Shown one piece after another: positions 1 to 64,000 of a stretch of DNA of 64,000 nt (position 1 is its first letter; each line of letters begins with the position of its first letter). The translations under genes and the position numbers were made by a program. Under the pieces are notes generated by a model. The model did no database searches, had not been told where the DNA came from, and saw nothing but the letters and a program-made list of their open reading frames with translations. Source of the DNA: Bradyrhizobium sp. SZCCHNS1050 (lineage in GTDB: Bacteria; Pseudomonadota; Alphaproteobacteria; Rhizobiales; Xanthobacteraceae); assembly GCF_032484785.1 (NCBI RefSeq), contig NZ_JAUETR010000001.1, positions 2,421,501-2,485,500 on the forward strand, in the 5' to 3' direction.

Positions 1-348
1 CGCCACGGCATCGCGGGCGAGCTCCGGCGAACGCTCCACCGCGCGGCCGCAGGCGCTGACGGTGACCTTGACGCCATGGCTGTCGAACAGGTCCATGATG
101 CGCCACCACGCCGCCCGCGTGCCGTATTCGAAATGGCTGTCGATGCAGGGGTCGGGGCCGTCGAGCCGGTGCACGACCTCGTAGATCGCCTCGTTGCTCG
201 TATCGCCGTCGCACATCGAGAATTCAGAGCCCTCCTCGAAATTCACCACCAGCGACACCGCGACGCGTGCGTCGTGGGGCCAACGCGGATGCGGCGGCCT
301 GCCGGCATAGCCCGTGAGATCGCGGCGGAAGGCAGGCTGTGAGGTCAT
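1..348 (-). CDS. Polysaccharide deacetylase, PuuE/allantoinase-like (partial, C-terminus off the left edge)
   Basis: The minus strand reads from ATG at 348 to the window edge with no stop, giving 116 N-terminal residues. The segment VAVSLVVNFEEGSE followed by a conserved DGDTSNE and a HFEYGTRAAWWRIMDLFD block is typical of the NodB-homology polysaccharide deacetylases related to the cofactor-independent allantoinase PuuE. The gene starts 4 bp after the stop of the upstream ABC permease, so it is the last gene seen of the importer operon. That suggests it acts on the imported compound, perhaps a ureide or other amide, but the substrate is inference. The catalytic His residues lie outside the window. 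Confidence 0.75.
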   Translation of the reverse strand, partial: MTSQPAFRRDLTGYAGRPPHPRWPHDARVAVSLVVNFEEGSEFSMCDGDTSNEAIYEVVHRLDGPDPCIDSHFEYGTRAAWWRIMDLFDSHGVKVTVSACGRAVERSPELARDAVA

Positions 349-352
349 CGTG

Positions 353-1153
353 TCAATCCGCGGTTCCGGCCATGCGGTGCAGGCCGACCAGGCGATCGCT
401 GATCAGCAGCAGCACCAGGGTGCCGGCAAGAATGAGGGTGGAGAGCGCGGCCAACGTCGGATCGGGCGCCTCCTCGATATATTGCAGCATGCGGATCGGC
501 AGCGTCTTGGAGCGGACGTCGGTGAGGAAGATCGAGACCGGATAATTGTCGAACGAGGCCAGCAGGCTGAACAGACCTGCGATCAGGAACGACGGCGCCA
601 AAGCCGGCACCATCACCCTCATCACGCTGCCGGCATAGGTGCAGCCGAGCGTGCGCGCGGCTTCTATCAGGGTGAAGTCGAAGCGAGAGAGCCCGGCGAT
701 CATGGTGCGCGCGACGTAAGGCAGCGTGACCACGAGATGCGCCACCAGCAGCGCGCTCCAGGTCGCGGTGAAGCCGATCATGCGGAAATATTGCAGGAGC
801 GCGATGCCGAGCACGAGGCCGGGCATCATCAAGGGCGACACCAGCAGCGTGCCGAGCGCCGTCGCGCCGGGCAGCCGGCCACGCGCGATCGCGATGGCGG
901 CGAGCGTGCCGGCGACCAGCGACAACGCGGTCGACAGAACCGCGATCTGCAGCGACAAGAACAGCGACGGCCAGAAGCCGTCGAGCCGGCCGATGCGGCC
1001 ATACCAGCGCAGCGATGCGCCCGACAGCGGCAGGTCGAACACCGGCGTCGGCGAGAAGCTGGCCGCGACGATCACGACCAGCGGCAGCAGCAGGAACAAT
1101 GCGAGCCCGATCGCGAGCACCCAGCAGACGATGATGGCAAGCCGCGACATCAT
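353..1153 (-). CDS. ABC transporter inner-membrane permease, PotC-like
   Basis: 266-residue binding-protein-dependent permease with about six membrane spans. The EAA loop that docks the ATPase is visible as LIEAARTLGCTYAGSVMRVM in the second half. Its length and order after a first permease match the second permease of spermidine/putrescine-type importers. The start ATGATG at 1153 overlaps the stop of the preceding permease (ATGA), indicating translational coupling. Polyamine is the family's classical substrate, but the neighbouring deacetylase and dedicated GntR regulator suggest another small nitrogen compound. The substrate is not determined by sequence. Confidence 0.9.
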   Translation of the reverse strand: MMSRLAIIVCWVLAIGLALFLLLPLVVIVAASFSPTPVFDLPLSGASLRWYGRIGRLDGFWPSLFLSLQIAVLSTALSLVAGTLAAIAIARGRLPGATALGTLLVSPLMMPGLVLGIALLQYFRMIGFTATWSALLVAHLVVTLPYVARTMIAGLSRFDFTLIEAARTLGCTYAGSVMRVMVPALAPSFLIAGLFSLLASFDNYPVSIFLTDVRSKTLPIRMLQYIEEAPDPTLAALSTLILAGTLVLLLISDRLVGLHRMAGTAD

Positions 1154-2016
1154 TTGGGCTCCCGCGACAGCGTCGCGCTGAGCGCGACGACGATGACGGC
1201 GATCGCCAGCAGCACCACGCCCGCGGCGGCGCCGAAGCCGGGCTCGCGCGCCAGCAGATAGGCCTTGGCGATGGTGGTGGCGAGCGTCGGATATTTCTCG
1301 CCGACGAGCAGCGTCGGCACCACATAGGCCGACACCGACAGCGAGAACACCAGCGCCACGCCGGCGATGATGCCCGGCAGGGTCAGCGGCAGGATGACAC
1401 GGAAGAACACGACCAGCGGCGAGGCGCCGAGCGTCGCGGCGGCTTCCGCATAGCGCCCGTCGAGCTGTGCCACCACCGCGTAGATCGGCAGCGCCATGAA
1501 CGGCAGGAAGATGTTGACGGCGCCGACGATCAGCGCGGTCTGGGTGAAGATCATGCGGATGGGGTCCTCGATGATCCCCACCGCGATCAGCACCGCGTTG
1601 ATGAGGCCGTCGCTGCGCAGCAGGATGGTCCAGGCGAAGGCCTTGACGATGACGGAGGCGGCGAGCGGCAGGAACAAGGTCGCCAGCAGGATCGAGCGCA
1701 GCGGCCCGCGCGCGCGCGCCAGCGCGAACGCCGCGGGATAGGAGACGAGGAAGGCGATCAGGGTCGTCAGCAGGCCGAGCCGCAGCGAGTTCCAGATCAC
1801 GCCGAGGTAATAGGGCGTGCCGAGCAGCCGGACGTAATGCGCCGAGGTGACGCCGCCCTTGGGGTCGAGCACGCTGACGCCGAGCAGCAGCGCCAGCGGC
1901 AGCACGAACACCAGCGCGATGATCAGCAGCGATGGCGCGACGAAGCCGAACGCCGCGAGCCGCTCGCGATCCGGCGCGGGCTTGACGATCGGCGCTGATA
2001 GCACGGCGTCGGTCAT
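1150..2016 (-). CDS. ABC transporter inner-membrane permease, PotB-like
   Basis: 288 residues. A hydrophobic segment starts around residue 25, a periplasmic loop follows (DPKGGVTSAHYVRLL), and the EAA loop YAEAAATLGASPLVVFFRVI sits in the C-terminal half. It is the first permease of the importer and pairs with the 266-residue permease downstream. The gap to the ATPase gene is 2 bp, so all five genes are probably one transcript from the 4.1-4.3 kb divergent region. Confidence 0.9.
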   Translation of the reverse strand: MTDAVLSAPIVKPAPDRERLAAFGFVAPSLLIIALVFVLPLALLLGVSVLDPKGGVTSAHYVRLLGTPYYLGVIWNSLRLGLLTTLIAFLVSYPAAFALARARGPLRSILLATLFLPLAASVIVKAFAWTILLRSDGLINAVLIAVGIIEDPIRMIFTQTALIVGAVNIFLPFMALPIYAVVAQLDGRYAEAAATLGASPLVVFFRVILPLTLPGIIAGVALVFSLSVSAYVVPTLLVGEKYPTLATTIAKAYLLAREPGFGAAAGVVLLAIAVIVVALSATLSREPK

Positions 2017-2018
2017 GG

Positions 2019-3089
2019 TCAGGCCTCGGCGGCGAAGGCGAAGGTTTCGGCGATGGGCCAGGCGAAGCGGACCTCGTCATGCACGCGCGGCAGCTCGGCC
2101 TCGCGGCCCGACAGCTCGGCGAGCAGGCTCGCGCCAGCGCCGGCATCGACGTCCACCAGGGTCCGCGAGCCCTGGAACACGACCGACCGAACGCGGCCGG
2201 TCGCGGAGTTGGCACCGTCACCAGCGCCCAGCCGCAACTGCTCCGGCCGCGTCGCCACGATCACCGAGGCGCCCGGCTGGAACGCGCCGCGCGCCGACAG
2301 ACGGCCGACCGGCGTCACCACCTCCACGGTGCCGTCCTGCGCGCCGACAACCTGGCCGGCGATGCGCGTCGACAGCCCGACGAAGTTGAGCGCGAACAGG
2401 CTGGCCGGCCGGGCATACAGCTCGCGCGGCTCGGCGAGCTGCTCGATGCGGCCCTTGTTCATGACCGCAACCCGGTCCGACATCGTCAGCGCCTCGTCCT
2501 GGTCATGAGTGACGAAGATCGCGGTCGCCTTGACCTCCTGCAGCAGGCGGCGCAGCTCGACCTGCATCTCCTCGCGCAGCTTGCGATCGAGCGCCGACAG
2601 CGCCTCGTCGAACAGCAGCACGTCCGGCTCGACCGCGATCGCCCGCGCCAGCGCGACGCGCTGCTGCTGGCCGCCCGACAGCGCCGAGATGCGGCGGCCG
2701 CCGAGATGGCTGAGCTTGACCAGCGCGAGCGCGCGCTCGACCGCGCGGTCGGTCTCGGCCTTGGGCGTGCCGCGCACCTTCAGTCCGAAGGCGACGTTGC
2801 CGGCGACGGTGAGATGCGGAAACAGCGCATAGCTCTGGAACACGACGCCGACATTGCGCCGGTGCGGCGGCACATGGGTGACGTCGCGCCCGGCGAGCGC
2901 GATCGTCCCGGTGTCGGGCGGCGCGAGGCCGGCGATCGCACGCAGCAAGGTGGTCTTGCCGCAGCCGGATGGGCCGAGCAGGGTCACCAGCTCGCCGCGG
3001 CGGATCGTGAGATCGACGCGATCGAGCACGGTCGCCGCGCCAAACCGCTTCGAGACCCCGCTGATGACGAGATGCGGAGCGGCGCTCAT
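2019..3089 (-). CDS. ABC transporter ATPase, PotA-like (with TOBE-type C-terminal domain)
   Basis: 356 residues. Walker A is GPSGCGKTT near residue 40, the signature is LSGGQQQRVALARAI, Walker B is VLLFDEALSALD and the H-loop is FVTHDQDEA. A C-terminal extension of about 110 residues resembles the TOBE regulatory domain of PotA/FbpC/UgpC ATPases. The start at 3089 overlaps the stop of the substrate-binding protein gene (ATGA). It energises uptake through the two permeases downstream. Confidence 0.92.
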   Translation of the reverse strand: MSAAPHLVISGVSKRFGAATVLDRVDLTIRRGELVTLLGPSGCGKTTLLRAIAGLAPPDTGTIALAGRDVTHVPPHRRNVGVVFQSYALFPHLTVAGNVAFGLKVRGTPKAETDRAVERALALVKLSHLGGRRISALSGGQQQRVALARAIAVEPDVLLFDEALSALDRKLREEMQVELRRLLQEVKATAIFVTHDQDEALTMSDRVAVMNKGRIEQLAEPRELYARPASLFALNFVGLSTRIAGQVVGAQDGTVEVVTPVGRLSARGAFQPGASVIVATRPEQLRLGAGDGANSATGRVRSVVFQGSRTLVDVDAGAGASLLAELSGREAELPRVHDEVRFAWPIAETFAFAAEA

Positions 3090-4120
3090 GTCATCTCCTT
3101 GCTCCAGCGATCGACCCAGCCGGCGCGGTTCTTCGCGATGAAGGCCCAGTCGGGCGCGAACAATGTCGCGGGATCGGGATAACCGGCCGGCAGCGGCGTG
3201 GCCTGATTGGTCGGCGCGATGAACGCCGTCTTGGCGAGGATGCTCTGCGCCTCCGGGCTGAGATAGAAGTCGATCGCGGCGTCGGCGAGGTCGCCGGCCG
3301 GCGCGCCGCTCACCTTGGCGATGCCCGACGGCATCGAGAAGCCGCCATCCCTCGGGATTGCGAGATCGACCGGCGAGCCGTCCGCTTTCCGGATCAGCGT
3401 GTAGGCCGAGAACTGGCCGCCGATCATCCAGGCCTCGCCCTGCTCCAGCAGATTGATGGCCTGCGGTGCGTTGGTATAGACGTTCAGCAGATTGGCCTTC
3501 AGGCTCTTGATCTTCTTGAAGCCGGCGTCGATTTCGTACTGCGCCTCCTTGTAGGGCTTGCCGGTCTCGAGATGCGCGGCGGCGAGCAGCGTCCAGAACC
3601 CTTCGGTGTTGGACAGCGACGGCACGACGATCTTGGAGTCGTATTTCGCGTCCCACAGCTCGGCCCAACTGACGGGCGGCGTCTTCATGCGCCTGGTGGA
3701 ATAGGCGATGCCCACCCACGGCTTCTGGTAATTGGCCCACATGCCGTCCTGGTGCACGGCGTCGTCGACCAGCTTGCCGAGATTGGGAATCGCCGACGCC
3801 GACATCTTGGTGATCAGCCCTTCGGCCGCGGCCGGCAGCATCACCGGGTCGTCCATGATCACCACCGAGATCTTCGGGCTCGCCTTGTCGGCCTGCATCT
3901 TCTGCAGATTGGTCAGCGAGTTGGTGCCCTCATAGAGCACCTTGCAGTCGAGCTTCTTCTCCAGCACCGGAAACAGGTCGGAGTTGAAATATTTGGCGGC
4001 GCCGGCCGGGCCGCCGATCACGATCTCTTTCGGGGCGGCGCGCACCAGGGCTGGCGCGGCGAGCGTGGCGGCGAAGGCCGCACTGGTCTTCAGAAGGCTG
4101 CGTCGGGAGAAGGGGTGCAT
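3086..4120 (-). CDS. Periplasmic substrate-binding protein of the ABC importer (Tat signal)
   Basis: 344 residues from ATG 4120. The start MHPFSRRSLLKTSAAF carries a twin-arginine motif followed by a hydrophobic stretch and an ALVRA cleavage region, so export by Tat is likely. The body (IVIGGPAGAAKYFNSDLFP, then VVIMDDPVMLPAAAEGL) fits the PotD/Fe3+-type extracellular solute-binding protein family. It is promoter-proximal in the operon. An in-frame ATG at 4207 lies upstream, but that extension covers the candidate operator and lacks signal-peptide character, so 4120 is preferred. Ligand unknown. Confidence 0.9.
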   Translation of the reverse strand: MHPFSRRSLLKTSAAFAATLAAPALVRAAPKEIVIGGPAGAAKYFNSDLFPVLEKKLDCKVLYEGTNSLTNLQKMQADKASPKISVVIMDDPVMLPAAAEGLITKMSASAIPNLGKLVDDAVHQDGMWANYQKPWVGIAYSTRRMKTPPVSWAELWDAKYDSKIVVPSLSNTEGFWTLLAAAHLETGKPYKEAQYEIDAGFKKIKSLKANLLNVYTNAPQAINLLEQGEAWMIGGQFSAYTLIRKADGSPVDLAIPRDGGFSMPSGIAKVSGAPAGDLADAAIDFYLSPEAQSILAKTAFIAPTNQATPLPAGYPDPATLFAPDWAFIAKNRAGWVDRWSKEMT

Positions 4121-4181
4121 GACGAGGATCCCGTGTGAGCTGTCGCGTGGCGTGTCACCCGCGATCAGCAAGCGCCGTGCC

Positions 4182-4196
4182 AAATGTGCACATTCT
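4182..4196 (+). promoter_or_regulatory. Candidate GntR operator, copy 1
   Basis: Contains the perfect 12-bp palindrome AATGTGCACATT (4183-4194). The flanks extend it to AAATGTGCACATTCT, which occurs again in inverted orientation at 4261-4275. It lies about 60 bp upstream of the substrate-binding protein start. Position in the divergent spacer of a GntR gene and its operon makes it a likely operator. Confidence 0.75.
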
Positions 4197-4260
4197 TGAT
4201 TCATCAATGAGATCAGCGTTCCGGGCTATGTCTCGATCCGCAGCGCGCCCGGCCGCGGAC

Positions 4261-4275
4261 AGAATGTGCACATTT
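4261..4275 (-). promoter_or_regulatory. Candidate GntR operator, copy 2 (inverted)
   Basis: Same 15-mer as 4182-4196, on the opposite strand, centred 80 bp away and about 45 bp upstream of the gntR start. Two identical sites facing each other, one next to each divergent gene, suggest control of both the importer operon and autoregulation. Confidence 0.75.
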
Positions 4276-4318
4276 TTTGGAGGTGACGTGCCGCGGCTTT
4301 GGGCCTAGCTAAAACCTC

Positions 4319-5056
4319 ATGGCGATGCGAGCGCAGCGAATCGGGAAGGCCAATCCCGCCGAGGACGAGGCGGTGTACCAGGCCATCCTGCGCGCGCTGC
4401 TGGAGGGCAAGCTCAAGGCCGGCACCAAGCTCGCCGAGACGCCGCTCGCCGCGATCTTCGGTGTCTCGCGCGAGCGCATCCGAAAAGTTCTGCACCGGCT
4501 CGGCGCCGAGCGGCGGCTGGAGATGATCCCGAACCGTGGCGCGCGGGTGCCGCGGCCGACGCTCGATGATATCAGACGGGTCTATGAGGCACATCGCGTA
4601 CTCGAGGCCGGCGTGCTCAGCCAGCTGGTGCTGCGGGTCGATGATCTCCTGCTCGCGCGGCTCGATGCGCATCTGGCCGAGGAGCGCGCCGCTGCACAGC
4701 GCGGCGATCGCGCGACCTCGGTGCGGCTGTCCGGCGCCTTCCACGTCCATCTCGTCGACTCCATCGGCAATCCCGAGCTGTCGCGCATGCTCGCCGATCT
4801 GCTCAGCCGCTCCTCGGTGATGGTGTCGGTATACGAGCCGGCGGCGCAGTCGATCTGCGCGGTCGACGAGCACGGCGCGATCGTCGCGGCGCTACGCGAC
4901 CGCGATCTGCTGCGCGCGATCGCGGTGTCGCGCGAGCACTTCCTGCATGTCGAGGGCCGGCTGCGGCTCGACGAGGACGCGGCGACGCCGTCTCAGGATC
5001 TCGCCGCCGTGTTCGCCGGACGGCGGCCGCTGCGCGGCAAGCTGCGGTCGGCTTAG
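4319..5056 (+). CDS. GntR-family transcriptional regulator (FCD/FadR-type)
   Basis: 245 residues. The N-terminal winged helix spans roughly residues 18-80 (LAAIFGVSRERIRKVLHRLG, then the NRGARVP wing). A C-terminal all-helical FCD-type ligand domain follows, with the metal or ligand histidines typical of the group (AFHVHLVDSIGNPEL, REHFLHVEG). It is divergent from the ABC importer operon and most likely represses it through the two palindromes at 4182-4275. The ligand is probably the transported compound. A second ATG two codons later (4325) is a possible start; no strong ribosome binding site separates them. Confidence 0.88.
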   Translation: MAMRAQRIGKANPAEDEAVYQAILRALLEGKLKAGTKLAETPLAAIFGVSRERIRKVLHRLGAERRLEMIPNRGARVPRPTLDDIRRVYEAHRVLEAGVLSQLVLRVDDLLLARLDAHLAEERAAAQRGDRATSVRLSGAFHVHLVDSIGNPELSRMLADLLSRSSVMVSVYEPAAQSICAVDEHGAIVAALRDRDLLRAIAVSREHFLHVEGRLRLDEDAATPSQDLAAVFAGRRPLRGKLRSA

Positions 5057-5070
5057 TCGGACCGGCCACG

Positions 5071-7167
5071 TTACTTCGTCGTCAGCGCCGTCACCGGATG
5101 CCAATGATGATCCGCCCGCGTGCCTGCCAGGGGCCTGCAGCGCGCGATCATGACCTCGGCGGCGCGATCGCCGGGCTTGAGCGCAAGGACTGCTTCAAAC
5201 GCCGCGATGGCTGCCTCGAAGTGCTGCGCGCGATAGTCCTGAAGTCCGCACGCGTAGTGTGCGATCCAGCGCACGTCCTGCGCGGCGACATTCTCCGCAA
5301 GCCCGACCAGCTCGTGGACGCGCAGGCCCTCTTCGCGGCCATAGACGGCGATGCGGTCGATCTCGCGGGTGAGAAACGCATCGCCCGCCAGCCGCGCGGT
5401 GCCCTCGCCGATCAGGATATCGGTGCCGTAGCTCTTGTTGGCGCCCTCCAGCCGGCTCGCGACGTTCACGGCATCGCCGATCACCGTATAGTTGAGACGC
5501 ACCTCGGAGCCGATGTTGCCGACCAGCATGGGGCCGGAGTTGATGCCGATGCGGATGGCGAGCGGCCGGCCGTCATCGTCGCACAGGCCGCTGGCCTCCA
5601 CCGCGTCTCGGCACGCCAGCGCGGCGCGGCAGCACAGAACCGCATGATCCGGCTGCGCGGCCGGCGCGCCCCAGAACGCCATCACCGCATCGCCGATGAA
5701 TTTGTCGATGGTGCCGCCGTGGTCGACGATGACGGTCGAGATCAGGTCGAGATAGCGCGACAGCAGCGGCACGACACGGTCGCCCATGCGCTCCGACAAC
5801 CCGGTGAAGCCGGCGATGTCGATGAACATCACGCTGAGCTCCTGGACATGGCCGCCCGGCCTGGCGTCGACGCCCTGCCGCAGCAATTGCCGGACGAGAT
5901 CGGCGGGAATGAACTTGCCGAATGACGACAGCCCGCCGGCCATGTCATGAATGGCGCCGGACAGGCTCGCGATCTCGCGAAGCCGCGAGGGATGACGTCG
6001 CACCTGCTCGAGCGCGAAGGCCTCGACGTGACGCAGTTCGGCCACCACACGCCCGAGCGGGGCGGCGATGACGGCACGCGCCAGCGCGGCGGAGGCCAGC
6101 GCCGCGAGCACGGCGCCGATGCCGAGACCGATGATCACGCGCCGCAGCGCCGCGTCGACCGGACCGAGAAACTCCGCTTCCGGAATCACCGTGACCAGCG
6201 ACCAGCCGGGAAACGGCAGCGCCGTGCGCGCGACCTCGAAGGCGCCGTCGCCCAATAGCACGCGCCCGCGCCAGGCCTCGTCGCCTTCGCGCGAGGACCG
6301 CATCGCCTGCTGCGCGATCGGCAGCAGCGGCTGGCGGCCCTGCCCGGCATTGACCTCGTCGGCGGTCTCGTCGGGCGCCGCGACCACGCCGCCATCAAGC
6401 GCCAGGATGAAGGCGGTGCCGGTGCGGCCGACCTGAAGCTGGGCGAGAAAGCGCGAGATGCGCGCGTGCTCGATGATGATGGCGAGCACGCCCTGCCGCT
6501 CCTGATAGACATCGATCGGGCCGGCCAGCGCGATCGCCGGGCGATCTCCGCTCGGATGATGATCGACGCTGAACCAGCGCGGTTCGTCCGCTGCGAGGCT
6601 CTCCTTGAACCAGGGCTGGTCGGCGACCTTGAAACGGGTCGGCTCGAAGCGGCGTGTCGCGAACTCGATGTCGCCGGGCACGACGTCGTATTCATCGACA
6701 CGGCGCTGGCCGGGATGATCGGTCAGGGAGATCTCCATCATCTCCAGGCGCCGGTCGCCGAGCTTGTGGGCGGCGAAGAACGAGCCGTCCGGCCAGCCGA
6801 ACGCCGCCGATGAGATCGTCGCCTGCGACTGCAGCTGCGACAGGAACACGAATTCGCGCTTGTCCGCCTCGCGGGTGTCGAGCACGTTCTGCAGGAACAG
6901 CGTGCGGATGGCGGTGTGCGCGGCGCGCGCCTCGCTGACGATCGCGCTCACCTCCTTGCGCACGGCGCCCGCGATCTGCGCGTTGATGGTGCTCGCGAGC
7001 TGACGGCTGATCGCCTCCGAGGTGCGCCACCACAACAGACTCGAGGCAAGGGCCGTCAGCAGGATCGCGGTCAGCACCAGGGCCGACACGGCGAAGCGGA
7101 TGCTGACGGTCAACCGCTCGTCGGCGGCGCCTCGGCGCGGCACTCGGCTCTTTGCGCTCGCCATCAT
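5071..7167 (-). CDS. Membrane adenylate/guanylate cyclase with Cache-like sensor and C-terminal TPR-like tail
   Basis: 698 residues from ATG 7167 (GGAG upstream). Membrane span 1 is about residues 23-46. A Cache-like periplasmic region follows (about 50-335), then span 2 (343-366), a HAMP-like linker and a class III cyclase domain (about 443-620). Metal aspartates are visible at D450 (FIDIAGF) and D493 (FIGDAVMAF). K489 and D565 (YTVIGDAVN) fit adenine recognition, so ATP is the likely substrate. The tail (about 640-680, HFEAAIAAFEAVLALKPGD) resembles one TPR unit. The ORF extends upstream to 7341, but that stretch lacks domain character. It is convergent with gntR and divergent from the bufferin operon. 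Confidence 0.88.
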   Translation of the reverse strand: MMASAKSRVPRRGAADERLTVSIRFAVSALVLTAILLTALASSLLWWRTSEAISRQLASTINAQIAGAVRKEVSAIVSEARAAHTAIRTLFLQNVLDTREADKREFVFLSQLQSQATISSAAFGWPDGSFFAAHKLGDRRLEMMEISLTDHPGQRRVDEYDVVPGDIEFATRRFEPTRFKVADQPWFKESLAADEPRWFSVDHHPSGDRPAIALAGPIDVYQERQGVLAIIIEHARISRFLAQLQVGRTGTAFILALDGGVVAAPDETADEVNAGQGRQPLLPIAQQAMRSSREGDEAWRGRVLLGDGAFEVARTALPFPGWSLVTVIPEAEFLGPVDAALRRVIIGLGIGAVLAALASAALARAVIAAPLGRVVAELRHVEAFALEQVRRHPSRLREIASLSGAIHDMAGGLSSFGKFIPADLVRQLLRQGVDARPGGHVQELSVMFIDIAGFTGLSERMGDRVVPLLSRYLDLISTVIVDHGGTIDKFIGDAVMAFWGAPAAQPDHAVLCCRAALACRDAVEASGLCDDDGRPLAIRIGINSGPMLVGNIGSEVRLNYTVIGDAVNVASRLEGANKSYGTDILIGEGTARLAGDAFLTREIDRIAVYGREEGLRVHELVGLAENVAAQDVRWIAHYACGLQDYRAQHFEAAIAAFEAVLALKPGDRAAEVMIARCRPLAGTRADHHWHPVTALTTK

Positions 7168-7347
7168 CGCAGGTGGATCTCCGATCGGACCGATCGGCGC
7201 GCGGGGCGGCACGCGAGCGGGAGCGGCCAGACTGCGCTCCGATGGCGTGAACCGCCAATGCCGGCCGGCTAAGTCGATGATGCCTGCAAAGCATTGGCAC
7301 TTCGAGTCGGCTTGCGCTCGACTAGGGCAGCTCCCAAGCACGCAATA

Positions 7348-7369
7348 CCGCTCACAGGGTCGTGAGCGG
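7348..7369. repeat. Inverted repeat just upstream of the bufferin promoter
   Basis: Perfect 8-bp arms CCGCTCAC / GTGAGCGG around a 6-base centre. It ends 9 bp before the GTAACA element of the candidate promoter. It could be an operator or simply a hairpin; no T-run follows, so it is not an obvious terminator. Confidence 0.5.
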
Positions 7370-7378
7370 AGTCGCCGC

Positions 7379-7404
7379 GTAACATTGTCGTGGCGGCGGG
7401 CGAA
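7379..7404 (+). promoter_or_regulatory. Candidate ECF (sigma-F type) promoter of the bufferin operon
   Basis: GTAACA at 7379-7384, a 16-base spacer, and CGAA at 7401-7404, 52 bp before the bufA start. As I recall it, the Caulobacter sigma-F motif is GTAACC-N16-CGAA, in front of heavy-metal-responsive genes that include the homologous operon. The match is 9 of 10 bases with identical spacing. No sigma-factor gene is in this window. Confidence 0.6.
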
Positions 7405-7455
7405 GGAGAGATGCGCGTCGCCAAGCGAGCGACGCAGAACACGAGAGGAATTGTC

Positions 7456-7761
7456 ATGTCCGCCAAGAGAACCGTCACCACGCTGGCGCTCGCCGGCGCC
7501 GTCAGCACCGCGCTTGCAAGCCTCGCAATGGCCGGGCCACTGACCAAGGCCGAAGCGGAAGCCGCAATGGCCGCCAAGAAGGAGAAATGCTTCGGCGTTG
7601 CCCTGAAGGGCCAGAACGATTGCGCCGCCGGTCCCGGCACGACCTGCCAGGGTACCTCAACGATCGACTTCCAGGGCAACGCGTGGAAATTCGTCCAGGG
7701 CGGCACCTGCACCAGCATCGACGTCCCCGGCGGCCGCAAGGGCTCGCTCAAGCCGATCTGA
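7456..7761 (+). CDS. bufA: Bufferin precursor, DUF2282 family (BufA1-type RiPP peptide)
   Basis: 101 residues with a Sec signal peptide (hydrophobic about 8-24, cleavage after AMA26). Four cysteines are present at C45, C56, C64 and C85, in the DUF2282 pattern KCFGVA...NDC...CQGTS...GGTC. In characterised bufferins the cysteines are modified by the DUF692 enzyme, and the exported peptide binds copper in the periplasm. Here all three partner genes follow directly. ATG 7456 is chosen over 7390 because GAGGAA precedes it and the signal peptide starts there. The family assignment is strong; metal specificity is inference. Confidence 0.9.
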
Positions 7762-7800
7762 TCGCTCTCGTTCACCCCAAGCGGAAAGCGGAGACGCAGC

Positions 7801-8721
7801 ATGCGCACCGATGCCCCCCCTGCACCGGGCCCCACCATGCCGCTTCGCTTTCCGCCACCTCTCGGCGGCGTCGCCGGGACCAGCTTCAAGCCGTCGCACC
7901 TGGCCGCCATCCTGGCCGAGGCGCCGCGGCCCGGCTTCTTCGAGGTCCATGCCGAGAACTACATGGGCGCCGGCGGTCCGCCACACCATCAGCTCGAGGC
8001 GATCCGCAGGGATCATCCGCTGTCGATCCACGGCGTCTGCATGTCGATCGGCGGCCCGCAGCCGCTCGATCGCGACCACCTCGCGCGCTTCCGCAAGCTC
8101 GTCGCCCGCTATCAGCCGAGCCTCGTCTCCGAGCATCTTGCATGGTCGACGCACGATGCGACGTTCTTCAACGACCTGCTGCCATTGCCCTACACGGCCG
8201 CCACGCTGGCACGGGTCTGCGACCATATCGATGAGGTGCAGACCGCGATCCGCCGGCCGATCCTGCTGGAAAATCCGTCGACCTACGTCGCCTTTCACGA
8301 CTCGACGATGAGCGAGACCGACTTCATCCGCGCCATCGTCCGCCGCACCGGCTGCGGGCTCCTGCTCGACCTCAACAACGTGTTCGTCTCCGCGATCAAT
8401 CATGGCTTCTCGCCACAGGACTATCTGGCCGACGTTCCGCTCGCCGCTGTCGGCGAGATCCATCTCGCCGGTCACGCCGTGCAGGCCGACGATGAAGGCG
8501 AGCCGCTGCTGATCGACAGCCATGACGGCCCCGTCGCCTATGATGTGTGGGCCCTGTTCGCCAGCGTGGTCGCGCGCAACGGTCCGATGCCGACGCTGAT
8601 CGAATGGGACAGCAACATTCCGGATTGGCCGGTGCTGAAGGCAGAGGCCGCGGCCGCGCAGGCGATTCTCGATGACCACGCACCCGACTGCTCGCAAGAG
8701 GTGCGCGATGCCGCAGCCTGA
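7801..8721 (+). CDS. bufB: DUF692 multinuclear non-heme iron oxidative enzyme (MNIO), bufferin-modifying
   Basis: 306 residues, TIM-barrel DUF692 family. Candidate metal ligands are spread as in MNIO enzymes: H77 (SIHGV), E111 (SEHLAW), E157 (LLENPS), D190 (LLLDLNN), H221/H225 (EIHLAGH), D239/H241 (IDSHDG) and E268 (LIEWDS). The enzyme is expected to oxidise precursor cysteines, for example to thiooxazoles, using a mixed-valent iron cluster. A GGAG motif precedes ATG 7801. The gene lies 39 bp after bufA and overlaps bufC by 14 bp. Confidence 0.93.
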
Positions 8722-9490
8722 GCATATGTCCGACTATGCCGCTCAGTTCGCCGCGGCGCTGCTGACGCCGGATCGCGCGACGCCTGTCGCCGTCAGGGGT
8801 CCGCTGGCCAAGGCGGCCGGGCGCCGGTTCAACGTCTACCGCAACAACGTCACGGTCAGCCTGATCGAGTCGCTCATCGCGATCTATCCGGCGGTGCAGC
8901 GCATCACCGGGCCCGACTTCTTCCGCGCGATGGCGCGGGCGCATGTACGCGAAACGCCGCCGACGTCGCCGCTGCTCGTTGACTATGGACGCGACTTCCC
9001 CGCTTTCATCGCAGCTTACGAGCACGCTCGGACGATGCCGTTCCTGACGGACGTCGCACAGATCGAGCGGGCCTGGCTCGACGCCTATCACGCGGCAGAC
9101 GCCGCGCCGCTCGACGGTGCCACGCTGGCGACGGTGCCGCCCGAGCGGTTGCCCGAGCTGCGCTTCGCCGTTCATCCCGCCACCCGCATCGTGCGCTCGG
9201 ATTTCGCGGCGGTGACGATCTTCTCGGCCAATCGCGGCGATGCGCCGGTGCCGCGCATCGACGGCTCGGTCCCGGAGGACGCGCTGATCACGCGGCCCGC
9301 GTTCGACGTCGCCGTGCGCCACCTGCCGCGGGGCGGCGCGATCTTCGCAAGCCTGCTGATCACGCGGCAGCCGCTCGGCGTGGCCGCGGAAGCCGCGTTC
9401 GAGGCAGCGCCGGAGTTCGATCTCGCCACCAACATTGCCGGCCTGATCGAGGCCGGCGCCTTCACGGACATCAGTTTCGAGGACGCATGA
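8708..9490 (+). CDS. bufC: DUF2063 family protein, MNIO partner (BufC-type)
   Basis: 260 residues. The N-terminal region (about 8-100) is the DUF2063 fold, seen as [18 protein letters not shown] and [15 protein letters not shown]. The C-terminal half is the usual variable partner domain. In related systems this protein recruits the precursor to the DUF692 enzyme, and the two form a complex. It starts inside the end of bufB (AGAGGTG upstream of ATG 8708) and its stop overlaps the bufD start, so the operon is translationally coupled throughout. Confidence 0.9.
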
Positions 9491-10020
9491 TGACGACGGA
9501 CCACTCCATGGCGCCGACCGCGACACTGTCGCTGCTTTCCCTCGTCGGCCAGACTGTGCGGCTGCTGCAGAGCGCGACCCCGCTCACCCTGGTCCAGCTC
9601 GTCACTCGCATTGCGCTGGCGGTGCCGTTCTGGCGCTCGGGCATTCTCAAATGGGACGGCTTTCTCAGGCTGAGCGACACCGCCGTGACGCTGTTCAGCG
9701 ACGAGTTCATGCTGCATCTGCCTGGCGGGCCATACCACTTTCCCATGCCGACGGTGATGGCGTTCCTGTCGGGCTGCGGCGAGGTCACCTTCCCCGTCCT
9801 GCTCATTCTCGGCCTCGGTACCCGCTTCGCGGCACTCGGCCTGCTGTTCATGACATGCATCGTCGAGCTCACGGTGCCCGACGGCTGGCCGATCCATCTG
9901 ACCTGGGCCGCGATGGCGCTGGGCCTCATTGCCCATGGCGGCGGAAAGATCTCGCTCGATCACATCCTCGGCGGGCTGTTCGGCGGCGCGCACCAGGGCA
10001 GCGCGAGCCGTGGCATGTAG
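9487..10020 (+). CDS. bufD: DoxX family membrane protein (BufD-type)
   Basis: 177 residues with about four membrane spans. It has the DoxX pattern of a start helix ending in RIALAVPFWRSGILKW, and later FLSGCGEVTFPVLLILGLGTRFAALGLL. DoxX proteins are frequent last genes of DUF2282-DUF692-DUF2063 operons; their role there is unclear, perhaps redox or metal handling in the inner membrane. The ATG overlaps the bufC stop. The last 61 bp overlap the 3' end of the convergent gene at 9960-11552. Confidence 0.88.
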   Translation: MMTTDHSMAPTATLSLLSLVGQTVRLLQSATPLTLVQLVTRIALAVPFWRSGILKWDGFLRLSDTAVTLFSDEFMLHLPGGPYHFPMPTVMAFLSGCGEVTFPVLLILGLGTRFAALGLLFMTCIVELTVPDGWPIHLTWAAMALGLIAHGGGKISLDHILGGLFGGAHQGSASRGM

Positions 10021-11552
10021 TAGCCGCGCCACTCGCAGACCTCCTCGGGCCCCTTGCGCTTGAGCGCCATCTTGACCGGCTCGGCCTGGCTGATGCCGAC
10101 ATGGAGCGCGAGCAGCACCGCGCCGATCGGATAGGCGAACCGGGAAAAGCGCAGGTCCGCCAGACGATCGAGCAGGACCATGCCGGCGATGATGATCAGG
10201 GGATCGGTGAAGACGAAGTACTCGACCTTCAGCCCGCGGCGGACGCCGAGCGTGTCGATACCGATGGCCGCCAGCATCAGGAGGACGGCTTGGATGGCCG
10301 CCTGCCGCTCACCGCGGCGCCAGGCCATGACAATGCCGGGGATGATCAGCCAGGTCAGGAACACGGCGGGGCGGGCCGACGATTGCAGCACGAAGGTGTA
10401 GCGCCGGATGACCCCGAGGACGCCGGACAGCAACAGGCCGATCGCACCGCCCAGGCTGCCGGCGGCCTCGGGCGCGTCGACATAGGTGATCATCTTCTCG
10501 AGCGGATTGAGCACGACCACGACATCGTTGATGTCGTAGCTCAACTTCAGTGCCAGCAGGCCGAGGCTTGCGCCGGCCACCACCGCCAGCAGCGCCGCGA
10601 CGGTCTCGGCCGCGCTCACGCGCCATAACCATGCGAAGGCGGCCATGCAGACCGCGACCACGCCGAGCAGCGCGAACTGATAGAGGCCGAAGCGGCCGAG
10701 CAGCATCGGCTTGAGGCCGGCAGCCGTCGCATTGACGGGGTCGAAGCCGGCGGCGACCAGCGGCCAGGCGGCGATCGCGGCGACGATCGCCGCCACGGCC
10801 GCGACCATGACGGCCGCCCACGCGCGCGAGCTTTGCCAGAACGCCACGCTTGCGCTCGTCGCCGTCCCGAACGGCAACACCAGCACGGGAATGGCGGCGA
10901 TCAGCAGGATCGCATGCACCTTGTTCTCCAGGCCGAGCATGCAGAGCAGCGCGGCGAGTCCGACGGCGAGCGGCCGCGTCAGGCTGGCGCGGCGCGCGAC
11001 CGCGATCAGGATCATCAGCGCGAGGATGCAGAACGACGCCGCGATCATCTCGCTGCGCAGGATGCGCAGATGCATCTGCACGCCGCCGGAGAAGGCGAAG
11101 GCGGTGACGGCGAGCATGGCGATGCGCCAATCCGACACCAGCCGGCGCGCGGCCCAAGCAAAGGCGAGGATGATGCCGGCGGCCGTCAGCAGCGCGGCGA
11201 CGCGTCCGGCATGGACGGCGCCGGTCATCGCGACATCGAAGGCGGCGCGATCGGCGGGGATCGCCGACAATGTCCAGGCGTCGAGCAGGCCGAGCCGATG
11301 CAGCAGCGCGAACCAGGTCTCGACCGAGAGGATGGTGAGATAGGCCGGGTGATCGAAGAAGGCCTGTGCACCGCCATCGTTCATGGCGAGCGCATTGTAG
11401 ATCACCATGAAGTCCATGTCGGCATTGCGCCAATAGACCGTGAAATAGCCGACGAGAAGGAACGAGACGAATGACAGCAGCAATGCGACGGCAACGCCGC
11501 CGCGCCAGCCGAACGGGGTCAGGCGATCGAGCGCGTCGACGCCTCTGGTCAT
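9960..11552 (-). CDS. Polytopic membrane protein, GT-C glycosyltransferase-like, unassigned
   Basis: 530 residues with roughly 11-12 hydrophobic spans. The first loop after span 1 carries acidic residues (WRNADMDFMVIYNALAMND), as in GT-C transferases that use polyprenyl-phosphate sugars. I do not recognise a named family. The upstream co-directional gene encodes a methyltransferase-GT2 fusion that could make the lipid-linked sugar donor, which supports a joint glycosylation role; this is inference. The 3' end overlaps bufD on the other strand by 61 bp. The C-terminal CEWRGYYMPRLALPWC is unusual and may form a disulfide. Confidence 0.7.
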   Translation of the reverse strand: MTRGVDALDRLTPFGWRGGVAVALLLSFVSFLLVGYFTVYWRNADMDFMVIYNALAMNDGGAQAFFDHPAYLTILSVETWFALLHRLGLLDAWTLSAIPADRAAFDVAMTGAVHAGRVAALLTAAGIILAFAWAARRLVSDWRIAMLAVTAFAFSGGVQMHLRILRSEMIAASFCILALMILIAVARRASLTRPLAVGLAALLCMLGLENKVHAILLIAAIPVLVLPFGTATSASVAFWQSSRAWAAVMVAAVAAIVAAIAAWPLVAAGFDPVNATAAGLKPMLLGRFGLYQFALLGVVAVCMAAFAWLWRVSAAETVAALLAVVAGASLGLLALKLSYDINDVVVVLNPLEKMITYVDAPEAAGSLGGAIGLLLSGVLGVIRRYTFVLQSSARPAVFLTWLIIPGIVMAWRRGERQAAIQAVLLMLAAIGIDTLGVRRGLKVEYFVFTDPLIIIAGMVLLDRLADLRFSRFAYPIGAVLLALHVGISQAEPVKMALKRKGPEEVCEWRGYYMPRLALPWCAPPNSPPRM

Positions 11553-11582
11553 GCGGACATCGCGAAAGTGGCGCAGTCGTCA

Positions 11583-11710
11583 CCTCGCCCCGCTTGCGGG
11601 GAGAGGTCGGATTGCATCGAAGATGCAATCCGGGTGAGGGGGACTCTCCACGATCTCAGTGCGTGGAAGGTCCCCCTCACCCCGACCCTCTCCCCGCAAG
11701 CGGGGCGAGG
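11583..11710. repeat. Long nested intergenic palindrome (rhizobial repeat type)
   Basis: Outer arms at 11583-11606 and 11687-11710 are near-perfect inverted copies (CCTCGCCCCGCTTGCGGGGA and its complement). Inner arms GTGAGGGGGAC (about 11634) and GTCCCCCTCAC (about 11670) pair again. The left arm has an extra perfect 10-bp-stem hairpin inserted at 11609-11631. The whole element sits between two co-directional genes and can fold into one large hairpin. Elements of this wording are common in Bradyrhizobium intergenic DNA. Confidence 0.8.
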
Positions 11711-11757
11711 GAGCGCACCGCGAGCGGCGCTCGATCCGCGGTCCCACACCCACATCC

Positions 11758-13266
11758 TCAGATCGCCTTGATCTTGAAGAACGCGAACACGACCATCTTC
11801 AGCAGCATCCAGCCGTGGCGGAAGCGGGAGATCTGGGTTTCGCCATAGCTGCGCGCGGCGTAGCGGATCGGCAGGTCGATCGATTTCAGGTTCAGCTTGG
11901 AGGCGCCGAAGATCAGGTCGAAATCGCCGAACGGATCGAAATCGCCGAAATAGGCCTTGCCGGCCTTGAGCCTGACATAGTCGCTGCGGCGGAGCACCTT
12001 GGTGCCGCAGAGCGTATCGGTGTAGCGCTGGTTCAGGAGCCACGAGAACAGATAGGAGAAGGTCTTGTTGGCGATGAGGTTGAGAAACCGCATCGCGCCC
12101 TCGTCCATCGGATAGACCAGGCGCGAGCCGTTGATGAACTCGCCCTTGCCGGAACGCAGCGCCTCGAAGAATTTCGGCAGTTGCTCCGGCGGCATGGTGA
12201 GGTCGGCATCGAGGATCATCAGCACGTCGCCGCGCGCGGCGTCGAACGCGGTGAACACCGCGTCGGCCTTGCCCTTGCCGGGCTGGCGCATCAGCTTGAT
12301 GTCGTGATCGGGGAATGCCGCGCGCACCCGCTCCATCTCCTCATAGGTACCGTCCTGGCTGTGGCCCTCGACGAAGATGATCTCGACATCGTTGCAGAAC
12401 GCCGCGATGCGCCGGACCGCCGGCTCGATGTTGCCGCGCTCGTTGCGCGCGGGGATGACGACGGTGGCCGAGCGGACGTCGTCGCTCACGCAGCGCAGCG
12501 AACGCGACACCAGATAGTGCCGCAGCGCCAGCGCGCGCAGGCCCGGCAGCACGCTGAGGAAGCGGTTGGCGAAACGGCCGAAGCCGTAGAGCCGCAGCGG
12601 CGAGAGCACGCGCTGCTCTGATTTGACGGGGTCGAAATCGGCCAGGTGCGCCAGGCTGCGCAGGTCGGCTGGCGACAGCACGTTCTGCTCCGGCTGCGGC
12701 ATCCGCAGGCCCAGTGCTTCCGCAGCCTTCAGCAGCGGATACCAGAGGTGCGAGAAGTAGCCGATGACGAGTCGCGTCTCGCGCGTGCACAGCGGGTGCA
12801 ATTGCTCGATGAACTGCTGGCAGTCGTCGAGCGAACCGATGGTGTCGAGCACCAGAATGACATCGAACGGGCCGGTGGCGGCGGCGAGCGTGGCCGGATC
12901 CTCCGCGTCGCCCAGAATGAAGGTCAGCTCAGGATGCCGGCTGCGGGCGATCTTGATCTGCTTTTCGCTGAAGTCGATGCCGACGCCGTAGGACGGCGCG
13001 AGCGATGCCAGGGTATCGCCGAGGCCGCAGCCGATCTCGAGCACGCGGCTGCCCGGCGGGATCAGGAAGCGCAGATAGCACTCGTCCTCGCTGTGAAAGA
13101 ACGCCGCCTTGTCGCGCCAGCCGGCGCGCGCATCGGCGAAATCGTTGGCATGGTCGAGGATGGCCGCCTTGCGCGGTGACAGCGCCTTCGTTGCCGACGA
13201 CGGGGTTGCGGCAACCTGCGACCGCTCGCATTCGTCCTGCCGGACCTGCTCGTCCAACTCCGCCAC
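11758..13266 (-). CDS. Bifunctional SAM-dependent methyltransferase - family 2 glycosyltransferase fusion
   Basis: 502 residues. The N-terminal class I methyltransferase spans about 55-175: motif I VLEIGCGLGDTL at 75-86, acidic ribose contact GVGIDFS at 95-100. The C-terminal GT2 domain spans about 266-490 (VVIPARNERGNIE, DAD at 353-355, NGSRL, TDTLCGTKVLRR) and resembles dolichyl-phosphate-mannose-synthase-type enzymes. Both catalytic cores look intact. The start is GTG at 13266, with AGGGGTGG just upstream. It precedes the GT-C-like membrane protein gene, so a lipid-linked sugar pathway is plausible. The methylated substrate is unknown. Confidence 0.85.
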   Translation of the reverse strand: MAELDEQVRQDECERSQVAATPSSATKALSPRKAAILDHANDFADARAGWRDKAAFFHSEDECYLRFLIPPGSRVLEIGCGLGDTLASLAPSYGVGIDFSEKQIKIARSRHPELTFILGDAEDPATLAAATGPFDVILVLDTIGSLDDCQQFIEQLHPLCTRETRLVIGYFSHLWYPLLKAAEALGLRMPQPEQNVLSPADLRSLAHLADFDPVKSEQRVLSPLRLYGFGRFANRFLSVLPGLRALALRHYLVSRSLRCVSDDVRSATVVIPARNERGNIEPAVRRIAAFCNDVEIIFVEGHSQDGTYEEMERVRAAFPDHDIKLMRQPGKGKADAVFTAFDAARGDVLMILDADLTMPPEQLPKFFEALRSGKGEFINGSRLVYPMDEGAMRFLNLIANKTFSYLFSWLLNQRYTDTLCGTKVLRRSDYVRLKAGKAYFGDFDPFGDFDLIFGASKLNLKSIDLPIRYAARSYGETQISRFRHGWMLLKMVVFAFFKIKAI

Positions 13267-13661
13267 CTGATACCACCCCTGTTAGGAACTACGTCCTTCT
13301 AGGCCAGCCCGGTTGGGCGGAGTCAAGGCGGCGGCAGAGAAGTCCTCCGCTCTATCGGCATCGTGGCGCCCCCGCTCTGACGCGCGACGGAAACGAGCAG
13401 ACATCGGCCAGCCACAATGAGGCCGCCGCGATCGTTCGGGCCGCATGCGTCCGATCTTTGCATCTCATTCGCGCTCGCAACTAAGCGGGCGCGGGAAGAC
13501 CGGCGACGCTGGACCGTCGTTGCCAGATTGGCGCCGGCACCAACGGCTTGAGCGCCCGCGCCTGCCTTCGCGGGGCACGGAAGCACCTGACGAGCCCGCC
13601 GTCGCGGCTCCCTCTCCTATCAACACAGCCGACGCACCGCGATCGAGAAATGCCGCTGCGC
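13267..13661. other. Intergenic region, nothing recognised
   Basis: 395 bp between the methyltransferase-GT2 gene and the SEC-C protein gene. It should hold the promoter of the GT2 fusion gene on the minus strand. Open frames here overlap each other on both strands without domain signal. No RNA gene or repeat was recognised. Confidence 0.5.
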
Positions 13662-14159
13662 TCACCGCCCGCAGCAGAACTTGTATTTCTTGCCGCTAGC
13701 GCACGGGCATGGATCATTGCGGCCGACCTTCGCGGTGGCAGCCGCCCGCTTCGGCTCCGTGACGACGGCTCGCGCGTCACCCTCGACGAAGCGCCAGGCA
13801 CTGTCGGCGTCGCGGCGGAACTGCGAGACCTCGTGGTGCTCGATGGTCTTGCCGGCCTCGCGATAGCTGGCGACGAAGCTGACGACGCCGTCGGCGTCGC
13901 CGGGCTGGCCGCGGACCGACGAGACGATGCGCAGGCCGAGCCATGTGGCGCGTGTCGCCCAATCCTTCGCGGCTACCGCATCGAACGCACCGCGCCGGTC
14001 GGCGGCGAGCGTCGCTTCGACATAGCCGATGTCGCCGCGCGTATAGGCCGTGTAGCGCGAGCGCATCAGCGCCTCGGCGGTCGGCGGCTGATCGTCACCA
14101 TCGAGATAGGGACCGCAGCAGCGATCATGGGGAAGACCCGATCCGCAGGCACATTGCAT
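13662..14159 (-). CDS. YchJ-like (UPF0225) SEC-C motif protein
   Basis: 165 residues. An N-terminal cysteine cluster, CACGSGLPHDRCCGPYLDG (about 3-21), and a C-terminal SEC-C zinc motif, NDPCPCASGKKYKFCCGR, bracket a SnoaL/NTF2-like middle (LMRSRYTAYTRGDIGYVEATL). This is the YchJ/UPF0225 architecture. SEC-C motifs bind zinc, as in SecA, but the physiological role of YchJ is unknown. The start at 14159 puts the first cysteine at position 3, as in relatives; the longer frame to 14357 is not supported. Confidence 0.87.
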   Translation of the reverse strand: MQCACGSGLPHDRCCGPYLDGDDQPPTAEALMRSRYTAYTRGDIGYVEATLAADRRGAFDAVAAKDWATRATWLGLRIVSSVRGQPGDADGVVSFVASYREAGKTIEHHEVSQFRRDADSAWRFVEGDARAVVTEPKRAAATAKVGRNDPCPCASGKKYKFCCGR

Positions 14160-14349
14160 GAGACGACGACAGAGCTCCTTTTCCGAGATCCCACCATAGC
14201 CCGTTGACCAGCGCGCGGCACCCTGCGTTCGTCCACCGAACAAAGAGCTCGTCACCTCCGGTTGTGACCGCAAAGACGCAGTTCTCCGTTGCCGGCGAGC
14301 TGACATCCCGACGACGGCCCGGCGTGGTTTCGAAACCGGCGAATCCGTG

Positions 14350-14364
14350 TTAACCATTGGTTAA
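14350..14364. promoter_or_regulatory. Candidate CtrA binding site
   Basis: TTAACCATTGGTTAA is a perfect palindrome and an exact TTAA-N7-TTAA match with the preferred TTAACCAT half. CtrA is the alphaproteobacterial cell-cycle regulator. The site is 191 bp upstream of the YchJ-like gene and about 300 bp upstream of the gene at 14662. Confidence 0.55.
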
Positions 14365-14541
14365 GAACAAGGGTGTTGGGCGCACGGCTGACCGGCCCGG
14401 CCCCGCGCGGACCAGAACCTTCCGGGCGCCGCCTCATTACGTGGCGCTTGTGACCGCAAGCCCTCCGCATCATCGGCGGATCAGGGCGCGTGAGACGCCA
14501 ACGATTTCTTCGCGCGACGCCAGCCCGGCCGCAAGAACGAA

Positions 14542-14561
14542 GGCCCGCCTCGAGGCGGGCC
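14542..14561 (-). terminator. Perfect palindrome, possible minus-strand terminator or sRNA end
   Basis: GGCCCGCCTCGAGGCGGGCC folds into an 8-bp GC stem with a TCGA loop. On the minus strand it is followed by TTCGTTCTT, a weak terminator tail. No protein gene upstream on that strand would use it, so it may end a small RNA transcribed from about 14640. Confidence 0.35.
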
Positions 14562-14661
14562 GCTGCCCGATTCCCGATCAGACGTGCACCCGATGCCGGC
14601 GCGAGACGCGCTGCGTGCAAACGCAGCGTCGCGCCCATCACCACCGATTGGAGCAGCCCCG

Positions 14662-15696
14662 ATGGCTGATGAGTCCGTAGTCGCATCCATCATTCCCTGG
14701 CAGCAGCCGAAGACGGCCAAGCCGCGTCCAAAGCGGGCCAAGGTGGTCAAGCCACGCCCACGGCCCCGAGCCGACAAGGCCGAGAAGGCCAAGATGGCGG
14801 CGCTCGATGACGAGATGCTCGCGTCCGAGACACTGATCATGCCGGACTTCCTGGAGCTCGTGAACGAGCCGGCGAAGTCCTCGGCCGCAGCCGAGCAGCC
14901 GCGCACGGAAGCAGCCGCGAGCGCCGCCGCAGCGGCGATCCCGGCTCCAGCCACGCCGGCGACGATGCCACCGCGGGAAACGCCAGCGGTGATCGAAGGC
15001 GAGGTCGTCGCGACAACCGCGCCGGCTGCTTTGGCCAAGGCCGCGACCGGGCGCATCACCGCCTCGTCGGTCCTGCTGCAGCTGGCCGCACTGGCGCTGG
15101 CCGCGGTCGGCATGGCCATGAACGGCTGGTTCGCACACTCGCTCGGCTCGAACAGCACCGCGGGCTACATGTTTCTGGCGGTCGGCGTCACCGCCGACCT
15201 CGTCGCGCTGGTGATGCCGACCTGCGCCGCACGGCTGTGGCAGGCGCGCCACCGCGCCTCGGCACTGACCGGCTGGACGGTGTGGCTGATGACCTTCGTG
15301 TTCGCGGTCACCGCCGGCATCGGCTTCGCCTCCACCAACATCAGCGACGTCACCTTGGCGCGCGCCTCGCGCGTGACGCCCGCGGTGCAGGTCGCGCAGA
15401 CGGCGCTCGCGGATGCAATGACCGCGCGCGACCGCGAGTGCAAGGGCGGCGTCGGCAAGTTCTGTCGGGAGCGCGAGGCTGCGGTCGCCGAGCGTCGCCT
15501 GGCGCTGGACGCGGCGATGTCCACGGTCAGCCAGACCGCCGATCCGCAAACCGAGGCCGCGATCAAGCTGGTGGCGTGGGTGTCGCGCGGCGTGGTGAAG
15601 CCCTCCGCCGACGACTTCGTCATGCTCCGCCTGATCCTGCTGGCGCTCCTGCCGCAGATCGGCGGCGTCCTGCTGATGGTCGGGCGGAGGGTATGA
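14662..15696 (+). CDS. Hypothetical membrane protein, four spans with basic N-terminus and central helical loop
   Basis: 344 residues. Residues 15-45 are Lys/Arg/Pro-rich (KPRPKRAKVVKPRPRPR), followed by an Ala/Pro-rich cytoplasmic linker. Membrane spans are at about 136-155, 168-188, 203-223 and 320-341. A likely helical loop between spans 3 and 4 carries two cysteines (C260, C268). The overall layout recalls membrane proteins of mobile or plasmid-like DNA, but I cannot name the family. ATG 14662 is preferred over 14584 because GGAG lies 8 bp upstream. Convergent with the MmcQ-like gene. Confidence 0.7.
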   Translation: MADESVVASIIPWQQPKTAKPRPKRAKVVKPRPRPRADKAEKAKMAALDDEMLASETLIMPDFLELVNEPAKSSAAAEQPRTEAAASAAAAAIPAPATPATMPPRETPAVIEGEVVATTAPAALAKAATGRITASSVLLQLAALALAAVGMAMNGWFAHSLGSNSTAGYMFLAVGVTADLVALVMPTCAARLWQARHRASALTGWTVWLMTFVFAVTAGIGFASTNISDVTLARASRVTPAVQVAQTALADAMTARDRECKGGVGKFCREREAAVAERRLALDAAMSTVSQTADPQTEAAIKLVAWVSRGVVKPSADDFVMLRLILLALLPQIGGVLLMVGRRV

Positions 15697-15737
15697 GAGT
15701 CCTTGTCGACGCCGGCGATTGTTTCGCCGGGGTCGGC

Positions 15738-16073
15738 TCAGCGCTTGCTGCGGCCGCGTGAACGCTGCGGACGATGCGCGGCGCGCCACGCGCTCTCGAG
15801 CACGCCGCGCAGGCGAGCGGCGTCGACATCGGCGAGCGACACGGTGGTCCAACCCTGATCACCCCATTTGTTCGGGACCCGGCGAAACACGCCGGGCTGC
15901 AGGCCGGCATGGTGCTCCTGCTCGTCGGGCGTGAGCAGGACGTTGGCGGATGCGCCATCGGCGGCGAGGGTCGCGAAGGTCCGGTGCAGCTTGAACGCGG
16001 TGCGATCGAAGTGAGGCGCCGCGGTCGTTCCGGCGAACGACAGGGCGAGAGCACGAAATTCGTCACCGGTCAT
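15738..16073 (-). CDS. MmcQ/YjbR family protein (CyaY-like fold)
   Basis: 111 residues. The start MTGDEFRALALSFAGT, the FKLHRTFATLA strand, the VLLTPDEQ region, and the ending KWGDQGWTTVSLADVDAARLRGVLESAWRA are typical of the YjbR/MmcQ family. These are small DNA-binding-like proteins of unknown function. ATG 16073 gives the usual family start; the longer frame to 16205 adds an unrelated arginine-rich leader. The tail SRGRSKR is basic. Confidence 0.85.
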   Translation of the reverse strand: MTGDEFRALALSFAGTTAAPHFDRTAFKLHRTFATLAADGASANVLLTPDEQEHHAGLQPGVFRRVPNKWGDQGWTTVSLADVDAARLRGVLESAWRAAHRPQRSRGRSKR

Positions 16074-16263
16074 CTCGACGCGCCTCGTGTGATCGTATTC
16101 GAACGATAGGACTAGCATCGGCCATGGCGGTCCGCCATACGGCGGACGTCGCGCCCTGCACGCAAACGTGAAGCCCCGGCATCCCGGGGCCTTGATGCAG
16201 GTCAAAACTATACGACCTCGTTTCTATATGGCTTGTCGCAGGATGGATCAGAGGAGAGCAACC

Positions 16264-16872
16264 ATGCCGGCACAGAGCACGATGCAGGTCTACCTGAACT
16301 GGGCCAGGGAGCGCCTCCACGAGATGGATGCCGCGCTGGAGTCGCTGGGGGTCAAGGCAGCCGAGGTCGAAGCAGCATCCAAGGTGAAGACCGAGGAGAT
16401 CATGGCGGACTTGAAGAAGCGCCGCAGCGACCTCGAAGCCCTGCTCAAGACGCAGGCAGCGGCCGGCGAAGCCGCGATGGCCAGCGCGAAGACTGAGCTG
16501 GACGCGCACTGGGCCGGATTCGAGGCGCAGATGAAGGCCTATTTCGACGCCGCCGGCAAGCAGGCCGCCCAGCAGCAGGCGACCTTCAAGGACATCGCCG
16601 CCGCGCAGGCGACGGCATGGCGGGAATCGGCTGACAGGTTTCGCGAGGCGGCGACCAAGGTGACGACGGTCGGCACGACCGATCTGGACGCCGTGCTGAA
16701 GCAGCTCAAATCCGACGCGGCAGAGGCCGGCGCCCATCTCGAGAAACTGAAACAGACAGGCAGCGAATCCTGGTCGGTGCTCAGCGCCGCCCTGAGCGAA
16801 TCCCGCAAGGCGTTCGATCAGGCCAATCAGGCAGCTTGGAATGCGTTGAAGGGGCCGGGCGGGAAGAGCTGA
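16264..16872 (+). CDS. Hypothetical amphipathic-helical protein
   Basis: 202 residues, almost entirely charged or alanine-rich helix with no membrane span or signal peptide. It starts MPAQSTMQVYLNWARERLHEMD and repeats heptad-like stretches of A/E/K throughout. It resembles apolipoprotein- or late-embryogenesis-like bacterial proteins in composition only; no family recognised. AGAGGAG lies about 7 bp before ATG 16264, which supports this start over 16168. Confidence 0.7.
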   Translation: MPAQSTMQVYLNWARERLHEMDAALESLGVKAAEVEAASKVKTEEIMADLKKRRSDLEALLKTQAAAGEAAMASAKTELDAHWAGFEAQMKAYFDAAGKQAAQQQATFKDIAAAQATAWRESADRFREAATKVTTVGTTDLDAVLKQLKSDAAEAGAHLEKLKQTGSESWSVLSAALSESRKAFDQANQAAWNALKGPGGKS

Positions 16873-17321
16873 GGGCGGTACGGCCAGAACGCCGCGATCC
16901 ATCATGGGGCGGCGTCGCGAAACGCGACGCGCCCCGCAGTCAACGGATGGACGAAATGTGACGGGGTCGGGGGAAGCCGCAGCACCGCCCCCAGGGCAAG
17001 CCTACCAGCGCGAGCGGACAGCGCCGCTCGGACTCACTCCCTGATCGAGTCACTGCCCTGCGCGCGGCCGAGATATTGTTTGGGAAGTGGTACTGCTCCG
17101 CCGGACTATCGTCGTAGATCGAATCAGTCCGATGCATGAAGACGCAGTAGCTCATGCAGGAAGCTTAACTGAGCGACTCGGATGGAAGCAAATGTCGCAG
17201 CCAGCCGAGATCGCCGTGTCGCTGTACTTAGGAGTACGACGCTGGACGTCGATGCACGGCGCCTGCAACCGGCTTGGGCCGTGCTTGAAGGGCCCATAGC
17301 CGACGTCGAACCAGGCGTCCG
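16873..17321. other. Intergenic region, nothing recognised
   Basis: 449 bp between convergent genes. One short hairpin GAGCGG/CCGCTC lies near 17011-17028. Short open frames on both strands have no domain signal. It may be decayed DNA. Confidence 0.45.
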
Positions 17322-18080
17322 TCAGCCTCGCTTCGAACTACCTGGCGGTGGCGCGCCGCTCACGCCCGGACTGATCGCGAGCGTGGTGCCGGCGGCACCT
17401 CCCGCTTCATAGGCCGCCGTCGACACCATCCGGCTCGTGCTGCGCGCCGACCGCAGCTTCAGATCGAGCTTGTCGAACTCGGCATCGACCACCGAGGTCT
17501 TGAGCACGACCAGGCCGCGGCCGCTGCTCTGGTTGACCTGATCCCGGGCTGCCTTCATCGCCACCAGGCGGTCGGCGATCGACACCACCATGCCGAGGGC
17601 GAAGGAGGCATTGGCGAGATGCCGGTCCTGGTGCCGGAACCGGCGGTACTCGGCCGAGGTCTTGTAGCGGCCGAGTTCGGCGCGCACGGCGTTGTCGATC
17701 AGTTCCGCCAGGTAGTGCGCAACCTCGACATCCGCGGGGAGACCGAAGAACACATAGCTCGCTTCGCCGGCCGGATTCTTCTCGCGCCAGACCCGGCAAT
17801 CGCAGAAATGCGCGATCGCGCCGATGCAGTCATCGAGCGGAATGCGCTTCTTGCGATGGGTCTCATAGACCTTGCGCTCGCACGCTGACGCGCGCAGCTC
17901 GAGGTCGGACAGCGACAGGTCGTGGCGATCGAGCAGTTCGGCGACCTTGGCGGCCGCGGACAGCGCCTCGTCCTCGGTGCAGCCATTGGCGATGGTCTTG
18001 GCGCGCAGCGCCTGAATGCGGGATTTCAGCTTGTCGAGCGCAACAGGATCAGAAGCGGCAGGATCGAACGTCTGGCTCAC
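17322..18080 (-). CDS. DUF2786 domain protein
   Basis: 252 residues. Residues about 15-55 (LKSRIQALRAKTIANGCTED...AELLDRHDLSLSDLEL) match the DUF2786 helical domain. The following part (THRKKRIPLDDCIGAIAHFCDCRVW, VFFGLPADVEVAHYLAELIDNAV) fits the domain usually attached to it. Such proteins are frequent in phages and accessory DNA, and their function is unknown. The gene is next to tRNA-Ser, but I saw no integrase or attachment repeat. Confidence 0.82.
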   Translation of the reverse strand: MSQTFDPAASDPVALDKLKSRIQALRAKTIANGCTEDEALSAAAKVAELLDRHDLSLSDLELRASACERKVYETHRKKRIPLDDCIGAIAHFCDCRVWREKNPAGEASYVFFGLPADVEVAHYLAELIDNAVRAELGRYKTSAEYRRFRHQDRHLANASFALGMVVSIADRLVAMKAARDQVNQSSGRGLVVLKTSVVDAEFDKLDLKLRSARSTSRMVSTAAYEAGGAAGTTLAISPGVSGAPPPGSSKRG

Positions 18081-18129
18081 CGCTCAAGGCCCATGACAAG
18101 CCCCGCCGGGAGGTGGCCGAGGGAGGAAC

Positions 18130-18219
18130 TGGCGGAGAGGGAGGGATTCGAACCCCCGATAGGCTTGCACCTATGCCGCATTTCGAGTGCGGTGCATTCA
18201 ACCACTCTGCCACCTCTCC
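18130..18219 (-). tRNA. tRNA-Ser (CGA anticodon)
   Basis: 90-nt tRNA. The acceptor stem GGAGAGG/CCTCTCC pairs perfectly and CCA is encoded at the 3' end. The anticodon stem CCGCA/TGCGG encloses the loop CTCGAAA, giving anticodon CGA (reads UCG). The long variable arm is as expected for serine, and the T-arm GGGGGTTCGAATCCCTC is canonical. Confidence 0.97.
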
Positions 18220-18256
18220 AGGCGCAAATCAGGGGCGAGCCCCCGGGTCGGGCGTC

Positions 18257-18285
18257 GTTCTAGGGCACGATGCGGGGGGTGACAA
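18257..18285 (-). promoter_or_regulatory. Sigma-70 type promoter of tRNA-Ser
   Basis: On the minus strand, TTGTCA (18285-18280), a 17-base spacer and TAGAAC (18262-18257) lie about 38 bp upstream of the tRNA 5' end. Good match to the housekeeping consensus for a stable RNA. Confidence 0.65.
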
Positions 18286-18452
18286 GGCAGCCGGTCGAAA
18301 TTTTCCCGGGGCTTCGCGCATGCGCGCGCCATTGCGGTCCGCTCGGGGAAGCGGATCGCACGCGGCGGCTGAACGGCTATACCGCTCGGCCCCGCGCTCC
18401 GAAGGCCCAGACTGACGCGGGCCTTCGAACCCGCTGGTCTGCGCCGCGCTCG

Positions 18453-19118
18453 TCAGCGGAACAGGTCGAAATGGTAGTTCAAGCCGACCCGCACGGAGTG
18501 AATCTTGGCCGCTCGCCAGTCCGGCAGGTCGTCGTGCTTGAGGTCGGTGTAGAGGTATTCGAGCTTGGCCGACCATTTCGGCAGGAACGCCCATTCGGCG
18601 CCGCCGCCCGCGGTCCAGCCCATCTTCATCTTGTGGGTCGGCCCGTCCTTCAACTCGCCCGCCGCAAGACCCGCCGTACCATACAGCCACAGGCGCTGGT
18701 CGAGCACCGCGACGCCGGCGCGCGCGCGGCCGGAGGTGAGCCAGGGCATGCTGACGGCCGGATTGACGAGGTCGGCCTTGCGCGAGAGGCCGGTGAATTC
18801 GAGATCGTTCTCGATGCCGACCACGAACATGGGCGAGATCTGGTAGTTGTAGCCGGCCTGCAGGCCGCCGATCACGCCGGACAGCTTACCGCCATTGGCG
18901 CCGGCGGCGTTCTTGAAGGAGTCGTTTCCGGTGAAGGCGCCGCCGACATTGGCGCCGGCATAGAAGCCGGTCCAGGAAAACGGTGCCGGTGCGGCGGCAA
19001 AGGCCGGCGCCTTGTAGGTGGTCGCCGCCAGGTCGGCTGCCTCTGCCCCGCCGAGGCCCAGCGCCGCCGCCGCCACCGCCACCGCAGCCATCCAGCCTCT
19101 CGCCCGTCTGATCATCAT
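18453..19118 (-). CDS. Outer-membrane beta-barrel porin-like protein (Omp25/31, RopB type)
   Basis: 221 residues from ATG 19118 (GTGAGGAC upstream). It has a Sec signal peptide ending AEA, a linker APFSWTGFYAGANVGGA, the glycine-rich VIGGLQAGYNYQ and VGIENDLEFTGL strands, and ends SVRVGLNYHFDLFR with the C-terminal aromatic typical of outer-membrane barrels. An eight-stranded barrel is expected. The gene lies 58 bp downstream of a 38-bp TetR-like palindrome, so its expression may be regulated by an unlinked repressor. Confidence 0.9.
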   Translation of the reverse strand: MMIRRARGWMAAVAVAAAALGLGGAEAADLAATTYKAPAFAAAPAPFSWTGFYAGANVGGAFTGNDSFKNAAGANGGKLSGVIGGLQAGYNYQISPMFVVGIENDLEFTGLSRKADLVNPAVSMPWLTSGRARAGVAVLDQRLWLYGTAGLAAGELKDGPTHKMKMGWTAGGGAEWAFLPKWSAKLEYLYTDLKHDDLPDWRAAKIHSVRVGLNYHFDLFR

Positions 19119-19588
19119 GTCCTCACACTCCATCCGGCGCGAGATTGCGCCGTCAAATCCCACCCCATTTGGGATGTCCATTTATAAACCGACTAGACGG
19201 TTTGTAAATGGACCTGATTGATACCGACGACGATTTCTCCTGTCGTTGCGGACGCGGCGGCTGGCGACGGAGGCCAGGAGACAAAGGTGGGACCGCCGTA
19301 CGCTGACACATACCGGCGGTCCCGTGTCGCTACATCTTGGGGAACCGACGGAAGAGACGGGGGTCAATCCGGCCGGCCTGAGCGACGCCGGCGACCCTGG
19401 GCCATCTGCGCGTGCATCGCAATGCGAACCGTTCCTTAACCTAACCAGTCAAGGTTACCGGGTTCCAGGCCATCCGACTGGTTGTACGGCGGTTTTCCGC
19501 ACGTATGGGAGCGCGGAGGCGTCCTGTTGCAGTGCGGCATGCCCTCCCCTCCGGACCACCGAGAGACATGGCGCGGCCGCGCCAATGC
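19119..19588. other. Intergenic region upstream of the outer-membrane gene
   Basis: 470 bp. It contains the 38-bp palindrome at 19176-19213. The rest (19214-19588) shows no gene, RNA or repeat that I recognise. Confidence 0.5.
19176..19213. promoter_or_regulatory. 38-bp near-perfect palindrome, TetR-type operator
   Basis: 16-bp arms with one mismatch (19185/19204) surround the centre ACTAGA. The core AAACCG-N6-CGGTTT has the form of operators bound by TetR/AcrR repressors. It is 58 bp upstream of the outer-membrane protein start. No TetR gene is nearby. Confidence 0.7.
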
Positions 19589-20728
19589 TCAATCCTTCTT
19601 CTTCTTGGCCGCCTTCTTGTCGTCGGCCTTGTCCTCCTTGGCCTTGTCGTCCTTGTCCCTGCGGCCGTTCTCCTTGCGGCGGTTGGTAAAGCGGGCATTG
19701 CCCAGGCCGGTGCCGATGGTCAGCACGCCCCAGCGCTCGAACTCCTGCATGAACGGCACCTCGGAGAGGCCCTGCACGACGCCGTCATTGTGCATCAGCA
19801 CCGCGGTGTCGTGATCGCCGATCATCGGGATCGCCTCGACCAGGCTGGCCGGCAGGTTGAACTTGCTGCTCTCCCAATTGCCCGGCAGGTTCTGCGCGCC
19901 CTTCTCGATCGAGCCGTCCTCGTTGATGACGCCGGGACAGGCGATGCCGATGAAGGGCGCCAGCCGCAGGTCCTCGGCGTTCGCCTCCTCGATCAGCTCC
20001 TTCAGCATCTTGGCGAGCCGCTTGACCGCACCTTCCCGCGTGGGTTCGTCATCGGCATGACGCCAGAGATCGGACTTCCACACCGACGCTTTCGACAGGT
20101 CCGGGGCCTTCTTGCGCGCGGTCTCGACCACGCCGCAGCGGATGTTGGTGCCGCCGATATCGACCGCCAGGATGCTGTCATGGGCCTCGAAGATCCAGGA
20201 CGGCGCCAGATGCAGCGCGCCGATCAGGCCGGCATCGTCGGGATGATAGCGGATCGGCTCCAGCTCGACGCCAAAACCCTCGTCCTTGAGGATGATCTCG
20301 GTGCGCGCGATCGCCAGCTCGCCGAGGCGAGAGTCGCGAAAGCCGCCGCCGACCACGATGCATTCGGTCTTGGCCCAGGCCCTGGTGCGCAGGAAGCGCC
20401 GAGTGACATGGGCGAGCTCCTGGGCGAATTCCTCGATCGCGGAGTGCACCACGGCCGAGGCCTCGGTGTCGTCGCCGACCAGGATCTCATCCAGCGCCTT
20501 CTTGCTGATGGTCTCGCTGTCCTCGTCGCCGAACGGATCCTTGCCGGATTTGCGCAACGGCTTGCGCCAGCGCTCCAGGATCTTGCGAAAGGCGCCCTTG
20601 GAGGCGCGGTCGCCGAGGAAGCCGTCCTCGTCCTTGAGCTCGATGTTGAAGCTGTCGATCTCGACCGTCGGCAGCCGCGCGGCGCCGTGGCGGGCGATGC
20701 CCGTGGTGGTCATGACGTCGTCGGCCAT
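19589..20728 (-). CDS. ROK-like sugar kinase with circularly permuted domain order
   Basis: 379 residues from ATG 20728 (AGGAT upstream). The phosphate-binding motif ILAVDIGGTNIRCG lies at 187-198 instead of the N-terminus. It is followed by GIACPG (261-266), GDHDT (304-308) with a likely catalytic Asp305, and GTGLGNA (339-345). What normally ends a ROK protein comes first here: a helical segment (73-110), IVVGGGF (124-130) and DDAGLIGA (164-171). The protein then ends in a Lys-rich tail. The ROK zinc cluster CxCGxxGC is absent. A glucokinase-like role is possible; the substrate is unknown. Confidence 0.75.
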   Translation of the reverse strand: MADDVMTTTGIARHGAARLPTVEIDSFNIELKDEDGFLGDRASKGAFRKILERWRKPLRKSGKDPFGDEDSETISKKALDEILVGDDTEASAVVHSAIEEFAQELAHVTRRFLRTRAWAKTECIVVGGGFRDSRLGELAIARTEIILKDEGFGVELEPIRYHPDDAGLIGALHLAPSWIFEAHDSILAVDIGGTNIRCGVVETARKKAPDLSKASVWKSDLWRHADDEPTREGAVKRLAKMLKELIEEANAEDLRLAPFIGIACPGVINEDGSIEKGAQNLPGNWESSKFNLPASLVEAIPMIGDHDTAVLMHNDGVVQGLSEVPFMQEFERWGVLTIGTGLGNARFTNRRKENGRRDKDDKAKEDKADDKKAAKKKKD

Positions 20729-20871
20729 GCGATCCTGCCCTGTTGTGCGTTGGGCTCGGACAACGGCGGAGGGAACAGTTGGTTGCGGGTCCGGTGCGCC
20801 GGGTCGAGCGAATGGCGGCAGGGATCGGCGGGATCCGGGCATCCCGTCCGACCGGCAACCGGCCATTCACC

Positions 20872-20899
20872 TTGACTCGCCGGCTCACCCCGCTATAAG
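20872..20899 (+). promoter_or_regulatory. Sigma-70 promoter of rplU-rpmA
   Basis: TTGACT (20872-20877), a 16-base spacer and TATAAG (20894-20899), about 190 bp before the rplU start. The rest of the 20729-21086 spacer shows nothing else that I recognise, so a 5' leader of about 180 nt is implied. Confidence 0.65.
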
Positions 20900-21086
20900 C
20901 GCCCGATCGACCGGCGCGGGCGTTCCTGCGCCGTTTGTCGTTGCGCCCTTTCTCGAGGCCTCAAAGCCTAGGGCGCGACTTCCGGCTCCAATCGGGCCGG
21001 ACCACATGAACCATAACGACTGAACAAGAAGCCGACCCGGGGCCATCGCGCTCTGAGGCCGGGATCGAACACGAAGGATGAGAACG

Positions 21087-21470
21087 ATGTTCGCAGTCAT
21101 CAAGACCGGCGGCAAGCAATACCGCGTCGCCCCGGATGATGTGCTCGAGATTGGCAAGATCGACGGTGAGCCCGGAACGATCGTGCAGCTGAACGAGGTG
21201 CTGGTGGTCGGCGGTGATACGCCGGTGCTGGGCATCCCCGCGGTGGCCGGCGCGTCCGTGGCCGTCGAGGTGCTGGACCACAAGCGCGGCCCCAAGGTGA
21301 TCGCGTTCAAGAAGCGCCGCCGCAAGAATTCGCGCCGCAAGCGCGGCTACCGGGACGAGCTGACCTTGATCCGCGTCTCGGAGATCCTGACCGACAACGC
21401 CAAGCCGACCAAGGGCCCGCGCCCGAAGAAGGTCAAGGCGGAAGCCCCGGCGGCCGACGCCGCCGAGTAA
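21087..21470 (+). CDS. rplU: 50S ribosomal protein L21
   Basis: 127 residues, starting MFAVIKTGGKQYRV as in all L21 proteins. It carries the conserved DHKRGPKVIAFKKRRRKNSRRKRGYRD block and a C-terminal Lys/Ala extension (about 105-127) common in Rhizobiales. ATG 21087 is used because the first in-frame ATG (21078) adds three residues that the family lacks. It is co-transcribed with rpmA, with a 139-bp spacer. Confidence 0.97.
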   Translation: MFAVIKTGGKQYRVAPDDVLEIGKIDGEPGTIVQLNEVLVVGGDTPVLGIPAVAGASVAVEVLDHKRGPKVIAFKKRRRKNSRRKRGYRDELTLIRVSEILTDNAKPTKGPRPKKVKAEAPAADAAE

Positions 21471-21609
21471 GCGTGCCGGCGCGCGTCTCGCGCGCCGCAC
21501 CGGCTTGAACCTCATCGCGCGTGGATTTTTCGTCCGCGCAGGTTGCAAATGTGAATGATCCCTTAGCGGAATCGCGCTAAAGGTGATCGCAAGAGATCGG
21601 AGACGAGCG

Positions 21610-21879
21610 ATGGCTCATAAAAAGGCAGGCGGTTCATCCCGCAACGGACGCGACTCCAAGGGCAAGCGCCTCGGCATCAAGGCGTTCGGCGGCGAGCGCG
21701 TGATTCCCGGCAACATCATTGCGCGTCAGCGCGGCACCACCTGGCATCCCGGCCTCAACGTCGGCATGGGCACGGACCACACGATCTTCGCGAAAATCGA
21801 GGGCGTCGTCGAGTTCCATGACCGTGCCAACCGCACGTTCATCTCGGTACGTCCGGTACTCGCCGAGGCTGCTGAGTAG
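21610..21879 (+). CDS. rpmA: 50S ribosomal protein L27
   Basis: 89 residues. [20 protein letters not shown] at the N-terminus reaches towards the peptidyl-transferase centre in L27 proteins; [16 protein letters not shown] and [13 protein letters not shown] are conserved. The start is ATG 21610 rather than the in-frame codon at 21583. No N-terminal cleavage extension is present. A terminator hairpin follows at 21944. Confidence 0.97.
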
Positions 21880-21943
21880 AATACGGTGGAACAATTCGCG
21901 TCCGCCGGGTCCTGACAAACCGGCGGAGCGCCAGATGGCTCCA

Positions 21944-21980
21944 GGGGAGGCGGGACAACCGGCCTCCCCTTTTCATTTTC
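21944..21980 (+). terminator. Rho-independent terminator after rpmA
   Basis: Stem GGGGAGGC/GCCTCCCC (21944-21951 with 21962-21969) with a 10-base loop, followed by TTTTCATTTTC. A second perfect 8-bp stem, TCCGCCGG/CCGGCGGA, lies just upstream at 21901-21927. Confidence 0.75.
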
Positions 21981-22018
21981 GCTGATCAGTTGATCCCGAA
22001 GCGTCGATGGAGCCCGAC

Positions 22019-22609
22019 ATGCTGCAGGACATCACCACTCCCACCTTGCGCGAGGCGAGACCTTGCGTCCTCGAAACCTCCCGGCTGACGCTGCGTGCGC
22101 CGGTGCTCGCGGACGTGACAGCCATCGCCCGGCTCGCCGACGACCGTGTTATCGCCGAGAATACCCGCCGCCTGCCGCATCCCTATTCGGAGGTCGATGC
22201 CGCTCGCTTCGTTCGCGCGCTGGAACAGACGGGTGAGACCGCCTTCCTGATCGAGCATCTGGACACGCCGATCGGCATGGTCGGGATCAATCGAGCAGCA
22301 ACGGGCCGTGCCGAGCTCGGCTACTGGCTGGGCGTTGCGCATTGGGGCCGCGGCTTCGGCACCGAAGCCGCGCGCGCCGCGATCGACCATTTCTTCGAGA
22401 CGAGCGAGGACAATTCGCTGATCGGGCACGCCCGCGTCAGCAACCCAGCCTCGCGCAACATCCTGGAAAAGTGCGGCTTCCAATGGACCGGCGTCGAGCT
22501 GCACCGCTTCGAGGTGATCGGCTCCTCCGCCCCGGTCGACGCCTTCCGCCTGACCCGCGGCGTCTGGTCCTCGCTGAAGGCCTGGGCCAATGCGGGGCGG
22601 CGGAGTTAG
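22019..22609 (+). CDS. GNAT family N-acetyltransferase, RimJ/RimL-like
   Basis: 196 residues. The order LETSRLTLRAPVLADV (strand 1), LGYWLGVAHWGRGFGTEAARA (acetyl-CoA pyrophosphate loop, GRGFGTE) and ARVSNPASRNILEKCGFQWTG is that of RimJ/RimL acetyltransferases. These modify N-termini of ribosomal proteins or small amines; the target here is unknown. GGAG lies 6 bp before ATG 22019; an upstream ATG at 22007 adds four residues and has no such site. It follows the rpmA terminator, so it is a separate unit. Confidence 0.88.
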   Translation: MLQDITTPTLREARPCVLETSRLTLRAPVLADVTAIARLADDRVIAENTRRLPHPYSEVDAARFVRALEQTGETAFLIEHLDTPIGMVGINRAATGRAELGYWLGVAHWGRGFGTEAARAAIDHFFETSEDNSLIGHARVSNPASRNILEKCGFQWTGVELHRFEVIGSSAPVDAFRLTRGVWSSLKAWANAGRRS

Positions 22610-22655
22610 GCCGGGCCACCCTCCCCGCCTCACGTGTCGCTTCGCTCCGCGTGAG

Positions 22656-22684
22656 GCGACCCTCCCCCTCCAGGGGAGGGTCGC
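22656..22684. terminator. Hairpin between convergent genes, probable bidirectional terminator
   Basis: GCGACCCTCCCC pairs with GGGGAGGGTCGC around a short CTCCA loop. It lies 4 bp from the stop of the DMT transporter and 47 bp after the acetyltransferase gene. A second stem CCTCACG/CGTGAGG precedes it at 22628-22656. The same wording recurs in rhizobial intergenic repeats. Confidence 0.6.
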
Positions 22685-22687
22685 ATC

Positions 22688-23605
22688 TCAGGCCGGCGGA
22701 TTCACCGCACCCTGGCCCTGCCCCAGGCTGCGCTCGCGCAGATAGATGTACAGCCCCGCGCCGATGATGATGGTGGCGCCGATGATGGTGGCGGGATGCG
22801 GCACGTCACCGAACACGACGAAGCCGAACAGCACGGCCCAGACGATCATCGTGTACTGATAGGGCACGACCACCGAGGCCGGCGCCAGCTTGAGCGAGCG
22901 GTTGACGCAGAACAGCGCGGTCACCGAGATGAGGCCGGCGGCGGCGAACAGCACCAGGCTGCCGGGCGTCGGCGTCACCCAGCCGAACGAGGACATCGCG
23001 GCGCCGAGCAGGAAGGTCCCGACGAACTGCGACGACGCCATCACGATGTCCGGCGTCGCGCGCAGACTGCGCGTGATCAGCATCAGCACCGCGAACGACA
23101 GACTGCCGCCGAGCGCGATCAAGGCCGGCAGGCTGAAGGTCTGCGCCGAGGGCCGCAGCGCGATCAGCACGCCGCAGAAGCCGATCAGGATCGCGGTCCA
23201 GCGCCGCCAGCCGACATGCTCGCGCAGCACCAGCGCCGACAGCGCGGTGACGAAGATGGGCCCGGCGAGATAGTAGGTGATGACGTCGGCGAGCGGCAGA
23301 TAGACGGTGGCGAGGAAGAACGCCGCGACCTCCAACGTCGACAGGATCACGCGCACGAGCTGCAGCCAGGGGCGCTCGAGCTGCAGGAACGCGGCGCGGT
23401 TGCGCCAGATGAACGGTGCGAGCAAGAGCAGCGCCGCACAGGCGCGCAGCCACAGGAGTTGGCCGACGGCATAGGTCGACACCAGGAACTTGCCGAGGGC
23501 GTCGCCGAACGAGAACATCGCAATCGACAGCAGCATCAGGCCGATGCCGGCCAGCCGCGCCGAGCGCTCATCGTTGGCGGTGGAGATTCGGGACAGCACG
23601 CTCAT
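22688..23605 (-). CDS. DMT superfamily transporter (EamA domains)
   Basis: 305 residues with ten hydrophobic spans in two EamA repeats, seen as MLLSIAMFSFGDALGKFLVS...LPLADVITYYLAGPIFVTALSALVLREHVGWRRW and then SVVVPYQYTMIVWAVLFGFVVFGDVPHP. Such proteins are 10-TM exporters of metabolites or amino acids; the substrate cannot be told. It is monocistronic, convergent with the acetyltransferase gene and divergent from obg. Confidence 0.9.
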   Translation of the reverse strand: MSVLSRISTANDERSARLAGIGLMLLSIAMFSFGDALGKFLVSTYAVGQLLWLRACAALLLLAPFIWRNRAAFLQLERPWLQLVRVILSTLEVAAFFLATVYLPLADVITYYLAGPIFVTALSALVLREHVGWRRWTAILIGFCGVLIALRPSAQTFSLPALIALGGSLSFAVLMLITRSLRATPDIVMASSQFVGTFLLGAAMSSFGWVTPTPGSLVLFAAAGLISVTALFCVNRSLKLAPASVVVPYQYTMIVWAVLFGFVVFGDVPHPATIIGATIIIGAGLYIYLRERSLGQGQGAVNPPA

Positions 23606-23755
23606 GATGGGGCTGCCTTATCAGGCACGCCGCCGCGGCTCCAGCCCTTCCGCATGGCGCGTCATGCAGCCCTGCTGCAACCCCTGCGCACGCCTTGTCC
23701 ACGTGCTGCGCAGCGCGGCTTTACCGCTCGAAATTAAGGCTTCGGGCCGAATTAA

Positions 23756-24877
<1,122 letters not shown>

Positions 24878-25021
24878 ACTGAAGCCAACCTTGCCTCGCA
24901 GGCCCTCGCTTGCGACACTCGCCGCCATCCATCAACACTTGAGCCCCGTCCCGTGCGGACCGCGTGTCAGCCACGCACCTCTCATCACGATGCGAGGGCT
25001 CGAACCGACCCCGTTCACGCC

Positions 25022-26158
25022 ATGGCACCCCGTCTCGAAAATTTCCGCCGCATCGTCGTCAAGGTCGGCTCGTCGCTGCTGGTCGATTCCGAGGCCGGCG
25101 AGGTCCGCGCCTCCTGGCTCGCCGCGCTGGCGGCCGACATCGCCCGGCTCCACAGCCGCGGCTGCGAGCTGCTGGTCGTATCCTCGGGCTCGATCGCGCT
25201 CGGCCGGAGCCGATTGAAGCTGCCGCGCGGACCGCTGAAGCTGGAGGAGAGCCAGGCGGCCGCCGCGGTCGGCCAGATCGCGCTGGCGCGGACCTGGTCG
25301 GAGGTGCTCGGCGCTCATGGCGTCAGTGCCGGCCAGATCCTGGTGACGCTGCAGGACACCGAGGAGCGCCGGCGTTATCTCAACGCCCGTTCGACCATCG
25401 CCAAGCTCCTGGAATGGCGCGCGGTGCCGGTCATCAATGAGAACGACACGGTCGCGACCGCCGAGATCCGCTATGGCGACAATGATCGCCTCGCCGCCCG
25501 TGTCGCGACCATGGCGAGCGCCGATCTGCTGGTGCTGCTGTCCGATATCGACGGCCTCTACACCGCGCCGCCCGCGCAGGATCCGAATGCGCGGCTGATC
25601 CCCGTGGTCGAGAGCGTCACCGCCGACATCGAGGCCATGGCCGGCAGCGCGGCTTCCGAGTTTTCGCGCGGCGGCATGCGCACGAAGATCGAAGCCGCCA
25701 AGATCGCCACCACTGGCGGCACCCACATGCTGATCGCCTCCGGCAAGATCGAGCACCCGCTGGCCGCGATCGCCAATGGCGGCCGTTGCACCTGGTTCCT
25801 GACGCCGGCAAACCCCGTCACCGCGCGCAAACGCTGGATCGCGGGTTCACTGGAGCCGAAGGGCACGCTGACGATCGACGCCGGCGCCGTGACCGCGCTG
25901 CGGGCGGGCAAAAGCCTCTTGCCGGCCGGCGTCATCCGTGTCGATGGCCAGTTCGCCCGCGGCGATGCCGTGGTGGTGCGCGGCCCCGACACCCATGAGA
26001 TCGGCCGCGGCCTCGTTGCCTATGACGCCGACGATGCCGAGCGGATCAAGGGCCGTTCGTCGCCGGACGTGGCCGTCATCCTCGGCATCTCCGGCCGCGC
26101 CGAGATGATCCATCGCGACGATCTGGTGATCGGCCCGGCAGGTGCCGGTCAGGTCTGA
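25022..26158 (+). CDS. proB: Glutamate 5-kinase
   Basis: 378 residues. The amino-acid kinase domain (about 1-260) shows [41 protein letters not shown] and [17 protein letters not shown]. The C-terminal PUA domain (about 280-370) is present ([24 protein letters not shown]). It catalyses the first step of proline synthesis, feeding ProA encoded next. The start ATG 25022 matches the family; the frame extends upstream to 24953 without conservation. Confidence 0.95.
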
Positions 26159-26232
26159 GACCGCGGCACCAGCGTTCGCAAACGGCCGAATTCCGTGCTA
26201 CTGGAGAGCCTTAATTCAAGGTTGAAACGCCC

Positions 26233-27522
26233 ATGACCGCGCCTTTGAAAGCCATCGACGGCAGCGCCGATCTGCCTGCGCTGATGAACGACCTCGCCAA
26301 GCAGGCGCGCGCCGCCGCGCGCGTGCTGTCGCTGGCGCCGGCCGCGCAGAAGAACCGGGCGCTGGAGGCGATGGAGCGGCTGATCCGGGCCCGCGCGGAC
26401 ACGATCATCGCCGCCAATGCCGAGGACGTGGTCGAGGCCAAGGCCGCCGGCATCACTTCCTCCTTCCTCGATCGCCTGACCTTGACCCCGGCCCGCGTCG
26501 CCGCGATGGCCGACGGCATCGCCGCTGTGCGCGAGGTCGCCGATCCCATCGGCATCGTCACCGAGAGCTGGCAGCGGCCGAACGGCATGACCATCGAGCG
26601 CGTGCGGGTGCCGCTCGGCGTGATCGGCGTGATCTTCGAGAGCCGCCCCAACGTGGCGGCCGATGCCGGCGTGCTGTGCCTGAAGTCCGGCAATGCGGTG
26701 ATCCTGCGCGGCGGCTCGGACTCGTTCCGCTCCTGCCGCGCCATTCACGAATGCCTGGTCGAAGGCCTGCGCGAGGCGGGCCTGCCAGACGCGGCGATCA
26801 CGCTGGTGCCGACGCGCGATCGTGCCGCCGTCGGCCTGCTGCTGTCCGGCCTGAACGGCGGCGTCGACGTCATCGTGCCGCGCGGCGGCAAGAGCCTCGT
26901 CGCCCGCGTCGAGGCCGAGGCACGTGTGCCGGTGTTCGCGCATCTCGAAGGCGTCAACCACGTCTATGTCGACGGCGCCGCCGACCTGGAGATGGCCAAG
27001 TCGATCGTGCTGAACGCCAAGATGCGCCGCACCGGCGTCTGCGGCGCGGCAGAGACGCTGCTGGTCGATCGCGCGGCCGCCGACAAGATCAAGCCGCTGG
27101 TCGACATGCTAATTGGCGCCGGCTGCGAGGTGCGGGGCGATGAGGTCGTGTGCGCGGCCGATGCGCGGGTGAAGCCGGCCAGCAACGAGGACTGGGACAC
27201 CGAATATCTCGACGCGATCATCGCCGCGAAGGTCGTCGACGGCGTGGAGGGCGCGATCGCCCACATCCACGCGCACGGCTCACACCACACCGACGCGATC
27301 GTCACCGATGACAATGCGGCCGCCGACAAGTTCCTCAACGAGGTCGACTCTGCGATCGTGCTGCACAACGCCTCGACCCAGTTCGCCGACGGCGGCGAGT
27401 TCGGTTTCGGCGCCGAGATCGGCATCGCCACGGGCAAGTTCCATGCGCGCGGCCCCGTCGGCGTCGAGCAGCTCACCAGCTTCAAATATCGCATCCACGG
27501 CACCGGGCAGACGCGGCCATGA
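26233..27522 (+). CDS. proA: Gamma-glutamyl phosphate reductase
   Basis: 429 residues. It has the aldehyde-dehydrogenase-type fold with [26 protein letters not shown], the cysteine region [15 protein letters not shown] and [22 protein letters not shown]. It reduces glutamyl-5-phosphate to the semialdehyde with NADPH. It lies 74 bp downstream of proB and 48 bp upstream of the chosen nadD start, all co-directional. Both proline-pathway genes are intact. Confidence 0.96.
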
Positions 27523-27570
27523 CGGCCGCATCCTGTGGTTGAGTTGCACGAGCAGCAGGCGGGGGCAGCC

Positions 27571-28212
27571 GTGACCGACGCCACAGCCATGCGCCTTGCG
27601 ATCCGCCAGGCGCTGCCGCCCCACAGTGATGGCATGCGCATCGGCCTGCTCGGCGGCTCGTTCAATCCGCCGCACCAGGCGCACCGCGCGATCAGCCTGT
27701 TCGCGCTGAAGCGGCTGCAGCTGGACCGTGTCTGGTGGCTGGTGACACCGGGCAATCCGCTCAAGAACAATGGCGGGCTGCATGCGCTGGCCGAACGCGC
27801 CGAGGCGGCGCGCAAGGTGGCCGCCGATCCGCGCATCGAGATCAGCTGTCTCGAATCCGTCATCGGCACCCGCTACACTGCCGACACGATCGATTATCTG
27901 CGCCGGCGTGCATCGCGCTTGCGCTTCGTGTGGATCATGGGCGCTGACAATCTCGCGCAGTTCCATCGCTGGCAGAAGTGGCGGCACATCGCGGCCCAGG
28001 TTCCGATGGCCGTGGTCGATCGTCCGCCCCGCAGCTTCCGCGCCCTGAACGCGCCCGCCGCACGCGCCCTGGCGCGGTATCGCATTCCCGAAGCGCAAGC
28101 CAGCCGTCTGGCCGACCGCGCCGCTCCAGCCTGGGTCTACCTCACCGGCCTCAAGCTCAGCCTGTCCTCGACGGGCCTGAGGAACCCGGACGGCAGTTGG
28201 AAGTCGTTCTGA
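27571..28212 (+). CDS. nadD: Nicotinate-nucleotide adenylyltransferase
   Basis: 213 residues from GTG 27571. The nucleotidyltransferase motif [14 protein letters not shown], then [32 protein letters not shown] and the closing [10 protein letters not shown] are NadD hallmarks. It forms deamido-NAD in NAD synthesis. The start is uncertain: GTG 27535 and ATG 27589 are alternatives. 27571 is preferred for the G-rich stretch just upstream. Confidence 0.9.
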
Positions 28213-28429
28213 AAGGCCGCGCGTTCGCCATCGCGCGCGGCATCGGATATGCATGGAACTTGCCGTCTCCGCTACGGTCCGAAGCGGGGACGGCCTGGAC
28301 GCTGTCGGGCCGGACGACCGGGTACTGGATTGTTGAAACCCTTAACCCCACATGCCTAATATGGTCAGCAGGCCGGGTTGGATTCGGCCTGCGATACAGT
28401 GAAAGGAATGGTCCCTGACCACATCTGTA

Positions 28430-28879
28430 TTGTCCCAGTCGGCCTTACCGAAGACGAAGGCAACGACTACCAAGTCGGCGACTGCCAAGTCAGCGCGTAA
28501 GACGTCGACCCAAGATGCGGCCTTGCAGGCGCAACCCGACGCCGACAAGACCCTGCGCACGATCCTCTCCCGCCTCGAAGATATGAAGGCGGAGGAGACG
28601 GTCACGATCGATCTTCACGGCAAATCGGCGTATTCCGACTACATGGTCATTACTACGGGCCGCTCGAACCGGCACGTCGGATCGATCGCGGAAAACGTCG
28701 CCAAGGGCCTGAAGGAAGCCGGCACCAAGAAACTCCACATCGAGGGCCTGCCCAATTGCGATTGGGTGCTGATCGATTCCGGCGACGTGATCGTGCACGT
28801 GTTTCGACCCGAGGTTCGCGAGTTCTACAATCTCGAGCGATTGTGGACTCAAGGGCCGAACCCGGCCAAGGCGGTCTAG
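28430..28879 (+). CDS. rsfS: Ribosomal silencing factor RsfS
   Basis: 149 residues in the longest listed form. The core (about 40-140: ILSRLEDMKAEETVTIDLHG, SDYMVITTGRSNRHVGSIAENV, GLPNCDWVLIDSGDVIVHVF, REFYNLERLW) is the DUF143/RsfS fold that binds L14 and blocks 30S joining. No ATG is available before the core. TTG 28430 is given, but CTG 28415 has AAGGA seven bases upstream, so the true start may be 15 bases earlier. It carries a Lys/Thr/Ser/Ala-rich N-terminal extension of about 35 residues. Confidence 0.9.
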   Translation: MSQSALPKTKATTTKSATAKSARKTSTQDAALQAQPDADKTLRTILSRLEDMKAEETVTIDLHGKSAYSDYMVITTGRSNRHVGSIAENVAKGLKEAGTKKLHIEGLPNCDWVLIDSGDVIVHVFRPEVREFYNLERLWTQGPNPAKAV

Positions 28880-28936
28880 GCGGTCCCACGCCGCGACGGA
28901 TGCGAATCGTGCGGCGCACGTGCTAGTCGGGTGCGC

Positions 28937-29419
28937 ATGCGCCTGATCGTGGTCGCCATCGGCCGGTTGAAGCAGGGTCCCGAGCGGGAGCTCGCGGAGC
29001 GCTACCGCGAGCGTTTCGACGACATCGGCCGCAAGCTCGGCTTTCGCGGCCTCGACATCCATGAAATCCCGGAAAGCCGCGGGCGCGATGCGGCGACGCG
29101 CATGACCGAGGAGGCCTCCGCGATATCGGCGGCGATCCCCGACAAGTCCGTGCTCGTCTGTCTCGACGAGCGTGGCCGGAACGTCGACAGTACAACTTTT
29201 GCGGGTTATCTTGGGCGCTGGCGGGACGAAGGCATTCCGGCTGCCGTCTTCGCAATCGGCGGCGCCGACGGACTTTCGCCCGATTTGCGGCGCAGAGCCA
29301 AGCTTGGGGTTGCGTTTGGCGCCGCCACCTGGCCGCACCAGATCGTCCGCGTCCTGCTGCTCGAGCAGATTTACCGTACTGCTACGATCCTTGCCGGTCA
29401 CCCCTATCACCGCGCTTGA
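28937..29419 (+). CDS. rlmH: 23S rRNA pseudouridine-1915 N3-methyltransferase RlmH
   Basis: 160 residues, SPOUT fold. The start MRLIVVAIGRLKQGPERELAERY and the knot-forming LDERGRN, FAIGGADGLS and LLLEQIYRTATILAGHPYH are diagnostic. It methylates pseudouridine 1915 of helix 69 after subunit joining. ATG 28937 follows the family start; a GTG two codons upstream (28931) is possible. It follows rsfS by 57 bp, as in most bacteria. Confidence 0.95.
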   Translation: MRLIVVAIGRLKQGPERELAERYRERFDDIGRKLGFRGLDIHEIPESRGRDAATRMTEEASAISAAIPDKSVLVCLDERGRNVDSTTFAGYLGRWRDEGIPAAVFAIGGADGLSPDLRRRAKLGVAFGAATWPHQIVRVLLLEQIYRTATILAGHPYHRA

Positions 29420-29452
29420 ACAAGGGACGATGGGAGCACAATAAGGACCTCG

Positions 29453-30823
29453 ATGTTCGCTGCGCGGCCCCTCTCCTGCTTCCCAAGACCTGTCCGCAGC
29501 GGCCGGTCCTGCCGCGCGTCGCTCATCGCGCTCGTGGTGGTCTTTTCCGGATGTCCGGCGCTGGCGCAGAGCGGACTCCGGCCATCCATCCCCGGCACCG
29601 CGTCACCGACGCCGGTCACCCCGGAGCAGTTGAAGCAGCGCGAACAGGAGCTCGAGGCCGCCCGCGCGGCCCAGAAGGCCGCCGCCGAGGCCCAGGAGCG
29701 GCTGAAGGCCGACATCGCCGCGCTCGGCGAGGACCGCGGCAAGCTCAATCAGCAGCTGATCGACGTCGCGGCGCAGGTGCGTAGCGTCGAAGTGCGGGTT
29801 GGCGAGGCCGAAACGCGGCTGCGCGGGCTCGACGGCCGCGAGCAGGATCTGCGGACGTCGCTGGAAGCCCGGCGGACCGAGATCATCGAGGTTCTGGCCG
29901 CTCTGCAGCGCGCCGGCCGCCGCACCCCGCCGGCCCTGCTGGTCCGTCCCGAGGACGCGCTGCAGTCATTGCGCACGGCGATGCTGCTGGGTTCGGTGAT
30001 CCCCGAGATGCGCAGCCGCGCCGAAAAGCTCTCGACCGATCTCGGCGAGCTCGTCGCCATCCGCAAGACGATCGCCAGCGAACGCGACAAGCTCGCCGGC
30101 GACCGCGACAGGCTGCGCACCGATCAGACCCGTCTCGCCGCCTTGGTGGAGGAACGCCAGCGCAAGCAGAGTTCGGCCGAGAAGGACATGGAAGCCGAAA
30201 GCGCGCGCGCCGCCGTGCTGGCGCAGCAGATCGACTCGCTGCAGGGACTGATCACGACGATGGAGCTGGACCTCAAGAGCGCGGCCAAGGCTGCCTCGAC
30301 GGCGAGCCTGCAGGGGGTGCCGGTCAACAGCAAGCCGGACGCGAATGCGCTGCGCAACCCGGGCCGCAAGGCGCCCGCGATCGCGTTCGCCTCGACCAAG
30401 GGCATGCTGACGTTTCCTGTCAACGGCACCAAGATCCGCGAATTTGGCGCATCGGACGGTGCGGGCGGCTCGGATAAAGGCATTTCTTTGGCAACCCGGC
30501 CAGGGGCTCAGGTCACAACCCCGTGTGATGGCTGGGTTGTGTATGCGGGTCCCTTCCGTAGCTACGGACAACTCTTGATCCTCAACGCCGGTGGCGGGTA
30601 TCATGTCCTGATCGCCGGGATGGAGCGCATTTCCGTCAACATCGGGCAGTTTGTTCAGACGGGAGAGCCGGTCGCGATCATGGGTAACAGCTCCCAGGTT
30701 GCCTCCATTCTCGCTACCAACGCGAGTCAACCAGTGCTCTATGTCGAGTTCCGTAAGGACGGCACTCCAATCGATCCAGGCCCATGGTGGGCCGCAAATG
30801 AAGGCGAAAAGGTACGCGGATGA
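29453..30823 (+). CDS. EnvC-like murein hydrolase activator (degenerate LytM domain)
   Basis: 456 residues. A signal peptide ends at ALAQ (about residue 39). Long coiled coils (about 60-170 and 205-290) come next. A C-terminal LytM/M23 fold (about 325-450) starts FPVNGTKIREFGASDGAGGSDKGISLAT. The zinc ligands of active M23 enzymes are missing: DKGISL stands where HKGIDI is expected, and YVEF where LHFE is expected. That is the EnvC pattern of an amidase activator rather than a hydrolase. AAGGA precedes ATG 29453, and the stop overlaps the ctpA start. Confidence 0.88.
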   Translation: MFAARPLSCFPRPVRSGRSCRASLIALVVVFSGCPALAQSGLRPSIPGTASPTPVTPEQLKQREQELEAARAAQKAAAEAQERLKADIAALGEDRGKLNQQLIDVAAQVRSVEVRVGEAETRLRGLDGREQDLRTSLEARRTEIIEVLAALQRAGRRTPPALLVRPEDALQSLRTAMLLGSVIPEMRSRAEKLSTDLGELVAIRKTIASERDKLAGDRDRLRTDQTRLAALVEERQRKQSSAEKDMEAESARAAVLAQQIDSLQGLITTMELDLKSAAKAASTASLQGVPVNSKPDANALRNPGRKAPAIAFASTKGMLTFPVNGTKIREFGASDGAGGSDKGISLATRPGAQVTTPCDGWVVYAGPFRSYGQLLILNAGGGYHVLIAGMERISVNIGQFVQTGEPVAIMGNSSQVASILATNASQPVLYVEFRKDGTPIDPGPWWAANEGEKVRG

Positions 30824-32172
30824 TGCGTAAGACTTCGGTAATTCTCCTGAGCGCGGCCACCGGTGCGGCATTGACCCTGTTCGTCTCGCAACCGCGCGCG
30901 GTGTTGATGGGATCGACGGCGCGCGCCGCGACCGCCGATACCTATCGCCAGCTCAACCTGTTCGGCGACGTGTTCGAGCGGGTGCGCAGCGATTATGTCG
31001 AGAAGCCCGACGATTCGAAGCTGGTCGAGTCCGCGATCAGCGGCATGCTCTCGGGCCTCGATCCGCATTCGAGCTACATGGATGCGAAGAGCTTCCGCGA
31101 CATGCAGGTGCAGACCCGCGGCGAGTTCGGCGGCCTCGGCATCGAGGTGACGATGGAAGACGGCCTGATCAAGGTGGTGTCGCCGATCGACGATACGCCG
31201 GCCTCGAAGGCGGGCATCCAGGCTAACGACATCATCACCAATCTCGACGACGAAGCCGTGCAGGGCCTGACCCTCAACCAGGCGGTCGAGAAGATGCGCG
31301 GCCCGGTCGGCACCAAGATCAAGCTGAAGGTCGTGCGCAAGGGCGCCGACAATCCGCTCGACGTGACATTGACCCGCGACAACATCCGCGTCCGCTCGGT
31401 GCGCTCGCGCACCGAGAGCGACGACATCGCCTATATCCGCATCACCACCTTCAACGAGCAGACCACCGAGGGCCTGAAGAAGAGCATCGCCGACCTGCAG
31501 AACCAGATCGGTGACAAGCTGAAGGGCTACATCATCGACCTGCGCAACAACCCGGGCGGCCTGCTCGAGGAGGCGGTCACCGTCTCCGACGCGTTCCTGG
31601 AGCGCGGCGAGATCGTCTCGACCCGCGGCCGCAATGCCGAGGAGACGCAGCGCCGCGCGGCACATGCGGGCGACCTCACCAAGGGCAAGCCGGTCATCGT
31701 GCTGATCAATGGCGGCTCGGCGTCGGCGTCGGAGATCGTGGCTGGCGCGCTGCAGGACCACAAGCGCGCGACGCTGGTCGGCACCCGCTCGTTCGGCAAG
31801 GGCTCGGTGCAGACCATCATCCCGCTCGGCGCCGGCAACGGCGCGCTGCGACTGACCACCGCGCGCTACTACACGCCGTCGGGCAAGTCGATCCAGGCCA
31901 AGGGCATCGTGCCCGACATCGAGGTGCTGCAGGACGTGCCGGATGAGCTGAAGTCGCGCACCGACACCAAGGGCGAGGCGTCGCTGCGCGGCCATCTGAA
32001 GAACGACGGCGACGAGAAGACCGGCTCGCAGTCCTACGTGCCGCCGGACACCAAGGACGACAAGGCGCTCAAAATGGCCGCCGACCTGCTCCACGGCATC
32101 AAGAACAGCGCCAACACCCCGGCGCCGACCGAGAAGGCCGCGGCCGACAAGCCGGCCAAGGCGGCAAACTGA
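30820..32172 (+). CDS. ctpA: Carboxy-terminal processing protease (S41 family)
   Basis: 450 residues. It has an N-terminal signal anchor, a PDZ domain (about 95-180, EFGGLGIEVTMEDGLIKVV) and an S41 protease core. The catalytic Ser lies in NGGSASASEIVAGA (about 297-310) and Lys327 in SFGKGSVQ. The C-terminal tail is long and rich in Lys, Ala and Pro. It acts in the periplasm on protein C-termini and probably on cell-wall enzymes. ATGATG overlaps the stop of the EnvC-like gene, so the two are coupled. A strong terminator follows. Confidence 0.95.
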   Translation: MMRKTSVILLSAATGAALTLFVSQPRAVLMGSTARAATADTYRQLNLFGDVFERVRSDYVEKPDDSKLVESAISGMLSGLDPHSSYMDAKSFRDMQVQTRGEFGGLGIEVTMEDGLIKVVSPIDDTPASKAGIQANDIITNLDDEAVQGLTLNQAVEKMRGPVGTKIKLKVVRKGADNPLDVTLTRDNIRVRSVRSRTESDDIAYIRITTFNEQTTEGLKKSIADLQNQIGDKLKGYIIDLRNNPGGLLEEAVTVSDAFLERGEIVSTRGRNAEETQRRAAHAGDLTKGKPVIVLINGGSASASEIVAGALQDHKRATLVGTRSFGKGSVQTIIPLGAGNGALRLTTARYYTPSGKSIQAKGIVPDIEVLQDVPDELKSRTDTKGEASLRGHLKNDGDEKTGSQSYVPPDTKDDKALKMAADLLHGIKNSANTPAPTEKAAADKPAKAAN

Positions 32173-32214
32173 GGTCGCCAACTGAGCGGCAGCCGACCGA
32201 CGCGAATCAGGTTT

Positions 32215-32247
32215 GAAGGGCGGCCTCCGGGCCGCCCTTCTTTTTTG
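32215..32247 (+). terminator. Rho-independent terminator after ctpA
   Basis: Perfect 11-bp stem GAAGGGCGGCC/GGCCGCCCTTC with a TCCG loop, followed directly by TTTTTT. It ends the rlmH-envC-ctpA transcript. Confidence 0.93.
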
Positions 32248-32354
32248 GACGGCTTCTTGGTTTGCCGCTCCGCCGATCTACGGGCTTGCGGACACCGGCC
32301 CTGCGTCCGAATCCCCGCCGTGGTATCGTCGACCCGATTGATTCGGGAATTTCG

Positions 32355-33572
32355 ATGACAGAGACGGCCGACGAGCTGAGCGCCCCGCTCGGGCAGACGG
32401 AAAAGCGTCGCAGGCGCCGCATTCGGCTTCCCTTCACGGCCCTGCAGGCCCTCGCGATGCTGCTGGCGCTGTTCCTGGTCGTGTTTGCCGGCTTTGCGAT
32501 GTTCAACGACAATCCACTCGGTGGCGAGCCGGTCGCCCGCGTCGCGATCAACGAGGGCGCAAAACCCACCGACGACAAGCCCGCCGCCAAGCCGGATGGC
32601 AAGCCAGACGCAAAGGCCGACCACGGCGCGGCCCCCGCGGCCAAGCAGGAGGGCGGCGAGCGCAAGACGGTCACCATCATCGACGGCTCCAGCGGCGCCC
32701 GCCAGGAGGTCGCGATCGGTGCCGGTGGCGAGACGGCAGAGCCTGGATCGGCCGCGCCCGCGAGCCAGATGCCCGGCGTGGACCCGCGGCTGCTGGAGAA
32801 GTCGCGCTACGGCATGATCCCGGTGATGGCCGACGGGCTGAAGCCATTCACTGCCTATGCGGCCGAGGCCGACCGCGCCAAGGCGGCGCGCATGCCGGCC
32901 GTCGCGATCGTGATCGGCGGTCTCGGCGTCGGCGCCGCCAAGACGGCGGACGCGATCATGAAGCTGCCGCCGGCGGTCACCCTGGCCTTCACGCCCTATG
33001 GCTCCGATCCGACCAAGCTCGCCGAGCGCGCCCGGGCGCAGCGCCACGAGATCCTGCTGCAGGTCCCGATGGAGCCCTACGACTATCCCGACAACGATCC
33101 GGGTCCGCAGACGCTGCTCGCAACACTCGGACCGGACCAGAACATCGACCGGCTGTTCTGGCACATGAGCCGGCTGCAGGGTTACGTCGGCATCGGCAAC
33201 TTCATGGGTGCGCGCTTCGTCGCAACGGAAGCGGCGATGCAGCCGATCGTGAACGAGGCCGCCAAGCGCGGTCTGGCCCTGTTCGACGATGGCGCAGCCC
33301 CGCGCAGCGTGGCAGCCTCGCTGGCCACGGGGCTCGCGATGCCGTTCGCGAAGGGCGACGTCGCCATCGACGCGGTGCCGACCCCGGTCGAGATCGACAA
33401 TGCGCTCGCCAAGCTCGAAAGCCTGGCCAAGGAACGTGGCGTCGCCGTCGGGACCGCCTCGGCGCTGCCGGCCTCGATCGACCGCATCGGCACCTGGATC
33501 AAGGGGCTCGACCGCAAGGGCATTCTGCTGGTGCCATTGACAACCGCGATGCTGAAATCAAAATCGAACTGA
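32355..33572 (+). CDS. Divergent polysaccharide deacetylase family protein (YibQ-like)
   Basis: 405 residues. A basic N-terminus (EKRRRRRIRLP) precedes one membrane anchor (about 40-60). A Lys/Ala/Pro/Asp linker follows, then the deacetylase-like domain (about 190-400): PAVAIVIGGLGVG, TLAFTPYGSD, EILLQVPMEPYDYPDNDPGPQ, GYVGIGNFMGARF. Family members sit beside envC and ctpA in many proteobacteria and are thought to act at the envelope; the catalytic residues of classical NodB deacetylases are not conserved. ATG 32355 gives the membrane-anchored form. Confidence 0.87.
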   Translation: MTETADELSAPLGQTEKRRRRRIRLPFTALQALAMLLALFLVVFAGFAMFNDNPLGGEPVARVAINEGAKPTDDKPAAKPDGKPDAKADHGAAPAAKQEGGERKTVTIIDGSSGARQEVAIGAGGETAEPGSAAPASQMPGVDPRLLEKSRYGMIPVMADGLKPFTAYAAEADRAKAARMPAVAIVIGGLGVGAAKTADAIMKLPPAVTLAFTPYGSDPTKLAERARAQRHEILLQVPMEPYDYPDNDPGPQTLLATLGPDQNIDRLFWHMSRLQGYVGIGNFMGARFVATEAAMQPIVNEAAKRGLALFDDGAAPRSVAASLATGLAMPFAKGDVAIDAVPTPVEIDNALAKLESLAKERGVAVGTASALPASIDRIGTWIKGLDRKGILLVPLTTAMLKSKSN

Positions 33573-33661
33573 ACGAACGTGCGCCGGCCCGACTGGCGAC
33601 GTGACAGCGGGAGGCCTGCGCAGCGAGGCGCAGGGGTCCCCGCAGGAAGGCCGAGACCGGA

Positions 33662-34168
33662 ATGACGCGCTACGAGGACCTGCCTTACCGCACCTGCGTC
33701 GGCATCATGCTGATCAATTCGGAGGGGCTGGTTTTCATCGGTCGCCGCGCCGGCGGAATCGAGCATGTCGACGACACCCATGTCTGGCAGATGCCGCAGG
33801 GCGGCGTCGATCCCGGCGAGGATGCCTGGGAGGCGGCCAAGCGCGAGCTGTATGAAGAGACCAGCGTGCGCTCCGTCGAGAAGCTGGCCGAGGTCGGCGA
33901 CTGGCTGACCTACGATATTCCGCGCACGGTCGCAGGCCGTGCCTGGAAGGGGCGCTATCGCGGCCAGCGCCAGAAATGGTTCGCGCTGCGCTTCACCGGG
34001 GCCGATGCCGAGATCGATGTCGAGCGCCCCGGCGGCGGCCACCACAAGGCGGAATTCGTCAGCTGGCGCTGGGAGCCGATGAAGAACCTGCCGGGGCTGA
34101 TCGTGCCGTTCAAGCGGCCGGTCTATGAGCGCGTGGTCAAGGAATTCGCTCCGCTCGCAGGCGATTGA
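33662..34168 (+). CDS. rppH: RNA pyrophosphohydrolase, Nudix family (RppH, copy 1)
   Basis: 168 residues. The Nudix box [20 protein letters not shown] is intact, and [15 protein letters not shown] plus [28 protein letters not shown] are RppH signatures. It removes pyrophosphate from 5'-triphosphate RNAs or hydrolyses dinucleoside polyphosphates. A second, more divergent copy begins about 140 bp downstream. Start ATG 33662. Confidence 0.93.
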
Positions 34169-34309
34169 ATCGCGATCCCCGCCCTCGACGCGGTACCCGA
34201 CATCCGCTAGTCCGCTTCTGCGCAGGAGCTGCAGGGAATCTCTGCAGATGCGTCGCGACGATGCCGTCATGATGCACTGCCATGCGAACGACAGCTCATG
34301 GATTCGAGG

Positions 34310-34816
34310 ATGACCGAGACCAGACCCTATCGTCCGAATGTCGGCATCGCGCTGCTCAACGCCGAAGGGCTCGTCTTCCTTGGACGCCGCTTTCGCGACG
34401 ACGGGCCGGAGATCGTGCTGCCCGGGCTCGAATGGCAGATGCCGCAGGGCGGCGTCGACCCCGGCGAGGATCTTCAGGCGGCAGCGCGGCGCGAGCTGTG
34501 GGAGGAGACCGGCATTCGCGACGCCGACATCCTCGGCGAGACCGACTGGCTGACTTACGAATTTCCGCCATTCGAGGATCCGAACCACCGGCTCGCGCGC
34601 TTTCGCGGCCAGCGTCAGAAATGGTTCGCGATGCGCTTCACCGGGCGCGACGCCGACATCGATCCGGTGACGCCGCGCAACGGCCAGCCGGCCGAGTTCG
34701 ACGCCTGGCGCTGGGACCGCCTGGCGCGCGTCCCGGAGCTGGTGGTGCCGTTTCGCCGCGAGGTCTATCGCGCGGTGGCGCAGGCTTTTGCGCATCTCGC
34801 CAACGTTGGCGACTGA
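34310..34816 (+). CDS. RNA pyrophosphohydrolase, Nudix family (RppH paralogue, copy 2)
   Basis: 168 residues, same length and layout as its neighbour. The Nudix box [20 protein letters not shown] is intact; [23 protein letters not shown] and FDAWRWDRLARVPELVVPFRREVYRAV are conserved. The copies differ in the loop after the first strand (RRFRDDGPEIVLPGLEW here, [15 protein letters not shown] there). An alternative start at 34298 adds four residues. The two may divide RNA and dinucleotide substrates; that is inference. Confidence 0.9.
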   Translation: MTETRPYRPNVGIALLNAEGLVFLGRRFRDDGPEIVLPGLEWQMPQGGVDPGEDLQAAARRELWEETGIRDADILGETDWLTYEFPPFEDPNHRLARFRGQRQKWFAMRFTGRDADIDPVTPRNGQPAEFDAWRWDRLARVPELVVPFRREVYRAVAQAFAHLANVGD

Positions 34817-34902
34817 TCTACGTCGAAGCGCGGGGCTCTTCGTCATTCAAGGGCCGACGCTCCGCGCGCCTCGGAAAGGCGATGTCGCGAGAGTTCGCCG
34901 GC

Positions 34903-36591
34903 CTAATTGTCCTCGACCGTGAACGGCCCGATCGCAATCACCCGGCAGTCGTTGTCGCGTGTGGCGCAGTCGGCCAGCGCGCCGCCGATCGCCGTCTCCT
35001 CACGGTCGCCATTGAGGCCGAAGCCGGGGTGGCCGGCCGTTCCGACCGCGACTGCATTCCAGCCCGACGTCGCGGCCTCGAGACGTCGCGCCACCTCCTC
35101 GCGCGCCTCCGGGGCGATCGCCTGATGGATGGCCGCGCGGAAGAAGCCGGTGGCTTTCATCACCGTCGGTATCGGCACCACGAAGGCATCGTCGAGCGCA
35201 ACGATGATGCAGGCGGTGCCCGCCTGGGCACCGCAGGCTTCCAGATTGCGGCGAACCACATCGTCGACGAGGTCGCCGCCGACGCTGTAGAAGAACTGCC
35301 CGCCGGGCCCGAGCGCGATGGCCTTGGTCCGACGCGCCGTGCCGTAGTTCGCTTCGAGCCGGGCCCGGCCTGTATCGCGCACCAGCGGCATCTCTGCCGC
35401 GCTGAAGGCGCGCTCGGTCATCGGGTCGTGGCGCACCCAGGGCTGCGGCGGCAACGGCGGTTTGCTGTGCACGTAAACGACATTGTCGCCGACGGCATAG
35501 AGTTCGCATTTGCGCGGGCCGTTCGCGCTCTCCGCGCGTTGCTGACATTGCTCCAGCGCGGCCGATTTCGCCGCCTCATCGCTCGCCTGTCCGGTGACAT
35601 AGGCGCTGACGCCGTTGATCGTGGTCGCGAACGCCTTGTGATCCGGTGCCGGCACGTAGTCGCGCGCCAGCGCAATGCGGGTCCGCTCGCTCACGAACGG
35701 CACGGCTTCAGGTGCAAACTTCTCGGCGGCGACAGAGGATGAAGGCGAGGGCGACTGTTGCGGCTGCGGCGAGTCGGCCGTCTGCCTGGCGACGGATGAC
35801 TGCGTCGGCGCGGGGGATGGGGATGCAGACGGGACCGAGGACGGCGAAGCCGGCGTGGCCGACAGCCGGGCCAGCGCTTCCGCGGCCGCCTTGGCGGCAT
35901 CGCGCTGCGCGGGGTGCGGATCGCGATAATCCAGATAGAGCTCGGTCCCGACCCCGACGGCTCCGAGCGCAACCACGGCGGCCACAATTCGCCAGATCAG
36001 GCGGAGCCCGCCGCCGCGGGCGACTTTCTTTTCTTCCGGCGGCGCGTAGGTGCCGTCCTCGCGGCGCATCGCCACGCGATAGGCGTGAACCGGGGTCGGG
36101 ATGTTCTTGACCTCCCGCGCGCCCATGTCGGCGAACTGCACCGACAGCTTGTTGGCGACCTGCTCATGAACGGCGCGCGAGATGCAGATGCCGCCGACGT
36201 CGGCGAGGCCCTCGAGGCGTGCTGCGATGTTGACGCCGTCGCCGAGCAGATCGCCGTCGCGCTCGACGACGTCGCCGATGGTGATGCCGATGCGGTAGCT
36301 CATCTGCCGGCTCGGCGGATAGGCCATGTTGCGCGTGCGCAGGCTCTCCTGGATGTCGATCGCGCAACGCACCGCTTCGACCGCGCTGGGAAATTCCGCG
36401 AGCACCGCATCGCCAGCGGTGTTGAAGATGCGGCCGCCGGCTCGCGCGATGAAGTCGTCAACGACCTCGCGATAGGCCGCCAGTCGCCGTAGCGTCTCTT
36501 CTTCATCCTCCGCGACGAGGCGCGAATAGCCGGCGATATCGGCGGCGAAAATCGCCGCGATCTTGCGTTTCAAGACGATCTGTCCTGCCAT
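34903..36591 (-). CDS. Class III nucleotidyl cyclase-like protein with triplicated Cys-pair C-terminal region
   Basis: 562 residues. The N-terminal cyclase homology domain (about 8-175) has metal aspartates D18 (FAADIAGYSRL) and D61 (NTAGDAVLAEF). The lysine that reads adenine is replaced by N57; D118 (LGDGVNIAARLE) is kept. One membrane span lies at about 198-217, then a Ser/Pro-rich linker (240-290). Three related repeats of about 50 residues follow (319-371, 422-472, 511-558), each with a Cys pair (C349/C362, C453/C461, C542/C549). The repeats resemble the DUF4189 style and probably lie outside the membrane. Monocistronic. Confidence 0.82.
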   Translation of the reverse strand: MAGQIVLKRKIAAIFAADIAGYSRLVAEDEEETLRRLAAYREVVDDFIARAGGRIFNTAGDAVLAEFPSAVEAVRCAIDIQESLRTRNMAYPPSRQMSYRIGITIGDVVERDGDLLGDGVNIAARLEGLADVGGICISRAVHEQVANKLSVQFADMGAREVKNIPTPVHAYRVAMRREDGTYAPPEEKKVARGGGLRLIWRIVAAVVALGAVGVGTELYLDYRDPHPAQRDAAKAAAEALARLSATPASPSSVPSASPSPAPTQSSVARQTADSPQPQQSPSPSSSVAAEKFAPEAVPFVSERTRIALARDYVPAPDHKAFATTINGVSAYVTGQASDEAAKSAALEQCQQRAESANGPRKCELYAVGDNVVYVHSKPPLPPQPWVRHDPMTERAFSAAEMPLVRDTGRARLEANYGTARRTKAIALGPGGQFFYSVGGDLVDDVVRRNLEACGAQAGTACIIVALDDAFVVPIPTVMKATGFFRAAIHQAIAPEAREEVARRLEAATSGWNAVAVGTAGHPGFGLNGDREETAIGGALADCATRDNDCRVIAIGPFTVEDN

Positions 36592-36696
36592 GTCACCGCG
36601 CCCGCTGGATTGGCCGGGAGCATGCCGTCAGATCGGTGAGCATGCAACCGGCCTCCCTTGAAGTAGTCATCGACCGGCGCACGACGTTCGAGCCCC

Positions 36697-36727
36697 AAAC
36701 GAAAATGGCCGGGCAGAGCCCGGCCAT
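36697..36727 (-). terminator. Terminator of the ATP synthase operon
   Basis: 10-bp stem ATGGCCGGGC/GCCCGGCCAT (36705-36714 with 36718-36727), AGA loop on the plus strand, followed on the minus strand by TTTTCGTTTG. It lies 31 bp after the atpC stop. Confidence 0.82.
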
Positions 36728-36757
36728 GAACGTTCATTCATACGTCGTGCGGTGGGA

Positions 36758-37165
36758 TCAATGCAGCGCAGTCGTATTGAGCTGCTGCTGGATCGTCTTG
36801 AAGTGATCGAGCCGCTCGATCGCGCGATCGAGCTCGTTGCCTTGCTTCTCGTTCAGCTTGGATTCCATGCCGGCGATCTCGGCCGCGAAAGCTGTCTGGT
36901 CGAGCTCCTTCAGCGACGTGGCGACGTCGGCGAGAACCGTCAGACCCTTGTCCGAGATCTCGGCAAGGCCGCCGAGCACGATGATCTTCTGCTGCGATCC
37001 GCCTGATGTCACCGTCAGGATACCCGGCCGCAGCGTCGCCACGAACGGCGCATGCCCGGCGAGCACGCCGAAATCACCCTCCTGGCCGGGAACGTCGACC
37101 TGGTCGACCTCGCCCGAGAAGGCGATCTTTTCCGGCGAGACGAGATCGAAATGGAAAGTAGCCAT
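36758..37165 (-). CDS. atpC: ATP synthase F1 epsilon subunit
   Basis: 135 residues. [23 protein letters not shown], the [19 protein letters not shown] sandwich strand and the helical tail ([23 protein letters not shown]) are typical. It links the catalytic head to the rotor and can inhibit hydrolysis. It is the last gene of atpHAGDC. The 97-bp spacer to atpD carries an inverted heptamer array. Confidence 0.96.
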
Positions 37166-37175
37166 TGGGAAACCT

Positions 37176-37260
37176 GCGAATAGCGAATAGCGAATGGCGA
37201 GTAGTGAAGGAGGAAGCAGCGAACAGCTCGTCTATTCGCTACTCCTTATCCGCTAATCGC
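37176..37260. repeat. Inverted arrays of a 7-bp tandem repeat in the atpD-atpC spacer
   Basis: Four tandem units GCGAATA, GCGAATA, GCGAATG, GCGAGTA (37176-37203) are mirrored by TATTCGC, TACTCCT, TATCCGC, TAATCGC (37233-37260). The two arrays could pair into a long imperfect hairpin in the mRNA just before the atpC ribosome binding region. Confidence 0.75.
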
Positions 37261-37262
37261 CC

Positions 37263-38777
<1,515 letters not shown>

Positions 38778-38800
38778 TCAACGGGCGCTGCGCGATCCGG

Positions 38801-39679
38801 CTAGACCGCCTCGGCGCCCGAAATGATTTCGATCAGTTCCTTGGTGATCATCGCCTGACGCGTGCGGTTGTAGATCAGCGTCTGCTTGCGGATCATCTCG
38901 CCGGCGTTGCGCGTGGCGTTGTCCATGGCCGACATCTGCGCACCGTAGAACGAGGCGTTGTTTTCGAGCAGTGCGCGGAAGATCTGCACCGCGAGATTGC
39001 GCGGCAGCAATCCAGCCAGGATCTCGTCCTCTTCCGGCTCGTATTCGTAAGGCGCCAGCGGCGCCGCATTGGCCGGGCGCGCTTCGACCACCAGCGGAAT
39101 GATCTGCTGAGCGGTCGGGATCTGCGCGATCACCGAGCGGAAGCGCGAGTAGAACAGGGTGCAGACGTCGAATTCGCCGGCCTCGAAGCGGGCAATCACC
39201 TTCTTGGCGATCTCGTCGGCATTGGCGAAGCCGATCTGGCGCACGGAGCGCAGGTCCATGTGCTCGACGATCTGCTTGTCGAACTGGCGGCGAAGCTGCT
39301 CATAACCCTTGCGGCCAACGCAGAAGAACTTCACCTCCTTGCCCTGGTTCATCAGGGCGAGCGCACGCTCGCGCGCCAGGCGGACGATCGAGGAGTTGAA
39401 CGCGCCAGACAGGCCGCGCTCGCCGGTGCAGACCAGCAGCAGGTGCACCTGATCGCGACCGGTGCCCGCCAACAGCTTCGGGCCGCCGGCGGAGGCGATG
39501 GTGGCGCTCGCGATGTTGGAGATCACGGCGTCCATCTTCTCGGCATAGGGACGCGCCGCTTCGGCCGCCTGCTGCGCGCGGCGCAGCTTGGAGGCGGCGA
39601 CCATCTGCATGGCCTTGGTGATCTTCTGCGTCGCCTTGGTCGAGGCGATGCGGACCCGCATGTCTTTCAGTGACGCCAT
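38801..39679 (-). CDS. atpG: ATP synthase F1 gamma subunit
   Basis: 292 residues. [36 protein letters not shown] (N-terminal axle helix) and the C-terminal axle ([43 protein letters not shown]) are diagnostic. An alpha-proteobacterial insertion is visible around residues 195-215. It forms the central rotating stalk. It lies between atpA and atpD with a hairpin-bearing 155-bp upstream spacer. Confidence 0.97.
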
Positions 39680-39743
39680 TGTTCGTCTAGCTCACCCCGG
39701 CGGCCGATCCGTTGAAGACCCGACCGCTCAACCCTGAGATTGG

Positions 39744-39770
39744 TCATGCCCGGCCTGGCGCCGGGCATGA
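39744..39770. repeat. Intergenic palindrome between atpA and atpG
   Basis: TCATGCCCGGC/GCCGGGCATGA, an 11-bp perfect stem with loop CTGGC. It is followed by another GC-rich palindrome (GCCGGCCGGAGCCGGC) near 39810. This kind of hairpin is scattered in Bradyrhizobium intergenic DNA. Confidence 0.7.
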
Positions 39771-39834
39771 GATGTCACGTTGTCCCACCCCGAAGGGCGT
39801 GGATCGCCGGCCGGAGCCGGCCACGACCTCGCGA

Positions 39835-41927
<2,093 letters not shown>

Positions 41928-42576
41928 AGACGTGCTCTTTTTATATGCGCCCAACCCACAAGAGGGACACCGGCGCGCCGCTGCGGCGCAAACCAGCTAA
42001 GCCCTTGGAATTCAAGCAGGACTTTGATTTTCGATCGCCGCGAGAGCAGCTTGATCACGAAAAGCGGCGCTTTGCTAACATAGCGTACGCGCAGCCGCAA
42101 CAAGCGGCGGCCCGCTATTCGGCACCTTGTTGCCGCGCCGCGGTCGGAGCCTACGCGCGGTCCAACGGACTCGCTTGATGGCCGCCCGCGCGCGCCCGCC
42201 CCCGATACCAGTCACTCAGCGCAAGGTTCCAGCTGTTGCTGCATGGCCGCCATGCTGGTTTGGCCTTGACTCCCGTCGGCGGTGCCCGGCGGCCGCCGAC
42301 CAGCCCGCACCGACATTACTTGCTGACATCTTGGCATCCTAAGTGAGAACTTAACTCAACAGTATTTTGAAGTATTTGATCGTTAATAAACCGTTAACGC
42401 GGTGGATTACGGAATTTTCCGTGATGAGTAGACCGCGATGCAAGATGTTTCGATCAGAGCGGAACAATTTCTACTGCCCCATTCACGCCTCATTGCCCCA
42501 CCAAACGGCGCGCGCCTCAACACCTGACGGGGGTCCACTGGCCGCAGAACGCGGCAATACTGTTCGAGGGACATAG
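41928..42576. other. Intergenic region between the atp operon and rlpA
   Basis: 649 bp between divergent genes. It must hold the atp operon promoter on the minus strand, which I cannot place with confidence. The part at 42340-42480 is AT-rich and holds the CtrA-type site at 42383-42397. The part at 42120-42330 is GC-rich with no recognised feature. Confidence 0.5.
42383..42397 (+). promoter_or_regulatory. Candidate CtrA binding site upstream of rlpA
   Basis: TTAATAAACCGTTAA followed by C: an exact TTAA-N7-TTAAC match in an AT-rich stretch, 180 bp before the rlpA start. RlpA acts at the division septum, a process CtrA commonly controls in alphaproteobacteria. Confidence 0.6.
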
Positions 42577-43125
42577 ATGCTGAAACTGAAGAACCTCTCG
42601 GCTGGCAAGATCGCCGGCTCGCGCACCGCGCTCGCCGTTGCCGTGACGCTGATCGTCGGCGGCAGCGCCACCGAAGCCTCGGCCCGGTCCAGGCACCACC
42701 ATCACCACGCTCGCCACCACCATCATCACATGGCGCGCCATGCTGCTCAGCCCGCGGCCGACTCGTTTTCGAACGGATGGTCGTCCAACGGCTCCTCGTG
42801 GATGAACTCCAACGCAGCGGTCACGCCGTCGTCCGGCACCGGCCGCACTTTCTCCGGCATGGCGTCGTACTACGGCAACGAGTCCGGCAGCCGCACCGCC
42901 TCCGGCCAGCGCATGAACGCCAACGCGATGACCTGCGCTCACCGCTCGCTGCCGTTCGGCACCAAGCTGCGCGTGACCCATGGCGGCAACAGCGTCATCG
43001 TCACCGTCAACGACCGCGGCCCGTTCATCCGCGGCCGGGTGCTCGACCTGTCGACCGGCGCAGCCCGCGCCATCGGCCTGACCCGCGCCGGCGTCGGCCG
43101 CGTCACCGCCGAAGTCGTGTCGTAA
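42577..43125 (+). CDS. rlpA: RlpA-type septal lipoprotein-like protein with His-rich N-terminal segment
   Basis: 182 residues. A signal peptide ends at EASA (about 36). Next comes a segment of two runs of five histidines (about 40-51). The double-psi beta-barrel (about 93-180) follows: GMASYYGNESGSRTASGQRMN, LPFGTKLRVT, VTVNDRGPFIRGRVLDLSTGAARAIGL. RlpA proteins bind or cleave denuded glycan at the septum. The essential Asp of NDRGPF is present. No SPOR domain and no obvious lipobox are seen, so the lipoprotein nature is uncertain. ATG 42577. Confidence 0.9.
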   Translation: MLKLKNLSAGKIAGSRTALAVAVTLIVGGSATEASARSRHHHHHARHHHHHMARHAAQPAADSFSNGWSSNGSSWMNSNAAVTPSSGTGRTFSGMASYYGNESGSRTASGQRMNANAMTCAHRSLPFGTKLRVTHGGNSVIVTVNDRGPFIRGRVLDLSTGAARAIGLTRAGVGRVTAEVVS

Positions 43126-43144
43126 GATACCCGATCTTTCCGCG

Positions 43145-43225
43145 CGTCATTGCGAGGAGCGAAGCGACGAAGCAATCCAGAGTCCCAACCCGGCCCTGGA
43201 TTGCTTCGCTGCGCTCGCAATGACG
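43145..43225. repeat. REP-like inverted repeat
   Basis: Arms at 43145-43180 (CGTCATTGCGAGGAGCGAAG...) and 43196-43225 (...GCGCTCGCAATGACG) are inverted copies separated by 15 bases. This is a very widespread intergenic repeat in alphaproteobacteria. It lies between convergent rlpA and priA and may serve as a terminator for both. Confidence 0.85.
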
Positions 43226-43237
43226 GTGGAGAGAGCG

Positions 43238-45448
43238 CTACAAGAAGCTCTGCGGGTCGACGTCGACCTCGAGCTTGAGATTGCCCTTGGGCTTCTCGGC
43301 ATGCGCCAGCCAGTGGCGCAGATAATCCGACAGGTCGAAATTGCGCGCCGACTTGAGCAGCAGCCGGAAGCGGTAGCGGCCCTTGATCACCGCGAGCGGC
43401 GCCTCAGCCGGGCCGAGCAGCAGCACACCCTCCTCACGCGGCGCTGACGCGACCAGCCGGCGGGCGAAGCCTTCGGCAGTAGGCCGATCCCCCGCCGAGA
43501 TGATCAGGCTCGCCAGCCTGCCGAACGGCGGATAGCCGGTGCGCTCGCGCGCGTCGATCTCGCTGGTGTAGAACGCCTCGCGGTCGCAGGCGACCAGCGC
43601 CTTCATGACGGGGTGCTCGGGCTGGTGGGTCTGCAGATAGCCGCGACCCCGCCCCTGCTCGCGGCCGGCGCGGCCGATCACCTGGTTCAAGAGCTGCCAG
43701 GTGCGCTCGGCGGCGCGCGGATCGCCATTGCCGAGGCCGAGATCGGCATCGACCACCCCGACCAGATTGAGCCGCGGAAAGTTGTGGCCCTTGGCGACGA
43801 GCTGGGTGCCGATGATGAGGTCGACGCGGCCTTCGGCGATCTCGGTCAGCTCGGCGCGCATGGTTTCGATCGAGGTGATCAGGTCGCTCGACAGCACCAT
43901 GCTGCGCGCCTCAGGAAACAGCGCCGCCGCCTCCTCCTGCAGCCGCTCCACGCCGGGCCCCACCGCGACCAGCGATTCCTCGGCCGCGCAATGCGGGCAG
44001 GTCGGCGGCCGCGGCATCGAGAACCCGCAATGGTGACAGACCAGCCGCTGACGGAAACGATGATCGACCAGCCACGCGTCGCAGATGGTGCAGGCGAAGC
44101 GATGGCCGCAGGCGCGGCACAGGGTCAGCGGCGCATAGCCGCGGCGGTTCAGGAACAGCAGCGCCTGCTCGCCGCGCTCGATCGCGGTGCGGATCTCACC
44201 CGCCAGCCGCGGCGAGATGTAGCGGCCGCGCGGCGGCGGCTCGCGCCGGAGATCAATGGCCTCGATATGCGGCATGTGCTGGCCGCCGAACCGCGACGGC
44301 AGCGCGACGCGCTGATAGCGGCCCTTGCGAGCATTGACCTCGGTCTCGACCGAGGGGGTGGCCGAGGCCAGCACCACCGGAAATTTGGCGATGTGGCCGC
44401 GCACCACCGCCATGTCGCGGGCGTGGTAATGCGCGCCCTCGTCCTGCTTGTAGGCCTGATCGTGCTCCTCATCGACGACGATCAGGCCGAGATCGGCATA
44501 GGGCAGGAACAACGCCGAGCGGGCGCCGACCACGACCGGCGCCTCGCCGGCGGCGATCGCCGCCCAGTTGCGCTGGCGCGTGCGCGGGGTCAGCTCGGAA
44601 TGCCATTCCAGCGGCCGCACGCCGAAGCGGCGCGAGAAGCGGTCGAGGAACTGGCCGGTGAGCGAAATCTCAGGCATCAGGATCAGCGACTGCCGGCCGC
44701 GGCGGACGGTCTCGGCGACCGCCTCGAAATAGACTTCGGTCTTGCCGGAGCCGGTGACGCCGTCGAGCAGCGCGACCTGGAAGCCGCCATCGGCGGCCAG
44801 CGCCCGCATCGCCGCGACGCCGGCCAGCTGCGCGTCGAAGAACTCGGGCTGCGCGAACGACGGATCGGGCGCCGGCGGCGGCAGCGCACGCGGCATCGCC
44901 TCGACCGTGAGGGTCCTCTCGTCGACCAGGCCGTCGATCACGCTGCTGGAGACGCCGATCTCGCGGACGAGGTCGGACTTTCCATGCAGCAGACCGTCTG
45001 ACACCGCCTCGATGACCCGCCGCCGCGCCGGCGTCAGCCGCTTGGGCGGCTCGCCGACCAGGCGGACGCCGAGCCGGACACGCTCCGGGCCAAGATGCTC
45101 GCCCATGCGCAGGCACATCCGCAGCACCATGCCACGCGGCGACAGCGTGTAATTCGCGACCCAGTCGACCAGCGAGCGCAGCTCCGGCTTGAGGGGCGGC
45201 ACCTCGAGCTTCTCGCTGACGTCCTTGAGCCGGTTGTGCAGCCGCGGATCCGGATTGGCATTCTCCGCCCACACCACCGCCAGTACCTCGCGCGGCCCGA
45301 GCGGCACGCCGACGATATCGCCCGGCTTCAGATCCATGCCGCGCGGCACGCGGTAGGAATAGGTGTGGTCGAGCGCGACCGGAACCAGCACGTCGACCAC
45401 GCCGGTCGTGCTGGCTGCACCTGGAAAGAGGTCGGTCGCGCGGTCCAT
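43238..45448 (-). CDS. priA: Primosomal protein N' (replication restart helicase PriA)
   Basis: 736 residues from ATG 45448. A 3'-DNA-binding domain (VVDVLVPVALDHTYSYRVP) is followed by Walker A GVTGSGKTEVYF and the DEEH box (VVDEEHDQAYKQDEG). A cysteine-rich zinc region starts at CRACGHRFACTIC and continues to CPHC. Helicase motifs IIGTQLVAKGHNFP and QVIGRAGREQGRG complete the core. It restarts stalled forks by reloading the primosome. The frame stays open to 45613, but the extra 55 residues are not PriA-like. Confidence 0.96.
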   Translation of the reverse strand: MDRATDLFPGAASTTGVVDVLVPVALDHTYSYRVPRGMDLKPGDIVGVPLGPREVLAVVWAENANPDPRLHNRLKDVSEKLEVPPLKPELRSLVDWVANYTLSPRGMVLRMCLRMGEHLGPERVRLGVRLVGEPPKRLTPARRRVIEAVSDGLLHGKSDLVREIGVSSSVIDGLVDERTLTVEAMPRALPPPAPDPSFAQPEFFDAQLAGVAAMRALAADGGFQVALLDGVTGSGKTEVYFEAVAETVRRGRQSLILMPEISLTGQFLDRFSRRFGVRPLEWHSELTPRTRQRNWAAIAAGEAPVVVGARSALFLPYADLGLIVVDEEHDQAYKQDEGAHYHARDMAVVRGHIAKFPVVLASATPSVETEVNARKGRYQRVALPSRFGGQHMPHIEAIDLRREPPPRGRYISPRLAGEIRTAIERGEQALLFLNRRGYAPLTLCRACGHRFACTICDAWLVDHRFRQRLVCHHCGFSMPRPPTCPHCAAEESLVAVGPGVERLQEEAAALFPEARSMVLSSDLITSIETMRAELTEIAEGRVDLIIGTQLVAKGHNFPRLNLVGVVDADLGLGNGDPRAAERTWQLLNQVIGRAGREQGRGRGYLQTHQPEHPVMKALVACDREAFYTSEIDARERTGYPPFGRLASLIISAGDRPTAEGFARRLVASAPREEGVLLLGPAEAPLAVIKGRYRFRLLLKSARNFDLSDYLRHWLAHAEKPKGNLKLEVDVDPQSFL

Positions 45449-45671
45449 GAGGGCGGAGATAGCCTTGCTCTGGCTGAAGCGAAAGCCGTCCGGCAAAGTT
45501 AGCGAACGGTAAAGGACGACAGTGCGATATACATGACTCGACGAGATGAGATCGAGCTGTTCCCGCGAGCGCCATTGCACTCCCTCTTCCCGATCTTGCG
45601 GGGAGAGGCGCAAACCGAGTTCGCGGCGATCGACAACGCTTCACAGCGACCCATCCGTGGGCACGGACGCC

Positions 45672-46667
45672 ATGACAAAGCAAACAGAGCCGACTCACGC
45701 GGACACGGACGAAGAGTCTGAGGCCACCGCCCTCCTCGGCGCCGACGAGGGCGTCGTCCAGGCCATGATGCAGTGGCTGGCGCATCTGCGTAGCGAGCGC
45801 CGGCTATCTCCGAAGACCGTGGAGGCTTATGCCCGCGACCTCCGGCAGTGCCTGCAATTCCTCTGCATCCATTGGGGCGAGCCGGTGACGCTGGTGCGCT
45901 TCGCGGGGCTGGAGGCCGCCGACATCCGCGCTTTCATGGCGATGCGCCGCGCCGACGACATCGCCGGACGTTCCCTGATGCGATCCTTGGCGGGCCTGCG
46001 CTCGTTCGGGCGCTTTCTGGAGCGCGAGGGCAAGGGCAAGGTCGGCGCCCTCTCAGGAATCCGCGCGCCAAAGATCGCCAAGAGCCTGCCGAAGCCGCTG
46101 CCGATGGACGCCGCCAAGCGCCTCGCCGATGCCGACGAGCGCGCCGGCGAGACCCGCGAGACCTGGGTGCTGGCACGCGACGCCGCGGTGATGGCGCTGC
46201 TGTATGGCTCCGGCCTGCGCATCTCCGAGGCGCTCGGGCTGAAACGCCGCGAAGTGCCGCGCCCCGGCGAAGGCGACGTGCTGGTGGTGACCGGCAAGGG
46301 CAACAAGACCCGGATGGTGCCGGTGCTGCAGAACGTGCTGCAGCTGATCGACGAGTATGCCAGGCTTTGCCCGTACCCGCTGCCTGCGGAGGGGCCGATG
46401 TTTCTCGGCGCCAAGGGCGGTCCGTTGAGCCCGCGCATCATCCAGCTCGCGATGGAGCGGCTGCGCGGCGCGCTGGGCCTGCCGGACAGCGCCACGCCGC
46501 ACGCGCTGCGCCATTCCTTCGCGACGCACCTGTTGTCGCGCGGCGGCGATCTGCGCGCGATCCAGGAGCTGCTCGGCCACGCCTCGCTGTCGACGACGCA
46601 GATCTATACCGGCATCGATTCGGAGCGCCTGCTGCAGGTCTACGCGTCAGCGCATCCGCGACGGTGA
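45672..46667 (+). CDS. xerC: Tyrosine recombinase XerC
   Basis: 331 residues. The SAM-like core-binding domain covers about 25-120. The catalytic domain keeps the full tyrosine set: Arg in YGSGLRISEAL, Lys in VTGKGNKTR, HxxR in HALRHSF, His in LLGHASLSTTQ and the nucleophile in IYTGI. It resolves chromosome dimers with XerD at dif. It is divergent from priA, a common arrangement in Rhizobiales. An N-terminal acidic extension of about 25 residues is present. ATG 45672 is used. Confidence 0.93.
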   Translation: MTKQTEPTHADTDEESEATALLGADEGVVQAMMQWLAHLRSERRLSPKTVEAYARDLRQCLQFLCIHWGEPVTLVRFAGLEAADIRAFMAMRRADDIAGRSLMRSLAGLRSFGRFLEREGKGKVGALSGIRAPKIAKSLPKPLPMDAAKRLADADERAGETRETWVLARDAAVMALLYGSGLRISEALGLKRREVPRPGEGDVLVVTGKGNKTRMVPVLQNVLQLIDEYARLCPYPLPAEGPMFLGAKGGPLSPRIIQLAMERLRGALGLPDSATPHALRHSFATHLLSRGGDLRAIQELLGHASLSTTQIYTGIDSERLLQVYASAHPRR

Positions 46668-46749
46668 CATTTTTCGTTCATATCGTTTCGCTTGCGCTGT
46701 CCCCCCGGTTCCGGCAATCGTCTTGGCAGCTTGATCCGGAGGGGAACAG

Positions 46750-47340
46750 ATGAGCGCACATGAGAGCATGGAGCATGCGGAGCATGCCGAGCATGCGTCC
46801 GGCGAAAACAAGAAGATCGCGCTGCTGATCGCCGTCATCGCCCTGTTCCTGGCCCTGTCCGAAACGCTCGGCAAGGGCGCGCAGACCGAATCGATCAGCA
46901 AGAACGTCGAGGCCTCGAATCTCTGGGCCTTCTTCCAGGCCAAGACCGTTCGCCGCACCGTGGTGCAGACCGCCGCCGAGCAGGGCAAACTGAGCTTGCC
47001 GGCGCTGCCTGACGAGGCGGCCAAGGCGGCGTTGCAGAAGCAGATCGACGATTGGCAGAAGAATGCCGCGCGCTATCGCTCCGAGCCCGAGACCGGCGAA
47101 GGCAGCGAGCAGTTGGCGGAGCGCGCCAAGCATGCCGAGCATGAGCGCGACGAGGCGACGGCGAAGTACCACCACTATGAGCTGGCGTCGGCTGCCTTCC
47201 AGATCGGCATCGTGCTGGCGTCGGCGACGATCATCACGGGAATGATCGTTCTGGCCTGGGCCTCCGGAGGGCTCGCGCTGATCGGTATTGCCATGACGCT
47301 GCTCGGCCTGTTCCAGCCGCATCTCTTGCATCTGCACTGA
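46750..47340 (+). CDS. DUF4337 family membrane protein with His/Glu-rich N-terminus
   Basis: 196 residues. It opens with MSAHESMEHAEHAEHASGENKK, coded by repeated GAGCATG units. One membrane span follows (about 22-40), then a long soluble helical part (45-140, with AKHAEHERDEATAKYHHYE) and two spans near the C-terminus (about 145-190). This is the DUF4337 layout; function unknown. The His-rich ends could bind metal, which is speculation. AGGGGAACAG precedes ATG 46750. Confidence 0.85.
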   Translation: MSAHESMEHAEHAEHASGENKKIALLIAVIALFLALSETLGKGAQTESISKNVEASNLWAFFQAKTVRRTVVQTAAEQGKLSLPALPDEAAKAALQKQIDDWQKNAARYRSEPETGEGSEQLAERAKHAEHERDEATAKYHHYELASAAFQIGIVLASATIITGMIVLAWASGGLALIGIAMTLLGLFQPHLLHLH

Positions 47341-47380
47341 GGTCAGCGACAGCAACTGGCTTGCGACGTCGCGACCACCA

Positions 47381-47911
47381 CTACCGCGCCTGCTGCACGC
47401 TCCTGCGGAAGCGCATGATCACGCGCAGCACGCGCGATGACCAGCCATCGGCATTGCCGTGGATGATCTCGCGGATGCGCTGCTTGATAGGATCGACCAG
47501 CGCCGCGGCTTTCCTGCGCAGCGCGAGCACGGCCTCGTAGAGCCACGCGAACCAGGACATCTGCAGCAGCTTGCTGCGCGTCACATCGAAGATGAAGGCG
47601 GTGACGCCGACACCGACGATCTTGCCGAACACGATCGTGGCCAGCGCAAACTTCCACTGCTGGTGCATCAAAAGCCACATGCCGATCAGCTTGAGCGGAA
47701 ACAGCAGCACGACCGGCACGACGAAGACGATCAGGGTCAGCGCCGGCGACAGGGTCTCGATGCGCGCGGCCAGCCAGTGCTTGAAGCTACGCAGCGGTAT
47801 CGCGGCGACGATGCGCGCCACGATCGGCTCGAGATGGTCCCACAGCCAGGCTTCGATCAGGAAGATGATCGCAAGCAGAACCCAGAACGGCTGAAGCAGG
47901 CGGCGCAGCAT
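47381..47911 (-). CDS. Hypothetical membrane protein
   Basis: 176 residues. It has an N-terminal span (LLQPFWVLLAIIFLIEAWLW), a central hydrophobic pair (about 60-100) and a basic amphipathic tail (RVIMRFRRSVQQAR). The sequence WDHLEPIVARIVAAIPLR recurs in similar rhizobial proteins. No family with known function recognised. It is convergent with the DUF4337 gene (40 bp apart) and separated from lpdA by 129 bp. Confidence 0.75.
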   Translation of the reverse strand: MLRRLLQPFWVLLAIIFLIEAWLWDHLEPIVARIVAAIPLRSFKHWLAARIETLSPALTLIVFVVPVVLLFPLKLIGMWLLMHQQWKFALATIVFGKIVGVGVTAFIFDVTRSKLLQMSWFAWLYEAVLALRRKAAALVDPIKQRIREIIHGNADGWSSRVLRVIMRFRRSVQQAR

Positions 47912-48040
47912 CGGACTCCATCTCCGCCAGGCCTCGCGGGTTGAGGCCGCTATGACGATACGACCTCGCGCCTTGCCGTTCGGTTCAGCGTCAAAAGCGG
48001 GCGTTTTGTCGCACCCACCGAAGGCGCCTCCGGGCGTCCA

Positions 48041-49444
48041 TCACATATGGATGGCCCGCTTACCCACCGCAAGCGCGGCTTCCTTCACGGCCTCCGACCG
48101 TGTCGGATGCGCGTGGCAGGTGCGCGCGAGATCCTCGGCAGAGCCACCGAACTCCATCAATACGGCGGCCTCGTGAATGATTTCCCCGGCCTCGCGGCCG
48201 ATGATATGGGCGCCGAGCACGCGATCCGTCTTCGCATCGGCTAGGATCTTCACGAAACCGTCAGTGGTCTGGTTGACCTTGGAACGGCCATTCGCGGTAA
48301 ACGGAAACTTCCCGACGGTATAGGCGACGCCGGCCTGCTTCAGCTCGTCCTCGGTCTTGCCGACGGAGGCCACTTCGGGCGTCGTGTAGACCACGCCTGG
48401 AATGACGTCGTAGTTCACGTGCCCGGCCTGGCCCGCGAGGATCTCGGCCACCGCGACGCCCTCGTCCTCCGCCTTGTGCGCGAGCATCGGCCCTGCAACG
48501 ACGTCGCCGATGGCGTAGACACCGGGCACGCTGGTCGCGAAATGATGGTCGATCTGGACGCGGCCGCGGTTGTCGAGCGCGACGCCCGCTTCCTGCAGCC
48601 CGAGTCCCTCGGTGTAGGGCACGCGGCCGATCGCCACGAGCACCACGTCGGCTTCGATCTTCTCGGCCGCGCCGCCGGCCGCCGGCTCGATCATGGCCGA
48701 GAGCGTCGTGCCAGAGGTGTCGACACCGGTCACCTTGGCGCCGAGCTTGAACGCAAAGCCCTGCTTCTCGAGGATGCGCTGAAACTGTTTTGCGATCTCG
48801 CCATCCATGCCGGGCAGGATGCGGTCGAGGAATTCGACCACGGTGACCTTGGCGCCGAGGCGGCGCCACACCGAGCCGAGTTCGAGCCCGATCACGCCGG
48901 CGCCGACCACCAAGAGCGTCGAAGGTACCTTGTCCAGCGACAGCGCTCCGGTCGAGGACACGATGCGCTTCTCATCGATCTCGATGCCCTTGAGCCGCGC
49001 GATGTCCGAGCCCGTTGCGATCACGATGTTCTTGGTCTCGACGGTCTGCACGGCGCCGTCATTTCCGGTGACCTGCAGCTTGCCGGTGCCGAGGATCTTG
49101 CCCCTGCCCACGAGCACGTCGATCTTGTTCTTCTTCATCAGGAACTCGACGCCCTTGACGTTGCCGTCAATGCCCTGCTGCTTGAAGTTCATCATCGCCG
49201 GCAGATCGATCTCGGGCTGGGGCACCTTGATGCCCATCTTGGCGAAGGAGTGCCCGGCTTCCTCGAACAGCTCCGAGGCGTGCAGCAGCGCCTTCGACGG
49301 CATGCAGCCGACATTGAGACAGGTGCCGCCGAGGGTGGCGTTCTTCTCGACCACGGCCACCTTCATGCCGAGCTGTGCTGCGCGGATGGCGCAAACATAA
49401 CCACCGGGTCCGGTGCCGATGACGACGAGATCGTAGGATGCCAT
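48041..49444 (-). CDS. lpdA: Dihydrolipoyl dehydrogenase (E3)
   Basis: 467 residues. The FAD site is [20 protein letters not shown], the redox disulfide [15 protein letters not shown], the NAD site [20 protein letters not shown], and the C-terminal catalytic [15 protein letters not shown]. It reoxidises the lipoyl groups of 2-oxoglutarate dehydrogenase. It closes the mdh-sucCDAB operon after an SDR gene. It may also serve other lipoyl complexes. Confidence 0.97.
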
Positions 49445-49489
49445 GATCGAATGTTCCGTAAGCTTGCAAGTCAGAGATAGCGACGGTCG

Positions 49490-50236
49490 TCAGCGTCCGC
49501 CCGACACGTCGAGAATGGCCGAAGTGACATAGGAAGCCTCGTCCGACAGCAGCCAGACGATGGCATTGGCGATTTCCTCCGCGGTGCCGACGCGCTTCAT
49601 CGGCACCAGCGGGGCGAGACGATGGGCGCGATCGGGCTCGCCGCCGGAGGCGTGGATATCAGTGTCGATCAGCCCTGGGCGAATGGCGGCGACGCGGATG
49701 CCTTCATTGGCGACCTCATGACCGAGTCCGACGGTGAAGGAATCGATCGCGCCCTTCGACGCCGCATAATCGACGTAGGTATTCGGCGAGCCGAGCTTGG
49801 CGGCGACCGAGGACAGGTTGATGATCACGCCGCCCTGTCCGCCATGCCGCGTCGACATGCGCTTCACCGCCTCACGTGCGCACAGGATGCTGCCGGTGAC
49901 GTTGACCGCCATCAAACGCTCGATGCGCTCCGCGCTCATCTCGTCGACGCGCGTGGTCGGACCGACGATGCCGGCATTGTTGATGAGCGCGCCGAGCGTG
50001 CCGAACTTGTCCGCCGCCTTGAACAGAGCGAGGATGTCGTGCTCGCGGCCGACGTCGCATTTGACTGCGATGGCCTTGCCGTTCTTGGCCTCGATCGCGG
50101 CCACCGTGCTCTGCGCGGCGGCCTCGTTGGAGGCGTAGCCGACAACGATCTTGAAGCCGCGCGATGCGGCGGCGATGGCGGTGGCGCGGCCGATGCCGCG
50201 GCTGCCGCCGGTGATCACTGCAACCCTGTCGGTCAT
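49490..50236 (-). CDS. Short-chain dehydrogenase/reductase embedded in the TCA operon
   Basis: 248 residues, classical SDR. The cofactor motif is TGGSRGIG (9-16), then NNAG, catalytic Ser in NLSSVAA and YxxxK in YAASKG. The closing DVSGGR is typical of FabG-like enzymes. NADP preference is suggested by RG and the following basic and small residues. Its position between sucB and lpdA is conserved-looking, but the substrate is unknown. Confidence 0.92.
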   Translation of the reverse strand: MTDRVAVITGGSRGIGRATAIAAASRGFKIVVGYASNEAAAQSTVAAIEAKNGKAIAVKCDVGREHDILALFKAADKFGTLGALINNAGIVGPTTRVDEMSAERIERLMAVNVTGSILCAREAVKRMSTRHGGQGGVIINLSSVAAKLGSPNTYVDYAASKGAIDSFTVGLGHEVANEGIRVAAIRPGLIDTDIHASGGEPDRAHRLAPLVPMKRVGTAEEIANAIVWLLSDEASYVTSAILDVSGGR

Positions 50237-50254
50237 GATGGCCCCCGTTAGGTC

Positions 50255-50281
50255 TGAGGCGCGCTCATGAAGCGCGCCTCA
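50255..50281. other. Stem-loop in the sucB-SDR spacer
   Basis: TGAGGCGCGCT/AGCGCGCCTCA, 11-bp perfect stem, loop CATGA, no T-run. It probably acts in mRNA processing or stability between sucB and the SDR gene rather than as a full terminator. Confidence 0.6.
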
Positions 50282-50304
50282 TGTCTTCAGGTCGTCGCGT
50301 GCCC

Positions 50305-51543
50305 TCAGAGATCCAGCACGAGCCGTGCCGGATCCTCCAGGCTTTCCTTGACGCGCACCAGGAACGTCACGGCTTCCTTGCCGTCGATGACGCGGTGATC
50401 GTAGGACAGCGCCAGATACATCATCGGGCGGACTTCGATCTTGCCGCCGACCACCACCGGGCGCTCCTGGATCTTGTGCATGCCGAGGATGCCGGACTGC
50501 GGCGCGTTCAGGATCGGGGTCGACATCAGGGAGCCGTAGATGCCGCCATTGGTGATGGTGAAGGTGCCGCCCTGCATCTCGTCGATCTTGAGCTGGCCGT
50601 CACGGGCGCGGCGGCCGAAATCGGCGATGCCCTTCTCGATGTCGGCGATCGACTTGTGGTCGCAGTCGCGCACGACGGGCACGACCAGGCCCTTGTCGGT
50701 GCCGACGGCGACGCCGATGTGATAGTAGTTCTTGTAGATCAGGTCGGTGCCGTCGATCTCGGCGTTGACCGCCGGGATGTCCTTGAGCGCCTGCACCACG
50801 GCCTTGGTGAAGAAGCCCATGAAGCCGAGCTTGGAGCCGTGCTTCTTCTCGAACACGTCCTTGTACTGGCTGCGCAGCGCCATGACGTTGGTCATGTCGA
50901 CCTCGTTGAAGGTCGTCAGCATCGCCGCGGTGTTCTGCACGTCCTTGAGGCGGCGCGCGATGGTCTGGCGCAGCCGCGTCATCTTCACGCGCTCCTCGCG
51001 CGCGGCGTCGTCGGCCGGCGACGGCGCACGCACCTGGACCGAGGCGGCGGGCTGATTGACCGGGGTCGGCGCGGACGCTGCGCGCTCGATGGCGGCCAGC
51101 ATGTCGCCCTTGGTGACGCGGCCGTCCTTGCCGGAGCCCGGCACGGTGGTCGCATCGACGCCGCTCTCGGCCGAGAGCTTGCGAACCGACGGCGCCTGCG
51201 GGGTATCGGCGGGCAGCGCCTTGGCAGGGGCGGGAGCCGCAGCCGGCGGCGCAGCGGCAGCCGGCTTCGCCGGAGCCGGAGCAGCAGCGGCGGGCTTGGC
51301 AGCCACGGCGCCATCCGTGATCTGGCCGAGCAGCGCGCCGACGGCGACCGTCTCGCCATCCTTGGCGATGATCTCGCCCAAGGTGCCGGCCGAAGGCGCG
51401 GGCACCTCGATCGTGACCTTGTCGGTCTCGAGCTCGACGAGGGGCTCGTCGACCGCCACGGCGTCGCCTGCCTTCTTGAACCAGCGGCCGATGGTGGCTT
51501 CGGTGACGGATTCACCCAGCGTCGGAACGCGAATTTCAGTCAT
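50305..51543 (-). CDS. sucB: 2-oxoglutarate dehydrogenase E2 (dihydrolipoyl succinyltransferase)
   Basis: 412 residues. The lipoyl domain (about 1-77) carries the lipoylated Lys in [11 protein letters not shown]. An Ala/Pro linker follows, then the E3-binding domain ([12 protein letters not shown], about 130). The catalytic domain is at 190-412 with the active His in [14 protein letters not shown]. It transfers succinyl groups to CoA. It is downstream of sucA across a 137-bp spacer with a stem-loop. ATG 51543. Confidence 0.97.
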
Positions 51544-51641
51544 GGTCTTTATCCTCAATAACCCGTGCGGTCATAAAGCCGGTCCGCCATCGCCTTGCGG
51601 CGAGCAAGCGATGCGGGACGGACGATCAACGCGATGTACTT

Positions 51642-51664
51642 GCGCCCCGCAGATTGCGGGGCGC
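51642..51664. other. Stem-loop in the sucA-sucB spacer
   Basis: GCGCCCCGC/GCGGGGCGC, 9-bp stem, 5-base loop, 16 bp after the sucA stop. On the minus strand the T-run comes before the stem, so this is not an intrinsic terminator. It may protect the sucA transcript end or tune sucB expression. Confidence 0.6.
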
Positions 51665-51680
51665 GTCAAAAAAGGCAGGT

Positions 51681-54638
51681 TCAGTTCAGGGCTTCGTCGA
51701 GCAGCGCCTTCAACTGGGCGAGATGCTTGGACATCAGGCCCGTGGCGGTCGCGGCCGACGCAGCACGGCCGGCATAGCGCGGACGCTTGCTCTTGCCGCC
51801 GGTCTGGTTCAGCACCCACTCGAGATACGGCTCGATGAAGTGCCACGCGCCCATGTTGCGCGGCTCTTCCTGACACCACACGACTTCTGCGTTCTTGAAG
51901 CGGCCGAGCTCGGCGACCAGCGCCTTGAGTGGCACCGGATAGAGCTGCTCGACGCGCATCAGGTAGACGTCGTTGAGCCCGCGCTTCTCGCGCTCGTCGT
52001 AGAGATCGTAATACACCTTGCCCGAGCACAGCACGATGCGGCGGATCTGGTCGTCCGGCACCAGCTTGGTCTTGTCGTCCGCCTGCATCTGGGCGTCATC
52101 GTACAGGATGCGGTGGAACGTGGTGCCCTTGGCGAGCTCCTCGAGCCGCGACACCGCGCGCTTGTGGCGCAGCAGCGATTTCGGCGTCATCACGATCAGC
52201 GGCTTGCGGATCTCGCGATGCAGCTGCCGGCGCAGCACGTGGAAGTAGTTTGCCGGCGTGGTCGGATAGACCACCTGCATGTTGTCCTCGGCGCACATCT
52301 GCAGATAGCGCTCGAGGCGTGCCGAGGAATGCTCGGGGCCCTGGCCCTCATAGCCGTGCGGCAGCAGGCAGACCAGGCCGGACATGCGCAACCATTTGCG
52401 CTCGCCCGACGAGATGAACTGGTCGAACAACACCTGAGCGCCGTTGGCGAAGTCGCCGAACTGCGCCTCCCACAGGGTCAGCGCGGTCGGCTCTGCGAGC
52501 GAATAGCCGTATTCGAAGCCGAGCACGGCTTCTTCGGACAGCAGCGAGTTGATGACCTCGAAGTGGCCCTGCTCCGGAGCCAGATGGTTGAACGGCGTGT
52601 AGCGGCTCTCGTCCTCCTGATCGATCAGCACCGAATGGCGCTGCGAGAAGGTGCCGCGCTCGCTGTCCTGGCCGGAGAGGCGAACCTTGTGGCCTTCGAG
52701 CAGCAGCGAGCAGTACGCCAGCGCCTCGCCGGTCGCCCAGTCGAGCCCGATGCCGCTCTCGATCGCCTTGGCGCGGTTCTCGAGGAAACGCTGGATCGTC
52801 CGATGCACGCGGAAGCCGTCCGGCACCTTGGTGATCTTGCGGCCGATCTCCTTGAGGCGGTCGATCTCGACGCCGGTGACGCCGCGGCGCGCCTCCTCCT
52901 CCTGGTCGGCGGACTTGAAACCCGCCCACTTGCCGTCGAGCCAGTCGGCCTTGTTCGGACGATAGCTCGTGCCGGCCTCGAACTCGGCGTCGAGACGGGC
53001 GCGCCAGTCGGCCTTGGCCTTGTCGACCTCGCCCTCGGTCATCACGCCTTCGGCGACCAGCCGCTTGGAGTAGATCTCCAAGGTCGACGGATGGCCGGCG
53101 ATCTTCTTGTACATCACCGGCTGGGTGAAAGCCGGCTCGTCACCTTCGTTGTGGCCATGCCTGCGGTAGCAGAACATGTCGATGACGACCGGCTTGTGGA
53201 ACTTCTGCCGGAACTCGGTCGCGACCTTGGCCGCGAACACGACGGCTTCCGGATCGTCACCGTTCACGTGGAAGATCGGCGCGTCGATCATCTTGGCGAC
53301 ATCGGACGGGTAGGGCGACGAGCGCGAATAGCGCGGATAGGTCGTGAAGCCGATCTGGTTGTTGACGATGAAATGAATCGAGCCACCGGTCCGGTAGCCT
53401 TTCAGATCCGATAGCGCGAAGCACTCCGCCACCACGCCCTGGCCGGCGAACGCAGCGTCGCCATGCATCAAGAGCGGCAGCACCGAGATGCGCATGTCGG
53501 GCGGATCGCCGTGCTGGTCCTGCTTGGCGCGGACCTTGCCGAGCACCACGGGGTCGACGATCTCGAGATGCGAGGGGTTGGCGGTCAGCGACAGGTGGAT
53601 GCGATTGCCGTCGAACTCGCGGTCCGAGGAGGCGCCGAGGTGGTACTTGACGTCGCCGGAGCCTTCGACCGCGTCGGGATTGGCCGAGCCGCCCTTGAAC
53701 TCGTGGAACAGCGCGCGATGCGGCTTGCCCATGACCTGGGTCAGCACGTTGAGGCGGCCGCGATGCGGCATGCCCAGCACGATCTCCTTCACGCCGAGAT
53801 TGCCGCCGCGCTTGATGATCTGCTCCAGCGCCGGGATCAGCGACTCGCCGCCGTCGAGACCGAAGCGCTTGGTGCCGGTGAACTTGACGTCGCAGAACTT
53901 CTCGAAGCCTTCGGATTCGATCAGCTTCTGCAGAATCGCGCGACGGCCCTCACGGGTGAACGAGATCTCCTTGTCCGGCCCCTCGATGCGCTCCTGGATC
54001 CAGGCCTTCTGCGCCGCGTTCGTGATGTGCATGAACTCGACGCCAAGCGTCTGGCAATAGGTGCGCTCGCAGATCGCGACGATCTCGCGCAAGCTGCCAT
54101 ATTCGAGGCCGAGCACGTGATCGAGGAAGATCTTGCGGTCGTAGTCGGCCTCGGTGAAACCGTAGGAACGCGGGTCCAGCTCCTCGCGGTTGCGCGGCGC
54201 CTCGATGCCGAGCGGATCGAGCTTGGCGTGGAAGTGGCCGCGCATGCGGTAGGCGCGGATCAGCATCAACGCGCGGACGGAGTCGCGGGTGGCCTGGTTG
54301 ACGTCGGCCGCCGACAATTCGACGCCCTTGGCCTGAGCCTTCTGCGCAATCTTCTCGCCGACCTTCTTCTCGACGACGGCCCAGTTGCCGTCCAGCGCCG
54401 AGGTCAATTCGTCCCGGGGGGAGACCGGCCAGTTGCTGCGCGCCCAGGAGGGGCCCGACGCATTCTTCTGCACGTCGGCCGGCGCATCCTTCAGGCTCTT
54501 GAAGAACTCCTGCCATTCCGGGTCGACCGAAGCGGGATCCTTCTCGTAGCGGGCGTAGATCTCATCGATGTAGGTGGCATTGGTGCCCTGCAGAAAAGAC
54601 GACAGGGCGAAGGCGGCGTTCGCATCTTGGCGAGACAT
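51681..54638 (-). CDS. sucA: 2-oxoglutarate dehydrogenase E1
   Basis: 985 residues. The N-terminal segment (SSFLQGTNATYIDEIYARYEKDPASVDPEWQEFF) binds E2. The thiamine-diphosphate core shows GMPHRGRLNVL, HLGASSDREF, GDAAFAGQGVVAE, NNQIGFTT and RHGHNEGDEPAFTQP. The C-terminal half has LLPHGYEGQGPEHSSARLER. It decarboxylates 2-oxoglutarate. The start ATG 54638 has AGGACG upstream. It is preceded by an AT-rich stretch at 54720-54760 that may hold an internal promoter. Confidence 0.98.
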   Translation of the reverse strand: MSRQDANAAFALSSFLQGTNATYIDEIYARYEKDPASVDPEWQEFFKSLKDAPADVQKNASGPSWARSNWPVSPRDELTSALDGNWAVVEKKVGEKIAQKAQAKGVELSAADVNQATRDSVRALMLIRAYRMRGHFHAKLDPLGIEAPRNREELDPRSYGFTEADYDRKIFLDHVLGLEYGSLREIVAICERTYCQTLGVEFMHITNAAQKAWIQERIEGPDKEISFTREGRRAILQKLIESEGFEKFCDVKFTGTKRFGLDGGESLIPALEQIIKRGGNLGVKEIVLGMPHRGRLNVLTQVMGKPHRALFHEFKGGSANPDAVEGSGDVKYHLGASSDREFDGNRIHLSLTANPSHLEIVDPVVLGKVRAKQDQHGDPPDMRISVLPLLMHGDAAFAGQGVVAECFALSDLKGYRTGGSIHFIVNNQIGFTTYPRYSRSSPYPSDVAKMIDAPIFHVNGDDPEAVVFAAKVATEFRQKFHKPVVIDMFCYRRHGHNEGDEPAFTQPVMYKKIAGHPSTLEIYSKRLVAEGVMTEGEVDKAKADWRARLDAEFEAGTSYRPNKADWLDGKWAGFKSADQEEEARRGVTGVEIDRLKEIGRKITKVPDGFRVHRTIQRFLENRAKAIESGIGLDWATGEALAYCSLLLEGHKVRLSGQDSERGTFSQRHSVLIDQEDESRYTPFNHLAPEQGHFEVINSLLSEEAVLGFEYGYSLAEPTALTLWEAQFGDFANGAQVLFDQFISSGERKWLRMSGLVCLLPHGYEGQGPEHSSARLERYLQMCAEDNMQVVYPTTPANYFHVLRRQLHREIRKPLIVMTPKSLLRHKRAVSRLEELAKGTTFHRILYDDAQMQADDKTKLVPDDQIRRIVLCSGKVYYDLYDEREKRGLNDVYLMRVEQLYPVPLKALVAELGRFKNAEVVWCQEEPRNMGAWHFIEPYLEWVLNQTGGKSKRPRYAGRAASAATATGLMSKHLAQLKALLDEALN

Positions 54639-54777
54639 GGTGGCGTCCTGGTAATTTCGATGCGCCCAATCAAAACGGCGCAATGCCTGACCCGCGGGGG
54701 ACGCGGATCAGGCTCGGGTTAGGACCGTTTACCTTATTTATTGTAAATATTCGCGCCGAAAAGCACTAAGCCCTGAA

Positions 54778-55662
54778 TCAGGATTTCAACTTTTCGACAA
54801 GCGTCTTTCCGAGCCGCGCAGGCGACGGCGACACGGTAATACCAGCCGCTTCCATCGCGGCCGTCTTCGAGCCGGCATCGCCCTTGCCGCCGGAGATGAT
54901 CGCGCCGGCATGACCCATGCGACGGCCGGGAGGCGCGGTGACGCCGGCGATGAATCCCACCATCGGTTTCTTGCGACCGCGCTTGGCTTCGTCCTTGATG
55001 AACTGCGCCGCGTCCTCCTCGGCCGAGCCACCGATCTCACCGATCATGATGATCGAGGTGGTCTTGGGGTCAGCCAGGAACATCTCGAGCATGTCGATGA
55101 ACTCGGTGCCCTTGACCGGATCACCGCCGATGCCGACCGCCGTGGTCTGGCCGAGACCTTCCGAGGTGGTCTGGAACACCGCCTCGTAGGTCAGCGTGCC
55201 GGAGCGCGACACGATGCCGACCGAACCGGGCTTGAAGATGTTGGCCGGCATGATGCCGATCTTGCACTCGCCGGCGGTCATCACGCCCGGGCAGTTCGGC
55301 CCGATCAGGCGCGACTTGGAGCCCTGCAGCGAGCGCTTGACGCGGACCATGTCCAGCACCGGGATGCCCTCGGTGATGCAGACGATCAGCGGGACCTCGG
55401 CGTCGATCGCCTCGCAGATCGCGTCGGCGGCGCCCGGCGGCGGGACGTAGATCACCGAGGCGTCGGCCCCGGTGGCCTCGCGGGCCTCCTTGACGGTGTC
55501 GAACACGGGCAGGCCGAGGTGGGTCGAGCCGCCTTTGCCCGGCGACGTGCCGCCGACCATCTTGGTGCCGTAGGCGATCGCCGCCTCGGAGTGGAAGGTG
55601 CCGTTCTTGCCAGTGAAGCCCTGGCAGATGACCTTGGTGTTCTTGTCGATGAGGATGGACAT
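54778..55662 (-). CDS. sucD: Succinyl-CoA ligase alpha subunit
   Basis: 294 residues. [60 protein letters not shown], and the phosphohistidine loop [17 protein letters not shown] are diagnostic. It binds CoA and carries the catalytic His. It is 55 bp after sucC in the same operon. Confidence 0.98.
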
Positions 55663-55717
55663 CGTGCTTTCTCTAAAAGCGTTGCGGTGAGGAATGAGCG
55701 AGCGCCTGGACCGGCGC

Positions 55718-56914
<1,197 letters not shown>

Positions 56915-56964
56915 AAGCGCTTGCTCCCCGAACCCGCGATGGGGTGACGACCAGAATTGTTGTT

Positions 56965-56997
56965 AGGATGTCTGGTATACCATATACCAAACATCCT
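56965..56997. promoter_or_regulatory. 33-bp palindrome in the mdh-sucC spacer
   Basis: AGGATGT and ACATCCT form the outer arms; TGGTATA and TATACCA form the inner arms. Of 16 paired positions 14 match, around a central C at 56981. The TGGT...ACCA core recalls operators of FadR-type GntR regulators. No T-run, so an operator or mRNA hairpin is more likely than a terminator. Confidence 0.65.
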
Positions 56998-57041
56998 GCA
57001 ACTCGATGTGGGCGAGATTACGCCCCGTGAATGACCCCTGA

Positions 57042-58088
<1,047 letters not shown>

Positions 58089-58236
58089 TCAAGTCAAGCT
58101 ATGGCCAATTGACGGGCCTGCCTTGATTTCGATCAGGACCGGGCGACGGCTGCTGATGATCCTTTCAGCATGATTGGCGTGGCCTTTTCGCGGCTGTGTG
58201 CCCGGCGGCTGGCGTTCGCCAAAACTCCAGTATTTG

Positions 58237-59418
58237 TCAGGTTTCGACCAACCCCGTGGAAGTCCCAGATGCCGCCGAGTCCTTCCGCCCGTGCGGCAGG
58301 GCCAGATAGGAGTCCGAACCCATCTCGATCAGGCGCGAGGTGGTCCGCTTGAACTCCATGGCCTCGATGCCCTCGGTCGCGACGTAGAGCGAAATCGGGT
58401 CGGCTTCGGCGGAGGCGATCAGCTTCACGGCGTTGTCGTAGAGCGTATCGATCAGGGTGATGAACCGCTTGGCGGCATTGCGCTCGGCCAGATCCATGAC
58501 CGGAACGTGATCGATCAGGATCGTATGATAGTCGTGCGCGAGCCGCAGATAGTCCGAGGCCGCCAGCGGCTTCTCGCAGAGATCGGCAAAATCGAAGCGG
58601 GCGACGCCGTTGGCGGAGCACGGGACGTGCAGGATGCGCCCCTTGATCGTCATGTCGCGCGGCTTGCACTTGGCATGGCCCGTGAGCCGCGCCCAGGCCT
58701 TGTCGAGCGCCGCTCGCGCGTCGACATCGGCCGGCACCAGCCACATCTTCACGCCGGCCAGCTTCTCCAGCCGGAAATCGGTGCGCGCGTCCAGCCGCAT
58801 CACGTCCATGTGGTCGGCAATCTGCTTGATGAAGGGCAGGAACAGCGCGCGGTTGAGGCCGCCTTTGTAGAGGTCTTCAGGCGCGACGTTGGAGGTCGCC
58901 ACCACCACCGTGCCGAGCTCGAACAGCCTGGCGAACAGACGTCCCAGGATCATCGCGTCGGCGATGTCGGTGACATGGAATTCGTCGAAACAGAGCAGCC
59001 AGGCCTGATCGAAGATCGCCTGCGCCGTGAGACCGATCACATCGGCATCGGCGAGCTCGCCGCGCGCGATGTTCTGGCGGTAGCCGTAGATGCGCTCATG
59101 CACCTCGGCCATGAATTCGTGAAAATGCGCGCGGCGCTTGTGCTCGACGGGACAGTTCTGGAAGAACAGGTCCATCAGCATGGTCTTGCCGCGCCCGACC
59201 TCGCCGTGGACATAGAGGCCGTTCGGCGGCTCGCTCTTGTCGGCAAAAAGGCGGCCCAACAAGCCTTGCTTGCGCGTGGGCTTGTAGGTGGAGAGCCGGC
59301 GCTCCAGCGCCGCCAGGGCGTCGGCGACCTCGGCCTGGGCGAGGTCGGCCTCGATCGCACCGGTATCGACCAAAGACTGATATTGCGCGCGGAACGCGTC
59401 TGACGGAGTGGACAGCAT
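58237..59418 (-). CDS. zapE: Cell-division ATPase ZapE (AFG1 family)
   Basis: 393 residues. The AFG1-like ATPase core has Walker A GEVGRGKTMLMDLFF, Walker B LLCFDEFHVTDIADA, ATSNVAPEDLY (sensor) and RLDARTDFR. Bacterial members act as ZapE, which modulates FtsZ under stress; mitochondrial relatives assist respiratory complexes. It is located 226 bp upstream of mdh, co-directional, and probably has its own promoter. Confidence 0.92.
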   Translation of the reverse strand: MLSTPSDAFRAQYQSLVDTGAIEADLAQAEVADALAALERRLSTYKPTRKQGLLGRLFADKSEPPNGLYVHGEVGRGKTMLMDLFFQNCPVEHKRRAHFHEFMAEVHERIYGYRQNIARGELADADVIGLTAQAIFDQAWLLCFDEFHVTDIADAMILGRLFARLFELGTVVVATSNVAPEDLYKGGLNRALFLPFIKQIADHMDVMRLDARTDFRLEKLAGVKMWLVPADVDARAALDKAWARLTGHAKCKPRDMTIKGRILHVPCSANGVARFDFADLCEKPLAASDYLRLAHDYHTILIDHVPVMDLAERNAAKRFITLIDTLYDNAVKLIASAEADPISLYVATEGIEAMEFKRTTSRLIEMGSDSYLALPHGRKDSAASGTSTGLVET

Positions 59419-59571
59419 GAGCCCACTCTAGGTCATGAGACTTACGCAAAATGCAATCCGCAAATGGTGGAAGCCGCCATGCGTCGGAGCCGTGTGGTCG
59501 TGGTATATGGCACGCAAACGCCGCCGTGATCGTTAGTCCGGGGCTAACGACGTTCGTCTTCGCTCCCGGCC

Positions 59572-60150
59572 TCAGCGAACGGCTGGCTTGAACGACCCCG
59601 CTGCAGACCTCACCCCCGGCGAGAGGTCGTAGGCGTCCTCGACCACATAGGGCCCGCCGCCGGTCGAGGCACGCGACGAAAACAGCACGAAGCGCTCGGC
59701 CATGAACACGCGGCTCGGGAAATAGCCGCGGACGGAGAGATAGTCGGCGACGTCCTGGCTCGACGCATCGTGCAGCCGCGCCAGCGTGACGTGGGGCACG
59801 AATTTGCGGCCCTCCGGATCGAGCCCGATCCGCTGCATGAGCCGCTCGAGCTCGGCCTGCAGCTCGATCAGGGGGCGGCTCGGCGCGACGTTGGCAACGA
59901 CGGCGCGCGGCTTGCGGCCGCCGAAGCTGGAGAGACCCTGCACCGTCACTTCGAACGGCTTGCGGTTCACCCGCCACAGCATCGAGGCGATCTCGTTGGC
60001 GGAGGCGCCGTCAATGTCACCGATGAAACGCAACGTCACATGGTAATTTTCGGGATCGATCCAGCGGGCGCCGGGGAGGCCACCCCGCAAACCGGAAAGC
60101 GTGTGGCCAACCTCGGCCGGGATTTCCAGTCCAGTAAACAAACGCGGCAT
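59572..60150 (-). CDS. thpR: RNA 2',3'-cyclic phosphodiesterase (2'-5' RNA ligase family)
   Basis: 192 residues. The two HxT motifs of the 2H phosphoesterase fold are present: YHVTLRFIGD near residue 33 and PHVTLARLHD near 120. MPRLFTGLEIP is the common family start. It probably opens 2',3'-cyclic phosphates on RNA ends. An additional C-terminal tail of about 15 residues has no motif. It is monocistronic and precedes zapE by 153 bp. Confidence 0.92.
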   Translation of the reverse strand: MPRLFTGLEIPAEVGHTLSGLRGGLPGARWIDPENYHVTLRFIGDIDGASANEIASMLWRVNRKPFEVTVQGLSSFGGRKPRAVVANVAPSRPLIELQAELERLMQRIGLDPEGRKFVPHVTLARLHDASSQDVADYLSVRGYFPSRVFMAERFVLFSSRASTGGGPYVVEDAYDLSPGVRSAAGSFKPAVR

Positions 60151-60355
60151 CGTTTCAGGACTCCCGATGCTGGAGGCTGATCTCGAAAATTGACGAGATC
60201 ATGCCTTCGAGAAATGATCGACGACGAATCGCCAATGCATCATTCCTACCGAACTTATATGACTCCGCGACGGAAGGCGGGTTAACGCCGGTAAAAGCTG
60301 CGGAAAACCCGGTCCTTAAGGTTATCGCAAATGATCGACGCGGCGCTTCGTTCCG

Positions 60356-61043
60356 TCATTGCCCACGAAGCGGACGCAGGAATGCTTCCGCCGTAGGCAA
60401 CAGCCTGGACACGATGATGTCGACGCCCGCCGCAGTGGGGTGGATGCCGTCGGCCTGGTTCAGCTTGGCGTCGGCGGCGACGCCATCGAGGAAAAATGGA
60501 TACAGCGGCACGTCGAACTGCTTGGCGAGATCGGGGTAGATCGCGTTGAATTTCGCGGCGTAGTCGCTGCCGAAATTCGGCGGCGCCAGCATGCCGCACA
60601 GCATCATGGCGATGCCCCTGGCCTTCAGCCGGGTCACGATTTCGCTCAAAGCCTTGCGCGTCACGGCGGGATCGATGCCGCGCAGCGCGTCATTGGCGCC
60701 GAGCTCGACGATGACCGCTTCGGTCCCCTCCGGCACCGACCAGTCGAGCCGGTCGCGGCCGCCGGACGAGGTGTCCCCGGACACGCCGGCATTGGTGAGG
60801 TCGATCGGCAGCCCCTTGGCCTGCAACGCCTTCTGCAGCTTGGCTGGAAACGCATCCGAGGCGGACAGGCCGAGTCCCGCGCTCAAGGAATCGCCGAGAA
60901 CGACGAGCTTGATCGGCTTGACGGCCTCGGCACCCGCGAACGCGGGCCCGACTGTCATCAAGGCGAGCATCAACACGAGTATGTGCACGAAGATATGTCC
61001 GCGCCTCTCGACCCGGCTTGCGGAGTTGCCATATGACCGAGCC

Positions 61044-61045
<2 letters not shown>
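60356..61045 (-). CDS. SGNH-fold arylesterase/lysophospholipase (TesA-like)
   Basis: 229 residues from ATG 61045. A signal peptide (hydrophobic VHILVLMLALMTVG, AFAG cleavage) precedes the SGNH blocks: GDSLSAG with catalytic Ser, NAGVSGDTSSGG, LGANDALRG, and DGIHPTAAG with Asp and His. It is a periplasmic esterase/thioesterase of TesA type. GTG 60988 is an alternative start with a more typical signal peptide and would leave 55 bp for a divergent promoter. The tesA-ybbA-ybbP neighbourhood is widely conserved. Confidence 0.9.
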
Positions 61046-61777
<732 letters not shown>

Positions 61778-61781
<4 letters not shown>

Positions 61782-64000
61782 CCACCGTCGCTGAACCGAT
61801 CGCCGGCGGCCGCATGGCCGCACTGCCCGTGCGCTACGCGCTGCGCGAGCTGCGGGGAGGCCTGCGCGGCTTCTACGTCTTCATCGCCTGCATCGCGCTC
61901 GGCGTGCTCGCCATTGCCGGTGTCGGCTCGGTGGCGGCGAGCCTCAACGACGGCCTGGTTCGCGAAGGACGTACGCTGCTCGGCGGCGACGTCGCCTTTT
62001 CACTGTTCCAGCGCGAGGCCAAGCCGGAGGAGATCGACTTCCTGCGCTCGCGTGGAAAGCTGTCGCTGGCAGCGACCCTGCGCGCCATGGTGCGCTCGGG
62101 CGACGCCAAGCTGGCGCTGGTCGAGCTGAAGGCGGTCGACAACGCCTATCCGCTGCTCGGCAAGGCTGAGCTCCAGCCAGATCTGCCGATGGCCGACATC
62201 CTGGCCGAGCGCGACGGCGTCTACGGAGCTGCGGCGGATCCGGCGCTGCTGGCTCGGCTCGATCTGAGGATCGGCGACACCGTCACCATCGACACGGTCC
62301 GCTTCCAGATTCGCAGCGCGCTGCAGGCCGAGCCCGACAAATTGTCCGGCGGCATCGGCCTCGGGCCACGCTTCCTGATCAGCGAGGCGGGCCTGCGGGC
62401 CACACCGCTGCTGCAGCCGGGCAGCCTGGTGCGCTGGACCTACCGGGTCCGGCTGCCCGACAATGCCAAGGACGACCACGCCGCGGCGTCCTTCATCGCC
62501 GATACCCGCCTGACGCTGCCCTCGGCCGGATGGGAGATCCGCAGCCGCAGCAACGCCTCGCCGCAACTGGAGCGGACGATCGGCCGCTTCACCCAGTTCC
62601 TCACCCTGGTCGGTCTCGCCGCCCTACTGGTCGGCGGCGTCGGCGTCGCCAATGCGGTCAAGAGCCATGTCGACCGCCGTACCGAGGTGATCGCGGCCTT
62701 CAAGGCCCTCGGCGCCACCAGCCGCGACGTGTTCGGCATCTACCTCGTGCAGGTGATGGTGCTCGCCACGATCGGTTCGATCATCGGCCTCAGCGCCGGG
62801 GCGGCCCTGCCGTTTGCCATCGTCGGGCTGTTCGGCAACATCCTGCCGCTGCCCGTGATCCCGGCCATTCATTCGGATGAGCTGGCGCTGTCCTTCGTCT
62901 ATGGTCTGCTCACCGCACTGGCGTTCGGTCTGTGGCCGCTCGGGCGCGTACGCGACGTGCCGGTGGCGGCGTTGTTCCGCGAGGCGGTCATCGCCGAATG
63001 GCACCGTCCGCGCTGGAGCTATCTGGTGCTGATCGCGGGCACCGTCGCGTTGCTGATCGCGGTCGTGATCGGCCTGTCCTACGACAAGCGCATCGCAGCC
63101 GTGTTCGTCGTCGCCGCCGCGCTGGTGTTCGTGCTGTTGCGCGGCATTGCCGCCGCGGTGATGGCGATTGCGCGCGCCCTGCCGCGCAGCCGCTTCCCGA
63201 TGCTGCGGCTGGCGGTCAGCAATATCTATCGCCCGGGCGCGCTGACACCGTCCGTGGTGCTGTCGCTCGGGCTGGGACTCGCCGTGCTGGTCACGATTAC
63301 CCAGATCGACGGCAATCTGCGACGCCAGTTCCTGGCTCAACTGCCGGAACAGGCGCCGTCGTTTTTCTTCATCGACGTCCCCTCCGGCGAGGCCGACCGC
63401 TTCCGCGACTTCCTCAGGGACCTCGCCCCTCAATCCACTGTCGAAGACGTGCCGATGCTGCGCGGGCGCATCGTCTCCGCCCGCGGCGTGCGCGCCGAGG
63501 ACCTCAAGGCGACGACGGACACCGAATGGGTGCTGCAGAGCGACCGGGGCCTGACCTATACCGCCGAAGTTCCCAAAGGATCCAAGGTCGTCGAGGGCGA
63601 GTGGTGGGGCGAGACCTACAGCGGCCCGCCGCTGGTTTCGATCGAGAAGCGGATCGCCGACGGTCTCGGCCTCAAGCTCGGTGACGACATCGTTGTCAAC
63701 GTGCTCGGACGCGACATCACGGCGCGGATCGGCAACATGCGCACCATCGACTGGCAGGGGCTCGGCATCAATTTCGTGCTGGTGTTCTCCCCGAATGCCT
63801 TCAAGGGAGCGCCGCACACCCATGTCGCCACCCTCACCGAGGCGCGCTCCGATACCGCCGAGGATGCCCGTGTCATCCGCAAGGTGGCCGACGCCTTCCC
63901 GATGGTGACCAGCGTGCGGGTCCGCGAGGTGATGGAGACGGTGGGCTCGGTGGTCTCCAACCTCGCGCTCGCCATCCGCGGCGCCAGTGCGGTGACGCTG
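61778..64000 (+). CDS. FtsX-like ABC permease, YbbP-type (partial, C-terminus off the right edge)
   Basis: At least 741 residues with no stop before the edge. MacB-like core region 1 follows the first span (FYVFIACIALGVLAIAGVGSVAAS). The FtsX spans show TLVGLAALLVGGVGVANAVKSHVDRR, LVQVMVLATIGSIIGLSAGA and LIAGTVALLIAVVIGL. A second periplasmic region (about 520-725) is followed by the start of a second FtsX domain (VVSNLALAIRGASAVTL). This duplicated layout is that of YbbP/DUF214 permeases near TesA, presumed to move lipids or lipoproteins. Confidence 0.92.

Follow-up and report, generated by a model that had tools for sequence, protein, structure and literature searches.

A complete Buf1 bufferin operon in Bradyrhizobium with a composite palindrome-ECF16 promoter and a linked adenylate cyclase

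The stretch of DNA analysed here, a 64-kb window of the genome (7.62 Mb, six contigs) of the root-nodule bacterium Bradyrhizobium sp. SZCCHNS1050, contains at 7456-10020 what is, by its defining sequence features, an ordinary and complete Buf1 bufferin cluster, the product of which is probably a small copper-binding peptide. The regulatory setting of this operon, combining a sigma factor predicted to act in trans, a composite operator-promoter and a linked cyclase, is not described in the literature covered by our searches, which makes the operon a variant worth testing. We consider it likely that the locus as a whole represents an EcfF-controlled Buf1 operon for a copper-buffering peptide, with a further factor acting at the palindrome and the cyclase as a linked signalling partner.

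The four genes lie on the forward strand with all frames intact: bufA (7456-7761; 101 aa) for a DUF2282 (Buf1) precursor (PF10048, E 7e-22, above cut-off), bufB (7801-8721; 306 aa) for an MNIO (DUF692) bufferin maturase (PF05114, E 1e-106), bufC (8708-9490; 260 aa) for a DUF2063 partner protein (PF09836, E 1e-24) and doxX (9487-10020; 177 aa) for a DoxX-family membrane protein (PF07681, E 1e-16). Because bufB and bufC overlap by 14 bp and bufC and doxX by 4 bp, a single transcript is likely. Against NCBIfam profiles, the bufB product scores 382.6 bits with MNIO_BufB (cut-off 310) and falls below the cut-offs of the HvfB, ApyH, ChrH and MbnB models, and the bufABC order with an MNIO and its DUF2063 partner is the one required for a Buf1 cluster. 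BufA starts with a hydrophobic stretch (residues 7-25) followed by an AMA/GP-type cleavage motif, the latter judged by eye. The initial annotation of this DNA had described four coupled genes forming a complete bufferin operon, and its coordinates hold, as do the overlapping frames and the family assignments; family matches, gene order and conserved residues all support its reading. Its start at 7348 coincides with the point where the palindrome discussed below begins, 108 bp before bufA, but the annotation made no mention of an ECF16 promoter, of another complete operon in the genome or of the linked cyclase. Its remark that such systems are little studied in rhizobia is partly justified, but RpoE7 has already been reported to target the Sinorhizobium meliloti orthologue, SMb20530-20527.

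Conservation among relatives is extensive. A search of genome contigs gave at least 572 confirmed BufB matches, of which the best 80 were taken; among these, the closest named relative for BufB is Bradyrhizobium aeschynomenes (94%), all 80 have BufC-like and DoxX-like frames beside BufB, and 79 have a BufA-like frame as well, the exception (L084) being a locus whose available DNA starts inside bufB. Co-occurrence of the four genes among relatives is far beyond chance. The BufA cysteines 45, 56, 64 and 85, numbered correctly in the initial annotation, are invariant in all 81 aligned rows (the window, the second operon of the same genome and 79 relatives). The candidate iron ligands of the DUF692 enzyme are likewise 99-100% conserved in 82 rows, which take in the window and the second operon: H112, E157, D190, N193, H221, D239, H241 and E268 at 100% and H77 at 99%. 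Residues N193, D239 and H241 probably correspond to N175, D242 and H244 of HvfB (site 3), a correspondence drawn via 3bww, with HvfB itself outside the alignment; each of the three is reported as essential in HvfB (PMC13419390). BufB appears to possess the candidate iron ligands, including the site-3 Asn, Asp and His.

With Caulobacter Buf1 (CC3254-3257; PMC3511200, PMC12452194) the cluster shares the DUF2282-MNIO-DUF2063-DoxX order, the four cysteines, a signal-peptide-like N-terminus on the precursor and an ECF16-type promoter; it differs in having no adjacent sigma-NrsF pair (about 6 kb on each side) and in carrying a divergent dCache cyclase and the upstream palindrome. Under the published Buf1 rule, the two central cysteines are modified while the first and last form a disulphide (PMC12452194), which would assign modification to C56 and C64 and the disulphide to C45 and C85. 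Caulobacter Buf1 binds copper and aids growth in excess copper (PMC12452194), and 5-thiooxazole peptides related to bufferins bind Cu (PMC13097082); by homology to the Caulobacter peptide, the window BufA may be expected to be both modified and copper-binding. We propose that BufB, as an iron enzyme, and BufC would convert C56 and C64 to 5-thiooxazoles in the cytoplasm, that modified BufA would then be exported via Sec and close its C45-C85 disulphide, and that the periplasmic peptide would sequester copper during metal or oxidant stress, with DoxX perhaps acting at the membrane in an accessory step.

Upstream of bufA, a pattern scan based on published consensus sequences (PMC3511200, PMC3420878) located a putative ECF16-type promoter, GTAACA-N16-CGAA, on the forward strand (7379-7404), with 51 bp between it and the bufA ATG. 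It is one base off GTAACC-N16-CGAA, the ECF16 promoter of PMC3511200, and fits the B. japonicum EcfF consensus (PMC3420878) less exactly: that consensus has N14-15 followed by CGT/CGA, with C or T before the CG, whereas the window has N16-CGAA preceded by G. The site nonetheless combines GTAAC with CGA/CGT at a spacing assignable to the EcfF (ECF16) regulon, of which it is a candidate member. Within the 64-kb window it is the sole occurrence of GTAAC-N16/17-CGAA, a pattern found at 24 sites on both strands of the 7.6-Mb genome (112 for the reversed pattern). Upstream of the -35 element lies a palindrome, CCGCTCAC-N6-GTGAGCGG (7348-7369), containing TCAC-N6-GTGA, the core of which is conserved as TCAC-N6-GT[GT]. 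Across 80 operons (the window and the 79 relatives with a bufA frame from the best 80 of at least 572 BufB matches), GTAAC-N15-17-CGAA precedes bufA in 70, and in all 70 the palindrome core ends 11-14 bp upstream of the promoter, with the full TCAC-N6-GTGA in 39; the core occurs in 0.5% of random 45-bp stretches from the same loci and is still present in 5 of the 10 operons without a strict promoter. The palindrome may be the site of a second factor of the EcfF regulon. Text searches for 'palindrom' returned zero matches in PMC12452194, PMC3420878, PMC8315932 and PMC5413113, and by the literature searches made the palindrome-ECF16 composite before a bufferin operon is new. In many of the Bradyrhizobium loci L061-L104, a second palindrome, GCGCAC-N5-GTGCGC, stands upstream of the -35 element at a distance of about 57 bp; it is absent from the window.

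No sigma-NrsF pair was found within about 6 kb on either side of the window operon. Since no sigma factor adjoins it, control in trans by EcfF-OsrA is predicted, EcfF (an ECF16 sigma factor) being expected to transcribe bufABC-doxX from 7379-7404. The gene ecfF is encoded together with its anti-sigma gene osrA about 2.2 Mb away, and the anti-sigma factor (212 aa) has cysteines solely at 129 and 179, as does OsrA. The palindrome core joined to GTAAC occurs seven times in the source genome, with a proper -10 element at four sites: before ecfF-osrA, a gene for a DUF1223 CxxC protein, the bufA operon and an msrA gene whose product has a signal-like N-terminus. The DUF1223 gene (L191 1501-2294, at 389.6 kb of contig C1) is itself a predicted EcfF target by virtue of its composite promoter. 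Composite sites read in 13 genomes (n = 22) precede msrA in 10 cases, bufA in 2 and nothing recognised in 10, and all 30 Bradyrhizobium ecfF loci retrieved, that of the source genome included, have the composite in the ecfF promoter. The source genome thereby shares with the B. japonicum EcfF-OsrA regulon (PMC3420878) the promoter type, the msrA and ecfF-osrA members and OsrA Cys 129/179. In that organism ecfF-osrA and three MsrA genes are reported as EcfF-dependent, and the printed EcfF target table holds no bufferin gene (PMC3420878). An NrsF gene lies near the operon in 30 of 47 loci outside Bradyrhizobium versus 0 of 33 within the genus, in the stretches available for the best 80 of at least 572 matches; outside these 33 loci, one Bradyrhizobium genome (G032, L180) has a sigma factor and NrsF adjoining the operon. 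Because all 60 Bradyrhizobium genomes give an OsrA homologue match, whether they carry the operon or not, co-occurrence adds nothing to the case for EcfF.

The published S. meliloti system offers a close comparison: SMb20530-20527, with RpoE7-EcfR7 (PMC6180224), is orthologous to the window operon, and its printed promoter is one base off that of an Ensifer locus (L134) which carries the palindrome. In S. meliloti the sigma and anti-sigma genes stand divergently beside the operon, whereas in the window the cyclase occupies that place (PMC6180224).

MNIO and DUF2282 searches each gave exactly two matches in the source genome; those outside the window operon belong to a second complete buf operon (L007 4937-8892; 4645-4649 kb of contig C1), which is followed by its own ECF sigma factor and NrsF. 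Its BufB is 62% identical to that of the window, and its NrsF has cysteines at 29, 110 and 130 and none near 179, the position reported as needed by OsrA. After this NrsF gene, the stretch L007 8922-9340 has a further ECF16 promoter-like site that stands before a degenerate frame; by eye, the frame resembles a 203-aa gene of locus L189.

The divergent neighbour of the window operon is a class III adenylate cyclase gene with a periplasmic dCache-like sensor (5071-7167, reverse strand), its ATG at 7167 picked by eye in a frame whose longest form starts at 7341. The product is predicted to cross the membrane twice and joins a periplasmic part resembling dCache to an intact class III catalytic domain, in which D453, D496, K492, D568, N571 and R575 (numbered on the reverse-strand frame 5074-7176) are 100% conserved in 58 rows; we take these to be the catalytic Asp pair, the adenine-selecting Lys/Asp and the Asn/Arg. 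The periplasmic part scores below the cut-off of the Pfam dCache_1 model (37.9 of 45); its structural model (pLDDT 79.5) has ligand-binding dCache domains as top Foldseek matches (E 2e-11), and as modelled it adopts a dCache fold.

The cyclase is tied to bufferin clusters, with counter-examples, and this association is new by the literature searches made. Among 60 Bradyrhizobium genomes, 41 have an MNIO match (E 1e-40); 38 of these also have the cyclase (at least 53% identity), compared with 0 of the 19 others (Fisher 7.5e-13, phylogeny ignored). The MNIO-positive exceptions are G009, G032 and G043. In 37 of the 38, cyclase and MNIO share a contig, 0.55-7.8 kb apart. Within the genus the cyclase lies divergent to the window-type Buf1 operon, co-directional with another Buf1 operon (G025 and G053) or beside a Buf2 cluster (mostly divergent, convergent in G006); the single Buf2-cluster precursor tested scores above the NCBIfam BufA2 cut-off. 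At E 1e-120, the cyclase was found in 13 of 397 genomes of the order: nine of the genus, of which five have a Buf1 or Buf2 MNIO nearby and four the DsbD-like and DoxX genes of a Buf2 cluster; one of a distant family, where it lies downstream of a Buf1 operon; and three of family f14, where no MNIO was found in the 0.1-9 kb available on each side. On plasmids (20 records with the cyclase, 9 examined), another, complete buf operon is followed by the cyclase in 7 of 7 Rhizobium/Sinorhizobium cases examined (of 17), the two annotated loci having an FAD oxidoreductase in between, whereas no bufferin cluster was found in the DNA available for the two Ruegeria cases examined (of 3).

Buf2-type clusters in Bradyrhizobium (L170-L173, L176-L179, L183-L187 and L222-L226) comprise, with varied completeness, genes for a DsbD-like membrane protein, DoxX, a thioredoxin-like protein, one or more BufA2 precursors, MNIO, DUF2063, a creatininase-like protein and the cyclase; seven scanned Buf2 loci (besides L235) have a promoter-like GTAAC...CGTA/CGAA without the palindrome. 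Many Bradyrhizobium loci (L063, L064, L066, L067 and others) also have a second cyclase-domain frame beside the first, at about 1200-2600; none was seen in the window.

In the literature searched, mentions of a cyclase beside bufferin-type genes are sparse. In the bufferin survey PMC12452194, a full-text search found neither cAMP nor guanylate, and 'cyclase' only in one reference title. Our literature searches for an adenylate cyclase with DUF692 or bufferin yielded one relevant mention, the Legionella GIG-like cluster H4, where GIG homologues have an adenylate cyclase gene among them (PMC5413113), and one unrelated paper (PMC8273931); the Legionella gene is mentioned there in passing.

Several other explanations of these patterns can be envisioned. 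The window operon could be read by the sigma factor of the second buf operon instead of EcfF, as GTAAC-N17-CGAA, the window spacing, recurs at that operon and after its NrsF, while the ecfF site of the source genome is shorter than the window site by one base; ECF16 cross-talk is conceivable too, since deleting osrA in B. japonicum led to an increase in the paralogue ecfS as well (PMC3420878). We nevertheless judge this quite unlikely: both sites at the second operon read GTAACC and lack the palindrome, whereas the window, like ecfF, has GTAACA with the palindrome, and 32 of 33 rows for NrsF proteins encoded beside the operon in relatives group with the source genome's OsrA, separated from the NrsF of the second operon (SH-aLRT 100). 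The cyclase, for its part, could be a mere passenger of an old, inherited neighbourhood. Linkage inside one genus is phylogenetically non-independent, each linked cyclase class forms its own clade following the MNIO class in a 35-row tree, and unlinked homologues exist in f14 and Ruegeria. This is a possibility that we take seriously yet doubt, as the cyclase accompanies two precursor families (Buf1 and Buf2) in several arrangements and was found in none of the 19 genomes lacking an MNIO match (E 1e-40), and as an adenylate cyclase gene is reported in the Legionella GIG-like cluster (PMC5413113). As a linked signalling partner, the cyclase may instead read a periplasmic ligand.

The main job of the peptide could also be defence against oxidant or sulphur stress, as a sacrificial thiol-like buffer acting beside methionine sulphoxide reductase, with copper secondary. 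The composite promoter is indeed common to the operon, msrA, ecfF and the CxxC DUF1223 gene; H2O2, singlet oxygen or HOCl trigger other ECF16 systems, and a DoxX homologue in another context has been linked to oxidative or sulphur stress (PMC12452194). The copper phenotype of Caulobacter Buf1 (PMC12452194) and Cu binding by 5-thiooxazole peptides (PMC13097082) weigh against this proposal, which we deem rather unlikely. That the operon is a relic, or that BufA is exported unmodified, seems very improbable given four intact frames, invariant ligands and cysteines, and the retained promoter and palindrome, even though some genomes have precursor genes without an MNIO.

The copper-buffering operon under EcfF control that we favour would be linked by its composite promoter to a characterised Bradyrhizobium oxidative-stress regulon, while the recurrent cyclase hints at a second signal input and provides a handle on what triggers bufferins in soil and nodule bacteria. 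The S. meliloti SMb20530 promoter reportedly showed no induction by H2O2 (1 mM), Cd or chromate (PMC6180224), and Caulobacter sigma-F genes are reported to respond to Cr and Cd and not to ROS-generating agents (PMC3511200). The signal may therefore be something other than ROS, with a metal, an HOCl-like oxidant or another thiol stress as candidates. We further advance, tentatively and at somewhat below even probability, a two-layer rhizobial bufferin system in which the EcfF-OsrA promoter and a dedicated palindrome operator are joined by a dedicated dCache cyclase that would sense the state of the periplasm (metal, small ligand or bufferin itself) and signal via cAMP. If true, this would be the first cyclic-nucleotide sensor wired to the bufferin peptide class. 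BufB homologues also occur in the plasmid collection, on 346 records that include 73 from Escherichia; the Escherichia matches listed mostly have about 59% identity.
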